Positions 1-57,520 of a stretch of DNA of 57,520 nucleotides are shown here, one piece after another. The DNA is from a virus: the IMG/VR virus record IMGVR_UViG_3300033153_001834, positions 1 to 57,520 of that record; one strand, written 5' to 3'. Positions within the stretch are counted from its first letter, which is position 1, and every line of letters starts with the position of its first letter. The notes below the pieces were generated by a model that did no database searches, had not been told where the DNA came from, and saw nothing but the letters and a program-made list of their open reading frames with translations. Both the position numbers and the translations under genes were made by a program.

Positions 1-207
1 CATTTTATCTTTCCAATTAAGTTTATTAAATTCTGCTAATTCTTCTTTATCGCAGTCACCATATATAGTTAATCTTCCTGCATCTAATACTATTTCAATT
101 ACTAAATCTTTTGGAATAGATTGTCCTCCTGAAGATTCTAGAACATCAGAGCCGATAGCTTCCCAAGTTTGGTTCATACCACGTTGAATATCGTTAAAAC
201 TTTTCAT
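1..207 (-). CDS. Unknown protein, truncated at the left window edge
   Basis: Open minus-strand frame beginning with ATG at 207 and running off the window; 69 codons are visible, starting MKSFNDIQRGMNQTWEAI. A GGAAAC Shine-Dalgarno-like sequence lies just upstream, and a near-consensus minus-strand promoter lies at 233-261. The visible part is mixed charged and hydrophobic, with no motif I recognise. It is divergent from the early plus-strand genes, so the phage has at least one more minus-strand unit to the left. The real length is unknown. Confidence 0.72.
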   Translation of the reverse strand, partial: MKSFNDIQRGMNQTWEAIGSDVLESSGGQSIPKDLVIEIVLDAGRLTIYGDCDKEELAEFNKLNWKDKM

Positions 208-232
208 ATCGTTTCCTTTTTAAGTTAAGATA

Positions 233-261
233 AGTATAAGGAGTAATAGCCCGAATGTAAA
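233..261 (-). promoter_or_regulatory. Sigma70-type promoter of the left minus-strand unit
   Basis: Read on the minus strand: TTTACA (256-261), a 17-base spacer, then TATACT (233-238). It faces the truncated gene starting at 207. It uses the same TTTACA-17 layout as the plus-strand early promoters. Confidence 0.72.
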
Positions 262-285
262 GCCCACTAAGGATTGTAGAAAGAT

Positions 286-314
286 TTGATATTCTAAACT
301 AATTTACCTATATA
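286..314 (+). promoter_or_regulatory. Sigma70-type promoter, upstream copy of a tandem pair
   Basis: TTGATA (286-291), 17 bases, TATATA (309-314). It lies about 55 bases upstream of a better-matching promoter at 340-368, so the first early genes appear to have tandem host-type promoters. Confidence 0.6.
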
Positions 315-339
315 AAAGGAAGGAGCATAAGCTATTCGT

Positions 340-368
340 TTTACATCTTAAGCTATATGTATTATAAT
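340..368 (+). promoter_or_regulatory. Strong early promoter
   Basis: TTTACA (340-345), 17 bases, perfect TATAAT (363-368). It is followed by an AAAGGAG ribosome site and the ATG at 394. This is one of a set of near-identical promoters in the window and is probably read directly by host sigma70 polymerase. Confidence 0.8.
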
Positions 369-393
369 ACTCTTACTAAAAGGAGAAATAAAA

Positions 394-750
394 ATGAATA
401 AATATCAAAAGTGGATAGAAGAAAATGTTATAGAAGCTTATGGTAAATGTACAGAAGTAACATTAAAAATGGTAGAAGAGTTCCCAGAGCTTACTAGAGT
501 AAGAGGGCATTTCGATTGCCCTAATCGAGGACGAAGTGAGCATTGGTGGTTAACTTTAGGCAGTGATATAATAGACCCTACTATTTCACAATTTATTAAG
601 TTTTCAGATAAACAGTACGAGCCTTGGGATGAAAGCGCACCTGAACCTACAGGAAAATGTGGTAATTGCGGAGCTTATTGCTATGACGGAAGCTATGTTT
701 GCAGTGATAGATGCGAAAAAATATTAAGAGAATATATGGAGAATATATAG
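394..750 (+). CDS. Small putative zinc-ribbon early protein
   Basis: 118 residues, ATG preceded by AAAGGAG. The C-terminal third has a CGNCGAYC cluster followed by CSDRC, a four-cysteine pattern typical of a zinc knuckle. The central part contains HWWLTLGSDIIDPT. First gene behind the tandem promoters at 286-368, so likely expressed immediately after infection. Many phage proteins of this size and position modify the host, but no family is recognised. Confidence 0.75.
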   Translation: MNKYQKWIEENVIEAYGKCTEVTLKMVEEFPELTRVRGHFDCPNRGRSEHWWLTLGSDIIDPTISQFIKFSDKQYEPWDESAPEPTGKCGNCGAYCYDGSYVCSDRCEKILREYMENI

Positions 751-956
751 TGAATATTGAAAGTATGAAAGATGGTAAGTATATATTACTTGAATTAGAA
801 GGCTGTTTTGATGAATTTGAAATAGAAGTAAAAAACGGAAACCATACTATAAATAGAAATAATTATGGTATTATAACTCCTGTCGATAATAAAGAACATA
901 GTCTATTATGTGATTTACACGAATCTGAAAACTGGGAAAAAGAAGAAGATTTGTAG
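750..956 (+). CDS. Small acidic early protein
   Basis: The preferred start is GTG at 750, overlapping the last base of the previous stop codon, because GGAG (738-741) sits eight bases upstream. An ATG at 765 is the alternative. About 68 residues, acidic, ending SENWEKEEDL. No recognised domain. Coupled to the upstream gene. Confidence 0.65.
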   Translation: MNIESMKDGKYILLELEGCFDEFEIEVKNGNHTINRNNYGIITPVDNKEHSLLCDLHESENWEKEEDL

Positions 957-957
957 C

Positions 958-986
958 TTTACTTCAAAATAAAATAAGCGTATAAT
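958..986 (+). promoter_or_regulatory. Early promoter overlapping a gene end
   Basis: TTTACT (958-963), 17 bases, TATAAT (981-986). It begins two bases after the stop codon at 956 and drives the small gene starting at 1009. Confidence 0.75.
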
Positions 987-1008
987 AGATAGATTAAAAG
1001 GAAAAACG

Positions 1009-1188
1009 TTGATTAATCCTAAAGTATATATTCAAGAATTAATAGACTCTGGACTAACAAAAGAAGAAGCTTATAGTGAGCTTAAAAAAGAAATTCAAAA
1101 AAGAAAAATGATTAAGAAAAAACAAATTAAATTTCAAAATGATTTTTCAAATTCTTTTAGAACTAATTGTCAAAGGTATAGAAGATGA
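1009..1188 (+). CDS. Very small basic protein, TTG start
   Basis: 59 residues from TTG at 1009, preceded by AAAAGGAA and by a promoter at 958-986. The protein begins INPKVYIQELIDSGLTKEEA, looks like one or two helices, and turns strongly basic (KRKMIKKKQIK), ending RYRR. Its TGA overlaps the ATG of the next gene (ATGA), which supports it being real. The basic tail suggests nucleic acid binding, as inference only. Confidence 0.6.
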   Translation: MINPKVYIQELIDSGLTKEEAYSELKKEIQKRKMIKKKQIKFQNDFSNSFRTNCQRYRR

Positions 1189-1523
1189 AAGAAAATAAAT
1201 TAAAGTATGGTATTTATGATGTAGAATATACAGACGTAGATATAAAAATTCCAGCGGTAGTATTAGGAAATGGAACTATTAATGTAATGGAATTAATTAA
1301 TGAAAATAATGGATTCTTTGGAGTAGGATTTGCAAATACTAAGAAAGGAGAGGTAGGAAGATCAATATTTTTAGAAGAAGACGAAATGCAATTTGAAAAT
1401 GTTGATTGTAAATTTCATATTATAAGCGATAATCCAGATTCTTTAGATGTAATTATAGGGAAATTAATAGATGTTCGTGATAAATTAATTAAATTTAATG
1501 AGAATAACGATGAATCTATATAA
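1185..1523 (+). CDS. Unknown early protein
   Basis: 112 residues, starting inside the previous stop (ATGA). Acidic and mostly beta-like in composition (GIYDVEYTDVDIKIPAVVL) with a C-terminal charged helix. No signal peptide or cysteine cluster. It overlaps the J-domain gene by 14 bases, so the two are probably translated together. Function not recognised. Confidence 0.7.
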   Translation: MKENKLKYGIYDVEYTDVDIKIPAVVLGNGTINVMELINENNGFFGVGFANTKKGEVGRSIFLEEDEMQFENVDCKFHIISDNPDSLDVIIGKLIDVRDKLIKFNENNDESI

Positions 1524-2106
1524 AATTTTAGGTGTAGCAAAAGATGCTACAAAACAAGAAATTAGAAAGGTTTATAAGCTAAAGGCTAATAAAATGCATC
1601 CAGATAAAGAAAATGGAGATGAAGAAAGTTTTAAGCAATTAAAGCATGCTTATGAAGTTCTATTCGATGACGAAAGAAGAAAGCGTTATGATACCACTGG
1701 AAGTGATAGTAAAGTTCCTGACATAAATCAAGAAGCAAGAAGTCAATTAATTGCTATTTTTACTTTTATGGTAGAAAATGAAAAGAAAGGTGATATAATT
1801 AAACTATCTAAAGATCATATTGAATCACAAACTTTACTAGCAGAAAATCAAAAAGAGCTTGAAGAAAAGAAATTAAAAGTATTTGAGAAAAAGATTGGTA
1901 GAGTAACAAGTAAAGGCGAAATGAATCTTTTTGAAGATGTAATTAATCAACAAATTTCTAATTGTAAAGCTAAAATAGTTCAAGCAGAACATTTTCTTAG
2001 TGTTAGTAAACTTATTATAAAGTTATTAAATGACTATGAAGATAATAAACCAGAAAAAGTTATAACGGATGATATATTTACAAACCAATTCTTTATTCAA
2101 AGATAA
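1510..2106 (+). CDS. J-domain (DnaJ-like) protein
   Basis: From ATG at 1510 the protein is 198 residues and starts directly with a J domain: YKILGV at 4-9, basic helix II, the HPD tripeptide at 30-32 that stimulates DnaK ATPase, and helices III/IV with YEVLFDDERRKRYD. There is no Gly/Phe linker or zinc domain; instead a long helical, coiled-coil-like C-terminus of about 130 residues follows. Known J proteins recruit Hsp70. Here it may send host DnaK to a replication complex, since a helicase gene follows. An upstream ATG (1498) lacks a ribosome site and would add residues before the domain. Confidence 0.82.
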   Translation: MNLYKILGVAKDATKQEIRKVYKLKANKMHPDKENGDEESFKQLKHAYEVLFDDERRKRYDTTGSDSKVPDINQEARSQLIAIFTFMVENEKKGDIIKLSKDHIESQTLLAENQKELEEKKLKVFEKKIGRVTSKGEMNLFEDVINQQISNCKAKIVQAEHFLSVSKLIIKLLNDYEDNKPEKVITDDIFTNQFFIQR

Positions 2107-2112
2107 AAGATA

Positions 2113-2141
2113 TTTACATTAACTATAATATTAGCTATAAT
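2113..2141 (+). promoter_or_regulatory. Early promoter before the SF1 helicase gene
   Basis: TTTACA (2113-2118), 17 bases, TATAAT (2136-2141), followed by AAAAAGGAAA and ATG at 2166. It begins seven bases after the stop of the J-domain gene. Confidence 0.8.
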
Positions 2142-2165
2142 ATATATAGTTAAAAAGGAAATTAA

Positions 2166-3434
2166 ATGAAAGATATAAAACTCCATATTACTCAAGAAGA
2201 ATCACTTTATTTTTTAGTAGATTCTGTCGAGTCTAATAAACCAATAGTAGCTCTTATTGGAGCCGGAGGTACTGGTAAATCTGAAATATTATCACGCTTT
2301 AAGCCATTATATAAATCTTATGAAAATAATGATAAGAAGATTTTTTATACTGCTACGACTAATAAAGCAGTATCTCGGTTAAAAGCTGATATACCAGGAG
2401 CTACTACTTTACACTCTGCGGTAAGTATGCCTAAATATACACCGTTATATGAGAACCTAGAAGATTATTTTGAAAAAATGCCTTCTGATCCAGAACGTAA
2501 AGTACGTTATAAGAAAAATTACTTATTTCGTTCTGATACATTAGAATTCTTACAAGATAATAGAATTGAGATTAAAAAGTTTGATTCTCATTTAGATATT
2601 ATATTTAGTTTAGGTTTATCCGTTTTTGATAAACCTTTCTTTGATAGATATATTGTTAAAGATAGAATTATTAATTCGGTAGTGCTAATTGATGAAGCCT
2701 CTATGCTTTCAACCAAAAGCGAATATAAAGTTGGTTCTTTAGTTACTATTGGTGTAGATACCGCATCTATGGTATTTGATAATATTATTCTTGTTGGAGA
2801 TAGTTCTCAACTCCCACCTATAAATGGAAAATCCTCTTTCGATAGTGTAGAATCTTACGAATTAACAAAAAACTTTCGTTCAGAAAAAGATTTACTTCAC
2901 GCTATTCAATGGGCTAGAGATGGAAAAAGCTTTTATAACTATGTACCAGAAGAAGAAGATACTAATGTTAGAGTGGTTAATAATATATCTAAGCAATGGT
3001 ATATTAATACATATGGCCAAGATAACGTAGTCCATATTTGTTATACGAATAAAACCCGTCATCTTATTACAAAAAGAGTTCGTGAGGAAAGAAAAGGTAG
3101 ACCAGAAATAGGCGAACCAATTATTCTTAGAGGGAATTCTGTAAATGGAGTCTCTAAAGGTGAAATAGGAATTTATGATGGAGAATATATAGTATTTGAA
3201 TCTGGTAAAATATTGCTAAGAAAATATCATAATTTTGATGAATATGAAAAAGAAAAATGGTCTATTTTTCAGTTCGCTTATGCTTCTACTGCTCATATGT
3301 ATCAAGGAAGTGCGGCTGATCACGTAATTATTCACTTATATGATATTCCTACTTTTATAGATATAGAAACAAGAAGAAAATGGATTTATACCGCTGTTTC
3401 AAGAGCTAGAAAATCAATCACTATTATATTATAG
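2166..3434 (+). CDS. SF1 DNA helicase, RecD/Dda-like
   Basis: 422 residues. Walker A GAGGTGKS at about 32-39, Walker B VVLIDEAS near 172-180, motif III GDSSQLPP near 213, and at the C-terminus the SF1 signatures AHMYQGS and YTAVSRARKSITI (UvrD_C_2 type, nucleotide and ssDNA contacts). The size matches T4 Dda-like 5'-3' helicases rather than full RecD. The likely role is remodelling forks or origins during phage replication. It has its own promoter at 2113-2141 and heads a run of replication-associated genes. Confidence 0.88.
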   Translation: MKDIKLHITQEESLYFLVDSVESNKPIVALIGAGGTGKSEILSRFKPLYKSYENNDKKIFYTATTNKAVSRLKADIPGATTLHSAVSMPKYTPLYENLEDYFEKMPSDPERKVRYKKNYLFRSDTLEFLQDNRIEIKKFDSHLDIIFSLGLSVFDKPFFDRYIVKDRIINSVVLIDEASMLSTKSEYKVGSLVTIGVDTASMVFDNIILVGDSSQLPPINGKSSFDSVESYELTKNFRSEKDLLHAIQWARDGKSFYNYVPEEEDTNVRVVNNISKQWYINTYGQDNVVHICYTNKTRHLITKRVREERKGRPEIGEPIILRGNSVNGVSKGEIGIYDGEYIVFESGKILLRKYHNFDEYEKEKWSIFQFAYASTAHMYQGSAADHVIIHLYDIPTFIDIETRRKWIYTAVSRARKSITIIL

Positions 3435-3442
3435 GGATAAAA

Positions 3443-3787
3443 ATGAATATTAATCTTTTTGAAATAATGAATGAAGTTAAAAAGAAAGTAGGTAAAGATA
3501 GTGCAGCAATACAATTCTATGAATCACGTGGAGTTAATTATATTTTACTTTCTACTTACTATAAAGAAACAAAGCTAAGCAGTGAATTTAAAGTAGAAGA
3601 AGATATGCCAAAAGAATATATAGATTATTTAGTTAAAAACTCTATTAATGAATTAAATGCATTAAGAAAGAAAGTTTATTCAGAAGATTGTCCACATTGT
3701 AATAGTAAAGGAACAGTTTGGTTTGCAGGGATTGGCGGAGGAATTAAATGCCATAATAAAGGTTGTAATTATTGGTTTTGCTATTAG
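3443..3787 (+). CDS. Small protein with C-terminal zinc ribbon
   Basis: 114 residues. The last 35 carry CPHC then CHNKGC separated by a glycine-rich loop (GIGGG), consistent with one structural zinc site. The N-terminal part is helical (FEIMNEVKKKVGK). It follows the helicase gene by eight bases with a GGGAT ribosome site, so the two are in one transcript. Possibly an accessory DNA-binding factor; no family named. Confidence 0.72.
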   Translation: MNINLFEIMNEVKKKVGKDSAAIQFYESRGVNYILLSTYYKETKLSSEFKVEEDMPKEYIDYLVKNSINELNALRKKVYSEDCPHCNSKGTVWFAGIGGGIKCHNKGCNYWFCY

Positions 3788-3796
3788 GAAAATAAA

Positions 3797-3988
3797 ATGG
3801 AAAAGAGATATTGGCAAGATTCTCATATTACTAAAAAAGATGGTAAGTATAAGGCTTGGGACGAAACAGGAGTTGATACTATCGGAGATTTTGATACGAG
3901 AGAAAAAGCAAGAGAAGCTTTATCTCAATATTCATTACAACTAGATGGAAACTATAGCGATAATGGGACAAAAAGAAAATACTACTAA
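3797..3988 (+). CDS. Very small unknown protein
   Basis: 63 residues starting MEKRYWQDSHITKKDGKYKA, with GGAAAATAAA before the ATG. The pattern of aromatic and glycine residues (KYKAWDETGVDTIGDFDTREKA) suggests a compact beta fold plus one helix. It overlaps the next gene. No function recognised. Confidence 0.6.
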   Translation: MEKRYWQDSHITKKDGKYKAWDETGVDTIGDFDTREKAREALSQYSLQLDGNYSDNGTKRKYY

Positions 3989-4211
3989 AGAAGCTATAAG
4001 AAAGTATGAAGTAGTTTCAGAATGTATACAATATATTATGAATAATTCTATTAATAATTCTGACGCTAGGCAAATACTAGATCAATTATTAGATGCTTGC
4101 GTTTATAACTTAATAGCTATTGGAGCAGATAAAGAAGAGACAGCTTTAAAACTAAATAATATTTCTATTAAAATGAAAAATTCAATTATAAAAGACGTTA
4201 TGGGGCACTAA
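3945..4211 (+). CDS. Small helical protein
   Basis: 88 residues if it starts at 3945; an in-frame ATG at 3963 gives 82 and neither has a strong ribosome site. Mostly helical (EAIRKYEVVSECIQYIM), ending KNSIIKDVMGH. Abuts the following gene directly at 4212. Function unknown. Confidence 0.6.
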   Translation: METIAIMGQKENTTKEAIRKYEVVSECIQYIMNNSINNSDARQILDQLLDACVYNLIAIGADKEETALKLNNISIKMKNSIIKDVMGH

Positions 4212-4469
4212 ATGAAAGTAGTTAATTTTATACCAGTAGGAAATCAAGTTTGTCAAAATACAATTGAAACTTTAGAGCTAATGCTTAAAGAGGCAAAAGA
4301 AGGAAAGCTTCAATCTTTTATTGGTATTACTTTATATAATAATATGGATATGGAACACGTTAAAGCTGGTGCGGTTTATGATAATTATATTTCCTTTATG
4401 GGAATGTTATCAGATTTTCAAATTGATTTTAAAGATGATTATGAGGAAAATAGTAAATGGAAACGATAG
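4212..4469 (+). CDS. Small unknown protein before the ligase
   Basis: 85 residues, MKVVNFIPVGNQVCQNTIET at the start. One predicted helix (LELMLKEAKEGKL) followed by beta-like FIGITLYNN, a layout seen in small phage proteins but with no name I can give. Its end overlaps the start of the ligase gene by 13 bases, so the two are translationally linked. Confidence 0.66.
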   Translation: MKVVNFIPVGNQVCQNTIETLELMLKEAKEGKLQSFIGITLYNNMDMEHVKAGAVYDNYISFMGMLSDFQIDFKDDYEENSKWKR

Positions 4470-5467
4470 TTACACAATTAGAAGAATATAATAAAGCATA
4501 TAGAGCAGGAAACCCTATAGTTCCTAATGAAGTATACGATGCTTTATTAGAAGAATTACCAGAAGACCATCCTTATAGGAATCAAGTTGAGCCTGAAGAA
4601 TTATATAAAGGAAGGATTAAGCATAGTAAACCTATGCTATCTATGCAAAAGGCAAAAACAAAAGAAGATATAGAAAAATGGATTAATACTATATTAGATA
4701 GCGGTTTTAAATTTAAGAGTAAAATGATTCTTATTAAATGTACCGCTAAATTAGATGGTATTGCTGGAAAAAAAGAAGATGGTACTTTAGTTACTCGTGG
4801 TGATGGTCAGTATGGTAATGATGTAACGAGTTCGTTTGATAAAGGGTTATTAGTTTTAGTAAAAGAAATTAATAATGCCGAATTAGGTGAATTTGTAATT
4901 CGCTTAGATTATTTTCAAGAAAAACTTTCTAAAGATTTTTCTCATCCTCGGAACTTCGTATCTGGTGCAATTATGGCAGATACGGTAAGCGATATAACGA
5001 ATAAGGCTTTTGAAGAAGAACAAGTAGTATTTCAAAGCTACTCACTCTTACCAAAAAAAGTTATACCTATAATAGACCTATTAAAAAACTTTAGAGAGCT
5101 TGAGGAGGCTATATCTAAATCTGTTAATTACGCTATAGATGGTGTTATCTTTGAAGTAATAAATCCATCTATAAGAAGAATTATGGGAGAGACAGATCAT
5201 CATCCTAATTGGGCAATAGCATTAAAACCAAAAGATAAAGTATATATATCAACTATATTAGAAATTAAATGGCAAACTGGTAGAACTGGTAAAGTTACTC
5301 CTGTAGTAATAATAGAAACTACTTTAATTGACGGTGTAGAAGTAAGAAGGGCTACTGCTCATAATGCTAAAATGGTAGAAACTATGGGTTTACATGTAGG
5401 TGCTAAAATTGAGTTAATTAGAAGTGGAAGTGTTATACCTTATATAGTTAGAGTTGTAGGAGAATAA
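4457..5467 (+). CDS. ligA: NAD-dependent DNA ligase, N-terminal part (adenylation + OB fold)
   Basis: 336 residues. A short domain Ia-like start (YNKAYRAGNP, YDALLEELP), the adenylation motif KLDG at about 98-101 whose lysine receives AMP, the VTRGDG motif at 112-117, DGVIFE for motif IV, WAIALKPKD for motif V, then an OB fold with GRTGKVTPV and RATAHN. It stops exactly where a full LigA would continue into zinc finger, helix-hairpin-helix and BRCT domains; those are a separate gene at 6910-7707. It can probably be adenylated by NAD alone but should need the second gene for efficient nick binding. Confidence 0.88.
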   Translation: METIVTQLEEYNKAYRAGNPIVPNEVYDALLEELPEDHPYRNQVEPEELYKGRIKHSKPMLSMQKAKTKEDIEKWINTILDSGFKFKSKMILIKCTAKLDGIAGKKEDGTLVTRGDGQYGNDVTSSFDKGLLVLVKEINNAELGEFVIRLDYFQEKLSKDFSHPRNFVSGAIMADTVSDITNKAFEEEQVVFQSYSLLPKKVIPIIDLLKNFRELEEAISKSVNYAIDGVIFEVINPSIRRIMGETDHHPNWAIALKPKDKVYISTILEIKWQTGRTGKVTPVVIIETTLIDGVEVRRATAHNAKMVETMGLHVGAKIELIRSGSVIPYIVRVVGE

Positions 5468-5468
5468 T

Positions 5469-5921
5469 ATGGGATGCGCAAGATTATCATATGTACCAAG
5501 AAATAAAAGAAAAGATGAAATTAAAAACTATGAATATGTAGAAATGCAAAGTGTTACCGATAGAAAAAAAGCATCAAAACAAGGTAATACTGGTTATGAG
5601 TTTGAAATTAATTATGGAAGACATTTTGGTTTCTATAGCCCTAACCAAATATCAAAATTTGAAGAATGTAGTGTATCTAGTAGAGTTATAGCTCAAAGAT
5701 TAACAAGACTTCAACGAAAAGAAGGGTTATTTTTAACTATTGAAGAAGCTATAAAAGCTCCTATTGATATAAGAGTAAAGAAAAATAATAATGACTTATT
5801 AAAAGAAAGAACATTAGTTAAGCAAACAGATATGGAATGGTTTAATGAAAATATTAAACTTATGAATATCGGTTCTCTACATAATAAAAGTTTAATAATA
5901 CAAAGTAGGAGTTTTATATAA
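5469..5921 (+). CDS. Unknown DNA-binding-like protein inside the split ligase
   Basis: 150 residues, starting one base after the ligase stop. The middle (YSPNQISKFEECSVSSRVIA... then FLTIEEAIKAP) resembles the helix-turn-helix repeat found next to the nuclease core in some HNH or NUMOD-type homing endonucleases (CSVS...R...EEA...P). No HNH or GIY-YIG catalytic motif is visible, so if it came from a homing endonuclease the nuclease part is gone. Its last bases overlap the thyA start. It is one of three genes separating the two ligase halves. Confidence 0.62.
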   Translation: MGCARLSYVPRNKRKDEIKNYEYVEMQSVTDRKKASKQGNTGYEFEINYGRHFGFYSPNQISKFEECSVSSRVIAQRLTRLQRKEGLFLTIEEAIKAPIDIRVKKNNNDLLKERTLVKQTDMEWFNENIKLMNIGSLHNKSLIIQSRSFI

Positions 5922-6778
5922 TGGTAAAGACTGGTGAAGAGCAATATCTTGATTTATGTAATCGAATTTTAAACGAAGGCACGATGATTAAAAATAAGCG
6001 TACTGGTAAAGGTTGCTTAACAGTTATTAATGCTGATTTTGAATACGATGCTAGTGATAATAGCTTTCCTTTAGTGACAACTAGAAAAGCGTATTGGAAA
6101 CAAGCGATAGCAGAAATACTAGGCTATTTATGTGGATATAATAACGCTCAACAATTCGCAGATATCGGTTGTAATTCCTGGTTTGCTAATGCTAATGAGA
6201 ATAAAGAATGGTTAAAAAATCCTATGCGTAGAGGTAAAAATGACTTAGGGGGTGGTTTTTCTTATGCTCAAGGAAGAAATTGGGATCAAACTAATATTGA
6301 TCAATATAAAAATATAGTTGATAAATTATCTCAAGGTATTGATGATAGACGATTAATTATGACTTTTAATAATCCAGGGTCGGCACACGCTTCAGCATTA
6401 CCAGCTTGTATGCATACTCATCATTTTTCTATACTTAATGATACTCTCTATCTAACAAGTTATCAACGTTCTATCGATGTACCATTAGGACTTGTTTTTA
6501 ATATGGGTCAAGTCGTATGGTTATTAAGAATTACTGCTCAAATTACAGGATTAAAACCTGGAATAGCTTATCATAAATTAGTTAATTGTCATCTATATGA
6601 TGATCAAATTGAATTAATGAAAGAGCAAGTTCAACGTAAACCTTTTACTCCACCTTATTTACATATTAATCCTGAGATTAGAACTCTTAAAGATTTAGAA
6701 ACCTGGGTTACTATGGATTGTTTTAGTTTAACAGGATATAAACATCACGAGCCTATTAAGTATCCATTCGCAGTATAA
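5921..6778 (+). CDS. thyA: Thymidylate synthase (ThyA family)
   Basis: 285 residues. The nucleophile is in LPACMHTHH (Cys about 163), followed by the dUMP-binding YQRSIDVPLG (181-190) and Asn about 194 in LVFNMG. That Asn selects uracil; dCMP hydroxymethylases carry Asp here. NCHLYDD gives the His/Tyr pair, and the C-terminal PFAV matches the folate-closing tail. It should methylate dUMP with methylene-tetrahydrofolate, although some phage members hydroxymethylate instead and sequence alone does not exclude that. It sits between the two ligase genes, overlapping both neighbours. Confidence 0.9.
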   Translation: MVKTGEEQYLDLCNRILNEGTMIKNKRTGKGCLTVINADFEYDASDNSFPLVTTRKAYWKQAIAEILGYLCGYNNAQQFADIGCNSWFANANENKEWLKNPMRRGKNDLGGGFSYAQGRNWDQTNIDQYKNIVDKLSQGIDDRRLIMTFNNPGSAHASALPACMHTHHFSILNDTLYLTSYQRSIDVPLGLVFNMGQVVWLLRITAQITGLKPGIAYHKLVNCHLYDDQIELMKEQVQRKPFTPPYLHINPEIRTLKDLETWVTMDCFSLTGYKHHEPIKYPFAV

Positions 6779-6900
6779 TGAATATTATTAAATTACTATT
6801 TGAAATGGCTATATTATTTTCTATAGGCATTTTAGAAAGTATAATCAAAATCTTTAAACCAAAAATTTATATTGAATGGTTTATGGATAAATTCGATTGA
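6778..6900 (+). CDS. 40-residue putative membrane peptide
   Basis: ATG overlaps the thyA stop (TAATG). The peptide is MNIIKLLFEMAILFSIGILE... with one hydrophobic segment at about 4-24, then a basic-aromatic tail ending WFMDKFD. Stop at 6898-6900, nine bases before the second ligase gene. A single-span inner-membrane peptide is likely; function unknown. Confidence 0.5.
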   Translation: MNIIKLLFEMAILFSIGILESIIKIFKPKIYIEWFMDKFD

Positions 6901-6909
6901 GGATAAAAA

Positions 6910-7707
6910 ATGAGCGTATTTCCAACAACCTGCATGAATTGCGGAAGTAAATTAGAATGGTCTAAGACAGGAGTAGATTTATATTGCCATAATATAAATT
7001 GCTCTGCTAAAAACGGTAGACAATTAACACATTTTTTTGGAATGTTAAATAACCTAGATGGCTTTGGACCAAAGACTATTGAAATATTAATAGAAAATGG
7101 ATATGATACTATTCCTAAGATATATGAAATGAAATGGAATGATTTTAAGATGTGTGGATTTGGAGATAAAACTTCAATAAATCTTGGTAGCGAGTTAGAG
7201 CTATCATTAGAAAGACCATTACCAGATTATCGTTTTATATCAGCATTAGGGATTCCTGATTTAGGATTAGGTGGAGCAAAGAAACTATTAGAGCATTTTT
7301 GCTGGGAAGATATATTATTTGAAATATCTTTATATGATTTTTTATCTATAGATGGTTTTGGTCAAAATAAGTCTAGCTCTATTCATAATTACTGTAGAGA
7401 AAATCGTAAATTATTATTAGAAATATCAGACCTTAGTTTTAATATTACACACGAAAAATTAATAGTAGTAGAGTCAGCTTTTACAGGAAAGCGTATATGT
7501 TTTACTGGTAAAATGGCTAGTAATAGGTCTGCAATGGAAGGGTTTGCTAGGGGGATAGGGGCTACTATTACAGGAGTAAATTCTAAAACTAATGTATTAG
7601 TTTATGGAGAAAAAGTAGGTGCTAATAAAATGAATGCTGCTAAAAAGTTTAATGTAGAAATTATGACTGAAAAAGAATTTATTGTATTAACGGGCTTTAC
7701 TTCATAG
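6910..7707 (+). CDS. ligA: NAD-dependent DNA ligase, C-terminal part (zinc finger, HhH, BRCT)
   Basis: 265 residues with its own GAGGAT ribosome site and ATG. Four cysteines (about C8, C11, C26, C31) form the LigA zinc finger; helix-hairpin-helix repeats follow (LDGFGPKTIEILIE, LGLGGAKKLL, IDGFGQNKSSSI), and a BRCT domain starts near 193 (GKRICFTGKM...SNRSAMEG). There is no nucleotidyltransferase core. In LigA these domains encircle nicked DNA, so this subunit probably joins the 4457-5467 product to make one working ligase. The split falls between the OB fold and the zinc finger. Confidence 0.87.
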   Translation: MSVFPTTCMNCGSKLEWSKTGVDLYCHNINCSAKNGRQLTHFFGMLNNLDGFGPKTIEILIENGYDTIPKIYEMKWNDFKMCGFGDKTSINLGSELELSLERPLPDYRFISALGIPDLGLGGAKKLLEHFCWEDILFEISLYDFLSIDGFGQNKSSSIHNYCRENRKLLLEISDLSFNITHEKLIVVESAFTGKRICFTGKMASNRSAMEGFARGIGATITGVNSKTNVLVYGEKVGANKMNAAKKFNVEIMTEKEFIVLTGFTS

Positions 7708-7724
7708 ATATAGTATAGTATAAT
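7696..7724 (+). promoter_or_regulatory. Early promoter inside the ligase gene end
   Basis: TTTACT (7696-7701) lies in the last codons of the ligase C-terminal gene; 17 bases later is TATAAT (7719-7724). It serves the small genes from 7749 onward. Confidence 0.75.
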
Positions 7725-7748
7725 AGTATTTTATTTAAAGAGAATCAT

Positions 7749-7883
7749 ATGGATTATTTTCTAATTGCTTTATTTTCATTTTCATTAGGAATTGGAATTG
7801 GTTTACTTATGATGTTCATTAATACTAGAAGTATATCAATAAAACTTCATGAATGTGTAAAAGATATAAAGGATAACAAATGA
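7749..7883 (+). CDS. 44-residue membrane-anchored peptide
   Basis: MDYFLIALFSFSLGIGIGLL... is a clear N-terminal transmembrane segment (about 4-23) followed by a short polar tail ending VKDIKDNK, probably in the cytoplasm. The TGA overlaps the next ATG (ATGA). It directly follows the promoter at 7696-7724. Small single-span early proteins of this kind may alter the host envelope or exclude other phages; that is inference. Confidence 0.6.
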   Translation: MDYFLIALFSFSLGIGIGLLMMFINTRSISIKLHECVKDIKDNK

Positions 7884-8188
7884 AAGATGCCCCTCAGTAT
7901 TTAGAAGAAGCAAAAAATCTTATGATAGAACGTGGTAAGATTTATGATAATAGTGATAAAGAACGTAGTATGGAAGCTACAGTAAACGCTTTTAATGCAA
8001 TTACAGGAAAAAACTTATCCGAATCAGAAGGATGGGAATTTATGCTTATACTAAAGCAAGTAAGACAATTTAAAAATCTAAAATTTCACCAAGATTCTGC
8101 CGAAGATAGTGTAGCATACTCTGCTCTTTTAGCTGAAAGTCTTGAAAAAGAATCTAATCAATTAGTAGTAACTATTACTACGGAGTAA
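7880..8188 (+). CDS. MazG-like / DUF6378-type phage protein
   Basis: 102 residues. The layout (APQYLEEAKNLMIERGKIYD..., then KQVRQFKN, then QDSAEDSVAYSALLAE) matches the small helical phage family related to MazG-type all-alpha NTP pyrophosphatases. The acidic DSAEDSVAY stretch would be the metal-binding helix. Such enzymes could clean up or shape dNTP pools, but activity of this subgroup is not established. Start overlaps the membrane peptide gene. Confidence 0.62.
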   Translation: MKDAPQYLEEAKNLMIERGKIYDNSDKERSMEATVNAFNAITGKNLSESEGWEFMLILKQVRQFKNLKFHQDSAEDSVAYSALLAESLEKESNQLVVTITTE

Positions 8189-8195
8189 TTTTGCA

Positions 8196-8423
8196 ATGAG
8201 ATTAAAAAAGGCAATTAGAATTGCAAAAGATTGTGGATTAACTACTTTTTCAGAAGTTAAAAGAAATATTGAAATTCATGCTATGAATCTTTTTGAATGG
8301 AGTAAAGTAGAGGAAGAGTTAGCCGAACTTCAATTAGATTTAGAAAAGTTAGCAAAAGACTTTGGTGTAGAATTAGATGAATTGCTAACTTGGAAAATAA
8401 AGGAAATAGAAAATGACATCTGA
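8196..8423 (+). CDS. Small helical unknown protein
   Basis: 75 residues, MRLKKAIRIAKDCGLTTFSE at the start, then an acidic amphipathic helix (VEEELAELQLDLEKLAKDFG). The basic start and acidic end suggest a small dimeric or regulatory protein. Overlaps the next gene by 11 bases. No family recognised. Confidence 0.62.
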   Translation: MRLKKAIRIAKDCGLTTFSEVKRNIEIHAMNLFEWSKVEEELAELQLDLEKLAKDFGVELDELLTWKIKEIENDI

Positions 8424-8598
8424 AAAAGATATGTTTTCATTTTTAACAAACCTAAGAGATTCTGGTAAAATAAATATGCTAGGCGCAATTCCATTTTTAA
8501 TAGACGAGTTTAATATTGAAAGAGAAGAGGCTAGTCAAGTATTTGGCAATTGGCAAGTTTCATTATCAAAACCATACTGCGAGGATTGTGAATCATGA
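8413..8598 (+). CDS. Small unknown protein
   Basis: 61 residues beginning MTSEKDMFSFLTNLRDSGKI. The central segment (INMLGAIPFLIDEFNIEREEASQVFGNW) resembles a small helical fold often seen next to phage zinc-binding proteins; the C-terminal CEDCES holds two cysteines. It overlaps neighbours at both ends, so it is part of a tightly coupled run. Confidence 0.6.
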   Translation: MTSEKDMFSFLTNLRDSGKINMLGAIPFLIDEFNIEREEASQVFGNWQVSLSKPYCEDCES

Positions 8599-8825
8599 AA
8601 AATTTATTATTTGGTTTATTATTAATGCCTTTAATTACATTCTCTCACGAATATGAATATACAGATAGTCGTGGAAGAGTAGTAGAACGCTATTTAGTCA
8701 AAGATGATATTATTAAAATTAAAGATAATCGTGGAAGAACAACAGGGTATATTAAAGACGAAAATTTATATAATAATCGTGGAAGAAAACAAGGTACTTT
8801 TATTAAAAAAAACGATTTACTTTAG
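8595..8825 (+). CDS. Exported protein with three NRGR repeats
   Basis: 76 residues. A short signal peptide (MKNLLFGLLLMPLITFSHE, cleavage expected about 17-18) is followed by three copies of a repeat centred on D/N-x-RGR: DSRGRVVERY, DNRGRTTGYI, NNRGRKQGTF, about 20 residues apart. Bacterial periplasmic proteins carry similar NRGR repeats. The phage would put it in the periplasm early in infection, which fits superinfection exclusion or envelope binding, though this is inference. A promoter begins inside its 3' end. Confidence 0.7.
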   Translation: MKNLLFGLLLMPLITFSHEYEYTDSRGRVVERYLVKDDIIKIKDNRGRTTGYIKDENLYNNRGRKQGTFIKKNDLL

Positions 8826-8844
8826 GGAATACCTATAGTATAAT
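8816..8844 (+). promoter_or_regulatory. Early promoter inside a gene end
   Basis: TTTACT (8816-8821) overlaps the last codons of the exported NRGR protein, then 17 bases and TATAAT (8839-8844). GGAG and ATG follow at 8871. Confidence 0.78.
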
Positions 8845-8870
8845 AGATAAAAATAAGTCAGGAGATAAAG

Positions 8871-9269
8871 ATGCCTTTACATATTAAGAAGTATAGTGAT
8901 TGGATTAAAGCTAAATTTAATTTGTCCCAGTTTAAAAAAGAAGAATTATTATTAAGAAATGAAATAATTAATGATTTTACTACACAAACACCAGAACATA
9001 AAATAGAAGGGATAGAGTCAGAAACTCTTGAAAACTTTAAACTAAAATATAAATTTGGTTTAAATCGTAATATTGATAGAGCAGAACTAGATACAGTCTG
9101 GAAAAAATTATCAGAAGAAGAAAAAGGTTGTATTGATTGGAAGCCTTCTCTTAAATTAAAAGAATATAAAGCATTAGAAAAATCAAATCCTGATAGCGTT
9201 CTGCTTGGATGTATTATCGAAAAACCCGCACAATCAAATCTTGAAATAGTTGACCTTAATTATGAGTAA
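8871..9269 (+). CDS. Unknown protein heading the recombination operon
   Basis: 132 residues with a good GGAG ribosome site, transcribed from the promoter at 8816-8844. Charged and helical: HIKKYSDWIKAKFNLSQFKK, then LRNEIINDF, and later a WKKLSEEEKGCIDWKPS segment. No catalytic motif seen. It is the first gene before the Sak4-like ATPase and SSB-like genes, so a part in recombination or replication is plausible. Confidence 0.65.
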   Translation: MPLHIKKYSDWIKAKFNLSQFKKEELLLRNEIINDFTTQTPEHKIEGIESETLENFKLKYKFGLNRNIDRAELDTVWKKLSEEEKGCIDWKPSLKLKEYKALEKSNPDSVLLGCIIEKPAQSNLEIVDLNYE

Positions 9270-9561
9270 TCCAGCGTTAATAGAAATGAAAAAATACTTA
9301 GGTTTACCAGAAGATTATACAACGTCTTTTGCTACACTTTATAAAGTAGCTACTCGTTTTGAAGAAATGACTAGTAATGATCAAGGAATTACTCCTTTTG
9401 GTATAGTCTGTTGGTTAGATAAGTTCGGTAATTTTACTGAGAAAAAAGACCTATGTTCAAGAGTAGTTAATAAGATTTTTATGGGAATGGGAAAAGATAT
9501 GGTACAACTGTTTCCATTTATAGAATTATGTGCCAATAATTATATTGAGGAAGAAGAATAA
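9262..9561 (+). CDS. Unknown protein next to the Sak4-like ATPase
   Basis: 99 residues from ATG at 9262 (a TTG at 9250 would add four). It begins MSNPALIEMKKYLGLPEDYT and is mainly helical, with FGIVCWLDKFGNFTEKKDLC in the middle. The stop codon overlaps the start of the ATPase gene (9561) and its start overlaps the preceding stop, so all three are coupled. No family recognised. Confidence 0.66.
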   Translation: MSNPALIEMKKYLGLPEDYTTSFATLYKVATRFEEMTSNDQGITPFGIVCWLDKFGNFTEKKDLCSRVVNKIFMGMGKDMVQLFPFIELCANNYIEEEE

Positions 9562-10244
9562 TGGCTATTAAGATTCAAAGTACAAGCCAAAGTGTAAATT
9601 CAGTAAAAGCTTTAATTTTTGGAGAAAGCGGTGTTGGTAAAACAAAGCTTGCCGCTACAGCCCCTACTCCATTAATCTTAAACGCAGAAGGTGGTCTTTT
9701 ATCTCTAGCTGGAGATAATTTAGATTCTGTAGATATTAAGACTGTAAAAGATGTAATGGATGTATACGAATTTATTACAGAATCAGCAGACGCAAAAAAA
9801 TATGAAACTATTATTCTTGATTCAGTTTCAGATGTAGCAGAAGTATATCTATCTACTCTAAAGAAAAAATTTACAGACCCAAGGCAAGCTTATGGAGTTC
9901 TAGCTGACGATGTAGGTGATATGATTCGTGCCTTTCGAGATATTAAGCATAAGCATGTATATTTTATCGCAAAAGCAGGTAGAGTAGAAGATGAAAATGG
10001 TATTGGTGAAATTAAATCAATTATGCCAGGAAAAACTTTAACGAATGGTCTTCCTTTCTTTTTCGATGAAGTTATGGCTTTACGAATCGGTAAACTTGAA
10101 GATAAGTCAACATATCGTTATTTACAAACCTCAGGAACAGTCGGTTATAAATGTAAGGACAGATCTGGAGCATTAGATTTACAAGAAGAACCTGACTTAA
10201 CCAAACTTTTTCATAAAATCATCCAATATACAAATAAAAAATAA
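9561..10244 (+). CDS. Sak4-like RecA-fold ATPase (single-strand annealing)
   Basis: 227 residues. Walker A GESGVGKT at about 21-28, an adenine-side NAEGG, Walker B TIILDSVSD near 83-91, and a later FIAKAGR/SIMPGKTLTNGLP region typical of phage AAA_24/Sak4 proteins. These are shortened RecA-core proteins that help anneal single strands in phage recombination. An SSB-like gene and a PD-(D/E)XK nuclease follow, which is the usual Sak4 neighbourhood. Confidence 0.85.
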   Translation: MAIKIQSTSQSVNSVKALIFGESGVGKTKLAATAPTPLILNAEGGLLSLAGDNLDSVDIKTVKDVMDVYEFITESADAKKYETIILDSVSDVAEVYLSTLKKKFTDPRQAYGVLADDVGDMIRAFRDIKHKHVYFIAKAGRVEDENGIGEIKSIMPGKTLTNGLPFFFDEVMALRIGKLEDKSTYRYLQTSGTVGYKCKDRSGALDLQEEPDLTKLFHKIIQYTNKK

Positions 10245-10259
10245 TAAAATTATAGCATA

Positions 10260-10282
10260 ACGCTAAATCGTTTGTCTAGCGT
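10260..10282 (+). promoter_or_regulatory. Small hairpin between the Sak4-like and SSB-like genes
   Basis: ACGCTA (10260-10265) and TAGCGT (10277-10282) form a six-base stem with an 11-base loop. There is no U-run, so it is not a terminator. It may separate expression of the abundant SSB-like protein from the ATPase upstream. Confidence 0.4.
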
Positions 10283-10317
10283 AATAGACACATACTAAAT
10301 AAAAAAAGGTATAAAAA

Positions 10318-10881
10318 ATGGCTAAATTAAAATTTAATGCAAAGGCTGCAGAGCCAATGGAAGAAAGAAGTTTTATTCTTTTACCAGAAGACGACTATGT
10401 ATTTTCCCTTATTAAATCTGAAATGAAAAGAAATAGTAAGGATACTGCCGACCGATTAAACTTTCAAGCTAAAGTTTTAAATGGTGAGTTTAAAGGTAAT
10501 ATTGTTTTTATCGGACTTAATTGGGGTCATCCTAATCAAGATGCTCAAGCTATTTCAGACCGTGAATTTAAATCTATTTGTGATGTCGTAGGTAAAGGCG
10601 ATGAAGAGATTGAAGAAACAGAAGAGCTTCACGGAATCCCATTTATCGGAACTATTATTCACTCTAAACCATCAGGTGATAAGTACGAAGAAGATGGAAT
10701 AGTTAAATGGCAATATGGACCAAAAGCAGAAATTAAGAAATACGCATCTGCAGAAGGCTCGGATTTATTAGACGGTATAGATACGTCTGATTCCTCTGCT
10801 ACAGAAGGCGGTGGTAGTGCTCCTGCTAAAGTTCCCTGGAAACAAAAAGGCGAAAATTCAGAACAAGAAGCTTCTGAGTAA
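10318..10881 (+). CDS. SSB-like protein (DUF669 type)
   Basis: 187 residues. The N-terminal 130 residues form a beta-rich, probably OB-like domain (EDDYVFSLIKSEMKRNSKD..., RLNFQAKVLNGEFKGN, FIGTIIHSKPSGDK), matching the phage DUF669 family that lies next to Sak4 or Erf genes. The C-terminal tail is glycine/serine-rich and acidic (DTSDSSATEGGG, ending EQEASE), as in ssDNA-binding proteins that recruit partners through an acidic tip. It likely coats single strands during replication and recombination. A strong terminator follows. Confidence 0.78.
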   Translation: MAKLKFNAKAAEPMEERSFILLPEDDYVFSLIKSEMKRNSKDTADRLNFQAKVLNGEFKGNIVFIGLNWGHPNQDAQAISDREFKSICDVVGKGDEEIEETEELHGIPFIGTIIHSKPSGDKYEEDGIVKWQYGPKAEIKKYASAEGSDLLDGIDTSDSSATEGGGSAPAKVPWKQKGENSEQEASE

Positions 10882-10896
10882 ACCTTTTACTAAATT

Positions 10897-10930
10897 CTTG
10901 CACCTTTAATTAGGTGTAAGATTTTTTTTT
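10897..10930 (+). terminator. Intrinsic terminator after the SSB-like gene
   Basis: CTTGCACCT (10897-10905) pairs with AGGTGTAAG (10912-10920), nine pairs including one G-T, with a six-base loop, then a run of nine T (10922-10930). This is the clearest intrinsic terminator in the window and should cut most transcription before the nuclease gene at 10961. Confidence 0.88.
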
Positions 10931-10960
10931 GATATTTTTATATTTTACATAGAGAATAAA

Positions 10961-11818
10961 ATGCCTAGCTTAAAATCATACCACGAAAGAAAAGAAAAAA
11001 ATAAAATTACAGAATTAATAGATGAAGCAGGAAAAACAATTGGTTATCCTAGACACTATATTGGTTTAAGCGGTTTGGGAGGAAGTTGTACTAGGGCTTT
11101 ATGGTTTACTTTTAGATGGTTTTCTATGGGCGAATTACCTGGAAGAACAAATAGAATTTTTAGAACAGGGCATTTATCAGAAGAAACTATGGTTAAAGAC
11201 CTAGAATCTATTGGTATTAAATGTTGGAATACTTTAGAAGATCAAGATGAATTTATAGATGCCCACGGATATGCTATGGGTCATCCAGACGGTTATTGTA
11301 ATAACGTACCTGGAGCAGAAAAGACTATACATCTTTTAGAATTTAAAACTATGAACGATAAAGCTTTTAAAGATGTAGGTAAAAAAGGTGTTAAAGAATC
11401 TAAACCAACTTATTATGCACAAATGATGCTTTATATGCATAAGAAAGGTTTAACAAGAGCATTATTTATGGCGATTAATAAAAATGACTCTTCTTATTAT
11501 ATTGAAAGATTAAAAGTAGATAATGCTTTTGCAAAAGAATTATTAAGAAAAGCAACAGATATAGTTTTTAGTGAAAATTTTAATGATTTCCCAAGAATAG
11601 GAAGCGGAAAGCCAAGTTGGTATGAATGTAAGTGGTGTAATTATTCGGATGTATGCTTCGGAAACGAAAAACCATTAAAGAATTGTAGAACTTGTAATAA
11701 TTGTAACTTAATAGGTGATGGTAAATTTGCTTGTGGAACAGGCGACGATTATGAATTAACCGTAAAGCAACAAACGGAAGGTTGCAAAGAACATATATAT
11801 TTGGAGTGTATTAAGTGA
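10961..11818 (+). CDS. PD-(D/E)XK exonuclease, Cas4/RecB-like
   Basis: 285 residues. The metal site is visible as GHPDGYC (Asp near 109) followed by LLEFKTMN (Glu and Lys near 127-129), with a downstream YYAQMMLYMHKKG matching the Q-containing motif of RecB/Cas4 nucleases. The C-terminal region has many cysteines (WYECKWCNYSDVC, CRTCNNC), suggesting an iron-sulfur or zinc site. With the Sak4-like and SSB-like proteins this forms an end-resection and annealing system. Transcription must restart or read through the terminator at 10897-10930. Confidence 0.83.
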   Translation: MPSLKSYHERKEKNKITELIDEAGKTIGYPRHYIGLSGLGGSCTRALWFTFRWFSMGELPGRTNRIFRTGHLSEETMVKDLESIGIKCWNTLEDQDEFIDAHGYAMGHPDGYCNNVPGAEKTIHLLEFKTMNDKAFKDVGKKGVKESKPTYYAQMMLYMHKKGLTRALFMAINKNDSSYYIERLKVDNAFAKELLRKATDIVFSENFNDFPRIGSGKPSWYECKWCNYSDVCFGNEKPLKNCRTCNNCNLIGDGKFACGTGDDYELTVKQQTEGCKEHIYLECIK

Positions 11819-12261
11819 TAGAATTAACTAATAGTGATATTCAAATGCAAGCTATACAGCTTGTTAGAAAGATAGTAAAGAAACAATTTAATAATGGTAA
11901 ACATAATTTTGTTAAAATATATGGAGTTCCTAGAGGTGGAATTCCAATAGCTTATTTATTAAGAGGTCACTTTCTTGAAGCTATAGTAGTAGATGACCCA
12001 AAAGAAGCGGATTTTATAGTCGATGATATATTAGATTCAGGTGAAACTAAGAGAAGGTATGAGAGTCAGTATAAAATACCATTTTATACTTTATATGATA
12101 AACCTAATGAATGGATAAGTTTTCCGTGGGAAAAGAAAGATAATAGTACACCTTTATTTGATAATATCCTAAGAATAGAGCAGTTTTTAGATAGTGCTAA
12201 TTATGAAGAAAAAGTAACAATATTTGAATCATTAAATAATATTATTAAAAGTTATAAATGA
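11815..12261 (+). CDS. Phosphoribosyltransferase-like protein
   Basis: 148 residues, GTG start overlapping the nuclease stop (GTGA). The PRPP loop is FIVDDILDSGETKRR (about 67-80), preceded by YGVPRGGIPIA (36-46), both typical of type I PRTases. The C-terminal SFPWEK recurs in phage PRTase-like proteins, which are often fused or next to GTP cyclohydrolase, but no such partner is visible here. The substrate is unknown; purine salvage or an unusual base are both possible. Confidence 0.78.
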   Translation: MIELTNSDIQMQAIQLVRKIVKKQFNNGKHNFVKIYGVPRGGIPIAYLLRGHFLEAIVVDDPKEADFIVDDILDSGETKRRYESQYKIPFYTLYDKPNEWISFPWEKKDNSTPLFDNILRIEQFLDSANYEEKVTIFESLNNIIKSYK

Positions 12262-13862
12262 AACTAAGAAGTAAAATTCCAAGATACTATCAAATAGATT
12301 CTGCAGTAGCGGCACTATATAGTATTAGAAACCCCTATTCCCACCCTATTTGTGCTATACCTACTGGGGCAGGTAAAACTATTATAATCGCATTAATTAT
12401 AGTAGAGTATATTAAAAAACATCCAGAAAAAAATATATTAGTGGTTTCTCACGTAAAAGAAATTCTTGAACAAAATTATAATTCATTAACTCAAGAGTTA
12501 GATGAAGATATAGGCATCTATTCTGCTAGTCTAGGAAGAAAAGACACTAATAGAATTACAGTAGTAGGTATGCAATCTGGGAGAAATAATCCAAATGCTT
12601 TTAATAATATTGGTCTTATTATTATTGATGAGTGTCATCTTATATCCGAATATGATGAAGGTACTTATCGTGAGTTTTTGTCTAAGTTTAATTGTAATTA
12701 TATTGGTCTTACGGCTACTCCATTTAGGGCTAGAGGATATATTCATTTATCTGAAGAAGCTCTATTTACAGAAATCTGCCATGATTTAACTTCTTATGAA
12801 AACTTTAATCGTTTAGTAGATGAAGGATATTTATCTCAATTATATTCTAAAGCTACTGACCTTAAAATGGAAATACCAAAAGGAGTAGCTACTCAAGGTG
12901 GAGATTGGGCTAATAATGATTTAGATATTCTATTTAATAATGAAAGAGTTACTAAAGAGGCATTAAAAGAAGCTAAAGAAATTATTATGTCTGGTGGATA
13001 TAAAAAGATATTAGTATTTTGTATTAATATATCACACGCAGAAAGAGTATCTCTATGGTTAAATGATTTAGACGTAAATTGTAATTTTATCCATTCGCAA
13101 ATGGAAGAAGATAGAGGACAAGTTTTAGGTGACTTTAAAACAGCGTTATATACTACAGCTTTATCTAATGTAAACGTATTAACTACTGGGTTAGATGTAC
13201 CAGATATAGATATGATTATTATGTTAAGACCTACAAAATCATTATCTTTATATAGTCAAATGGTTGGTCGTGGTTTAAGAGTATGCCCAGAGAAAGGAAA
13301 GACTCATTGTTTAGTTCTTGATTTCGCAGGAAACGTATCTTCACTTGGACCTGTTAATAATCTACATATAGACCAAAAAGGAAAACCAATAAAAGGTGGA
13401 GAAGCACCAACTAAAGAATGCCCTGAGTGCCAATGCTTAAATCCTACAGTAGCTAAATTTTGTATGGCTTGTAATTATGAATTTAAATTTAAGGTTAAAA
13501 TTACATCTAGCCATTCTGAAATGGATATTGTTAAAAGAATAGAATCTCAAGAATTACACGTATCGAATGTAACTTATAATAGACATAAAAAGAAAAATGC
13601 TCCTGATAGCTTAAGGATTGATTTTAGAGTTGGATTAAGAAAATTTAGTAAATGGTTAGCTATAGAGTCTAATACTTTATATAAAGCTGATATGGCAAAG
13701 AGCGAAATACCAAAAATGCTAAAAGAAAATGAAAAAATTAAAGGGAGCTTTACTATTGATAATATAATAAAAAATAAAGATAAGCTAAAGAAACCAATAA
13801 AAATTATTGTAGATACGAATAATAAATTTCCATTAATTGAAGAGATAATATATGAAGAATAA
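12258..13862 (+). CDS. SF2 DEAD/DECH helicase
   Basis: 534 residues. Walker A PTGAGKT at about 35-41, motif II DECH near 124-127, motif III ATPFRA near 153, and motif VI around MVGRGLR near 337. Beyond the two RecA folds lies a CPEC...CMAC zinc ribbon (about 388-408) and a basic C-terminal domain. The layout matches phage SF2 replicative or UvsW-like helicases. The start overlaps the PRTase gene (ATGA), and the stop overlaps a small zinc protein gene. Confidence 0.87.
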   Translation: MKLRSKIPRYYQIDSAVAALYSIRNPYSHPICAIPTGAGKTIIIALIIVEYIKKHPEKNILVVSHVKEILEQNYNSLTQELDEDIGIYSASLGRKDTNRITVVGMQSGRNNPNAFNNIGLIIIDECHLISEYDEGTYREFLSKFNCNYIGLTATPFRARGYIHLSEEALFTEICHDLTSYENFNRLVDEGYLSQLYSKATDLKMEIPKGVATQGGDWANNDLDILFNNERVTKEALKEAKEIIMSGGYKKILVFCINISHAERVSLWLNDLDVNCNFIHSQMEEDRGQVLGDFKTALYTTALSNVNVLTTGLDVPDIDMIIMLRPTKSLSLYSQMVGRGLRVCPEKGKTHCLVLDFAGNVSSLGPVNNLHIDQKGKPIKGGEAPTKECPECQCLNPTVAKFCMACNYEFKFKVKITSSHSEMDIVKRIESQELHVSNVTYNRHKKKNAPDSLRIDFRVGLRKFSKWLAIESNTLYKADMAKSEIPKMLKENEKIKGSFTIDNIIKNKDKLKKPIKIIVDTNNKFPLIEEIIYEE

Positions 13863-14031
13863 ATGCGACCATTGCGGAAAATCACCAATAGATTATTTAT
13901 TTAGTATAAGTAAATATTGGTGCTTCCATTGTAGAAAGCATTATGACTTTCCATTAAAAGAAGGTCAAAAGTCTATCCATATAAAGGGGTTAGTAGGTAA
14001 TGAAGATAGCAATAATAATACCAACAAATAA
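13852..14031 (+). CDS. 59-residue zinc-ribbon protein
   Basis: MKNKCDHCGKSPIDYLF... with CDHC and CFHC spaced about 20 residues apart forms a clean four-cysteine zinc ribbon. It starts within the helicase 3' end (11-base overlap) and its C-terminal tail (NEDSNNNTNK) overlaps the start of the glycosyltransferase gene by 32 bases. It resembles small phage zinc-ribbon proteins placed beside helicases. Confidence 0.65.
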   Translation: MKNKCDHCGKSPIDYLFSISKYWCFHCRKHYDFPLKEGQKSIHIKGLVGNEDSNNNTNK

Positions 14032-14770
14032 TTTAAAAGAAATCAATGGTTTTATTAAGTCTTTTTCTCAACTTAGTTCTTTTAAAAAGTTTTGTGAACT
14101 AGTTATAATAGGAAATGGCAATGTTAATAAAAGTAAGATTAATTATACAAATAATTTATCAATAAGATTTATTAGAATAAATGAAGATTATACAGATAAA
14201 ATTATACCTTTCGCAAAATTAAGAGGCGAAGGGATGAGAAAATCTAATGCAGATTACTTTCTTTTTATGGATGATGATAATAGATTTCTAAAAAGTTGTG
14301 ATTCTTATTTTGTAAATTGCGTACAGTTTTTACAAGATAATCCTTTATGTTCAATTTTGCAAGCTGATAAAACTAGAGATAAAAAATATGGAGCTTATTA
14401 TAAAAGCGATGGTTTTTATTGGACTGGTTATGGTTTATTCTTAAAGAATATTATTAGAGATTATAATCAATTATTAGACTTTAAAGGTTGTTGTGAAGAA
14501 ACTTTATTTGCTTATGAAACTTTAAATTTAGATGGTTTATCATATACTATGTATGGTAATCCTACTTGGAGAGATACTTCTAAGCATCCTAAATGGAATG
14601 AGGAAAATAATAATTCATATAGCGAAGAAGTTATTCAAAATAATATTCAAGGATATATACAAGAAAAATATTGCGATAGTAATTGGAGATATTATCAAAA
14701 TATTCCAAATACTAGTTTACCAAATTTATTACAAGAAAAAATTAACAAAAGGATAAAGTATGAAATCTAG
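14000..14770 (+). CDS. GT-A glycosyltransferase
   Basis: 256 residues. It begins with the nucleotide-sugar fold KIAIIIPTNN, and FLFMDDDN (acidic residues about 91-93) gives the DxD-type metal motif of family 2-like glycosyltransferases; the later GCCEETLFAYE may be the acidic catalytic loop. There is no transmembrane segment, so it is a soluble enzyme. It lies between a helicase and a DnaQ exonuclease gene, not among structural genes, so glycosylation of phage DNA bases is one possibility; host polysaccharide is the other. Confidence 0.75.
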   Translation: MKIAIIIPTNNLKEINGFIKSFSQLSSFKKFCELVIIGNGNVNKSKINYTNNLSIRFIRINEDYTDKIIPFAKLRGEGMRKSNADYFLFMDDDNRFLKSCDSYFVNCVQFLQDNPLCSILQADKTRDKKYGAYYKSDGFYWTGYGLFLKNIIRDYNQLLDFKGCCEETLFAYETLNLDGLSYTMYGNPTWRDTSKHPKWNEENNNSYSEEVIQNNIQGYIQEKYCDSNWRYYQNIPNTSLPNLLQEKINKRIKYEI

Positions 14771-15314
14771 TGATATAATAATTTTTGATACCGAAACGAC
14801 TGGTTTAGATGCTCCTTTGGCAACTAAGATAGAAAGTCAACCGTATATAACGGAATTTTACGCAGTTCGTTTAACAAAAGATTTTGAATTTATAGATGAA
14901 GTAGAAACTATGATAAAACCACCTATCCCTATTTCAGAAGAAATAACAAAAATTACTGGTATTACAGATGAAGATGTAAAAGATGCCCCTAGCTTCATTC
15001 AAGTATATGATCAGATATATAATTTATTTGAATGCTGCAAAAACGTAGTAGGCCATAATGTTATGTTTGACTTAAGACTACTTAAGTTTGAACTTTTTAG
15101 ATATGATTTAGAGTATTGTTTTAACTGGCCAAGGAATCGTATTTGTACAGTAGAAAAGAGTAAGCATTATCAAAATAAAAGATTAACTTTACAAAAGTTA
15201 CATATTCATTTATTCGGTAGTGAGTTTACTGGAGCCCATAGAGCACGACATGATGTAGAAGCTACTGCAAAATGTTTTATGGAAATGGTAAGAAGAGGAG
15301 ATATAGTATTATGA
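14760..15314 (+). CDS. DnaQ-family 3'-5' exonuclease
   Basis: 184 residues. ExoI motif DTETTG (Asp10, Glu12), ExoII HNVMFD (Asp about 104), and ExoIII GAHRARHD (His about 160, Asp about 165), the DEDDh pattern of the Pol III epsilon subunit. It should proofread for the DnaE-type polymerase encoded at 16700-19669, which has no exonuclease of its own. It overlaps the glycosyltransferase gene by 11 bases and the next gene by four (ATGA). Confidence 0.9.
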   Translation: MKSSDIIIFDTETTGLDAPLATKIESQPYITEFYAVRLTKDFEFIDEVETMIKPPIPISEEITKITGITDEDVKDAPSFIQVYDQIYNLFECCKNVVGHNVMFDLRLLKFELFRYDLEYCFNWPRNRICTVEKSKHYQNKRLTLQKLHIHLFGSEFTGAHRARHDVEATAKCFMEMVRRGDIVL

Positions 15315-15757
15315 ATTTTATTTATATAGCAGGTCCATTTTTTAATAATAAACAAAAAGGTTTAATTAAAAGAATTGAAAAAGAATTAGATAAATACGGA
15401 ATTAAGTATTTTTCACCTCGTTCTGAAGGAGTATTAATTGATATGACTCCAGAAGAAAAAGAAGAACAAATGGTAAAGATATTTGATTCTAATATATTTC
15501 ATTTAGAAAATTGTAAAGGAGTAATAGCGGTAATAGATGATTGGGATACTGGTACAGTATTTGAAATTGGATATGCTAATGCTATAGAAAAACCAATTTT
15601 TACCTTATCAGATAATGATTATGGATTAAATGTTATGGTTAGGCAAGCCGTTAGATGTCATAATATAGACGTAAAAAATGCAGTTATAAATATACTTCAG
15701 CATTTTTCAGAATCAGAGCTTACTGGAATGAAAGAATTAACTAAAGATGTAACTTAA
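15311..15757 (+). CDS. Nucleoside 2-deoxyribosyltransferase
   Basis: 148 residues from ATG at 15311 (GGAG at 15297-15300; the ATG overlaps the upstream stop). IYIAGPFF at 4-11 is the characteristic start, and DDWDTGTVFEIGYA (about 76-89) holds the catalytic Glu about 85 and the nucleotide-binding GTxxEIG. These enzymes move deoxyribose between bases or release bases from deoxynucleotides. The phage could use it to salvage host nucleotides or to handle an unusual base. Confidence 0.82.
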   Translation: MNFIYIAGPFFNNKQKGLIKRIEKELDKYGIKYFSPRSEGVLIDMTPEEKEEQMVKIFDSNIFHLENCKGVIAVIDDWDTGTVFEIGYANAIEKPIFTLSDNDYGLNVMVRQAVRCHNIDVKNAVINILQHFSESELTGMKELTKDVT

Positions 15758-15760
15758 TAC

Positions 15761-15789
15761 TTTACAACTGTACTTACATAAGTTATTAT
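15761..15789 (+). promoter_or_regulatory. Promoter with an inverted repeat over its -10
   Basis: TTTACA (15761-15766), 17 bases, TATTAT (15784-15789). A 13-base inverted repeat (15778-15790 region and 15804-15816) covers the -10 element, so this promoter may be controlled by a repressor. Confidence 0.6.
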
Positions 15790-15816
15790 ATAAGGGTAGG
15801 AAAATAATAACTTATG
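15777..15816 (+). promoter_or_regulatory. Perfect 13-base inverted repeat, probable operator
   Basis: CATAAGTTATTAT (15777-15789) and ATAATAACTTATG (15804-15816) are exact reverse complements with a 14-base spacer. The left arm covers the promoter -10, and the right arm reaches the AGGA ribosome site of the gene at 15829. The left arm lies upstream of the expected transcript start, so a protein operator fits better than an RNA hairpin. Confidence 0.6.
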
Positions 15817-15828
15817 AGGAAGTAAAAA

Positions 15829-16230
15829 ATGAGAAGATCAAACTATAATAAACATCAAAAAAATAAAAATAAAAAGTATAGAGAAGGCAAAAGAAGATAT
15901 AAATTCGACAGAAATGATATTATTAAAAAGATTAAAGTTAGAATCATAGATGATCCTATTCAAAAATCTATTGATGAATATAATAAAAATCATTTTGGTT
16001 TTCTTTGTACTAACTATGATGATGCTCTTATTGTAAGAGTTACATTAAATCATCTTCGTCATCATTTTACTAATTATGATGAAATACTAAAGACTTTAAA
16101 TCATGCGGACTATGATTTTAATGGATTAAAAGAATTAGTTAATAAAAAAATTATGAAAAAATATAGACATTATTTTGAGGATATAAACGAATGGGCCCTG
16201 AAGGATATTATGAAAGGCTGTATAGGTTAA
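15829..16230 (+). CDS. Basic unknown protein
   Basis: 133 residues. The first 35 are strongly basic (MRRSNYNKHQKNKNKKYREG, then KRRYKFDRND), which suggests nucleic acid binding. The rest is helical with histidines (LNHLRHHFTNYDEILKTLNH). It sits directly behind the operator-like inverted repeat and could be a regulator acting on it, but no helix-turn-helix is recognised. The end overlaps the HD-domain gene by 40 bases. Confidence 0.66.
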   Translation: MRRSNYNKHQKNKNKKYREGKRRYKFDRNDIIKKIKVRIIDDPIQKSIDEYNKNHFGFLCTNYDDALIVRVTLNHLRHHFTNYDEILKTLNHADYDFNGLKELVNKKIMKKYRHYFEDINEWALKDIMKGCIG

Positions 16231-16700
16231 CATATATAGTAAGGTACAGTAATGTACCAAGAGTTAATAATGAAGATGTAGCTCAACATTCTTTTTTAGT
16301 TGCTGCTATTTTATTTCAACTTCATATGGAATATAAATTTAATCTAGGAGATGCATTAGAATTAGCAGTAGCTCACGATATATTAGAATCAGAAACATCT
16401 GATGTATGTCATCTTTTAAAGAAAGAGCATCCGGATTTATACACAGCATTAAAGAAGGCAGAAAAAGAAGCTGCAATACGTTTTCCTATATCTATTCAAA
16501 TAGCAATAGAAAGATATGATGAAAATAAATCAATAGAAGCTAAAGTGGTTCATTTAGCTGATGCAATGCAATGTCAACAATATGCTGAAAATGAAATCAG
16601 ACTTGGGTCTAATCATTATTTTAAAGAAGTACGTTCAAATAGTATTAAAAGAATAAACTTTTTAAAGGCTGAATTAAGTCAATTTTATATAGGTGAATAA
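16191..16700 (+). CDS. HD-domain phosphohydrolase, YfbR-like
   Basis: 169 residues. The HD metal ligands are visible as H33 in EDVAQHSFLVA, H62-D63 in AVAHDILE, and D124 in VVHLADAM. The layout (RYSNVPRVNNEDVAQHS near 18-34) matches YfbR-type 5'-deoxynucleotidases, which remove phosphate from dNMPs. In phages such enzymes may cut competing dNMP pools or help nucleotide exchange. The stop touches the polymerase start (16700). Confidence 0.82.
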   Translation: MGPEGYYERLYRLTYIVRYSNVPRVNNEDVAQHSFLVAAILFQLHMEYKFNLGDALELAVAHDILESETSDVCHLLKKEHPDLYTALKKAEKEAAIRFPISIQIAIERYDENKSIEAKVVHLADAMQCQQYAENEIRLGSNHYFKEVRSNSIKRINFLKAELSQFYIGE

Positions 16701-19669
16701 TGGGTCATTTAACTTTACATAGTGAATATTCATTCGGAGCTTGTTATGGCTTTTTAAATAGATTAGTAAATGAATATTCTGATGATGGTTTTATTGGTAT
16801 TTGCGATAACTTTAATACTTTTAGTGCCTATAGACTTCAAGAAGCTTGTAGAAAGCATAATGAAAACTTAACTGACTGGACAGATGGTCAGGCATATAAT
16901 CCAATTCAAAAAGGTGCAAGAAAAAGTAAAGCTAAATTTATTAAACCAATATTTGGTATTAGAGTTACTGTAGTAGAGGATGCTAGTATAGATAATAGCA
17001 GAACTTTTGGTAGAGTAGGGCAGCATGGTACAGAGTATATAGTTATCGCAAAAAATCAAGACGGCATAAGAGAGATTTTTAAACTAACTTCAATCGGTAG
17101 CTCTAATTTCTTCTATAGAGAGAATGTTTCAGCCTCTGATATAGATAATCTAACAGAAAATGTGTATGTAATTCCCACTTCTAATATTATAACCGACAGA
17201 GCTGATTACTATGGGCTCACATTTTTTAATCGGGACTCTTTACCCGTATATTTAAAAACGGATAAGCACAGAGCCTTACCTTTAGTTGCTATAGACGAAA
17301 ACTTTTATCCAACTAAAGAAGACAAAAATGTATATGAATGCTTCGCTGGTAGGAAGAGAGATACTCGTTCTTTTCCTCAATATATATTAGAAGAAGATGA
17401 GCAAAGGTATTATTATCCAAAAGAGGCAGTAGATAATATTAAGGTTATAGCGGATTCAATAGAATTCTTTGAATTACCAAGAGCTAAACCAATTAAAGCC
17501 ATTAATAGTGATACTATTGAAAACCTTATTATAAAAGGGGCAAAGAAAAAAGGTATAGACTTATCAGTTGAACCTTATAGTAGTAGAATAGAAAGTGAAC
17601 TAAAGATAATGCACGATAAAAATTTTATTGATTATTTCTTAGTTATGGCCGATGTTATTCAATGGGCAAAGAAAAGAATGTTAGTAGCACCTGGTCGTGG
17701 TAGTTCTGCTGGTAGCCTAGTATGTCATTGTTTAGATATAACAGATTTAGACCCACTAAAATATGACTTAGTATTCGAGAGATTTATTTCTCCTGAACGT
17801 TCTGACTTCCCAGATATTGATTCTGATTTTAATGATAAAAAGAGAATTAAAGTAGTTCAATATATGGAGAAAACATACGGAAAAGAAAAGGTAAAAACTA
17901 TTGCGAATATTATTACATTTAAACCTAAGTCAGCTATTGGAGAATTCGCTAAAGCACTAAGAATACCAGAGTGGAAAACAGAAGCTACAAAAGATTCTAT
18001 TTTAGATAGAGCAGGAGGCGATAACCGTGCTTCTTTTTGTATGGAAGATACTTTTACTGAAACAGAACCTGGACGTCAACTTTTAAAAGAGCATCCTGAA
18101 TTAGGATTAGTAATGTTTATCGAAGGTCACGCTAAAAATAAAGGTAAGCATGCAGCAGGTGTAATTATATCTAATGAACCATTAACTAATTTTTGCGGAG
18201 TAGATAATAGATACGATACTATTCATATGAATAAATATGATGCAGAGGCAATTAATCTATTAAAAGTTGATATTTTAGGACTAAGGACGTTATCAGTTTT
18301 AGAAGATACTGCAGAACTATCAGGATTTAAAGCTACTGACTTCTATAAGATAGACTTAGAAGAAGAGACTACATATGAAATCTTCGAAGATCAAAGATTA
18401 TCTGGTATCTTTCAATTCGAAGGGGCTACAATGAATCGCCTTAATCAAGAAGTTCCTATGGAGTGTTTTGATGATATTGCTGCATCGCAAGCCTTAGCTA
18501 GACCAGGTGCATTATCTTCTGGTGGTACTACTAAATATATTAATATTAAAAATGGTAAAAAGGAAGCGTTTTATTATAGTGATGTTCATAAAGATATTAC
18601 TAAAAGTACATTTGGTATTATTGTCTATCAAGAACAAATGATGCGAGTAGCTAGAGAAATGGCAAACTTTACTTGGTCTGATGTAGGAAGATTAAGAAAG
18701 GCTGCATCTAAATCTATGGGAGATGAATATTTCTCTACATTTAAACCAAAATTTATAGAAGGCTGTCAAGATTTCGGTGGTTTAACAGAAGAAATGTCTG
18801 AAAAATTATGGAAGGATGTAGCTAGTTCAGGTTCATATTCTTTTAACTTATCTCACGCAGTTTCTTATGGAGTTATATCTAACTGGTGCGCTTGGGCTAA
18901 AAAGAATCACGGATTACAATTTGTAGCTTCTATTTTAAATAATTCTAAAACAGATAAAGATTCATTAAAAGTTCTAAGAGAGTTTTATGATAATGAAGGA
19001 TTACAATATGAATCTGTAAATCCAGATACTTCAGAAGTAAGATGGTCTATTCAAGATGGTAAATTAGTAGGTGGTTTAGGTAATATAGATGGCTTTGGTC
19101 CACAGAAGGCTAAGGATGCTATTAAAATGAGAAACGGAGAAAAGCCTTTTACTCCATCAGTCTTAAGCACTATGTTTGAACCAACTACCCCTTACGATAT
19201 ATTATTTCCAGCAGATTTTCATTGGTATGATATATATAATAATCCGTATGAATATACAGAAGAAAGAACAAAAGTATCATATTTAAAAGATATCCAAAAG
19301 AAGAAAGAGTATTGGTGTATTGGTCAAATAATTTATTTCGATGATATTAATCTTAATGATTATGTACATATTCAAAAAAGAGGTAATGAAATAACTGATG
19401 GGTTTGATAGAAAGATAGTTTTTAGAGTTGAAGATGATACAGATATTATGACTATGATAGTATCTCGTTTTGATTATCCTGGACTTAGAGATATCCTAAC
19501 AAAATGTAAGATAGATAAAACTTGGCTATTAATTAAAGGTGAAATTATATTTCCAAATGCAAGAATATTTATGGCTAAGCAAATAGCAAATATTAGTGAG
19601 CAAATAGGACTTCAGCCTTATAATATTGATACTGCTAAATTTAGTAAAATAAGAAGAGTAAAAAGATAA
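16700..19669 (+). CDS. DNA polymerase III alpha-type (DnaE family, C family)
   Basis: 989 residues, shorter than host DnaE (about 1160). A PHP-domain start (LTLHSEYSFG at 4-13), then the nucleotide-binding GRGSSAGSL (about 331-339) and the catalytic PDIDSDF (about 371-377) of C-family polymerases, a palm/fingers region with LARPGAL and YQEQMMRVA, and helix-hairpin-helix elements near 790-800 (IDGFGPQKAKDA). There is no exonuclease; the DnaQ protein at 14760 is the probable proofreader. It is the phage replicative polymerase. No primase or clamp is recognised in the window. Confidence 0.93.
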   Translation: MGHLTLHSEYSFGACYGFLNRLVNEYSDDGFIGICDNFNTFSAYRLQEACRKHNENLTDWTDGQAYNPIQKGARKSKAKFIKPIFGIRVTVVEDASIDNSRTFGRVGQHGTEYIVIAKNQDGIREIFKLTSIGSSNFFYRENVSASDIDNLTENVYVIPTSNIITDRADYYGLTFFNRDSLPVYLKTDKHRALPLVAIDENFYPTKEDKNVYECFAGRKRDTRSFPQYILEEDEQRYYYPKEAVDNIKVIADSIEFFELPRAKPIKAINSDTIENLIIKGAKKKGIDLSVEPYSSRIESELKIMHDKNFIDYFLVMADVIQWAKKRMLVAPGRGSSAGSLVCHCLDITDLDPLKYDLVFERFISPERSDFPDIDSDFNDKKRIKVVQYMEKTYGKEKVKTIANIITFKPKSAIGEFAKALRIPEWKTEATKDSILDRAGGDNRASFCMEDTFTETEPGRQLLKEHPELGLVMFIEGHAKNKGKHAAGVIISNEPLTNFCGVDNRYDTIHMNKYDAEAINLLKVDILGLRTLSVLEDTAELSGFKATDFYKIDLEEETTYEIFEDQRLSGIFQFEGATMNRLNQEVPMECFDDIAASQALARPGALSSGGTTKYINIKNGKKEAFYYSDVHKDITKSTFGIIVYQEQMMRVAREMANFTWSDVGRLRKAASKSMGDEYFSTFKPKFIEGCQDFGGLTEEMSEKLWKDVASSGSYSFNLSHAVSYGVISNWCAWAKKNHGLQFVASILNNSKTDKDSLKVLREFYDNEGLQYESVNPDTSEVRWSIQDGKLVGGLGNIDGFGPQKAKDAIKMRNGEKPFTPSVLSTMFEPTTPYDILFPADFHWYDIYNNPYEYTEERTKVSYLKDIQKKKEYWCIGQIIYFDDINLNDYVHIQKRGNEITDGFDRKIVFRVEDDTDIMTMIVSRFDYPGLRDILTKCKIDKTWLLIKGEIIFPNARIFMAKQIANISEQIGLQPYNIDTAKFSKIRRVKR

Positions 19670-19686
19670 TTATCAAAAGAAATTAA

Positions 19687-19715
19687 TAGACATATAAAAG
19701 ATAATCGGGTATAAT
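19687..19715 (+). promoter_or_regulatory. Promoter before the methyltransferase gene
   Basis: TAGACA (19687-19692), 17 bases, TATAAT (19710-19715). A second TATAAT follows at 19721-19726. It drives the methyltransferase-kinase-ThyX-like trio. Confidence 0.65.
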
Positions 19716-19756
19716 TCCCTTATAATTAATTTAAAAAGAAAGTGAGAAATAAGAAA

Positions 19757-20455
19757 ATGGTTGATTTAGTATATAGAAATACATATAATATGTTTGTTAG
19801 ACCTTGTACTTCTGATGATTTAGTTTGCGATGAAGCTCAAGAATATTTAAGACTTTTTATTGATAAAAAAAATTATGATGTATTTCTTGATATAGGGGCT
19901 AATATTGGTTCTGTAACTTCTTTAGCAAAAGAAATTAATCCGATTATGGAAATAATCTGTTACGAACCAGATAAAGAGAATTTTGATGTATTGCATAGTA
20001 ATACTAAAAACTTTTCAAGTATAAGACGTTATAGAGTAGCATTAGGAACTGGAGAAAAAGATATTAATCTTTTTAAAGCAAAAGGTTCTAATAAAGGAAA
20101 GCACTCTATAATAAGTAGAAGTTGTAATATGGATAAACCAACTAACGTTCATCAATTAGATTTTAGAAAAGAGCTAATTAGAACTAATTGTACTCTTTTA
20201 AAGATTGATATTGAAGGTGGTGAGTATAGTTTAGACCTTTATAATTTACCAGAAAAAATTAAAGGTTTAGCTATTGAATTCCATCTTATAGATAATAACT
20301 ATAGTCAAATGCTTTATTTATATCAAGGAATTAAAAGTCAATTTGGTTTAGTTTTAGGTGATACTCCAGAAGAAGAGTCACTAGAATATTTTAAAGAAGC
20401 GTATAGTGAAAAAGACAGCGCATTTATGTGCATATTTTTAAGGAATGAAAAATGA
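19757..20455 (+). CDS. FkbM-family SAM methyltransferase
   Basis: About 232 residues from ATG at 19757; a GTG at 19742 would add five. The SAM-binding motif I is FLDIGANIGSVTSLA, followed by CYEPDKENF for the acidic motif II and LLKIDIEGGEY for the FkbM-typical EGGE. FkbM enzymes O-methylate sugars or hydroxyls. Placed next to a nucleotide kinase and ThyX-like gene, and with a glycosyltransferase 5 kb upstream, it may methylate a sugar or base on DNA, or else a surface glycan. Confidence 0.82.
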   Translation: MVDLVYRNTYNMFVRPCTSDDLVCDEAQEYLRLFIDKKNYDVFLDIGANIGSVTSLAKEINPIMEIICYEPDKENFDVLHSNTKNFSSIRRYRVALGTGEKDINLFKAKGSNKGKHSIISRSCNMDKPTNVHQLDFRKELIRTNCTLLKIDIEGGEYSLDLYNLPEKIKGLAIEFHLIDNNYSQMLYLYQGIKSQFGLVLGDTPEEESLEYFKEAYSEKDSAFMCIFLRNEK

Positions 20456-20898
20456 AATGTATTAGTATAACTGGTATTGATAAGTCAGGAAAATCTACTT
20501 TAATTCAAAGAGTATGGGATGCAACTAATGGTAATTACTATGTTGCAGATAGAGACTTATCTACTCGTCATTTTTTTAATATTCTTCTAGGAAGAGTTAA
20601 TAAAAATGATAAAGTTTATCATAAAGAGTATAAAAATAAAATAGCTGCATATAGACAGTTATTAGATTTAGCAGTACTATTAGAAGTTAACGAGTTTGAT
20701 TGGAAACTAAGATGTCACTCTCATAAAGAGAAACCGTTAGTTGGTAATCTTAGTTTTGGTTTACATCAAAAAGCGTTAATAAAACATTTTGATAAAGCTC
20801 ATTATAAAAATGTGCTTAAACTTAATACTTCAGAATTATCTGAAGATGAATGCTTCGATGCTATAATGAAGCGATTGGGATTATATGGGAGAAAATAA
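20452..20898 (+). CDS. Small P-loop nucleotide kinase, thymidylate kinase-like
   Basis: 148 residues, start overlapping the methyltransferase stop (ATGA). P-loop GIDKSGKST at about 8-16, then a VADRDLST region resembling the DRY motif of thymidylate kinases, and a short C-terminal part. It is well below the usual 200-plus residues, so the LID region is reduced. Directly followed by the ThyX-like gene, so the two may act on the same (possibly modified) dUMP/dTMP-type nucleotide. Confidence 0.7.
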   Translation: MKCISITGIDKSGKSTLIQRVWDATNGNYYVADRDLSTRHFFNILLGRVNKNDKVYHKEYKNKIAAYRQLLDLAVLLEVNEFDWKLRCHSHKEKPLVGNLSFGLHQKALIKHFDKAHYKNVLKLNTSELSEDECFDAIMKRLGLYGRK

Positions 20899-21795
20899 AT
20901 GCCAATAGATAACAGTTTACCAGACCATCCGCTTTTAGTAAATTTAAAAACTGGTAAAAAGCCGGTTACGCAATATATTAATGGATTAAATGCTATTAAT
21001 GTTCGTATACTAGAAGCACCAACTATTACAACTTTAGAAAGCTATATTCCTGAATTTACATCTGGAACATGGGAAGATAATCCAGTTTATGGTTTTTCTA
21101 AAGAACAAAGGAGTCAAGCTGTAAATGATTTATTTGATGGTTATTTATTGCCTACTGCTCTTGAAACTATTAAAATTACCTTCATCGTAGAAGGCATTGA
21201 TTTACCTGATGTTTGTCATTTAATTCGTCATCGAACTATGGGCTTTAGTGCTTCTGGTACAGGTGATAGAGATTCAAGAAACGATAAAGTATTATTAAAA
21301 CCATCTATTATTGGTTCTAAGTATGAAGCTAGTATAAAACTAGCTACAGATATATTAAAAGAAACTTATGCTAAAATGATGGATGATCCAGATATTCCAG
21401 TATTAGATGCTAGAACAATTCTTCCAAGAAATACTAATAATTATTATTATGTAACTGCAGACTTAAAGGCAATCTTTGCTTTTATCGGTCAACGTAAGGA
21501 TGAAAGTATTGAACCTGAGACTATGAATATCTTTGCTCTTAAATTATGGTTAGAGATATGTAAAATTTATCCAAAATTAAAAGATAAAATAGATTTACGT
21601 GGTCCAGATCATTTTGCTATTAAGACTTCTATCGGTGGACGTTCATCTAATTTCTATAGACCAGAACCTAAAAATGATATTTATAACTATAAATTGAATT
21701 GGTTTATGAAACAAAAGATGCGTCAAGAAATGCGTGGTGGAGATCAATATATTAAATTAAGAGATTCTATTTTAAAAGAGATAGATAAATTATAA
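20899..21795 (+). CDS. thyX: ThyX-like flavin-dependent thymidylate synthase homolog, altered motif
   Basis: 298 residues. A ThyX fold is supported by RHR at 110-112, DARTILPRNTN (170-180) for the ARxxLP region, and TADLKAIFAFIGQR (186-199) for the R-ending motif. The diagnostic RHRxxSxNExSxRY box is not intact: after RHR comes TMGFSASGTGDRDSR, lacking the NExS core. The reaction may therefore differ from plain dUMP methylation. A normal ThyA is also present, so this copy is free to have a different role, for example a modified pyrimidine. Confidence 0.75.
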   Translation: MPIDNSLPDHPLLVNLKTGKKPVTQYINGLNAINVRILEAPTITTLESYIPEFTSGTWEDNPVYGFSKEQRSQAVNDLFDGYLLPTALETIKITFIVEGIDLPDVCHLIRHRTMGFSASGTGDRDSRNDKVLLKPSIIGSKYEASIKLATDILKETYAKMMDDPDIPVLDARTILPRNTNNYYYVTADLKAIFAFIGQRKDESIEPETMNIFALKLWLEICKIYPKLKDKIDLRGPDHFAIKTSIGGRSSNFYRPEPKNDIYNYKLNWFMKQKMRQEMRGGDQYIKLRDSILKEIDKL

Positions 21796-21853
21796 TATTG
21801 TAGCTACACAGAAGTCCATATAGCTATTATTTTTAATAAGTAATACTACCCCT

Positions 21854-21886
21854 AGCCTTATATTTTAATAGAGTATAAGGCTTTTT
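21854..21886 (+). terminator. Terminator at the junction of converging gene blocks
   Basis: AGCCTTATA (21854-21862) pairs perfectly with TATAAGGCT (21874-21882), nine bases, then TTTT (21883-21886). It ends the early plus-strand transcript and overlaps the stop codon of the convergent minus-strand gene. Confidence 0.8.
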
Positions 21887-22220
21887 ATACGATTGTAATA
21901 TCTGCTTTATTAGTAGTAGAACTTCCATCCGCATTAGTTCCTGTCACATATATATCAGATAGAGTTTGAACTATAGTTGGAGTTCCATCTATTAATCCGG
22001 TTGTAGGATTTAAATTTAATCCAGTTGGTAAAGTACCTATTAATGTAAAAGAGACAATATCTCCACCTGTAAATAATGGTTCCACTTCATAAGAATATAG
22101 AACACTAGTCTGACCATTAGGAGGATTAAAAGTAGCTAATGCAATAGGTGGATTTCCATATCTTTGTTTAGCTTTTCTTCTTCTTGCATAATATAAAGCA
22201 GCTTGCATATTTGGTTTCAT
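21885..22220 (-). CDS. Small Ig-like (He_PIG type) virion protein
   Basis: 111 residues. A basic helical start (YYARRRKAKQRYG) then a putative Ig domain with the He_PIG pattern (SFTLIGTLPTGLNLNPTTG, then GTPT). Such domains decorate tails or baseplates and may bind host glycans weakly. Last gene of the minus-strand block; its stop lies in the terminator hairpin. Confidence 0.68.
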   Translation of the reverse strand: MKPNMQAALYYARRRKAKQRYGNPPIALATFNPPNGQTSVLYSYEVEPLFTGGDIVSFTLIGTLPTGLNLNPTTGLIDGTPTIVQTLSDIYVTGTNADGSSTTNKADITIV

Positions 22221-22228
22221 AATAAATC

Positions 22229-22585
22229 CTATAATTTTGGTAATACTTTAAATGATATTACAGTAGTTGATTTTCTACCGCTAGCAAGTTCTACTTCTAA
22301 CTGACCTTTCCAAGAACCATCTATATCTAATGTATCAGATAATGTAATATATTCAGCCAAACCGTCAGTTCCATCTGTAACAAGAGCAGCTACTAAGTTA
22401 GTAGTATATGTTCCGTCTGGTTTTAAGAATTTTAAGTCTAATGCTACAGGATTAGATATATCTAATACAGATTCTACTCTTGGTTCTACAGTAGTATCAC
22501 AAGTATGAACGTGAAATTGTATTGGTAAACCTTCGTCGCCAACAAATATCTCTTGGCAACAGACTTCATCTTCGCACTTAGCCAT
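22229..22585 (-). CDS. Small beta-sandwich virion protein
   Basis: 118 residues with a cysteine-rich start (KCEDEVCCQEI) and a beta-sandwich core (ALDLKFLKPDGTY..., GSWKGQLEVELASGRK...), the layout of a phage Ig-like or BppU-N-terminal-type family. It touches the neighbouring gene start. Probably a structural or tail-attached protein. Confidence 0.65.
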   Translation of the reverse strand: MAKCEDEVCCQEIFVGDEGLPIQFHVHTCDTTVEPRVESVLDISNPVALDLKFLKPDGTYTTNLVAALVTDGTDGLAEYITLSDTLDIDGSWKGQLEVELASGRKSTTVISFKVLPKL

Positions 22586-22770
22586 TATAATTCAACCTTT
22601 TCTCTAAAAATTTTGGAAATATAAACTTTAATTCTTTCAATTAAAGATATATAAACCTTATTATAAATAACACTAGACAAATAGACCTTTTCTTTTATCA
22701 ATGAGCTAGTATAAACTTTTTCTTTTATATTACTAGATAGATATACCTTAAATCTAACAGGAGTATTCAT
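22585..22770 (-). CDS. 61-residue protein made of 10-residue KVYxS repeats
   Basis: Almost the whole protein is a decapeptide repeat: RFKVYLSSNI, KEKVYTSSLI, KEKVYLSSVI, YNKVYISLIE, RIKVYISKIF, ending REKVEL. Alternating hydrophobic and polar residues suit stacked beta strands. It begins MNTPV, overlaps the neighbouring 47-residue gene (ATGA), and shares the KVEL end with it. No known family recognised. It may be a small solenoid or an assembly peptide for the adjacent appendage. Confidence 0.6.
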   Translation of the reverse strand: MNTPVRFKVYLSSNIKEKVYTSSLIKEKVYLSSVIYNKVYISLIERIKVYISKIFREKVEL

Positions 22771-22910
22771 AGCTCTACCTTGAATCTAATCTTTTCTGAG
22801 ACATAAACTTTGAAACGAATTACTTTATCCCAGTATTCTAAGATTTTCTTAACTCCACCTTTAAGCCAAAATGGAGATTGCCCTTTTTTCTTTAATCCAA
22901 AAGTATTCAT
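22767..22910 (-). CDS. 47-residue protein with a partial KVYxS repeat
   Basis: MNTFGLKKKGQSPFWLKGGV... then VIRFKVYVSEKIRFKVEL. The second half has one full and one partial unit of the same repeat as the next gene, and the ends match (MNT start, KVEL end). It overlaps the 924-residue appendage gene stop and the next gene start (ATGA at each side). Confidence 0.58.
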   Translation of the reverse strand: MNTFGLKKKGQSPFWLKGGVKKILEYWDKVIRFKVYVSEKIRFKVEL

Positions 22911-25681
22911 TGTGGTGCAATCTCAATGATTTCACCTTCAGCATTTTCTATATAATCAAATACTTTACGGATAGTAGTCTGATCATCTTCATAAGTAGTA
23001 ATAGTTTTAACACTTTCATTAGTAATACGCTTATTCATTTGAGTTATATGAATGTCTTTAACTTCTTCTGGATTTAATGCGAAAAACTGAATAGAGCAAC
23101 CAATACCAGAATTATCAATTGGTTTAACATTACCAAAGATTATAATTTGACCATTAGTGCAAGAACTATCTATTTCTACCATACCAACTGCTATAATTTT
23201 TACTATATCTGTAGGTTGGTTACAATTTATGATAGTTATACCACCAACATACCCCATTAAAGCTAACTGAGCTGTACCAGTAATTCCACCTATACTTATA
23301 GTGGGTTTAGTAAAATCTGTAGATATCGCTGTACAGTTTTTAACTAATGCAAATCCACCATCAGGTACTTCGAATGTACTTGCTAATCCACAGTTTTCAA
23401 AATTACCATTTAAGTTAGTAACGGATGTACTAATTAATCTTGACTCTTGTACTGTAATTGAACCTGAATATAATCCATCTAAAGTAATATAAGTAAACCT
23501 AGAGCCATCTAAGTTTTGACTATTAGTAGTAATCTTAGATATATTAATACTATCAATATAAAAGTTTTTTATTTGTCTAGTAAATTCTATTTCTGACATA
23601 AGACGTAAATTTAAAATATTATGAAATTCTGCAAAATCTATAGCTATAGTTTCATTAGAAAATGGATTATGCTGCGAACCATCTTCAACTTCAGGATCAA
23701 TTAATTCTGAGTCTATATATAGTTTAAATTCTAAATGCTTTAAGTGAGCAGCTACACCGCCTAAAGTGTTAACATCATCGTAAGGCGTTAAATCTGTAGT
23801 TAATAATGTATCAGCATTTAGAATAGCTATATCTTGTTTCTCATGCGAAGTACCGCCACCTAAATCATTCACATTGCCAAGTGCATTATTAGCGATACTA
23901 TTACTAGCGCCAATTTGAACACCGGTAGAATTAGCCGTTATATTTATTCCATATCCACCGTTATTATGAATTACATTTCCGTTTTTAAATGTAACTTCAT
24001 GTCCAGTAGTAACATCAATAACAACACCGTCCTCAGTACAAGAACCAATATGGTTATGATCTAAAGTAAAGTGCTGAGACCCGCCATTTATACGTACACC
24101 ATAGCCAGTACTATGACCAACTCTAGTATTTTTTATTATACCATACGCACCATCAACTATAAGTATTCCATTTCCAGAATCTTCTATATAAATATTTTCA
24201 ATTAATGGAAAAGAAGCAGAGCACTTAATAGTCGCTATCGTATTAGTACTTTCGGTTGTTAATAACATACCAGATATTTCGCAACCGTCACCTTGCATAT
24301 CAACTGCGGCTAAATTATCATCGTTACAATGCATATGGAAATCACGACCAGGTCCACGAACAAATACATAGTTTTTAGTTATAAGTATTTGTTCATTAGT
24401 AAAAGTAACACCTGTTGGATCTCCAGATACACAAACAATTATATCATGGTTATTATCATTAACTAATTCATGAGCTCTAGCAAATGTTTTAGTTGCTCGA
24501 TGGGCATGGTCACCTGCGTTTGTATCATCTCCACCATATGGATCCCAGAACCAAATAATTCCAGTACCTGTATGGTGAGGACGAAGCAATTCAACTAAGC
24601 GGGTTAAGTTAGTAACTTCGGAACCAGATACAACTGTATTAACGACATAACATCCAGGACCACTATTATCTACTACTCTACCAACACCACTAAGCATTAT
24701 AATTCCGTCTGTACAAGAGGAATCTATTTCTACTTCAGCAGCATCAAGTCCGATACCTAATTCACTTGGTCCAGTAAGATTAGATATTTGTAATCTTCCA
24801 GAATAATTAGGCATTACTAAATTCTGTCCTGAAGAACCACAGTCAATAATAGGTACGCTCGTTATTTGCTGTTGATAACAATCTGTAATAGTAGCATCAA
24901 GCGAACCCGCTAATGTTATAACCCCATTTAAAGAGGAATCATGGATATGGCCATTAAAATAAGTAATATCGTGTACAACACAGTTTGTAATTTCACTATC
25001 ACCATCTAGTGTTCCGGTAATATCGAAGCTATCAAATGAAGTTTTTAAACACAAACAATCTGGATTAACGAGCATAGTGGTATTTACATGAGATACACCA
25101 ACCATATGATATCCACGAACGTCATCTCCAGTATCTAATACCATATTGGTAAGAATATTAATATCTGAAAAACCATAATATAATGCAATAGACACTGAAT
25201 CCGTAACGTTATTAGATGGACGTCTTCGTGTTCCAATTGGATATATAGTTCCGGCAACACCTTTTAAAATATCAATGGTAACCGCTCCGCCATACTCACC
25301 AAACTCAATAGCCTGTGATGTCACTAAACCAGCTGAGTTAGCAGAACGAATAGATACCTGATTAACATTAGTTACATCACCAACATTACTATTAGCCCCT
25401 TTTAGATTAACCGCATATTGACCATCTTCGAAAGTAACAGTATAGCTATTAATCATCTCAATAACACGCGCTAATGTTACACCACCAACAGTTACTTCTG
25501 TATTATGGTTATGAGTTTTTATAAATGACATCCCCTCTTCGTCATCCTCTAAATCTTTTAGAGTCAAACGAAAGGCATTTAAATCTAGCTCCCTAATTTC
25601 TGTAGGGACTGACTGAATTAAAGTCATATCATTGCGAGGAACAAAAACTATTTTCGAACCCCAATTAAGACTAATAGCCAC
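22907..25681 (-). CDS. Large beta-helix appendage or tailspike-like protein
   Basis: 924 residues. The middle (about 370-620) is rich in short beta and Asn-turn units (GILIVDGAYGIIKNT, NGGSQHFTLDHNHIG, GNVIHNNGGYGINI) typical of a right-handed parallel beta-helix as in tailspikes and pectate lyase-like proteins. Two copies of a VEIDSSC...DNSG.GC segment (about 316 and 833) show an internal duplication. Catalytic residues cannot be assigned from this layout. It probably forms a trimeric spike or fibre binding or cutting host glycan. Confidence 0.78.
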   Translation of the reverse strand: MAISLNWGSKIVFVPRNDMTLIQSVPTEIRELDLNAFRLTLKDLEDDEEGMSFIKTHNHNTEVTVGGVTLARVIEMINSYTVTFEDGQYAVNLKGANSNVGDVTNVNQVSIRSANSAGLVTSQAIEFGEYGGAVTIDILKGVAGTIYPIGTRRRPSNNVTDSVSIALYYGFSDINILTNMVLDTGDDVRGYHMVGVSHVNTTMLVNPDCLCLKTSFDSFDITGTLDGDSEITNCVVHDITYFNGHIHDSSLNGVITLAGSLDATITDCYQQQITSVPIIDCGSSGQNLVMPNYSGRLQISNLTGPSELGIGLDAAEVEIDSSCTDGIIMLSGVGRVVDNSGPGCYVVNTVVSGSEVTNLTRLVELLRPHHTGTGIIWFWDPYGGDDTNAGDHAHRATKTFARAHELVNDNNHDIIVCVSGDPTGVTFTNEQILITKNYVFVRGPGRDFHMHCNDDNLAAVDMQGDGCEISGMLLTTESTNTIATIKCSASFPLIENIYIEDSGNGILIVDGAYGIIKNTRVGHSTGYGVRINGGSQHFTLDHNHIGSCTEDGVVIDVTTGHEVTFKNGNVIHNNGGYGINITANSTGVQIGASNSIANNALGNVNDLGGGTSHEKQDIAILNADTLLTTDLTPYDDVNTLGGVAAHLKHLEFKLYIDSELIDPEVEDGSQHNPFSNETIAIDFAEFHNILNLRLMSEIEFTRQIKNFYIDSINISKITTNSQNLDGSRFTYITLDGLYSGSITVQESRLISTSVTNLNGNFENCGLASTFEVPDGGFALVKNCTAISTDFTKPTISIGGITGTAQLALMGYVGGITIINCNQPTDIVKIIAVGMVEIDSSCTNGQIIIFGNVKPIDNSGIGCSIQFFALNPEEVKDIHITQMNKRITNESVKTITTYEDDQTTIRKVFDYIENAEGEIIEIAPQ

Positions 25682-25691
25682 TTCTTATCTC

Positions 25692-25898
25692 CTATACTGT
25701 GGGCCCCATGCCTCTACCGTTAAGATGAGCTACTAGTTGTTTTGCATTAAGAAGTTCAGCTTTAGTATTAGTAAGCTCTGCTTCTATTCTAGTCACTTTC
25801 TCTACTAATATAGTTATTAGTTTATCGTGTTTTTTTGCTACTTCGTGTAATGCATGTATATTCTTACTGTTTACAGAACCGTCTAATGGAGCTGTCAT
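25692..25898 (-). CDS. Small coiled-coil protein
   Basis: 68 residues, MTAPLDGSVNSKNIHALHEV at the start, then a continuous amphipathic helix (VEKVTRIEAELTNTKAELLN). It lies between two large appendage genes with short gaps. It may be a trimerising linker or chaperone for those proteins. Confidence 0.62.
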   Translation of the reverse strand: MTAPLDGSVNSKNIHALHEVAKKHDKLITILVEKVTRIEAELTNTKAELLNAKQLVAHLNGRGMGPTV

Positions 25899-25906
25899 AA
25901 TTTATC

Positions 25907-27538
25907 CTATTCGTCATCAATTAATGTAGCAGTAGTAGTAAAACCAGCTGCCGTATCAACTGTACCTGTAAAATTAAATGTCTTATAAAAAGGTGAAGAT
26001 GTTCCTTTTCTTATTCTTCCAATAATTGGTTGGTTACTAGAGAAAGAACGTATATCCTGTATTTCACCATTAATATCAGTAAAACCTTTTATAATATCAG
26101 TACCTTCAGTTAAGTCTCCACCAGCTGCAGCTTCAACTAAAACATTAGCGTCTAGGGTAGTTAATAAACTTCCATCTGAATGCTTAACAATAATTTTGGT
26201 AGTTACTTGTCCAGCTACTACGTTAACAGTACCAGCTCCAGTATTATAAACAGAAGGAGTAGATGCTCCTGCTACTACATTAATAGTTAAAGGACTTCCA
26301 GTATCAGTATAATTAACTAATATGGTTTCATTACCTGATGATGCGACTGTATATCCACTCTCTTGGTTATCCCAATTTAATGAGGTAGAAGTATTTATAG
26401 TTCCTAAATCAACACCGTGCCCTGTACCATCAGAAGTAAAAGTGCATTCTGTAACAATATTTAAGTTACTAACTAATAAACCTACTGATCCAGAAGGACT
26501 ATCGTAAGTTTCTCCAGTTATTGTTGCTCCGCCTTGTGTTACTAGGCCACATCTACGTCTAATAGTCTTTAATAAAGTACTATTAGATTGATAAATAAAA
26601 GTGCCCATATCCGTAAAGGTACAAGATATCTTAGTAATAGTAGCATTGTCTATAGCTTCAAAAGTACCGATAGAAACAGTGCCTAGAGCTGCAATTGATA
26701 TTGCTGTCCACTCAATATTAGAAGATACATTATGTACTTCTATTCTATTAAAAGCAGGAGTGACATTAATAGTATTAGCTATTGAGATACTTTTACTAGA
26801 ATCTCTAAAGTCAACAGGATTAGTCGCTGTCCCTAGAGACATTAAACCTTGATGTTCATAACCACCTTTAATTGGATCAAGTAGATTCCATTTATTAGTA
26901 ATTATACTATCTACATCAGCATAGCCATTAAAAGTAGCATAGTTAGCTGTTTCTCCATACTCATAGATAGAAGTACATCTTCCATATCTTATAGCATTAC
27001 AAGCATTAGGATTACCACGAGCTTGTTGAAGTGCAGCTACAGCCATACCTATCATATTGTATGTAGTTACAGTGTTGCCTACAGTATGGTCTGGTGAACC
27101 TATCGCTGGATTAATAGCGTAATTTGCCCAACCACCACGAGGTGCTGGAGCGAAGTCTGAACCGGAGGCATTCCATCCATAAAAATCACCAAAATTTGTA
27201 CCGGCTAATACGATTATGCCGGCATTAGCTAAAGTATTAAGTGCAGGAGGAGCAGCCCATAAATGGTGTATTAACGCTGCACCATCTGCAGGAATTGTAA
27301 ATGCTGCTGTATGTAAATACATAATAGTAGCAGGGCCAGAAGCCCCACTACCATTACTATCTTTTGTCATCTGAGCCGAGACACATTCTGAATTATTATA
27401 ATACAGATTCTGGTCGTCAACCATAGCACCGCCAGTATCCCAACCACCATCACTAGACTCATCCCAATCGCCAGCATCTACGTTTAAATCACCAGTCGCA
27501 ATAGTTACTAAGTCAGTTGTATATGAAGGAACAGTCAT
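25907..27538 (-). CDS. Large virion appendage protein
   Basis: 543 residues, rich in Thr/Ser/Gly/Asn and poor in charge, as usual for an extracellular virion protein. Start TVPSYTTDLVTIATGDLNVD, an aromatic loop region (HHLWAAPPALNTLAN, FYGWNASGSDF), and a beta-rich second half ending in an Ig-like segment (VLVEAAAGGDLTEGT...). No enzyme motif recognised. Downstream of the companion protein at 27548 in the same unit. Confidence 0.7.
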   Translation of the reverse strand: MTVPSYTTDLVTIATGDLNVDAGDWDESSDGGWDTGGAMVDDQNLYYNNSECVSAQMTKDSNGSGASGPATIMYLHTAAFTIPADGAALIHHLWAAPPALNTLANAGIIVLAGTNFGDFYGWNASGSDFAPAPRGGWANYAINPAIGSPDHTVGNTVTTYNMIGMAVAALQQARGNPNACNAIRYGRCTSIYEYGETANYATFNGYADVDSIITNKWNLLDPIKGGYEHQGLMSLGTATNPVDFRDSSKSISIANTINVTPAFNRIEVHNVSSNIEWTAISIAALGTVSIGTFEAIDNATITKISCTFTDMGTFIYQSNSTLLKTIRRRCGLVTQGGATITGETYDSPSGSVGLLVSNLNIVTECTFTSDGTGHGVDLGTINTSTSLNWDNQESGYTVASSGNETILVNYTDTGSPLTINVVAGASTPSVYNTGAGTVNVVAGQVTTKIIVKHSDGSLLTTLDANVLVEAAAGGDLTEGTDIIKGFTDINGEIQDIRSFSSNQPIIGRIRKGTSSPFYKTFNFTGTVDTAAGFTTTATLIDDE

Positions 27539-27547
27539 GGTTCATCC

Positions 27548-29281
27548 TTATACGTCAGATGTTCTAATAACTGTAGTTGAGGAATCAGAATTAGATAGAG
27601 AACCAGTAGTCTCAAAAGTCTTAATCCCTTCTAAGTCACCAGCTGTACCACCATCACGAACACGAATAAATAGATTACGAGTTCCTGCTGCAACAACAGT
27701 AAATGCTTCAGTAGCAGAAGTAGCAAGCTTATCAATATAAGAAATATAAACTTCTTGGTCGATTGCAGCTGTTGGTACACCGGTACATCCGGTAAACGTC
27801 ATAATACCAGCGCCTACAGTATAACCAGTATACTCTACAAATTCATATACACCATCTGAATCACGTTGAATACGAATAGTACCAGATGTTGGTGTATTAG
27901 TTTCTGAATCAGTGCCTGTTCCAGGTGCTTCTGTACCAGTCTTAACGATAACTTCTGTAGAAGCACCAGTTACTGCTGTACTAAGTAAGAACTGCCCTGT
28001 ATCAAGAACACCACCACTTTCTGGTCCAACTAGTACTCGATCTTCACCAGTAACAACACCATCAACTGAGAATGTTACATTGTTAGGTGGAGTAATAACA
28101 TTGGTATCTAAGTCGGTAAACTTATCATTAGCACCAGTATCAGATGTTTCCATACCAATACCATAAGCACCAATTAAAGCAGAACCAGTCGAAGCACCAA
28201 TAAATGGAGTAGAAATAACACGTTCAGTTGCACCTGTTACTGTACCAGTAGCACTACCATTACCTGTAATAGTTCCAGAGGTAGGAGCAATACCAGTTAA
28301 TATTTGCATCCATAACTTAGTAGTAGCAGTAGCATCAGTAGTATCTACGGCTAATAATTGCCCAGTACCACCTGCCCAAGATAAACTTTCTGGTTCTGCC
28401 CAAGTACCTGTACCTGGAGTAATTGCTAATTCATGAGTAATACCACGGAAGTCTTCACCTGGTAATCCATATAAGGTAGTAGCTTCACTTTCACGAGAGA
28501 TATATTTCATACGCTCGTAAAATTGATTAATACTATAAACGTCTTTATTCCATTGTGAATAGTAAGGTTCATCTGCACCATTAGCATTAATATCTAATGG
28601 GTTATAACCTTCTTTAATATTAGTAATACCAGTTCGGCTACTAGCATCAGTAGTATCATTTAAGTCAGCAACATAGGTTAACGCAAGTACGTTATTACCA
28701 TTAGATGTACCATTAATCTTAAATTCTGAAAAAGTAAAACCAATTTGACGAGTAGTACCAATTAAACGTCTACCATCAATATCACCACCATCTATTGCAA
28801 AGTCATGAACTTTAACCATAAAACGATGAGAAATACCATTAGCGATATCACGATTTAAACCTTTAGTAGACTCACCATTAGGAATAGTATTCCAGAATGG
28901 ATCAGTAATACTAACTCCTTCTTGTAATAGTTGTAAATCCATACCCTCATTAGCAATAGCTACGAGGCCATCCCATACAATTTTATCTACACCAGTAGTG
29001 CCCTGAATAATGGTACCATCAAATAGATGTTCTGTTGCTAGTTGGTTAACATTATATCCATTAATAAGTGTAATAATATTATCAGTTGAGCGGTCAGATG
29101 GAGTTAAGTCTGTGATATCAAGTAAATCATCACCACTAGCAACGGCATCGTCTGCTAAGTCTTGTAACCATCTATGAAATGCAATTACAGAATAGTAACC
29201 AGCACCAGCTGCTCCATGAGCAGCTCCAGTATATGTAATTGCTTTAGCAGCACTTACTGCAAAATCATCACCAATTGCCAT
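27548..29281 (-). CDS. Large virion appendage protein
   Basis: 577 residues. It begins MAIGDDFAVSAAKAITYTGA, a start I associate with phage structural proteins from marine phages, and has a beta-rich, Thr/Gly-rich C-terminal half (GTITGNGSATGTVTGATERV). No catalytic motif. It lies immediately downstream of the lysis genes and is the first of the second appendage set. Confidence 0.7.
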   Translation of the reverse strand: MAIGDDFAVSAAKAITYTGAAHGAAGAGYYSVIAFHRWLQDLADDAVASGDDLLDITDLTPSDRSTDNIITLINGYNVNQLATEHLFDGTIIQGTTGVDKIVWDGLVAIANEGMDLQLLQEGVSITDPFWNTIPNGESTKGLNRDIANGISHRFMVKVHDFAIDGGDIDGRRLIGTTRQIGFTFSEFKINGTSNGNNVLALTYVADLNDTTDASSRTGITNIKEGYNPLDINANGADEPYYSQWNKDVYSINQFYERMKYISRESEATTLYGLPGEDFRGITHELAITPGTGTWAEPESLSWAGGTGQLLAVDTTDATATTKLWMQILTGIAPTSGTITGNGSATGTVTGATERVISTPFIGASTGSALIGAYGIGMETSDTGANDKFTDLDTNVITPPNNVTFSVDGVVTGEDRVLVGPESGGVLDTGQFLLSTAVTGASTEVIVKTGTEAPGTGTDSETNTPTSGTIRIQRDSDGVYEFVEYTGYTVGAGIMTFTGCTGVPTAAIDQEVYISYIDKLATSATEAFTVVAAGTRNLFIRVRDGGTAGDLEGIKTFETTGSLSNSDSSTTVIRTSDV

Positions 29282-29293
29282 TTTATAATTCCT

Positions 29294-29533
29294 CTATTTT
29301 CTATCTAATTCTGTGTTAAATTCTTTTATGTATAATGGTCTCATTATACGCAGTCTGTTCTCTTGTTCTTTTTTGTTGTATTTTATTTGCATTTCTAATA
29401 TAGTTGATTGCTTAGAAATCATTTTATCTAAATTTGATAACTTTTCATCTTGTTCACGCTGCCAATCAGTAGCATAAAGCATAGCACTTCCAAGAAAAGC
29501 AATAATTAGCATTAATATTTGCGTAACTTTCAT
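29294..29533 (-). CDS. Membrane-anchored coiled-coil protein, i-spanin-like
   Basis: 79 residues. An N-terminal anchor (ILMLIIAFLGSAMLYA, about 6-21) then a periplasmic-type helix (EQDEKLSNLDKMISKQSTIL). It overlaps the endolysin gene by four bases. The layout matches Rz-type inner-membrane spanins, which join the outer membrane in the last lysis step. The partner could be the lipoprotein at 30448. Confidence 0.62.
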   Translation of the reverse strand: MKVTQILMLIIAFLGSAMLYATDWQREQDEKLSNLDKMISKQSTILEMQIKYNKKEQENRLRIMRPLYIKEFNTELDRK

Positions 29534-29907
29534 CTTCTATCCCATCGTGCTTTTTCTGAACGAGTATCTATATGTATTCCCCAAGAATAAATGCCAATAC
29601 CATAAGTATTAGGAAATAAGTTATCCAAAAAAGCAAAAAGCTCTTCTGGTTTTTCTGTTTTGACATCTATTGCTCTACCTATTAAATGCTTAGATTTTGA
29701 AGAAAAAGCTATATAGTTTTTAGTATATTTTTTTTGAATCTTTTCATTATATTTAACGCAACGGCATGCTGAACTTGGAGAAAATGAACCTATTTTACTT
29801 CTTATAGCCTCAGCTATAGGAATAAGTTCAATATCAATAGTATCGTATCCGCATCCGCATTTACAAGCAAATTCTTTTCTCCAAAAATTAGGTGATATTT
29901 TGCTCAT
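29530..29907 (-). CDS. M15-type peptidase, endolysin
   Basis: 125 residues. The zinc motif SKHLIGRAID supplies His74 and Asp81, and GIHIDTR supplies His112, as in M15 D,D-carboxypeptidase or L,D-endopeptidase endolysins. The N-terminus has CKCGCG and the ACRC segment has further cysteines. There is no signal peptide, so it needs a holin to cross the membrane. It cuts peptidoglycan peptides at the end of infection. Confidence 0.86.
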   Translation of the reverse strand: MSKISPNFWRKEFACKCGCGYDTIDIELIPIAEAIRSKIGSFSPSSACRCVKYNEKIQKKYTKNYIAFSSKSKHLIGRAIDVKTEKPEELFAFLDNLFPNTYGIGIYSWGIHIDTRSEKARWDRR

Positions 29908-30443
29908 TTCTTTTTATCTTTATTATCGTGATCACTTATTAAAGTATGGTTTGTTTTTATATCATCTTTTATATCAATATAAAAAGCACCTACCATAACA
30001 GAACCTATTAATATACAAGCATATAATAAATTTATATGATTTTTTGCAGTAGTCATTATTTCTGCTTTTATTCTAACTGCTAAATTAGTATGCGCTTCGT
30101 GAGACCTATCTTTAAAATCATTAAATTTTGAGTCTTGCTTTCTAATATTATCCCATATTTTATCAGTCTCGTGAGCTACTAATCTACTATGCTCTATAGG
30201 ACTTCTTTCAAATTTTAATGATAAATCTTTAATAGTATCATCGAAATGACGAATAGTTTTTTCTAACTGTATAACTTCATCAAATCTAGCATCTAATTTA
30301 GCTAAAACAGATGACATAGTTTTATCTAACTGAATTTGACTATTAAACGTTTCAGTTTGCTTTGATACTAATATAGAAAAATCTTTTTGTAATTGCACTT
30401 GAGCAATTTCAATTTCTTTTAGTCTTTCATCTTCTGTACCCAT
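29904..30443 (-). CDS. Coiled-coil protein with C-terminal membrane span, holin candidate
   Basis: 179 residues. A long amphipathic helix region (about 1-130, with KTMSSVLAKLDARFDEVIQL) leads to one transmembrane segment (YACILIGSVMVGAFYI, about 141-156) and a basic tail (DKKK). It directly precedes the endolysin gene. A holin or a holin regulator are both possible; one membrane span is unusual for a classical holin. Confidence 0.6.
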   Translation of the reverse strand: MGTEDERLKEIEIAQVQLQKDFSILVSKQTETFNSQIQLDKTMSSVLAKLDARFDEVIQLEKTIRHFDDTIKDLSLKFERSPIEHSRLVAHETDKIWDNIRKQDSKFNDFKDRSHEAHTNLAVRIKAEIMTTAKNHINLLYACILIGSVMVGAFYIDIKDDIKTNHTLISDHDNKDKKK

Positions 30444-30447
30444 AATA

Positions 30448-30792
30448 TTATTCGCCTATATCACTTAAACGTTTAATATCACTTAAAGACTTAACTTCAC
30501 TTAAAGAAGATGGTTTTGAATCAGGTAACATCTCTGTATCACTTACTACTACGTGACAACCTGTACGATCATTCTCATACTCATAATAAAAGTTTTCTGG
30601 TAATACTTCTGAGCATTTAACTTTACATAATTCAACATTACCTTTAGTAGTATCAAGATAACTATCAAAAGTAACTATACCTTCAACTACTACACATCCA
30701 GTAGTCAATTCTGGGTCACGTAAATCATCAATAGCTTTTGGAGAGCATCCAGTAAAAAGTAAAACAGATAATAAAACAATAATAAACTTCAT
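30448..30792 (-). CDS. Lipoprotein
   Basis: 114 residues. Signal peptide with lipobox (VLLFTGC, Cys16), so it is expected in the outer membrane. The mature part has Cys and acidic residues (SPKAIDDLRDPELTTGC). It overlaps the gene at 30792 and sits two genes upstream of the endolysin. An o-spanin role is possible, as is blocking superinfection. Confidence 0.62.
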   Translation of the reverse strand: MKFIIVLLSVLLFTGCSPKAIDDLRDPELTTGCVVVEGIVTFDSYLDTTKGNVELCKVKCSEVLPENFYYEYENDRTGCHVVVSDTEMLPDSKPSSLSEVKSLSDIKRLSDIGE

Positions 30793-31166
30793 TATATAAA
30801 ACCTCTTTCTAATGCATAAGAGTCAGTACCTTTTAACTCAACACCAGTTACATATTTGGATATTCTCATCCTTCTTATCCATCGAGTAGCATCATTTAAA
30901 GATTCATAATCTGTAATTAACTTTAAATTATTATCAAAATTTTCATTTGCGTCTAATAACTCTTGATAATTTTGAGCTAACTGCCATTCGATATCATGAA
31001 TAATACAGGCCGACTCAATATTAACAAACCACATAGTAGGTGGAAATGGAATTCCACCTTTAGCTCCGCATCCATTAGCATAAGAATAGTCTAATCGTAA
31101 ATTTTCACTTTTATAATTTAAACCGTATTTTTCTATATCTAACTTAAACAGTTCTAAAGATTTCAT
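30792..31166 (-). CDS. Phospholipase A2-like small protein
   Basis: About 124 residues from ATG at 31166 (a GTG at 31175 would add three). The cysteine-anchored histidine-aspartate pair (ESACIIHDIEWQLA) and the glycine turn NGCGAKG form the PLA2-like core seen in a phage family of this size. If active it would cut phospholipids, which suits lysis or exit from the host. A strong promoter pair lies just upstream (31201-31234). Confidence 0.62.
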   Translation of the reverse strand: MKSLELFKLDIEKYGLNYKSENLRLDYSYANGCGAKGGIPFPPTMWFVNIESACIIHDIEWQLAQNYQELLDANENFDNNLKLITDYESLNDATRWIRRMRISKYVTGVELKGTDSYALERGFI

Positions 31167-31200
31167 AATATTCACATTTAAAATTTTTTATATTACCCTT

Positions 31201-31234
31201 ATTTTATCTTATACTATTATAAAAGTAAAGTAAA
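31201..31234 (-). promoter_or_regulatory. Two overlapping promoters of the lysis group
   Basis: On the minus strand, TTTACT with a 17-base spacer to TAAAAT (31224-31229 and 31201-31206), and a second TTTACT with a 17-base spacer to TAAGAT (31229-31234 and 31206-31211), shifted by five bases. They feed the genes from 31166 down to 29294, giving the lysis group its own start. Confidence 0.65.
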
Positions 31235-31282
31235 TCTTTTATTTATATGAATAAAAAAGTGTATAAAAATCAGTTACTTACG

Positions 31283-31801
31283 TTAAACTGGAGGAGTCCA
31301 TACATTCCAATTTTCAGCTGAAATATTAAAATCAATAACTTCTTGTACAGTATTTAACTTATCTATATTTTCTTTTACTTTACTAGAATCTGTTAATATT
31401 TTTTGCTCATATTCAGATAATTTTTGGTCTGTTTTAGCTTCGTCTTTCTCTTCTTGAGTTAATACAATCTCTCCTGCTATTTTATCCGATTTATTATTCC
31501 TACGAACTGATATTATATTACGATGCTCAATAGGATCACTTATAATATCTTGTACTGGATTAGAATAAGCATCTTCAATTAATACATCAGCATAGTTATT
31601 CACTTCGATATATTTAAAATCTTTTTGCTTCTGTAATAATTCAGGATCAGTAAATTCAGAAACAAAAGTAGTACCATTCCAAATACTATATTGATCAGGT
31701 ATAACTTCTGATTCTATAATAGTATCCATTATATCTTGATGAAATACTGGAAGTATATCAAAAGATTCAGCAACTTTATTATTTTCTAATCTATAAAACA
31801 T
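31283..31801 (-). CDS. Tail fibre assembly-like protein
   Basis: 172 residues with a charged coiled-coil second half (EEKDEAKTDQKLSEYEQKIL). The beta start (MFYRLENNKVAESFDILPVF) and the C-terminal WNVWTPP are typical of tail-fibre assembly chaperones (DUF4376-like). It touches the 605-residue fibre gene (31801), so it likely folds or trims that fibre. Confidence 0.62.
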   Translation of the reverse strand: MFYRLENNKVAESFDILPVFHQDIMDTIIESEVIPDQYSIWNGTTFVSEFTDPELLQKQKDFKYIEVNNYADVLIEDAYSNPVQDIISDPIEHRNIISVRRNNKSDKIAGEIVLTQEEKDEAKTDQKLSEYEQKILTDSSKVKENIDKLNTVQEVIDFNISAENWNVWTPPV

Positions 31802-41543: not shown

Positions 41544-44500
41544 TTAAAATCCTCTCCGCTTAACACCATATACAGAACCCATTTGCTTATCAAGAGAACC
41601 ATTCTGAATAGAAGCATTTATCTTTTCTTCAATCATAACATCAATAGTTTTATGACCTTTATCATCAGTAGTTTCTTTAGTAGTAGCTTGTGACCCTGTA
41701 GAATTATTATATACATTTACAGTAGTATTATTCTCGCTCTTAGTTCCAGAAGCTTCTACACCTAACTTTCCATTCTTTCTAGTTAAAGGCATAATAGCTT
41801 CTGGGCCTGCTTCGCCCATTAAACCAGTACCATCAGCAAAAGGAAATAAAGTTGGTTTATTAACTATTCCTCCATTTGCGAAAGCTTGAACACCTTTATT
41901 AAAAGCTCCACCATTAGCCCAAGTTGCAAATTCAGCTCCAGATAAAACACCAGAAGTCCCACCAGTAAATCCTGTTTGGCTAGTTATCATAGAAGAAGAT
42001 GTTGCTCCTCCAAATATACTGCCTATAACGCTAGAAAAACTTGCGGCCAACGGCTCTGTGATACTTTTCTGTATAGCTAGACGGGCTAAGTCTTTAATAA
42101 TACTATCTACTAAGCTTCTGACATCCATTTTTCCGGTTGTAACGAATTCAGCTAACTGGTCTGTCATTGAGTTAAATGATTTAGTAGTTATTTCAGACAT
42201 CTCTTCAAAAACGGTCTTAGAGTTTAGGCTAAAATCATCTAAGCCATCTTTCATACCTTGAAACATCTGGTCTTGCTGGCTCATTTCTCCAGCTCTAGCT
42301 AAAACTAATTTTAATGCTCTTTCGCTTTCAAATAAAGAACGATTATAAGCATCGTTTGAAATTTTGCCTTTTTCTTTTAATATATTTAAATCATATTGAA
42401 CTTCAGCATATTCATAAGTAGCAGCTTTAACATCATCATAACTTCTTGCTAATTCATTTATAGCATTAGCTTCATTTAGTTCTATATATTCTTTTGTTTG
42501 TTCAATAGCTTTAGCAAAAGTAGTATTAAACTCTTCTTGAGAAATAGTATTAAGCTTTCTAGCATTAGCTAATACCTCAAGTTTCTTTTCTAAATCTATC
42601 TTATCATCAAAAGAATCGTAAGCTTTATCAAATGGATTTTTTAACTTTTCAATTTCATTATTTAATTCTGCTTGTTCTTCTCTAAATTTTATTAAATCTT
42701 TAGTTGATTTTTTAACCGCATTATTATATGCAGTAACAGCTTTCTTATCTGTTACTTTTCTTTTAGTGTAACCTTTATCTATTTCTGCAGTTATTTGAGC
42801 TTGATTTTTTGCATCTTCTCTTATAGCTTCACGAAAGTCTTTATTCATTTGCTTTTCGTGGTCTAATTCAACCTTTACCTTATCTCTATCAGCTAAAGCC
42901 ATTTGCTGAATATTCGCATCGAATGTTTTTTCAGCTTCTAATCTTTTTCCTGCATTAGCCCATAAGTTCTCATATTGCTTATTATTTTCAGCTAAAACTT
43001 GATTAGTAGCTTCAAGCGATGCTCTTAATGATTTTACCTCTTCATCATCACCAGTTACTTCATTAAAACCAATTCTAATTCTAGTAATATATTTATCAAT
43101 AGTTCCAAACGTATCAATAAAACCCATCCTTAAATCTTGGTATAAAGTTTCAAATAAAATGACTACAGAATTCTTAAAAGACATAAAACTAGATAGCATT
43201 ATAGTAGTAACAGTTTTAATATTTATTGGTAAGTCGTTTAAGGCATCATATACTAATTCTATAGAACCAGCAATAGCTTCCATTCTAAAAGTTTCATCAC
43301 CTGGTAATTCCATAAAGGCAAATAATCTTGCCCAGCTATCGTAAACTAATCCACTAGTATCATATAGGTCGAATAGAAATGTAGTAAGTTCTTCTACATC
43401 TTTAGCCATATCTGGAAAACCAGCTGTCATAGCATTCATAGCTGCACCATCATTAGCTAAATTTGCTAATAATCCTGCTAAGAAATTTAATGAATCTTTT
43501 AACGCTCTACTCTCTGCAACTGCATTAGCCCATAAATCCCAACCAATCTTAACTCTTTGTTCTGCAGCTTCAATATTATCTAAAGCAAAAGTATATTCCA
43601 TAGACGTTTCGCTTAATCTTTCTAAAGCTTTAGTCATTAATTCTATATCAAGTTTTCTTCCTGATGATAATTCTTTTAAAGATTGTCCAGCATATCCAGC
43701 TTCATCAGCTACATCTCTTAAAGCCATTTTAAATAATGGTAAGTTCTCTGAGATTGAACGATACTCATCTCCCATTAAGAAACCAGCAGAGAAAGACTGA
43801 GATAACTGAATTAAAGCATTATTCATTTCTGTAGTACTAGTACCTGCAGCACGAGCACTCATTACAAGACCTTCTGTCCATTTAGCTAATGTAGAAGTAG
43901 AAAATGCTCCTTCTGTAGTAATAGCAAAACGTGTAATAATACGACCTAAATCTTGAATAGCGAAACCAGTTTTAAACGCAGAAGTTTTTACAATGTCTAG
44001 AGCTTCTGTATTACCTGTAAATGTTTCTAATTTTCTTCCCATTAAATCTAAAGATTCAGCAGTTTTATTAAACTCAATGTATAACTTAATTCCAGCGTAA
44101 GCAGTTGCAGCTAACATCGCAGTTCTAAATAATACTAACTGAATTTTTAAGAATTTATTTACAAAACCCATTGATATGCCTAAAGCCTTTTGGCTTGAGG
44201 CGGTAGCAACAGATACCCTTCTATATTTAGACATTGCTGCAGTATTAGCATTAAGGCTTACACCTAAAAGCATCATTTGCTTACTAAGCTTATTTAATGC
44301 CATCGTATTAGCATTTAAACTAGCATTAAGCATTGCAGAATTACGATTAAAATTCGCTAATTCCATAGCAGACTTGTTAGTAGCTGCCCCTAATGATGTC
44401 ATTGAATTCTTTAGTGCTAATATATTTGCACTATTTTTTGCTAAATTAGCATTTAAAGTTTTGGTTTGAGAGGCTAACGTTCTCATTCCAGTAATACTTT

Positions 44501-45083
44501 TATTTACTGCAGCAGATAACGTAGACATTGTCTTAGACATATTAACTAAAGCAGCATTATTCTTTTTAATAGCAGTATTATTCATATTAATACTACTATT
44601 TAATTTTGACATCGAAGTAATATTACTTCTTATTGATGTATCTAATGACTTATTAGTAGTAACTAATGCTTTTGTAGATTTTACACTATTAGATAAAGAA
44701 GTATTTAGTGTTTTTGTTTGAGTCGATAACATTTTAATGCTTCTAGTACTATTTTTCATAGAAGCATTAAGAGATTTAGTTTGAGTAGTAAGAAGTTTTG
44801 AGTTAGCAACACTCTTCTTTAAACTTGCATTTAAATATTTAGTTTGAGTTACTAGTTTTCCAGTATTAACGGCACTCTTTTTAGTGCTATCGCTTAATCT
44901 TTTGGTTTGAGTATTTAGTTTTCCAACTTCGGCTGAAGCTTTTGATAATGTTTTATTTAAAGCAGTAGAGTTCTTATTGAGATTCTTAACGTGAACATCA
45001 TTAGATTGTAAAACTTTAGATAGTGCGGTTAAGTCTTTTAAAGCCTTAGTTGCATCTATTATAATCTTTGATTGATAATCCAC
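41544..45083 (-). CDS. Tape measure protein
   Basis: 1179 residues, about the length expected for a roughly 180 nm tail. The N-terminal 290 residues are a run of 7- to 21-residue repeats (TQTKSLNASMKNS, TQTKTLNTSLSNS, TNKSLDTSIRSN), all helical. A hydrophobic segment (LVLFRTAMLAATAYAGIKLY) follows, then the tape-measure core, a long coiled coil, and the C-terminal tail-tip sequence GEAGPEAIMPLTRKNG. Length sets tail length; the C-terminus is processed or inserted during DNA entry. Confidence 0.9.
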   Translation of the reverse strand: MDYQSKIIIDATKALKDLTALSKVLQSNDVHVKNLNKNSTALNKTLSKASAEVGKLNTQTKRLSDSTKKSAVNTGKLVTQTKYLNASLKKSVANSKLLTTQTKSLNASMKNSTRSIKMLSTQTKTLNTSLSNSVKSTKALVTTNKSLDTSIRSNITSMSKLNSSINMNNTAIKKNNAALVNMSKTMSTLSAAVNKSITGMRTLASQTKTLNANLAKNSANILALKNSMTSLGAATNKSAMELANFNRNSAMLNASLNANTMALNKLSKQMMLLGVSLNANTAAMSKYRRVSVATASSQKALGISMGFVNKFLKIQLVLFRTAMLAATAYAGIKLYIEFNKTAESLDLMGRKLETFTGNTEALDIVKTSAFKTGFAIQDLGRIITRFAITTEGAFSTSTLAKWTEGLVMSARAAGTSTTEMNNALIQLSQSFSAGFLMGDEYRSISENLPLFKMALRDVADEAGYAGQSLKELSSGRKLDIELMTKALERLSETSMEYTFALDNIEAAEQRVKIGWDLWANAVAESRALKDSLNFLAGLLANLANDGAAMNAMTAGFPDMAKDVEELTTFLFDLYDTSGLVYDSWARLFAFMELPGDETFRMEAIAGSIELVYDALNDLPINIKTVTTIMLSSFMSFKNSVVILFETLYQDLRMGFIDTFGTIDKYITRIRIGFNEVTGDDEEVKSLRASLEATNQVLAENNKQYENLWANAGKRLEAEKTFDANIQQMALADRDKVKVELDHEKQMNKDFREAIREDAKNQAQITAEIDKGYTKRKVTDKKAVTAYNNAVKKSTKDLIKFREEQAELNNEIEKLKNPFDKAYDSFDDKIDLEKKLEVLANARKLNTISQEEFNTTFAKAIEQTKEYIELNEANAINELARSYDDVKAATYEYAEVQYDLNILKEKGKISNDAYNRSLFESERALKLVLARAGEMSQQDQMFQGMKDGLDDFSLNSKTVFEEMSEITTKSFNSMTDQLAEFVTTGKMDVRSLVDSIIKDLARLAIQKSITEPLAASFSSVIGSIFGGATSSSMITSQTGFTGGTSGVLSGAEFATWANGGAFNKGVQAFANGGIVNKPTLFPFADGTGLMGEAGPEAIMPLTRKNGKLGVEASGTKSENNTTVNVYNNSTGSQATTKETTDDKGHKTIDVMIEEKINASIQNGSLDKQMGSVYGVKRRGF

Positions 45084-45098
45084 ATTAATAACCTTACA

Positions 45099-45455
45099 TT
45101 AATTTATTGTATTTTTTTTCTTTGCTTTATCTATTTTCTCATGATATTTTGTAACCAAGAGGTCAATTTTTTTAATTATAGAAATAATAGTGGTTTCTTT
45201 AAATGGTATCGGATATAATTCGAAATAATGTTTAAAATCAGTTATAGTTAAATGATATTCAAACCCAGTTAAACTCTTTAAATTTTGATAAGTTTTAAAG
45301 AACCACATCTCAACCTGTTTATCCAATTCTGGAATATGGTCGAGAGGTGTTTCTTCTCCAATATCTTGTAAATCTTCAAAAAATTTAATATTATCGAAAT
45401 AATCAATATTCCATTGTAACGCTTCAAAAACGTTTTCTACTATTTCTTTTTCTTC
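45099..45455 (-). CDS. GT extension of the tail assembly chaperone (frameshift product)
   Basis: Reached by a -1 shift at the slippery site 45455-45461, giving 118 codons that continue from the G protein to MDKQVEMWFFKTYQN... and a basic end (KIDKAKKKNTIN). The joint product has about 246 residues. It is likely the T part of the lambda-type GT chaperone, which holds the tape measure before the tail tube forms. It has no start of its own in the normal frame. Confidence 0.76.
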   Translation of the reverse strand, partial: EEKEIVENVFEALQWNIDYFDNIKFFEDLQDIGEETPLDHIPELDKQVEMWFFKTYQNLKSLTGFEYHLTITDFKHYFELYPIPFKETTIISIIKKIDLLVTKYHEKIDKAKKKNTIN

Positions 45456-45838
45456 AAAAAATTAGACTGTTCACCTGCTTCGGTTATTACAAATTCTCTT
45501 AAGTCTGTATCTTGAGATAATAGCTCTAAAGATGTATCTGCAGAATATGGAACGCCTTGACCTTCTTCGTCTAATAAGACATTTTCATCCCAACCTAACA
45601 ATAGTTCTTTTGCAGCTACTTCTGTCATAATACGTTTAGCAATATCATTACCAATAGATTTACCTTTTTCGATTTTCTTTTGGTAAGGTTGCATTTTTTT
45701 AGTTAATGTAGCTTCGTAATGAGGGTTTCCATCAGAACGAGCGATTTTAAGCTTTAGAATATTGCCTAGACCATCATCGAAATCTAACCATACACCTTCA
45801 AGCTCTAACTGTCTATCAGTTTTCGTAAATTTTAACAT
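45440..45838 (-). CDS. Tail assembly chaperone, lambda G-like
   Basis: 132 residues from ATG at 45838, preceded by CAGGAAAAT. Acidic, with a helical start (KFTKTDRQLELEGVWLDFDD) and ending EAGEQSNFLKKKK. It lies between tail tube and tape measure genes as lambda G does, and the frameshift site T TTT TTG near its end links it to the T extension. Confidence 0.78.
   Translation of the reverse strand: MLKFTKTDRQLELEGVWLDFDDGLGNILKLKIARSDGNPHYEATLTKKMQPYQKKIEKGKSIGNDIAKRIMTEVAAKELLLGWDENVLLDEEGQGVPYSADTSLELLSQDTDLREFVITEAGEQSNFLKKKK
45455..45461 (-). promoter_or_regulatory. -1 ribosomal frameshift site of the G/GT chaperone
   Basis: On the minus strand the zero-frame codons are AAT TTT TTG, forming the heptamer T TTT TTG. 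Slipping one base back continues into a 119-codon frame without a stop, ending at 45099. This is the same device lambda uses for gpG/gpGT. Confidence 0.75.
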
Positions 45839-45887
45839 TTTATTTTCCTGTGTGTTTAATATTCCCTGCAATTAAAATAATACGATA

Positions 45888-45916
45888 GCCACAGTCAACA
45901 CAGGAAAAACTGTAGC
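45888..45916 (-). promoter_or_regulatory. Hairpin between tail tube and chaperone genes
   Basis: GCTACAG and CTGTGGC on the minus strand pair over seven bases including one G-T, with a 15-base loop. No U-run follows. It may adjust the ratio of tube to chaperone transcripts. Confidence 0.4.
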
Positions 45917-45942
45917 TAAAGGTTTGCCGTTAAGCGAACTAG

Positions 45943-47115
45943 TTATGGAAGTTTATCAATTAAAGATAACTTAAACATATAGTCATCAGTATCTTCACGT
46001 AATGCACGGAAGCTACCGGACTGCATTAAGAATTGATCTTTTCCAGCAATTGGAGTATCTAAAGTTTCAAACTTACATTTAGGCATATTCATACCGATAT
46101 TATTACCATGACCATCAGTAAGAATAATAGTAACACCGAAACTTTGTGCAGCTAAGAACTTATTGTAAAGACTTAAATCTTTAAAGTAAACTTCAACGTT
46201 ACCAGTAATTTGAACTGAGTAAGAAGCAGTTTCACAAGCACCTAGAACACCGATAGATTTTGCAGCTGTGATTTGGTTATCGTAAGTTAGGTCTAAGGAC
46301 TGGAATGAACAAGTACCTAAAGAAACGCCCTCAAGATAAATAGTACCTACAGAACTTACAGCATTCATAATACTATATGCTGGTACAGCTACTTCTGTTT
46401 GACCTGCAATAGGTGTAGCAGTAGCTTCTTCGGTAAGACCAATAACACCAAACGAACCATTTAAAATAGAACCAGTAGCGAAGTTCCAGTTCATTGTAGA
46501 GATTTTAACACCACGGTAATACCAATAACTAAAACTACCACCATTATTTGCGGTCTTTTTAAAGGTATATGTTTTTGGTGAATCAGCGCCATTAGTTACT
46601 AAGGTATCTGCATCTACAGCAACATCAGTTTGCGCTGTCATATTAATAGGCATATTTGGATAAATAGAAATCTCATCCGCTACTGAATTATCAATACAAG
46701 TATAAATACCATCAATAATATCATCTAATACAGAAGATAATCGAAATACATCACCAATCCCTACATCGCCTTCAATACCTGCTAAAGAAACAGTACCAAA
46801 ATCAATACCATCTACAGAAGCTGCAGAAAGCGCAATAGCTGTAGTAGTATCATTTTGAAGTAAAGCTAACATCAATGGTTTATATGGGTCATAACTTAAT
46901 TCATAATTAAGCTCTCCACCGACTTCTGAATCTACTACAACTAAGTCGTCTGTCTGACGATCATCTCGGATGACTTCAGAAACGGCTGTAGAAATATTAG
47001 AAACAGGCGAACCACCTGTTGTTGGTAAAAGTTGAAATGCGGGAGTGTCAGGTGTTACACCTTCTTCTGTCTCTTCAATATACGAAATACCAGTATAATT
47101 CGTAGTTACTGCCAT
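45943..47115 (-). CDS. Major tail tube protein
   Basis: 390 residues, beta-rich and Ser/Thr/Gly-rich, beginning MAVTTNYTGISYIEE, with a tube-family pattern (DDRQTDDLVVVDSEVGGELN). Placed between the terminator protein and the G/GT chaperone genes as in lambda V. It forms stacked hexamers of the tail tube. Confidence 0.83.
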   Translation of the reverse strand: MAVTTNYTGISYIEETEEGVTPDTPAFQLLPTTGGSPVSNISTAVSEVIRDDRQTDDLVVVDSEVGGELNYELSYDPYKPLMLALLQNDTTTAIALSAASVDGIDFGTVSLAGIEGDVGIGDVFRLSSVLDDIIDGIYTCIDNSVADEISIYPNMPINMTAQTDVAVDADTLVTNGADSPKTYTFKKTANNGGSFSYWYYRGVKISTMNWNFATGSILNGSFGVIGLTEEATATPIAGQTEVAVPAYSIMNAVSSVGTIYLEGVSLGTCSFQSLDLTYDNQITAAKSIGVLGACETASYSVQITGNVEVYFKDLSLYNKFLAAQSFGVTIILTDGHGNNIGMNMPKCKFETLDTPIAGKDQFLMQSGSFRALREDTDDYMFKLSLIDKLP

Positions 47116-47133
47116 GATTATCTCCTAATTAAA

Positions 47134-47541
47134 TTAAATCTCATCTGAAATAAATGGTACTTCACATATGAGGTTGAACCAACCATCTTTATCGTCCCCT
47201 ACACGTTGAACGGTAGCAGCCTGTGTTAATAAATTTGGTAATGGATTTTTATTATCCATTATATCTTTTATATCTTGTGCGTATTGATAAGCTTGACCAA
47301 CACCTTTTCCTAATGGAACCCTTATATTAATAAATAATACACCTTCAGTTCTTTTTCTTTTCTGAGAAGCTGAAGCTATATTAACATTAGTACTAAAATA
47401 AGGTATAAACTTTGTTTCTAAATAAGCTTGTCCAGTAGTTTCACTAAATTTCATATTATCTACAGCTATAGGAGTAGCACCTGCCCATCCTGCGGTTAGC
47501 ATATTATCTAACTCTGCTGCTGTTTCTAATAACGTTGGCAT
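47134..47541 (-). CDS. Tail terminator protein
   Basis: 135 residues, mainly beta with a helical start (MPTLLETAAELDNML). The GVLFINIRVPLGKGVGQAY segment matches the DUF4128-type tail terminators (lambda U position). It caps the tube and limits tail length. The next upstream gene starts at 47541. Confidence 0.75.
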   Translation of the reverse strand: MPTLLETAAELDNMLTAGWAGATPIAVDNMKFSETTGQAYLETKFIPYFSTNVNIASASQKRKRTEGVLFINIRVPLGKGVGQAYQYAQDIKDIMDNKNPLPNLLTQAATVQRVGDDKDGWFNLICEVPFISDEI

Positions 47542-47960
47542 TAAATCTTACCTGCTGCTTTAGCTTCACCACGTTTAATTGCTCTTCTTACAAAACCTTT
47601 CGAAGCAGCAACTTTTGCACTATCTGGAAATAAAGGATTAATTCCAGCATTAACATAAACTAAATATGGAGTATTATTCCATATATAATATCTTTCATGC
47701 CTTCCATATGTCTTTTGACTAGATGGTTGAGGCTTTTGGTATTTTTGTCTACTAGTATTCTTTGGTCTAATATTATCCGCTTTAGTATTTGGTCTTATCC
47801 CTTTCTTCCAATTTGAAGCTAAAGTTCCAGTTTGGACAGGAGATTCTTCTACTAATTCATTATAAATATTATCTACTACATTAGCAGCATTCTTTTCAAA
47901 ATTATCATATATGGTTTCTACTAAGTCTCCAAAATGATTTGTAACTCTTCCAGTTCCCAT
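47541..47960 (-). CDS. Tail completion protein, HK97 gp10-like
   Basis: 139 residues from ATG at 47960, chosen because AAGGAG (47970-47975) sits nine bases upstream and the ATG overlaps the previous stop (TAATG). Helical start, then the SPVQTGTLASNWK pattern and a C-terminal basic tail (RRAIKRGEAKAAGK) common in HK97 gp10-type connector proteins. Confidence 0.76.
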   Translation of the reverse strand: MGTGRVTNHFGDLVETIYDNFEKNAANVVDNIYNELVEESPVQTGTLASNWKKGIRPNTKADNIRPKNTSRQKYQKPQPSSQKTYGRHERYYIWNNTPYLVYVNAGINPLFPDSAKVAASKGFVRRAIKRGEAKAAGKI

Positions 47961-48328
47961 TAGCCTAATCTCCTTGCGTAGATAGTCCAACTAGCTTTCG
48001 CTGGGTCTGGATTAAATGCTTTCAACTTATAAGTTGAACCTTCATCTTTAATTATCATGTCTACTTCAAAATCTACATTATTTCTATCGCTATCAATAAC
48101 TAAGATTTTTATATTGTTATTTAAAGTAGCATCATCAATTCTTTCACCTTCAAAATCAGATGAAACTACAGCTCTTACGTCTGTAATTGTTTCTGTAATA
48201 GTATTAACCATAGTTCCATCATCATAAGAATCAGTAACTACTACAAATTGAATAATTCTAACTGCATCTAATAAATCACTATCAAAAGCCTTTCCTAAAC
48301 TGTTTTGAACATCTTCATATAGTCCCAT
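47960..48328 (-). CDS. Head-tail connector protein
   Basis: 122 residues, beta-rich (YDDGTMVNTITETITDVRAV, GSTYKLKAFNPD) with a helical start. Position between the adaptor and gp10-like genes fits a head completion or stopper protein. Overlaps the neighbours through coupled stop-start codons. Confidence 0.7.
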   Translation of the reverse strand: MGLYEDVQNSLGKAFDSDLLDAVRIIQFVVVTDSYDDGTMVNTITETITDVRAVVSSDFEGERIDDATLNNNIKILVIDSDRNNVDFEVDMIIKDEGSTYKLKAFNPDPAKASWTIYARRLG

Positions 48329-48482
48329 GGCTTTCTTCTAACCTACTAGTCTTAGGGTTTATTCTTTTTTCCGCTTCGTACTTAATTGCAAAATATATTG
48401 AAAGTCGTTTTCCGTTTTTAAAAATAGCATAACCTTTATCGGTATGCTTTATTTCTTTATCAGTCTTAACACGACTTTTCAT
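48315..48482 (-). CDS. 55-residue basic protein
   Basis: MKSRVKTDKEIKHTDKGYAI... then FKNGKRLSIYFAIKYEAEKR. AAGGG sits before ATG at 48482 and the end overlaps the next gene start. Basic and compact. Missed easily because it is short. Possibly a small connector accessory protein. Confidence 0.55.
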   Translation of the reverse strand: MKSRVKTDKEIKHTDKGYAIFKNGKRLSIYFAIKYEAEKRINPKTSRLEESHGTI

Positions 48483-48485
48483 TCT

Positions 48486-48920
48486 TTAAACCCTTATTAG
48501 ATTTTTATTTCCATTGCCTAAAGAGCAGTAAGGAGATAGTATCATCGTAACTTCTGGTTTTTGATCTATCTTTTTGCCTGCTTTAGAATAAATACCTTGA
48601 TAAGTTGTTTCACTTTCTACAGAACCAGCTTTAACTTTCTTCTGTACTATTGGACCAGATTTAGGGTCTTCAGTTGGTAGTAAGACTCCTTGTACGTGTT
48701 GCTCAGCTAAAATAGCATTAGCACGTTGAACTTCGTCTGGTATAGTTAAATAGTCATCGGTGTCCCATAAATCAGATTCGCAAGAGTAATTCTGATCTAT
48801 AAACAAACGGCCATATACTAATGCCATTTCTTTATCAGAGACACTAGCATCTGACCACTCATCAGATTTATTTATAGAAGTAGCAAAAGCTACTGTACAA
48901 TATGGGACTAAATAAGCCAT
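48486..48920 (-). CDS. Head-tail adaptor, DnaT-like phage family
   Basis: 144 residues, beginning MAYLVPYCTVAFATSINKSD, with the E/D-x-x-KEMALVYGRLFID and PDEVQRANAILAEQHVQG segments typical of the phage adaptor family related to HK97 gp6 (DnaT_2). It attaches to the portal ring and receives the tail completion proteins. Confidence 0.75.
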   Translation of the reverse strand: MAYLVPYCTVAFATSINKSDEWSDASVSDKEMALVYGRLFIDQNYSCESDLWDTDDYLTIPDEVQRANAILAEQHVQGVLLPTEDPKSGPIVQKKVKAGSVESETTYQGIYSKAGKKIDQKPEVTMILSPYCSLGNGNKNLIRV

Positions 48921-48921
48921 A

Positions 48922-49341
48922 TTAACATGCGGCCTTACAAGCTACCTTAGCTACATCAGCTGCAACTTTTACTGCAGTATGAACAGAAGCAGAATCTTGC
49001 TGATCTCCTGAATCTATAGCCGCAGATAAAGTAGCAATAGCAGCTGCAATATTATTGGTAACAGCTTCTAGTAAAGCTTCTGCTAATTGACCAGAATCAG
49101 AATCTGCCGTAATAGTATTACCTGTAGCAAAACTCATAGTAAACACTTCGCCTACTGCTTGATTTCGAATTACGAAAACTAAGGTAGATGCATCTGAAAC
49201 AACAGAATCTACATTACCAGAACTAACGCTAATGCCTGTCATATCCTCTGCAGTAACGGCTTCTGAGAATGTGACTATTGCCTGCAAGCCACCGTTTGCA
49301 TCATTAGATGCTACGATACCTGATATAGTTGGAGTTGCCAT
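48922..49341 (-). CDS. Ig-like capsid decoration or head fibre protein
   Basis: 139 residues. The first 90 are an Ig/SwmB-like beta domain (GGLQAIVTFSEAVTAEDMTG..., TLVFVIRNQAVGEV). The C-terminal part is a helix (ALLEAVTNNIAAAIATLSAA). Located two genes after the capsid, it fits a decoration protein or head fibre. Confidence 0.65.
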   Translation of the reverse strand: MATPTISGIVASNDANGGLQAIVTFSEAVTAEDMTGISVSSGNVDSVVSDASTLVFVIRNQAVGEVFTMSFATGNTITADSDSGQLAEALLEAVTNNIAAAIATLSAAIDSGDQQDSASVHTAVKVAADVAKVACKAAC

Positions 49342-49350
49342 AATTTATCC

Positions 49351-49689
49351 TTATGATGGTTTAAATGTTGGGTCGGGAAAACTTCTTGGTTTAGTTCTAA
49401 GCGGTAAACCTGCTTTTTTCTTAAGAATAGTACTAGTTTGCTTTCTCATAGAGGCCATTAGTTCAGAATGACTAGGTTTTCTTTTCTTATCTTCTGCTTT
49501 TCGCTCTGCGACTTCTTTCTTAGATTCTTCAACCTTAGATTCATTCGCTTCTGCTACTGGTGCAGTTGCTTCGTTAACAATAGGATTAACTTTAGGGTCA
49601 ACTTTAGCTTCTACTTTAGCAGCATCTTCTGTTGCTTTAGTTTCTACTTTAGTTGCCTCTTCTACTTTTTTCTCTTCTGATAAAGCCAT
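49351..49689 (-). CDS. Low-complexity Lys/Glu/Ala-rich protein
   Basis: 112 residues, mostly charged helix (EEKKVEEATKVETKATEDAA) with a C-terminal basic Pro/Lys region (LRTKPRSFPDPTFKPS). Just downstream of the capsid gene. Could be a capsid-associated linker, scaffold-like helper or tail-binding peptide. No family recognised. Confidence 0.62.
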   Translation of the reverse strand: MALSEEKKVEEATKVETKATEDAAKVEAKVDPKVNPIVNEATAPVAEANESKVEESKKEVAERKAEDKKRKPSHSELMASMRKQTSTILKKKAGLPLRTKPRSFPDPTFKPS

Positions 49690-49710
49690 TTTTAATTCTC
49701 CTGTGTATTT

Positions 49711-49776
49711 ATTATTGAATAACTCTTAATAAAAACTATTCAATAATAAATCAGGGCTATAAACCCTGATTTATTA
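49711..49776 (-). promoter_or_regulatory. Two adjoining hairpins after the capsid gene
   Basis: A 13-base stem (TAATAAATCAGGG and CCCTGATTTATTA, 49744-49756 and 49764-49776) and a second stem ATTATTGAATA with TATTCAATAAT (49711-49721 and 49737-49747). Their arms overlap at 49744-49747, so only one can fully form at a time. No strong U-run follows either one. They probably reduce or protect the transcript end of the very abundant capsid gene. Confidence 0.6.
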
Positions 49777-49795
49777 ATATTTTAGAACTATAGAA

Positions 49796-50812
49796 TTAAC
49801 CGTTTGACTTAAGTACTGCCAAAGGAATATTCTTACGTTCAGTATAAATACGATCCCATTGAGCTGCCGCTTCTAACTGAGTTAGAGTAGCAGTAATGCC
49901 CTGAGCTAGACCAGAAGATAGGAAAGCGAAACCTTGAGGATGAACGATTTCATTCTGACGATAGACAAGAATATCTTGACCAGAACCTTGACCTACTAGA
50001 GCTTCACGCTGAAGTTCAGAAGGCATAAGAGCAGGAGAAGTACCATAACCGAAAGCACCACGACCTAAAAGGACAGTATCGTAAACGAAACCAGAAGTAC
50101 CACCAGCAATAACGGTCATACCGTCATCTTCGATAACTTCCAAACCAAGATAGGTAGGAATTTGAACTTCGCCACGAGCATCTGGGATATAATCAATAAG
50201 ATTTTGCTTCTTAAGATTAGCGAAAACAACTGAATGCATAGCAATAGCAGTTAAAGTGCTAGAGTGGTCGCCCATAGTTGCTTGAGTGTCAATTACAGCT
50301 TCAGCAGAAATAAGATTAACCGCAGTAGCAGCATCACCATCAGCGATAGAAATGTCGTTAACCATATCAGATGTATAGTTATCAATATTATCTGCTAGAA
50401 CACCAGTAAGAGTGGATAGCAAACGATTTTGAGAAGCGGTAGCCCAATAATGACCAACACGATTAGTAATAGCACCAAGAGGATCTTGCAAAGCTAGTTG
50501 ACGAGCTAAGTCCATAGTAGACCAGGCTTTAGTTTGATTAGCTAAACGGAAGATTTGTGTACCAGAAGTGATTTTATCAGGAACGATAACATCAGCTGGA
50601 TTATCAGTTGCGTAATCTGGCTCATCATTAGTTAGAGGATCGAAGTTAGGCAATTCGCCAACCATACCACCAACAGCTACCATTGAGTCAATACGTGTAT
50701 CACGTACCATTACACCGGACTGGATAAAACGATTGTATTCAATCGCAGATTCTTGAACAGCACCATTAAATGCTGTAGGCTCATAAATGTCAGCAAGACG
50801 TACTTCAGCCAT
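49796..50812 (-). CDS. Major capsid protein
   Basis: 338 residues, beginning MAEVRLADIYEPTAFNGAVQ. The sequence matches the gp13-type major capsid family (HK97 fold): EYNRFIQSGVMVRDTRIDSM, the ITNRVGHYWATASQNRLLST helix and the LLGRGAFGYG core. Good GGAG ribosome site and its own strong promoter. There is no protease domain, so a separate scaffold (51275) helps assembly. Confidence 0.87.
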   Translation of the reverse strand: MAEVRLADIYEPTAFNGAVQESAIEYNRFIQSGVMVRDTRIDSMVAVGGMVGELPNFDPLTNDEPDYATDNPADVIVPDKITSGTQIFRLANQTKAWSTMDLARQLALQDPLGAITNRVGHYWATASQNRLLSTLTGVLADNIDNYTSDMVNDISIADGDAATAVNLISAEAVIDTQATMGDHSSTLTAIAMHSVVFANLKKQNLIDYIPDARGEVQIPTYLGLEVIEDDGMTVIAGGTSGFVYDTVLLGRGAFGYGTSPALMPSELQREALVGQGSGQDILVYRQNEIVHPQGFAFLSSGLAQGITATLTQLEAAAQWDRIYTERKNIPLAVLKSNG

Positions 50813-50839
50813 TTTAATTTCTCCTAAAAGTATATTAAG

Positions 50840-50870
50840 CTCTTAGCAGAAATTTTATCGGTGCCAAGAG
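50840..50870 (-). promoter_or_regulatory. Hairpin in the capsid 5' leader
   Basis: CTCTTGGCA and TGCTAAGAG on the minus strand pair over nine bases including one G-T, with a 13-base loop. It lies about 30 bases before the capsid ATG, next to the ribosome site, and could control translation or stabilise the transcript. Confidence 0.55.
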
Positions 50871-50894
50871 AGAGTTATTTATTTTACTCATCTT

Positions 50895-50926
50895 GACGGA
50901 ATCTCGATGTGGGAAAGACGGAATCT
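50895..50926 (-). repeat. Direct repeat in the capsid leader
   Basis: AGATTCCGTC on the minus strand occurs twice, at 50895-50904 and 50917-50926 (22 bases apart, two helical turns). It lies between the capsid promoter and the leader hairpin. Possibly a binding site for a regulator. Confidence 0.5.
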
Positions 50927-50944
50927 TTCTATTTGTATAATGTA

Positions 50945-50973
50945 ATCATAACACATCTAAATAGAAAAGTAAA
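50945..50973 (-). promoter_or_regulatory. Capsid promoter
   Basis: On the minus strand: TTTACT (50968-50973), 17 bases, TATGAT (50945-50950). About 130 bases of leader separate it from the capsid ATG at 50812. It is divergent from the small plus-strand gene promoter at 50992-51020. Confidence 0.72.
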
Positions 50974-50991
50974 GCTTTTTATTAATTATTT

Positions 50992-51020
50992 TTTACATTT
51001 ATAGATTTTTATAGTATAAT
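50992..51020 (+). promoter_or_regulatory. Early-type promoter of the isolated plus-strand gene
   Basis: TTTACA (50992-50997), 17 bases, perfect TATAAT (51015-51020). It faces against the structural block and leads to AAGGA and ATG at 51066. Confidence 0.8.
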
Positions 51021-51065
51021 ATAGTCTAATATAAGTTAAATACTATATAGAAGGAATAGTTAAAA

Positions 51066-51236
51066 ATGAATGGTAAGAAAGCAAGAAAGATTAGAAAAGA
51101 TTTAAGAATGAATGGTATTTATTATGATAATGCTGAATATGAAATTCTTAATCATGGGAAAAATGGTATTGGTACGATTGGTTTAACCTCAAGTTGCGGA
51201 CGTTCTAAATATCTTAAGGCTAAAGCAGACGTATAA
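51066..51236 (+). CDS. 56-residue plus-strand gene inside the structural block
   Basis: MNGKKARKIRKDLRMNGIYY... ends KYLKAKADV. The first half is strongly basic and helical, the second has GTIGLTSSCGRSK. It has a consensus promoter, an AAGGA ribosome site and a following hairpin (51241-51269), yet lies between capsid and scaffold genes on the other strand. It therefore behaves as an early gene placed in late territory, like a moron gene. Function unknown; nucleic acid binding is possible. Confidence 0.66.
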   Translation: MNGKKARKIRKDLRMNGIYYDNAEYEILNHGKNGIGTIGLTSSCGRSKYLKAKADV

Positions 51237-51240
51237 TTTT

Positions 51241-51269
51241 AATGGGTTAGATTAAAAACCTAACCCATT
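51241..51269 (+). terminator. Hairpin between the plus-strand gene and the scaffold gene
   Basis: AATGGGTTAG (51241-51250) and CTAACCCATT (51260-51269) form a ten-base perfect stem with a nine-base loop. It separates convergent genes. The following ATTAATTA is not a strong U-run, so the stop may be weak. Confidence 0.65.
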
Positions 51270-51274
51270 ATTAA

Positions 51275-52090
51275 TTACTGAACAGCTTCACGTAAAGTTT
51301 TAGCTAGAGTTGGATTGTTCTTATTCAATTTTGCTTGTTCTGTAATAGAATAACCATTACCTTTCTTATCAAAAGGATTATTAGTAGCATTATACTTCTT
51401 ACCACCAACATTAATAGTTGTATCAGAACCTTGATTTTGAATAGGAAAAGCTCCTGAAAACGCTTCATTAGCTTGAAATTCAGCGATTAATTCCGAAACG
51501 ATCATAGGGTCACCAGTCTTTACGTTCATCCGTTCCGCACCAGAAGTATCAACTACTTTAGTTTTATAAAGACCATTTTCATCTTTAAAGGTTTGAATGC
51601 TATCTTTAATATGAGGCATTAATAGAACTTGAGAACCGTTTACCTTTTCAATTTCTTTTAAAGCAACGTTTTCAATTAGTTCGTGGTCTAAAGCTGATTT
51701 TAGCCCTACAATTTCTAAGTCTTTAGATATAGTTAAATCACTAACAATCTTTTCGTGACTATTAGTCATATCATTCTTAAGCTTATTCCAGTTTTCAGAT
51801 GCAACTAAAGCTTCTTCTTCAGCTTTAATTCGATCAGATTCGATTTTATCTACATTTTCGATATATTTAGTATATCCATCTAAATCTAAACCTTCAGCTT
51901 TCTTTGATAATTCTTTAGCATCATTTAAGCGACTAATAAGGTCAGAATTTTTATCAACTAAACCTTTCTTTTGATTTTCAATATCTGTATTATATAGAGT
52001 ATCAAAGTTTTCTTGAACAGCTGACATTAATTTTGCTTGGTCTTCTGTTAGGTTTAGCTCTTTCATTAAATCTTTTATTGCAATTGGCAT
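51275..52090 (-). CDS. Capsid scaffold protein
   Basis: 271 residues from ATG at 52090, chosen for GGAAGG just upstream. A long acidic coiled coil (LNDAKELSKKAEG, KIESDRIKAEEEALVASENW) with a more ordered C-terminus (INVGGKKYNATNNPFDKK). The layout and position between portal and capsid genes fit a scaffold of the minor structural GP20 type. A longer frame to 52144 lacks a ribosome site and holds a hairpin. Confidence 0.78.
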   Translation of the reverse strand: MPIAIKDLMKELNLTEDQAKLMSAVQENFDTLYNTDIENQKKGLVDKNSDLISRLNDAKELSKKAEGLDLDGYTKYIENVDKIESDRIKAEEEALVASENWNKLKNDMTNSHEKIVSDLTISKDLEIVGLKSALDHELIENVALKEIEKVNGSQVLLMPHIKDSIQTFKDENGLYKTKVVDTSGAERMNVKTGDPMIVSELIAEFQANEAFSGAFPIQNQGSDTTINVGGKKYNATNNPFDKKGNGYSITEQAKLNKNNPTLAKTLREAVQ

Positions 52091-52111
52091 CTTATTTTCC
52101 TTCCTGTGTTT

Positions 52112-52142
52112 AAAAATATAGGCGTTAAGATTAGTTAACGCC
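52112..52142 (-). terminator. Hairpin with short U-run before the scaffold gene
   Basis: GGCGTTAA and TTAACGCC (52121-52128, 52135-52142) pair perfectly with a six-base loop; on the minus strand TATATTTTT follows. It probably weakens or ends transcription from the preceding gene. Confidence 0.6.
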
Positions 52143-52153
52143 ATTTTACTAAA

Positions 52154-52522
52154 TTATGCAGCTTTCTTCATTTCTGGAGACTGATAAATTCCAGACTTCC
52201 ATTCGTTTAAAATCTTTAGATTTTCTTCACGCTTATCTGAATCAGAATATTTTTCAACCATAGACTTAACTTTACTCCAGTTAGGTATGGTCATAGAAGT
52301 TCGTTCTATTTGTTTATATCCTAAACCTCTTATTAATCCATAAGCAAGATAAGTTGCTCTTGCAATAGGTCTAATATGAGTAGTTCTATGTAAATAGATA
52401 GATTCTCTTCTCATATTTGATTTATAAGAAAATTTACCTTTTTTAATTGATAACTCTTCTTTACGAATAATGCGTGATTCTTCTGCTAACGATTTTATTT
52501 TGATCTTTAATTCAATACTCAT
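52154..52522 (-). CDS. Conserved-looking phage protein of unknown function
   Basis: 122 residues from ATG at 52522 (AAGGTGA six bases upstream; a GTG at 52531 would add three). Basic start (IKIKSLAEESRIIRKEELSI) then ESIYLHRTTHIRPIARATYL and a helical end. I associate this LHRTT...AR..YLAYG pattern with small conserved phage proteins but cannot name a function. Ends at a hairpin. Confidence 0.66.
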   Translation of the reverse strand: MSIELKIKIKSLAEESRIIRKEELSIKKGKFSYKSNMRRESIYLHRTTHIRPIARATYLAYGLIRGLGYKQIERTSMTIPNWSKVKSMVEKYSDSDKREENLKILNEWKSGIYQSPEMKKAA

Positions 52523-52591
52523 GATATTCACCTTATTGTTTAATTTTAATTGTTATTTATAAAAAAATTAAATCAATTTGGTGGTCCACGG

Positions 52592-52614
52592 TTATGAAAT
52601 TCAATGCTTCATAA
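52592..52614 (-). promoter_or_regulatory. Short hairpin downstream of the tRNA-like element
   Basis: TTATGAA and TTCATAA pair over seven bases with a nine-base loop. No U-run. Part of an AT-rich gap (52523-52642) with no gene. Confidence 0.4.
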
Positions 52615-52626
52615 TTATTCTCCTAT

Positions 52627-52643
52627 ATTTTACGCTGTAAAAT
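52627..52643 (-). promoter_or_regulatory. Hairpin adjoining the 3' end of the tRNA-like element
   Basis: ATTTTAC and GTAAAAT pair over seven bases with a three-base loop, overlapping the last base of the encoded CCA. It may guide processing of the tRNA 3' end. Confidence 0.45.
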
Positions 52644-52711
52644 GGTGAGTGTGCAGGGAATCGAACCCTGTGCTACCGGATTGAAAGCCTTTTGCAAAGC
52701 CCTTCACACCC
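52643..52711 (-). tRNA. tRNA-Cys-like element (GCA), no recognisable D-arm
   Basis: Acceptor GGGTGTG pairs with CACACTC (one G-T), discriminator A, and an encoded CCA. The T-arm is perfect: CAGGG TTCGATT CCCTG. The only good anticodon loop is TTGCAAA with anticodon GCA, flanked by AAGGGCT and AGGCTTT (one mismatch, one G-T). It follows the acceptor directly, so the usual D-arm is missing and 13-15 bases lie before the T-arm. At 69 bases it is short. It may be a real D-arm-less tRNA, a degraded tRNA-Cys or a tRNA-like signal. Confidence 0.52.
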
Positions 52712-52765
52712 TTAAAAAAATTATTTTAATAAACAAAAATAAAATAATAAAACAAAATAAAATAA

Positions 52766-54355
52766 TCAATTCTTAATTTCCGTATTCTTAATGTTATTCC
52801 CTGTTTCAAGATTTGAACCTTTTAAGCCTTCGTCTTGTCCTGATCCAGACCCTGGTCCAGGTAACGCTGGAGTTAACTCTGCAGTTAATCTAGCAGCAGT
52901 AGCAGCAATCTCCGCATCTTTTTCTTTATCAAGAAATTGAGGAGGATTTTCCTTAATATCTGCTATTTCTTCTTCAAATGTCTTATTAGCGTTAATTATT
53001 TCGCCTTCTTTCATCTTCTCAAACATTGTCTTATGAGAAATAGCTCCGTCTATCCAAGAACGAACTAAAGCAATTTGAGCATTTGGTTCCATGTCTACTG
53101 ATAAGAAATCTGAATTAAGTTTATAAACAATCTTCCTTGCATCTTTACCTGCCCAATTAAAATATATTTTTAAAATTTCTTGTAATTGAGAAGAGATATT
53201 TTGAACGATTGAGGTTATAACCGCAGTTTCTTGACCGCTTCTTATTAAAACAGAAGTAGCAGTTTCACGAGAAACACCTTGTTGTTTTAAGATTTGGGCT
53301 CCAGTTACGGCCATTGTCTCTCTTAAATCTTCAATATAATCACGATGAGCTTGCGCTGACTTTCCATCAAACTCAAGCATACCAACTTTAGCGTCTGGAT
53401 TGCCTAAAACCCATAATTTAGAAGAGCCGATTGTTGTTGGAGTGTCTTCATCATCTGCATCAACACCTGTAATCCAAGGAGTTGGTAAAGCAGTCATATG
53501 CAAGACTTCAATTTGGTCTACAACTCTATTAATTAGGTCAATATTTAAGTCAGATACGTCCTGAAGTACTGATTTATCAATAGAATAGTTATTAGACTCT
53601 TTACCGTGAATAATAAGTGGTATAGCATCTAATTCCTGACCGTTCTGCATTATAAAATTATCTTTAACACTTTCGTCAGAGTATTCAGTCTTATCTTTAT
53701 CTCTTGCGTAGTTAGTTTCGTCAGGTTTAGGTATATTACGCTCATATTTACGTACACGAACCCGATTTTTACCCTTATTTAGCTCAGATGGGTGTAAACT
53801 CCATACATAATGGACTTTTACTATCTCTAAAGTAAATTCATCGTCTGCTTTTTGTCTTTCTTCTTGTACAGAATAGACAAACTGGGATAATTCAGGATAA
53901 CCTTTATCGTTAGACGTTTGGAAGCTAACAAATTGTTCTGGCTTAATTAAGGTTAAGTAAGGGCGGTTAAGAGGCGTAGAAAAGTCCACAATCGAAGCAC
54001 AGAAGCCTTGCTTTAAGACTTCATACGGTATTTGAGCAGCATATTCGTTAACAGAGTTACCAAGTAGGTCTACATTTTGATATAAGATATCACTATCTTC
54101 TACAGGAAGTTCGTGTAGAGGTGGCTTCTTAAAGATTGAAGAGTTAAAAGATGAAATGACTTTAGGGTAATATAAGTAAAAAGGTGTTCTAGCCCATCTT
54201 GCAGCTTTTTGGTCGTCGGAATCTAGCTCAAGACCAGCGTAATATTGGTCCATATTCTCTAGCATTTTCTTACGACCAGCGTATAAATCGTTATTTTGAT
54301 TTATTTCTGATTGCAAAGCGAGTACTTGTTGCGACATTTTAAATAAATAAGCCAT
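52766..54355 (-). CDS. Portal protein, DUF4055-like
   Basis: 529 residues. The start (MAYLFKMSQQVLALQSEINQ) and the long central part match the DUF4055 portal type, with the marker ETATSVLIRSGQETAV at about 365-380 and a helical C-terminus. It forms the ring through which DNA is packaged. It follows TerL with two bases between stop and start, as usual. Confidence 0.83.
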   Translation of the reverse strand: MAYLFKMSQQVLALQSEINQNNDLYAGRKKMLENMDQYYAGLELDSDDQKAARWARTPFYLYYPKVISSFNSSIFKKPPLHELPVEDSDILYQNVDLLGNSVNEYAAQIPYEVLKQGFCASIVDFSTPLNRPYLTLIKPEQFVSFQTSNDKGYPELSQFVYSVQEERQKADDEFTLEIVKVHYVWSLHPSELNKGKNRVRVRKYERNIPKPDETNYARDKDKTEYSDESVKDNFIMQNGQELDAIPLIIHGKESNNYSIDKSVLQDVSDLNIDLINRVVDQIEVLHMTALPTPWITGVDADDEDTPTTIGSSKLWVLGNPDAKVGMLEFDGKSAQAHRDYIEDLRETMAVTGAQILKQQGVSRETATSVLIRSGQETAVITSIVQNISSQLQEILKIYFNWAGKDARKIVYKLNSDFLSVDMEPNAQIALVRSWIDGAISHKTMFEKMKEGEIINANKTFEEEIADIKENPPQFLDKEKDAEIAATAARLTAELTPALPGPGSGSGQDEGLKGSNLETGNNIKNTEIKN

Positions 54356-54357
54356 TT

Positions 54358-55716
54358 TTACTTCCCTTTTACACCCTTTGATCTAAAGGTATTTCTCTTT
54401 ACCGGAAACATATAATGTATAATATAAGTTGCCGCATCTGTTATATCATCTATCGAAGCTCCAGAAGTTTTTTCTGGGAGTTCAGTATTTGGATTAAAAA
54501 CTTGTTGCTCTAATGCGTCTGTTAAATCAGGACATAAGTCTGTATTTACTGTTACTAAACCTGATCTATAAGCCGAATTAGAGGCTAAAACACGATCAAG
54601 TATCTTAGGATTTCTTCCAGGATATTTACAACTAAAACCTGCTCTCTTTAGAAGAGATATATCAGATTGTGTAAAACCTTTAGAAGATACATTTTTACCA
54701 GAAGAATCTGGGAAGCAATTAACTTGAGAATTAGGAAATACATTCTGAATTACTTCTATTGTTTCTGGCGTATCTTTAATTCCTTTAAAATGATGTATTG
54801 CTGCTAAAGTTGGTTTCTTATTGTATAAATAACCATTAACAGATTTACCTTGTTCTGCAAGACTTTTTCTTTTAACATAAATAACAGAATTACAGTTCAT
54901 TACGTTAAAATCCATTGATACGAATAAATCTTCACCATCTTCATAGACTTCATTCGTATGAGAATCTATACGATTAAACTCTTTAAAGACTGTACCCGAC
55001 TTCATATTTATAAACTCACCATCTAAATATGCCGAGACTAATTCTTTTGGATAAATAGCTTCTAAGTTTTCTACAAAATCAGATGGTAAATGTAAATTTT
55101 CCCGTGTCGAAGCTTGGATTAAAACATAATTCTTTGGTCTATTCTTTTTAAATCTATCATAAACAAAGCGAAAACCCTCTGGAGTTGTCGCAACAAACAA
55201 TTGGTTAATTATATTTATTATTCTGCCATCTTCGTCTATTTTTATATTTCCATCTTTATCTAAAAGAGGAATGGCTTTACGAGCACGAGCAATAGCTTTA
55301 ATCCAAATTTCTTTTGCTTTATTCGTTGGTAGTGTATCTAGCTCATCGCAGAAAACAGCTACTACGTTCATACCGATAATCTTTGTAGGATCATCCATAG
55401 ATTTAATAATTATTCTACCACCAGCTTCAAATACAATTTCACCGGTTGTTCTGTTAATTTTATATTTAATATTAGTAGGTTGTAAAATCTCTTCAAGAGT
55501 CGGAATTAAAATATCCCGCATCATTGAGAAAACTGGAGTTAAGTATAAGACATCCGCTTGTGGATACTTTAACTTAATAATAATCATTTTAAGAACTAAT
55601 ACGAATGTCTTTCCTGAACCAAACCCAGCTACAAAAGCTACAGCCTTTGAAGTTTCATCGCAGTCGATAAATTTCGTCTGTGACTTAGTGAGTTCAATTA
55701 TACGTCCAGGTTTCAA
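54358..55716 (-). CDS. Terminase large subunit
   Basis: 452 residues, TTG start at 55716 (an in-frame stop lies just upstream). Walker A GFGSGKT (31-37), Walker B VFCDELD (121-127), coupling motif ATTPE (176-180), then an RNase H-like nuclease with acidic residues in SMDF (269), FPDSSG (337) and ITDAATY (427). The ATPase pumps DNA and the nuclease cuts it. No small terminase is recognised nearby. Confidence 0.93.
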   Translation of the reverse strand: MKPGRIIELTKSQTKFIDCDETSKAVAFVAGFGSGKTFVLVLKMIIIKLKYPQADVLYLTPVFSMMRDILIPTLEEILQPTNIKYKINRTTGEIVFEAGGRIIIKSMDDPTKIIGMNVVAVFCDELDTLPTNKAKEIWIKAIARARKAIPLLDKDGNIKIDEDGRIINIINQLFVATTPEGFRFVYDRFKKNRPKNYVLIQASTRENLHLPSDFVENLEAIYPKELVSAYLDGEFINMKSGTVFKEFNRIDSHTNEVYEDGEDLFVSMDFNVMNCNSVIYVKRKSLAEQGKSVNGYLYNKKPTLAAIHHFKGIKDTPETIEVIQNVFPNSQVNCFPDSSGKNVSSKGFTQSDISLLKRAGFSCKYPGRNPKILDRVLASNSAYRSGLVTVNTDLCPDLTDALEQQVFNPNTELPEKTSGASIDDITDAATYIIHYMFPVKRNTFRSKGVKGK

Positions 55717-55749
55717 ACTTTAATTCTCTAAGATGCAGTTATTAAGCCT

Positions 55750-55778
55750 ATCTTAACATATATATCTAGGGAAGTAAA
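55750..55778 (-). promoter_or_regulatory. Promoter before the terminase gene
   Basis: On the minus strand: TTTACT (55773-55778), inside the last codons of the upstream gene, 17 bases, TAAGAT (55750-55755). The same layout as the early promoters with a weaker -10. Confidence 0.55.
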
Positions 55779-56335
55779 GGACTTTTATAAGTAAAAGTTC
55801 CTTTAATATAATGAGGATATTGATTAGAATCAAATATTTTTTCTAGTGTTTTTAGAAATTCTTTAGGTAGGTATTCATTCTCTATTAGTTTAAGTTGAAT
55901 ATTATTAACAAAATCCATCTTAGATAACTGATAGCAAAAGTTTGAATCTAAGGGAAAATTAGAAAGAGGGGTAGCAGTTATCATTACCTTTTGGGTAAAG
56001 CAGATAATCTTATGGTATATCTCTAAAGCATCTTCATAATCAAATATATCAAAATCTTCTAAAATAATTAAATCTTGATGCGTTAGTTTATTAATTTCAT
56101 CGTAATCTAGTATTGTTAATTTATGATTATATTCTTTAAGCTCTCGAAGCATACTATCGTATACAGTTTTTACATATTCTTTTAAACTAGAATCTACAAT
56201 AATAGTAATTTTACCTTGGTTCATTATAGCTTTCGCTATTGAAGTATATGTTTTCCCTGATGCCATACCACCGATTAAAGTTGTTACTTTTTTATTAGAT
56301 TGAACAGCTTCTAATTGAGTTTTAAATAGTTTCAT
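55766..56335 (-). CDS. ATPase-only terminase-like protein
   Basis: 189 residues. Walker A GGMASGKT (22-29), Walker B LIILEDFD (89-96), motif III MITATP (118-123), and the end-of-ATPase segment ENEYLPKEFLKTLEKIFDSN that lines up with ENLHLPSDFVENLEAIYPKE in TerL. The protein stops just there, so the nuclease half is absent. It sits directly upstream of TerL where a small terminase would be. It may be an ATPase regulator or an old duplicate. Confidence 0.76.
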   Translation of the reverse strand: MKLFKTQLEAVQSNKKVTTLIGGMASGKTYTSIAKAIMNQGKITIIVDSSLKEYVKTVYDSMLRELKEYNHKLTILDYDEINKLTHQDLIILEDFDIFDYEDALEIYHKIICFTQKVMITATPLSNFPLDSNFCYQLSKMDFVNNIQLKLIENEYLPKEFLKTLEKIFDSNQYPHYIKGTFTYKSPLLP

Positions 56336-56670
56336 TATTCATTATCTCCATATTTAAGAATAAAATGACCATCTTTTCCAGTAGGGACATTTTCAGGATT
56401 CATTAATCTTCTATCAACTAATCTTTCTATATGTCTTGATTCGTGTAATACTAATGCTTTTCTTAAATGAGAAATAATTTCCTCGTTACCTCTCCATGGT
56501 ATTTGTTTATTTAAAAATTGAACTCTATTAATTAAAGCACGTAATACTTCTTGGTTATTTGTTCCTGGATGCTTATTTCCTTTATTTCTATTAACAAAAC
56601 ATAAAGTTTCTGTTCCGTTACAGTCAAGAGCATTAAGACTATAAATATGACCTTCTTCTAGCACTTCCAT
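56335..56670 (-). CDS. Probable Acb2/Tad1-type hairpin protein
   Basis: 111 residues. The central part (PGTNNQEVLRALINRVQFLN, then PWRGNEEIISHLRKALVLHE) follows the helical hairpin pattern NEEVLxxLIxRxxYLN...EN..AxxxLExA shared by phage proteins now grouped with Acb2/Tad1 cyclic-nucleotide sponges. Known members bind CBASS or Thoeris signals and block defence. The N-terminal extension (MEVLEEGHIYSLNALDCNGT) is unusual, so sponge activity here is uncertain. Confidence 0.6.
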   Translation of the reverse strand: MEVLEEGHIYSLNALDCNGTETLCFVNRNKGNKHPGTNNQEVLRALINRVQFLNKQIPWRGNEEIISHLRKALVLHESRHIERLVDRRLMNPENVPTGKDGHFILKYGDNE

Positions 56671-56876
56671 TAGTAGTCCTCTGTTATGTTTTTATCTTCG
56701 ATAAACTTTTCTTCAAATTCTTTTATTGACCTTATATATACAGTAACTAGTAATGGATTTTGATATACTACCATATCTTGGTCTTTATTATCTGTTACAT
56801 CTAAACCAATATAAAGAACTTCGTATAAGTCATTCGTTTTAATGTTTCTATAGTAGTGATTAGGAGAAATATTCAT
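56670..56876 (-). CDS. DUF1653-like small protein
   Basis: 68 residues. YYRNIKTNDLYEVLYIGLDV..., VVYQNPLLVTVYIRSIKEFE matches the small beta-barrel pattern of DUF1653 (R/KH-x-x-YEV-x-x-I-A ... VVY ... V-R-P-x-x-F). Function unknown. Overlaps neighbours at both ends. Confidence 0.66.
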   Translation of the reverse strand: MNISPNHYYRNIKTNDLYEVLYIGLDVTDNKDQDMVVYQNPLLVTVYIRSIKEFEEKFIEDKNITEDY

Positions 56877-57130
56877 AAATCCTCAAAATTTATTGGTAAG
56901 TCTAGTGTTTGTCGATTTAACTGATTATTATATGCTTCGCAATGATCTATATCTTCTTGGCCCATTGCTACTTCGCATTTCGTTTCATTATTACTATTAC
57001 AATTTTGACAATCGTTATTTTTATAATTCAAATAATAGGACTCTGCCCATTCTATTCCATTACACTTTCCTCCAGTTAATCTATGAGGAAAAGGATAAAT
57101 ACTACAAAAGCATGTTACTTGCTCTCTCAT
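56873..57130 (-). CDS. Cysteine-rich protein
   Basis: 85 residues. The start has CFCSIYPFPHRLTGGKCNG, a cysteine and PFPHR-containing motif I associate with small phage proteins, and CQNC follows about 40 residues later with a further acidic Cys. Probably binds a metal ion. It abuts the RusA-like gene. Confidence 0.68.
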   Translation of the reverse strand: MREQVTCFCSIYPFPHRLTGGKCNGIEWAESYYLNYKNNDCQNCNSNNETKCEVAMGQEDIDHCEAYNNQLNRQTLDLPINFEDL

Positions 57131-57520
57131 TTATTCACCTTTTGCATAAAGAATTGAATCTTCTGATATTTTTATTGGTTCTTCTTTCCATTCCGAGATT
57201 TTTACAACTACTCCACCTGGTTTTCCTATTGACCCTCTTATTATATGAAGGTCGTTAATTAAAGCATCGTCATCCCATACTTCAGCATATGTTAGAGAGT
57301 CTAAAAGGGCTTTCATTCTATTATCTAAATCAGCTCTATGACGAGTTGGAAAAGAGATTAAGACTTCTACCTTTAATGGTATATTAGCTTGGATATTAAA
57401 CTTATGTTTTAAAACATACTCTCTAACCTTCTGCCTATAAATTTTACCTTGCTCTTTTACATACTTAATGACTTTATAGGCTTTAGTAGTATATCCATAG
57501 TACGAGTTTACACTCGGTGG
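57131..57520 (-). CDS. rusA: RusA-type Holliday junction resolvase, truncated at the right edge
   Basis: The frame is open to the window edge, giving 129 visible residues. The start PPSVNSYYG, then RADLDNRMKALLDSL and WDDDALINDL match RusA: Asp in DLDN, Lys in the following helix, and Asp-Asp in the DDxxI motif. Only a few N-terminal residues are missing. It resolves branched DNA before packaging, which fits its place upstream of terminase. Confidence 0.87.
   Translation of the reverse strand, partial: PPSVNSYYGYTTKAYKVIKYVKEQGKIYRQKVREYVLKHKFNIQANIPLKVEVLISFPTRHRADLDNRMKALLDSLTYAEVWDDDALINDLHIIRGSIGKPGGVVVKISEWKEEPIKISEDSILYAKGE

What the first reader, a model, noticed from the sequence alone, without database searches (positions are those of the whole stretch)
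4457..7707. NAD-dependent DNA ligase split into two genes around a thyA-containing insert
The adenylation and OB-fold part (4457-5467) ends exactly at the domain border and the zinc finger, helix-hairpin-helix and BRCT part restarts as a separate gene with its own ribosome site (6910). Three genes lie between: a helix-turn-helix-like protein resembling homing endonuclease accessory domains, thyA and a 40-residue membrane peptide. This suggests a past insertion that left a working two-subunit ligase.
Basis: partly seen in the sequence, partly recalled or inferred. Interest (0 to 1): 0.78.

Follow-up and report, generated by a model that had tools for sequence, protein, structure and literature searches.

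The report
Phage DNA ligase in two genes
This phage makes its NAD+-dependent DNA ligase as two separate proteins, cut in the linker between the catalytic and the DNA-gripping domains; the same design is already known from T5-like phages, but here it sits in a different ligase lineage whose nearest relatives are whole genes, and the genes lying between the halves are interchangeable.

Summary
A LigA front half (adenylation + OB fold, 4457-5467) and back half (zinc finger, HhH, BRCT, 6910-7707) are separate genes, each with its own ribosome site, separated by ORF150, thyA and a 40-codon ORF. No other NAD+ ligase is found in the 57.5 kb virus record. A related contig (L002) has the same split, so it is not a sequencing error; both halves are under purifying selection. 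Two-gene LigA cut at this border is not new: T5-like phages (Demerecviridae) carry annotated 'subunit A/B', and PDB 9hu3/9i5i show phage PR1's version as a heterodimer on nicked DNA. New here: the window's ligase is not in the T5-like split clade. Both halves group with intact ligases (viral contigs L078, L240, L241; the only LigA of Desulfoluna), and one clade of all splits is rejected (AU p=0.0007). An independent split at the same linker is the best reading; one ancient split plus re-fusion is not excluded. Heterodimer function is inferred, not shown.

The parts
4457..5467 (+). LigA front half ('subunit A'): truncated domain Ia, nucleotidyltransferase with KLDG motif (K98), OB fold; ends 7 residues after VIPY
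   Evidence: Pfam adenylation and OB domains; alignment with intact and split ligases; AF2 model matches LigA structures including phage PR1 heterodimer chain A
5469..5921 (+). ORF150, unknown function; positional homologue of ORF149 in L002
   Evidence: 32% identity, E 7e-19 to L002:2301-2750; no Pfam match over cut-off, no PHROG and no phage-record relative; AF2 pLDDT 33, uninformative
5921..6778 (+). thyA, thymidylate synthase (ThyA family)
   Evidence: PF00303 E 4e-67 over the whole protein; 57-58% identical to ThyA of Providencia and Vibrio phages
6778..6900 (+). ORF40, short hydrophobic ORF; a gene only by position
   Evidence: ORF listing; no family
6910..7707 (+). LigA back half ('subunit B'): C4 zinc finger (C8, C11, C26, C31), helix-hairpin-helix, BRCT; starts 4 residues before the PTxC of the zinc finger
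   Evidence: Pfam ZBD/HHH/BRCT; alignments; matches PDB 9hu3 chain B 'DNA ligase subunit B'
6891..6909 (+). ribosome-binding region of the back half (GAGG upstream of the ATG)
   Evidence: sequence

Best explanation
The phage encodes one NAD+-dependent DNA ligase as two polypeptides. Subunit A takes NAD+, adenylates its active-site lysine (K98) and carries the OB fold; subunit B supplies the zinc finger, HhH and BRCT domains that close the clamp round nicked DNA. They would pair, probably on nicked DNA, and seal nicks during phage replication. The gene was cut in the short OB/zinc-finger linker with almost no residue lost, in the ancestor of this phage and its relative L002, most likely independently of the T5-like split. 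The gap now holds ORF150 plus an exchangeable thymidylate synthase (ThyA here, ThyX in L002). Shown: the split, its conservation, selection on both halves, the common origin of the halves, and placement outside the T5-like split clade. Inferred: heterodimer formation, activity, independence of the split, and how the cut arose.
For: Domains and near-complete coverage of full-length LigA. Same split in collinear relative L002; dN/dS about 0.17 in both halves. Catalytic KxDG and other invariant residues and all four zinc-finger cysteines kept. Nearest relatives are intact: L078 (38%, 408 bits) and Desulfoluna (35-36%, about 360 bits), against about 211 bits for the best T5-like-clade split; L240 and L241 also intact. 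Tree: split pair 100/100 within a 100/100 clade otherwise intact; T5-like splits a separate 100/100 clade; each half alone agrees; AU test rejects one clade of all splits, p=0.0007. Structural precedent: PR1 phage heterodimeric ligase on nicked DNA, 9hu3/9i5i.
Against: No biochemistry and no complex model could be run. AU does not reject T5-like splits and the window clade (with its intact sisters) as sister groups (p=0.277), so one ancient split plus one re-fusion also takes two steps; the two splits cut at the same place to within a residue or so. Only two split contigs of this lineage are known. The window has Asn24 where the other aligned ligases have Asp (E. coli D32 by alignment), in the NMN-binding domain, which could affect the NAD+ step.
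Confidence: 0.75

Rival explanations
1. One ancient split in a common ancestor of the T5-like and window ligases, followed by re-fusion in the L078/Desulfoluna/L240/L241 lineage.
For: Equal parsimony (two changes) if T5-like and window clades are sisters, which is not rejected (p=0.277). Cut sites and short linkers correspond almost exactly. In many split loci the halves lie only about 90 nt apart, so fusion would be easy.
Against: The sister relation is not supported in the 55-row tree (70/16 the other way). The intact sisters include the sole chromosomal LigA of Desulfoluna genomes and three different viral contigs.
Confidence: 0.25
2. One reading: a homing-type mobile element carrying thyA inserted into an intact ligA and broke it.
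For: Genes do lie between the halves; GIY-YIG genes sit in the gap of some other split ligases (L080, L127, L114); a homing-endonuclease split of a ribonucleotide reductase gene that keeps function is published (Friedrich 2007, title as cited in PMC3326045).
Against: Collinear L002 has ThyX, not ThyA, in the gap; ORF150/149 shows no nuclease homology; no intron. A lost nuclease cannot be excluded.
Confidence: 0.12
3. The halves are decaying remnants, or separate proteins that no longer form a ligase (for example a self-adenylating A and a DNA-binding B).
For: No activity data; Asn24 in place of the otherwise conserved Asp.
Against: dN/dS about 0.17 in both halves, conserved synteny, ribosome sites and motifs; solved heterodimer of the same layout.
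Confidence: 0.08
4. Sequencing or assembly error, or an intron or split intein, hides one normal ligase.
For: None beyond the split itself.
Against: Same split in an independent contig; 1.4 kb of coding genes between; no intron family; neither half carries extra terminal sequence that could be an intein.
Confidence: 0.01

Closest known systems
Heterodimeric NAD+-dependent DNA ligase of T5-like phages (Demerecviridae; T5/BF23 subunits A and B; Providencia phage PR1, PDB 9hu3/9i5i)
   Same: Same two polypeptides, same cut in the OB/zinc-finger linker to within a residue or so, genes between the halves in some members
   Different: Different ligase lineage (AU p=0.0007 against one clade of splits); the phage has other replication and packaging genes (DNA polymerase III alpha; terminase nearest to Caulobacter phage DMCA, Pm86 and Kagunavirus-type phages); the gap holds a thymidylate synthase
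Intact LigA of Desulfoluna and of viral contigs L078, L240, L241
   Same: Nearest relatives of both halves; same domain order and short linker
   Different: One gene, 611 to about 630 codons
Bacterial LigA (E. coli, PDB 2owo)
   Same: Same domain order and catalytic KxDG
   Different: One chain of 671 aa; NCBIfam LigA equivalog cut-offs are not met by either half alone
Genes-in-pieces ribonucleotide reductase (Friedrich 2007, cited in PMC3326045)
   Same: A replication-related enzyme split in two genes with DNA inserted between
   Different: There a homing endonuclease is the insert; here none is detectable

Membership tests
NAD+-dependent DNA ligase (LigA) | Adenylation domain with KxDG lysine, OB fold, C4 zinc finger, HhH, BRCT | tested here: met
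   All found, spread over two genes
NAD+-dependent DNA ligase (LigA) | Domain Ia NAD+-binding residues | tested here: inconclusive
   Y15, Y27 and D28 kept; Asn24 where the other aligned ligases have Asp; Arg16 where canonical LigA has His or Tyr (roles of these residues from general knowledge of E. coli LigA)
NAD+-dependent DNA ligase (LigA) | NAD+-dependent nick sealing | not testable with these tools
   needs biochemistry
T5-like heterodimeric ligase | Two genes cut between OB fold and zinc finger | tested here: met
T5-like heterodimeric ligase | Descent from the T5-like split ligase (same clade) | tested here: not met
   Separate clades; one clade of splits rejected, p=0.0007; an older shared split followed by re-fusion is not excluded
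T5-like heterodimeric ligase | Subunits form a heterodimer on nicked DNA | not testable with these tools
   known for PR1 (9hu3, 9i5i), not tested here
Homing-endonuclease gene split | Nuclease gene or intron in the gap | tested here: not met
   No GIY-YIG, HNH or other nuclease family in the gap; no intron

The most novel reading that the evidence does not exclude
The same inter-domain linker of LigA has been cut at least twice independently in phages, so the linker is a natural breaking point and a two-chain ligase is repeatedly tolerated or favoured; in this lineage the gap has become an exchange slot in which unrelated thymidylate synthases (ThyA, ThyX) replace each other between conserved flanks.
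Probability: 0.6. Interest if true: 0.5.

Novelty: new variant of a known kind. Interest (0 to 1): 0.42.

Why it matters
A second, phylogenetically separate two-gene NAD+ ligase with intact sisters gives a natural comparison for asking what is gained or lost when the catalytic core and the DNA clamp are on different chains, and marks a cut point useful for split-ligase tools. The ThyA/ThyX exchange in one otherwise collinear locus is a clear case of non-homologous gene replacement in phages.

Tried and rejected
Intron in the gap: Rfam gave only a weak histone stem-loop match, taken as chance. Homing endonuclease nature of ORF150: no significant Pfam or PHROG match, no phage relative at E up to 1, AF2 model at pLDDT 33 meaningless. 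L018, a hit of the ligase search, encodes structural genes at the matched place: chance match. Second ligase in the record: none. Membership in the T5-like ligase clade: rejected. A paper on the PR1 heterodimeric ligase was not found in the open library; in the papers read, T5-type subunits appear only as annotation. The AF2 model of the front half is moderate (pLDDT 72) and was used only for fold recognition. The two chains could not be modelled together.

Full report
Observation. Pfam finds the adenylation and OB domains in 4457-5467, with the OB match ending one residue before the stop, and the zinc finger, HhH and BRCT domains in 6910-7707. Against the full-length phage LigA family phrog_3869 the halves cover positions 9-382 and 390-650 of 656, so the cut costs almost nothing. 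The back-half frame has a stop just before 6910, and both halves have GAGG-type ribosome sites. The record holds no other NAD+ or ATP ligase, but it is an IMG/VR contig that may be incomplete.

It is real and old. A viral contig, IMGVR_UViG_3300013101_000789 (L002/L005), has the same split with halves 66% and 73% identical. The two genomes are collinear for the whole overlap, from the helicase at 2.2-3.4 kb to the helicase at 12.3-13.9 kb. NG86 dN/dS is 0.28/1.68 for the front and 0.20/1.21 for the back half: both are under purifying selection, with dS close to saturation. The KLDG lysine (K98), the other invariant residues of the aligned ligases and the four zinc-finger cysteines are kept. 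One oddity: Asn24 where the other aligned ligases have Asp.

The gap. L002 has LigA, ORF149 (32% identical to ORF150, E 7e-19), ORF97, ThyX (PF02511, E 1.8e-45), LigB. The window has LigA, ORF150, ThyA (PF00303), ORF40, LigB. So ORF150/149 is the shared spacer gene and the thymidylate synthase is exchangeable. ORF150 shows no nuclease homology in Pfam, PHROGs, NCBIfam or 50,697 phage records; its AF2 model is meaningless. Rfam shows no intron. The claim of a homing-type insert is therefore not supported, though a vanished element cannot be excluded: other split ligases do carry GIY-YIG genes in the gap.

The kind is known. T5-like phages of several genera carry LigA as 'subunit A' and 'subunit B' with the same border and no or a few genes between; papers list these as annotation. 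PDB 9hu3 and 9i5i are the 'PR1 phage heterodimeric DNA ligase' on nicked DNA, released in 2026. In a census of the fetched loci 132 were split and 91 intact (many near-identical, so not independent counts). The gap has a median of 91 nt, with 22 above 700 nt, holding among others GIY-YIG, NADAR and carbamoyltransferase genes.

But this is not the T5-like ligase. The nearest relatives of the window ligase are intact: viral contig L078 (611 aa, 38%, 408 bits) and Desulfoluna/Desulfobacterales ligases (35-36%, about 360 bits), against about 211 bits for the best split of the T5-like clade. Each of the three Desulfoluna-type genomes has this as its only LigA match. Viral contigs L240 and L241 add two more intact members. 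In a tree of 55 ligases the window/L002 pair (100/100) sits with intact L078 and Desulfoluna (100/100) and the T5-like splits form their own clade (100/100); a tree with L240 and L241 agrees, as do trees of each half alone. Forcing all splits into one clade costs 65.6 log-likelihood units, AU p=0.0007. The phage is also not T5-like by polymerase (DNA polymerase III alpha) or terminase.

Limit of that conclusion. T5-like splits and the window clade with its intact sisters cannot be excluded as sister groups (p=0.277). If they are, one old split plus one re-fusion needs as many steps as two splits. I favour two splits because the intact sisters are diverse and include a sole chromosomal ligase, but give the rival 0.25.

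Mechanism. The anatomy and the PR1 structure make a heterodimer the obvious working model: A does the NAD+ chemistry and carries the OB fold, B closes the DNA clamp. This is inference from homology; no complex was modelled and no assay exists for this phage.

Verdict. Observation confirmed; two-gene ligase supported; insertion cause not supported. A separately derived variant of a known kind.

Noticed in passing
window 20899-21795: A second, divergent Thy1/ThyX-like protein (298 aa, Pfam Thy1 E 5.8e-12, below the NCBIfam thyX cut-off, altered RHR motif) in the same phage as thyA; not recognisably related to the ThyX of L002 by BLASTP.
   Followed up: partly
window 16700-19669: A phage-encoded DNA polymerase III alpha subunit (989 aa), closest to small Cronobacter and Vibrio phages (38-40%), in a genome with a terminase nearest to Caulobacter phage DMCA, Pm86 and Kagunavirus-type phages.
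   Followed up: partly
L157 4992-6851, L158, L159: Desulfoluna-type genomes carry as their only LigA match a divergent ligase of about 620 codons whose closest kin are phage ligases: possible exchange of the housekeeping ligase with phages.
   Followed up: partly
L002 8386-9006: A gene with HNH/AP2 homing endonuclease-like sequence lies just after the Cas4-type exonuclease gene in L002 and is absent at that place in the window; family not tested.
   Followed up: no
L024, L027, L030: T5-like-clade split ligases with 4-5 kb between the halves; in L024 this holds carbamoyltransferase and 2OG-Fe(II) oxygenase genes.
   Followed up: partly
window 7880-8188: Small protein matching PHROG families annotated 'phosphofructokinase' (phrog_474, E 1.2e-23), a doubtful name for a 102-aa protein.
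   Followed up: no

What the first reader, a model, noticed from the sequence alone, without database searches (positions are those of the whole stretch)
20452..21795. Both ThyA and a ThyX-like protein in one phage, the latter with an altered signature
ThyA (5921-6778) keeps the dUMP-selecting residues, while the ThyX-like protein lacks the NExS core of the RHR box but keeps the rest of the fold. A short thymidylate kinase-like gene lies directly before it. Two thymidylate enzymes in one phage are redundant unless one makes a different pyrimidine, for example a hydroxymethyl or larger thymidine.
Basis: partly seen in the sequence, partly recalled or inferred. Interest (0 to 1): 0.76.

Follow-up and report, generated by a model that had tools for sequence, protein, structure and literature searches.

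The report
Phage ThyX-like gene in base-modification module
This phage carries, besides a normal thymidylate synthase, a changed relative of a second kind of thymidylate synthase; relatives in many phages sit beside the same two nucleotide-processing genes, and the cultured phages with that gene set include two whose DNA is known to contain heavily altered thymine, so the gene probably helps build an unusual DNA base, although no chemistry has been done.

Summary
ThyA (5921-6778) is an ordinary T4-type enzyme. The 20899-21795 product has the ThyX fold (best Z 14.9, Mtb ThyX) but a rebuilt dUMP loop: RHRTMGFSASGTGDR. SxRY occurs in 78/80 canonical viral ThyX and 1/87 members of this family, whereas R110, R172 and R199 are invariant. 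Redundancy alone is a weak argument: 12 of 71 non-redundant records carry a second synthase (3 ThyA, 9 canonical-scoring ThyX). The stronger evidence is context. In 91 loci the gene has a nucleoside deoxyribosyltransferase (NDT) nearby in 82 and a YfbR/DatZ-type HD phosphohydrolase in 75, usually adjacent, against 1 (NDT) and 2 (HD) of 57 canonical ThyX loci. The window has both (15272-15757, 16191-16700). Five cultured phages with an SP-15 gp130-type ThyX derivative carry NDT (5/5) and HD (4/5); they include SP-15 (dihydroxypentyl-uracil DNA) and YerA41 (~1 kDa-modified thymidine). Best reading: nucleotide-level synthesis of a C5-modified pyrimidine, with HD and NDT clearing or recycling the canonical pool. 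Unproven: substrate, carbon donor, DNA chemistry. Against: the window still avoids CGCG, GATC and CATG, and the gp130 link rests on partner genes, not ThyX sequence similarity.

The parts
20899..21795 (+). ThyX-like protein (298 aa), proposed C5-pyrimidine-modifying flavoenzyme
   Evidence: Pfam Thy1 E 5.8e-12; AF2 model pLDDT 90.8; ThyX fold Z 14.9; 52 relatives in viral contigs
21226..21270 (+). altered signature R110-R124 (RHRTMGFSASGTGDR) in place of RHRxxSxNExSxRY
   Evidence: alignments A1/A2; residue counts over 87 non-redundant relatives; SxRY 1/87 vs 78/80
20452..20898 (+). short P-loop (thymidylate-kinase-like) protein, 148 aa
   Evidence: Walker A GIDKSGKS and DR motif; homologues in 25 of 91 loci, 14 of them within 50 bp of ThyX-like; family match of the window copy not significant
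15272..15757 (+). nucleoside 2-deoxyribosyltransferase-family protein (NDT)
   Evidence: Pfam Nuc_deoxyrib_tr E 1.8e-19; family best PDB match N-deoxyribosyltransferase 6evs E 1.6e-21; Y18, N74, D92, E98, N120 (near-)invariant
16191..16700 (+). HD-domain phosphohydrolase, YfbR/DatZ type
   Evidence: Pfam YfbR-like E 1.7e-15; phrog_7076 dATP triphosphohydrolase E 1.2e-15; metal and catalytic residues invariant
5921..6778 (+). ordinary T4-type thymidylate synthase ThyA, the presumed dTMP source
   Evidence: Pfam E 4e-67; NCBIfam; 55-58% identity to phage ThyA
7880..8188 (+). DUF6378 protein; a related family abuts ThyX-like in 26 loci; possible accessory, not adjacent here
19742..20455 (+). FkbM-type methyltransferase directly upstream of the kinase; possible accessory, not conserved with the module
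   Evidence: Pfam Methyltransf_21 E 1.1e-5

Best explanation
The ThyX-like protein is the base-making enzyme of a phage module for a C5-modified pyrimidine deoxynucleotide. By its fold and invariant arginines it still binds reduced flavin and a pyrimidine (inferred), but the loop that in ThyX grips the dUMP phosphate and carries the lid tyrosine has been rebuilt, so substrate or carbon donor differs from dUMP plus methylene-folate (inferred). Its product is phosphorylated, perhaps by the adjacent small kinase, and incorporated during replication (inferred). The HD phosphohydrolase strips phosphate from competing canonical dNTP/dNMP and the NDT acts on the resulting deoxynucleosides, removing or recycling them (inferred from DatZ, DmtZ and the DSS3_VP1 dTMPase). 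ThyA, or in some sister phages a canonical ThyX, keeps making dTMP. Shown here: fold, signature change, gene linkage, intact catalytic residues in HD and NDT, and presence of the same partner set in phages with known hypermodified thymine. Not shown: any reaction, or any modified base in this phage.
For: Linkage: of 91 loci holding a non-redundant ThyX-like gene, 82 have NDT and 75 HD within 8 kb; 69 of 73 loci with both have NDT and HD abutting. Reverse: 75 of the 80 best NDT-seeded and 52 of 62 new HD-seeded viral loci contain a ThyX-like gene. Control: NDT in 1 and HD in 2 of 57 canonical ThyX loci, one of them a contig that also carries the module. Random viral contigs: none in 368 kb. Active site: R110, R172, R199 87/87; SxRY 1/87 vs 78/80. 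Separate branch in a tree, SH-aLRT 90, with sampled second-copy ThyX from the same contigs outside it. Second synthases: 3 ThyA, 9 canonical-scoring ThyX; sister phage L005 has a textbook RHRTQSYNELSARY ThyX as well. Cultured phages: SP-15 (hypermodified thymine, >50% of T; PMC5977210) encodes NDT gp127, HD gp90, divergent Thy1 gp130 and a second Thy1 gp9; gp130 homologues occur in YerA41 (~1 kDa thymidine substitution, PMC9023294), GXN1, Carin-5 and Va2, with NDT in 5/5 and HD in 4/5 of these phages. At E<1e-3 the window HD finds only GR1, GXN1, SP-15 and one phage where HD abuts an annotated 'pyrimidine hmase' and a glucosyl transferase. YfbR-family HD enzymes and an NDT-family enzyme do pool clearing in other base-substituted phages (PMC8065100, PMC12697855, PMC12884076).
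Against: No chemistry on any phage with this ThyX-like clade. The window avoids CGCG (O/E 0.06), GATC (0.35) and CATG (0.37), unexpected if its DNA were fully restriction-proof. SP-15 gp130 is not detected by the ThyX-like profiles and hhalign gives E 0.19, so that bridge rests on the shared partners and a common Pfam family. Most records have no second thymidylate synthase, as expected also if the enzyme makes dTMP. Close relatives L005 and L006 lack NDT and HD in the sequence held. No glycosylation cluster like SP-15's was found in the window.
Confidence: 0.6

Rival explanations
1. The ThyX-like enzyme is a divergent but true dTMP synthase, and NDT plus HD are a salvage and rebalancing set that re-uses host nucleotides for an AT-rich phage genome.
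For: Most records with the gene have no other thymidylate synthase, including the complete GR1 genome; dCMP deaminase and dUTPase-like genes that supply dUMP recur nearby; a study of Roseobacter phages interprets phage NDT and dCMP deaminase as pool rebalancing (PMC11981692); the window avoids some palindromes.
Against: Lid Tyr and phosphate-binding Ser/Arg are lost family-wide, and Y91 mutation in T. maritima ThyX slows flavin oxidation 1000-fold (PMC11940539); canonical ThyX phages lack the NDT-HD pair; 12 of 71 records carry a full additional synthase; the same pair marks SP-15 and YerA41.
Confidence: 0.25
2. A narrower form of the best explanation: it is a one-carbon enzyme with changed base or product choice that methylates or hydroxymethylates dCMP or dUMP (5mC, 5hmC or 5hmU DNA), the ThyX counterpart of T4 gp42 or SPO1 gp29.
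For: The pairing with a normal ThyA resembles T4; HD of this family abuts an annotated pyrimidine hydroxymethylase and a glucosyl transferase in MW202897; gp130 of SP-15 was proposed as hydroxymethyluridylate synthase (PMC5977210).
Against: The base-facing arginines are unchanged, which does not suggest a switch from uracil to cytosine; the changed part is the sugar-phosphate/lid loop.
Confidence: 0.35
3. A flavoprotein of ThyX descent that does not modify pyrimidine nucleotides at all.
For: Strong divergence of the active-site loop; neighbouring FkbM methyltransferase.
Against: R95/R172/R199 equivalents invariant, and consistent company of pyrimidine and dNTP enzymes.
Confidence: 0.06

Closest known systems
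Flavin-dependent thymidylate synthase ThyX (M. tuberculosis, T. maritima; PF02511)
   Same: Fold (Z 14.9), RHR flavin motif, ARxxLP and the Arg equivalent to Mtb R199
   Different: No SxRY dUMP-phosphate/lid segment; Leu at the position aligned with the folate-stacking His53 of T. maritima; phage clade; linked to NDT and HD
Bacillus phage SP-15 gp130/gp127/gp90 (dihydroxypentyl-uracil phage)
   Same: Divergent Thy1 protein, NDT and YfbR-type HD in one phage, plus a second Thy1 (gp9)
   Different: gp130 is 413 aa, reads IRQH instead of RHR, and is not found by ThyX-like profiles; SP-15 has a large glycosylation cluster
Z-genome phages (PurZ with DatZ/MazZ or DutZ/DmtZ)
   Same: A base-making enzyme with a YfbR-type HD phosphohydrolase and/or an NDT-family enzyme that clears the canonical pool (PMC8065100, PMC12884076)
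   Different: Base maker is ThyX-derived, hence pyrimidine; no PurZ seen in the genes annotated; NDT resembles nucleoside-type transferases more than DNPH1-type hydrolases
dU-DNA Roseophage DSS3_VP1 (HD dTMP phosphatase)
   Same: YfbR-family HD enzyme removing a canonical pyrimidine nucleotide (PMC12697855)
   Different: dU phages degrade dTMP rather than build a C5-modified base
Mildiomycin MilA/MilB and polyoxin PolB
   Same: Thymidylate-synthase-type enzyme paired with an NDT-family N-glycosidase (MilA/MilB); a ThyX homologue with changed substrate (PolB)
   Different: Antibiotic pathways on ribonucleotides; MilA is of the ThyA family (from general knowledge and abstracts)

Membership tests
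ThyX / FDTS (PF02511) | ThyX fold | tested here: met
   AF2 model, Z 14.9 to 3gwc, first non-ThyX row 4.8
ThyX / FDTS (PF02511) | Pfam family score above gathering cut-off | tested here: met
   46.2 bits vs 24.8
ThyX / FDTS (PF02511) | RHRxxSxNExSxRY signature (dUMP phosphate and lid part) | tested here: not met
   RHRTMGFSASGTGDR; SxRY in 1/87 relatives vs 78/80 canonical
ThyX / FDTS (PF02511) | equivalog score (NCBIfam TIGR02170) | tested here: not met
   38.8 bits vs cut-off 87.9
ThyX / FDTS (PF02511) | dUMP + methylene-folate to dTMP with FAD | not testable with these tools
   needs enzyme assay
Thymidylate kinase (PF02223) | family match of the 20452-20898 product | tested here: not met
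   no Pfam Thymidylate_kin hit at E 0.1; phrog_761 E 0.031
Thymidylate kinase (PF02223) | P-loop and DR motif | tested here: met
   GIDKSGKS, ADRD; lost in the L006 homologue
YfbR/DatZ-type HD phosphohydrolase (PF12917) | family score and metal/catalytic residues (R, H, HD, E, D, E, D) | tested here: met
   57.6 bits vs 25.9; R18, H33, H62, D63, E66, D71, E91, D124 invariant or nearly so
YfbR/DatZ-type HD phosphohydrolase (PF12917) | which dNTP or dNMP it hydrolyses | not testable with these tools
   needs assay
Nucleoside deoxyribosyltransferase (PF05014) | family score and catalytic Tyr/Asn(Asp)/Glu | tested here: met
   70.4 bits vs 28.8; Y18 80/80, N74 79/80, E98 80/80
SP-15-type thymine hypermodification system | divergent Thy1 + NDT + HD in one genome | tested here: met
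   window 20899, 15272, 16191; SP-15 gp130, gp127, gp90
SP-15-type thymine hypermodification system | Thy1 component homologous to gp130 beyond Pfam family level | tested here: not met
   no profile hit; hhalign E 0.19
SP-15-type thymine hypermodification system | modified thymine in the DNA | not testable with these tools
   needs nucleoside mass spectrometry

The most novel reading that the evidence does not exclude
The ThyX-like enzyme is a flavin-dependent C5-alkyltransferase that uses a pentose-derived aldehyde instead of methylene-folate: HD makes deoxynucleosides, NDT frees their (deoxy)ribose, the sugar aldehyde forms a flavin-N5 carbinolamine (as formaldehyde does in ThyX, PMC8316439) and is transferred to C5 of a uracil nucleotide, and reductases such as the SDR genes seen next to the gene in several relatives finish a dihydroxypentyl-like chain. 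This would explain why NDT and HD travel with it, and the title-level report that ribose label enters the SP-15 base (reference 42 in PMC5977210).
Probability: 0.17. Interest if true: 0.92.

Novelty: new variant of a known kind. Interest (0 to 1): 0.74.

Why it matters
A ThyX-derived enzyme with a fixed NDT-HD partner pair, in scores of distinct phages, would be the pyrimidine counterpart of the PurZ-DatZ (Z-genome) system and would give a gene-level handle on how SP-15 and YerA41 make their hypermodified thymine, unresolved since the 1970s for SP-15. It predicts modified DNA in many uncultured phages now annotated as having ordinary thymidylate synthase, and in one cultured phage, Geobacillus phage GR1, where it can be tested directly.

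Tried and rejected
Xp12 lead (5-methylcytosine phage): its record is not in the collection, and the MetaGPA and AXL1 papers point to ThyA-type enzymes. XcP1 ThyX (RTRTGAYQQETSRALD) is another divergent form, outside the main ThyX-like branch. The idea that the family is generally paired with ThyA was rejected: 4 of 50 records in the first set, one of them a weak match, and 0 over cut-off in the second. Palindrome avoidance: module phages avoid 6-bp palindromes less than canonical-ThyX phages (p 7e-11) and random viral contigs (p 2e-4) at GC >= 0.36, but not at GC < 0.36 where the window lies (0.32), and hosts differ, so I give it little weight. Profile comparison of gp130 with the window family failed. 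A ThyA-seeded viral scan returned nothing. Cellular relatives: one archaeal MAG contig only, probably viral. Foldseek/VIA lists show ThyX only; absence of other folds there proves nothing.

Full report
What is there. The window is a 57.5 kb viral record. ThyA at 5921-6778 is a normal T4-type enzyme with the dUMP-selecting Asn. The 20899-21795 product matches Pfam Thy1 (E 5.8e-12) but falls far short of the ThyX equivalog cut-off. Its AlphaFold2 model (pLDDT 90.8) has the ThyX fold; the top rows are M. tuberculosis ThyX, Z 14.9, and the first unrelated row scores 4.8. A 148-aa P-loop protein with Walker A and a DR motif ends right before it.

The signature. In 87 non-redundant relatives R110, R172 and R199 (M. 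tuberculosis R95, R172, R199 by alignment) never change, while the loop that in M. tuberculosis ThyX supplies S105, R107 and the lid Y108 (PMC6514825) is rebuilt as SFSAQ[CG]TGDR, AAQVHGDR, SAQSTDPV and other forms. SxRY is present in 78 of 80 canonical viral ThyX and 1 of 87 relatives; the position aligned with the folate-stacking H53 of T. maritima is Leu in 77 of 87. M. tuberculosis ThyX itself has SQ rather than NE, so the NE part alone means little.

Two synthases. Whole-record searches of 100 records found ThyA with a full-strength match in L006, L041 and L042, besides the window, and a second, canonical-scoring ThyX in nine non-redundant records; four of those I read carry textbook signatures, among them the window's sister L005, RHRTQSYNELSARY. 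Of 50 canonical-ThyX records, one has a divergent second ThyX and three have weak ThyA-type matches. So the pair is recurrent but a minority, and redundancy is only a hint.

The module. Clustering neighbours gave the main result. Of 91 loci with a non-redundant ThyX-like gene, 82 have an NDT and 75 a YfbR-type HD gene, usually NDT-HD-[MazG-like or kinase]-ThyX, often with overlapping ends. The module occurs with either a family-A polymerase or a Pol III alpha, so it moves between phages. Seeding with NDT or HD leads back to ThyX-like in 75 of 80 and 52 of 62 loci; the NDT set was the 80 best of 350, which favours this family. Canonical-ThyX loci have NDT in 1 and HD in 2 of 57. NDT and HD keep their catalytic residues almost without exception, so both should be active; NDT keeps the D92 and N120 positions of nucleoside-type enzymes (correspondence from my own knowledge). 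In the window both genes are present but separated from ThyX-like by the polymerase gene.

Link to known chemistry. SP-15, whose DNA has 5-(4',5'-dihydroxypentyl)uracil in place of over half its thymine, encodes two Thy1 proteins; its describers proposed gp9 as thymidylate synthase and gp130 as hydroxymethyluridylate synthase (PMC5977210). I find that SP-15 also encodes an NDT (gp127, near gp130; profile E 1.1e-28) and a YfbR-type HD (gp90; 2.7e-19). gp130 homologues exist in YerA41, whose thymidine carries a ~1 kDa substitution (PMC9023294), and in GXN1, Carin-5 and Va2; NDT is present in 5 of 5 of these phages and HD in 4 of 5. In GXN1, NDT and HD are close relatives of those in the module (E 3.5e-37, 3.6e-41) and lie directly upstream of the gp130 homologue, which joins the two groups through the partners. 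gp130 itself is too far from the window's clade for profile detection. In 50,697 phage records the window's HD finds GR1, GXN1, SP-15 and one phage with HD next to 'pyrimidine hmase' and 'glucosyl transferase'.

How it probably works. In Z-genome phages a base maker (PurZ) is accompanied by a YfbR-type HD enzyme (DatZ) or an NDT-family enzyme (DmtZ) that clears the canonical nucleotide (PMC8065100, PMC12884076); in a dU phage a YfbR-type HD enzyme is a dTMPase (PMC12697855). By analogy the ThyX-like protein is the base maker of a pyrimidine system. Whether it adds one carbon or a sugar-derived chain is open; ThyX can take formaldehyde directly through a flavin carbinolamine (PMC8316439), and SDR genes abut some relatives, which makes a larger aldehyde conceivable.

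Doubts. The window avoids CGCG, GATC and CATG, which is unexpected for protected DNA. Most relatives are contig fragments. L005 and L006 lack NDT and HD in what is held. No experiment exists. I file it as a ThyX-fold protein that fails the FDTS signature and equivalog tests, working in a base-modification module: new variant of a known kind.

Noticed in passing
window 4457-5467 and 6910-7707: NAD-dependent DNA ligase is split into two ORFs with a 150-aa ORF and thyA between them.
   Followed up: no
window, whole sequence: CGCG (O/E 0.06), GATC (0.35) and CATG (0.37) are strongly avoided while most other 4-bp palindromes are nearer expectation.
   Followed up: partly
L003 (IMGVR_UViG_3300008255_000193): The HD gene is cut by the contig ends (pieces at 44626-45009 and 7-246), so this 45,009 bp contig is probably a complete circular genome carrying the module without ThyA or a second ThyX.
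   Followed up: partly
L006 9569-9994: The kinase-like gene of a close relative has lost its Walker A motif (GISESFNK), suggesting that kinase activity is dispensable there.
   Followed up: no
L199 (Streptococcus phage GXN1) about 14492-14881: Unannotated NDT gene directly upstream of the annotated HD gene and of a gp130-type 'thymidylate synthetase'.
   Followed up: partly
L330 (Yersinia phage YerA41) 6380-6861: YerA41_086, annotated as mannosyltransferase, matches the NDT profile (E 4.5e-21); YerA41_081 (hypothetical) is a gp130 homologue.
   Followed up: partly
L333 (MW202897) 2203-4501: HD of this family abuts genes annotated pyrimidine hydroxymethylase and glucosyl transferase.
   Followed up: partly
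L055 12016-12774 and 13862-14557: Carpasinavirus XcP1 has another divergent ThyX (RTRTGAYQQETSRALD), close to an SDR gene and, further on, a Pol III alpha gene.
   Followed up: no
L030, L032, L033, L035: An NAD-dependent epimerase/dehydratase (SDR) gene starts 3-4 bp after the ThyX-like gene in these loci.
   Followed up: partly
window 14000-14770: Weak glycosyltransferase-2 match (E 0.0019) between the helicase and exonuclease genes; L006 has other, unrelated ORFs (a methyltransferase-like protein among them) at the same place.
   Followed up: no
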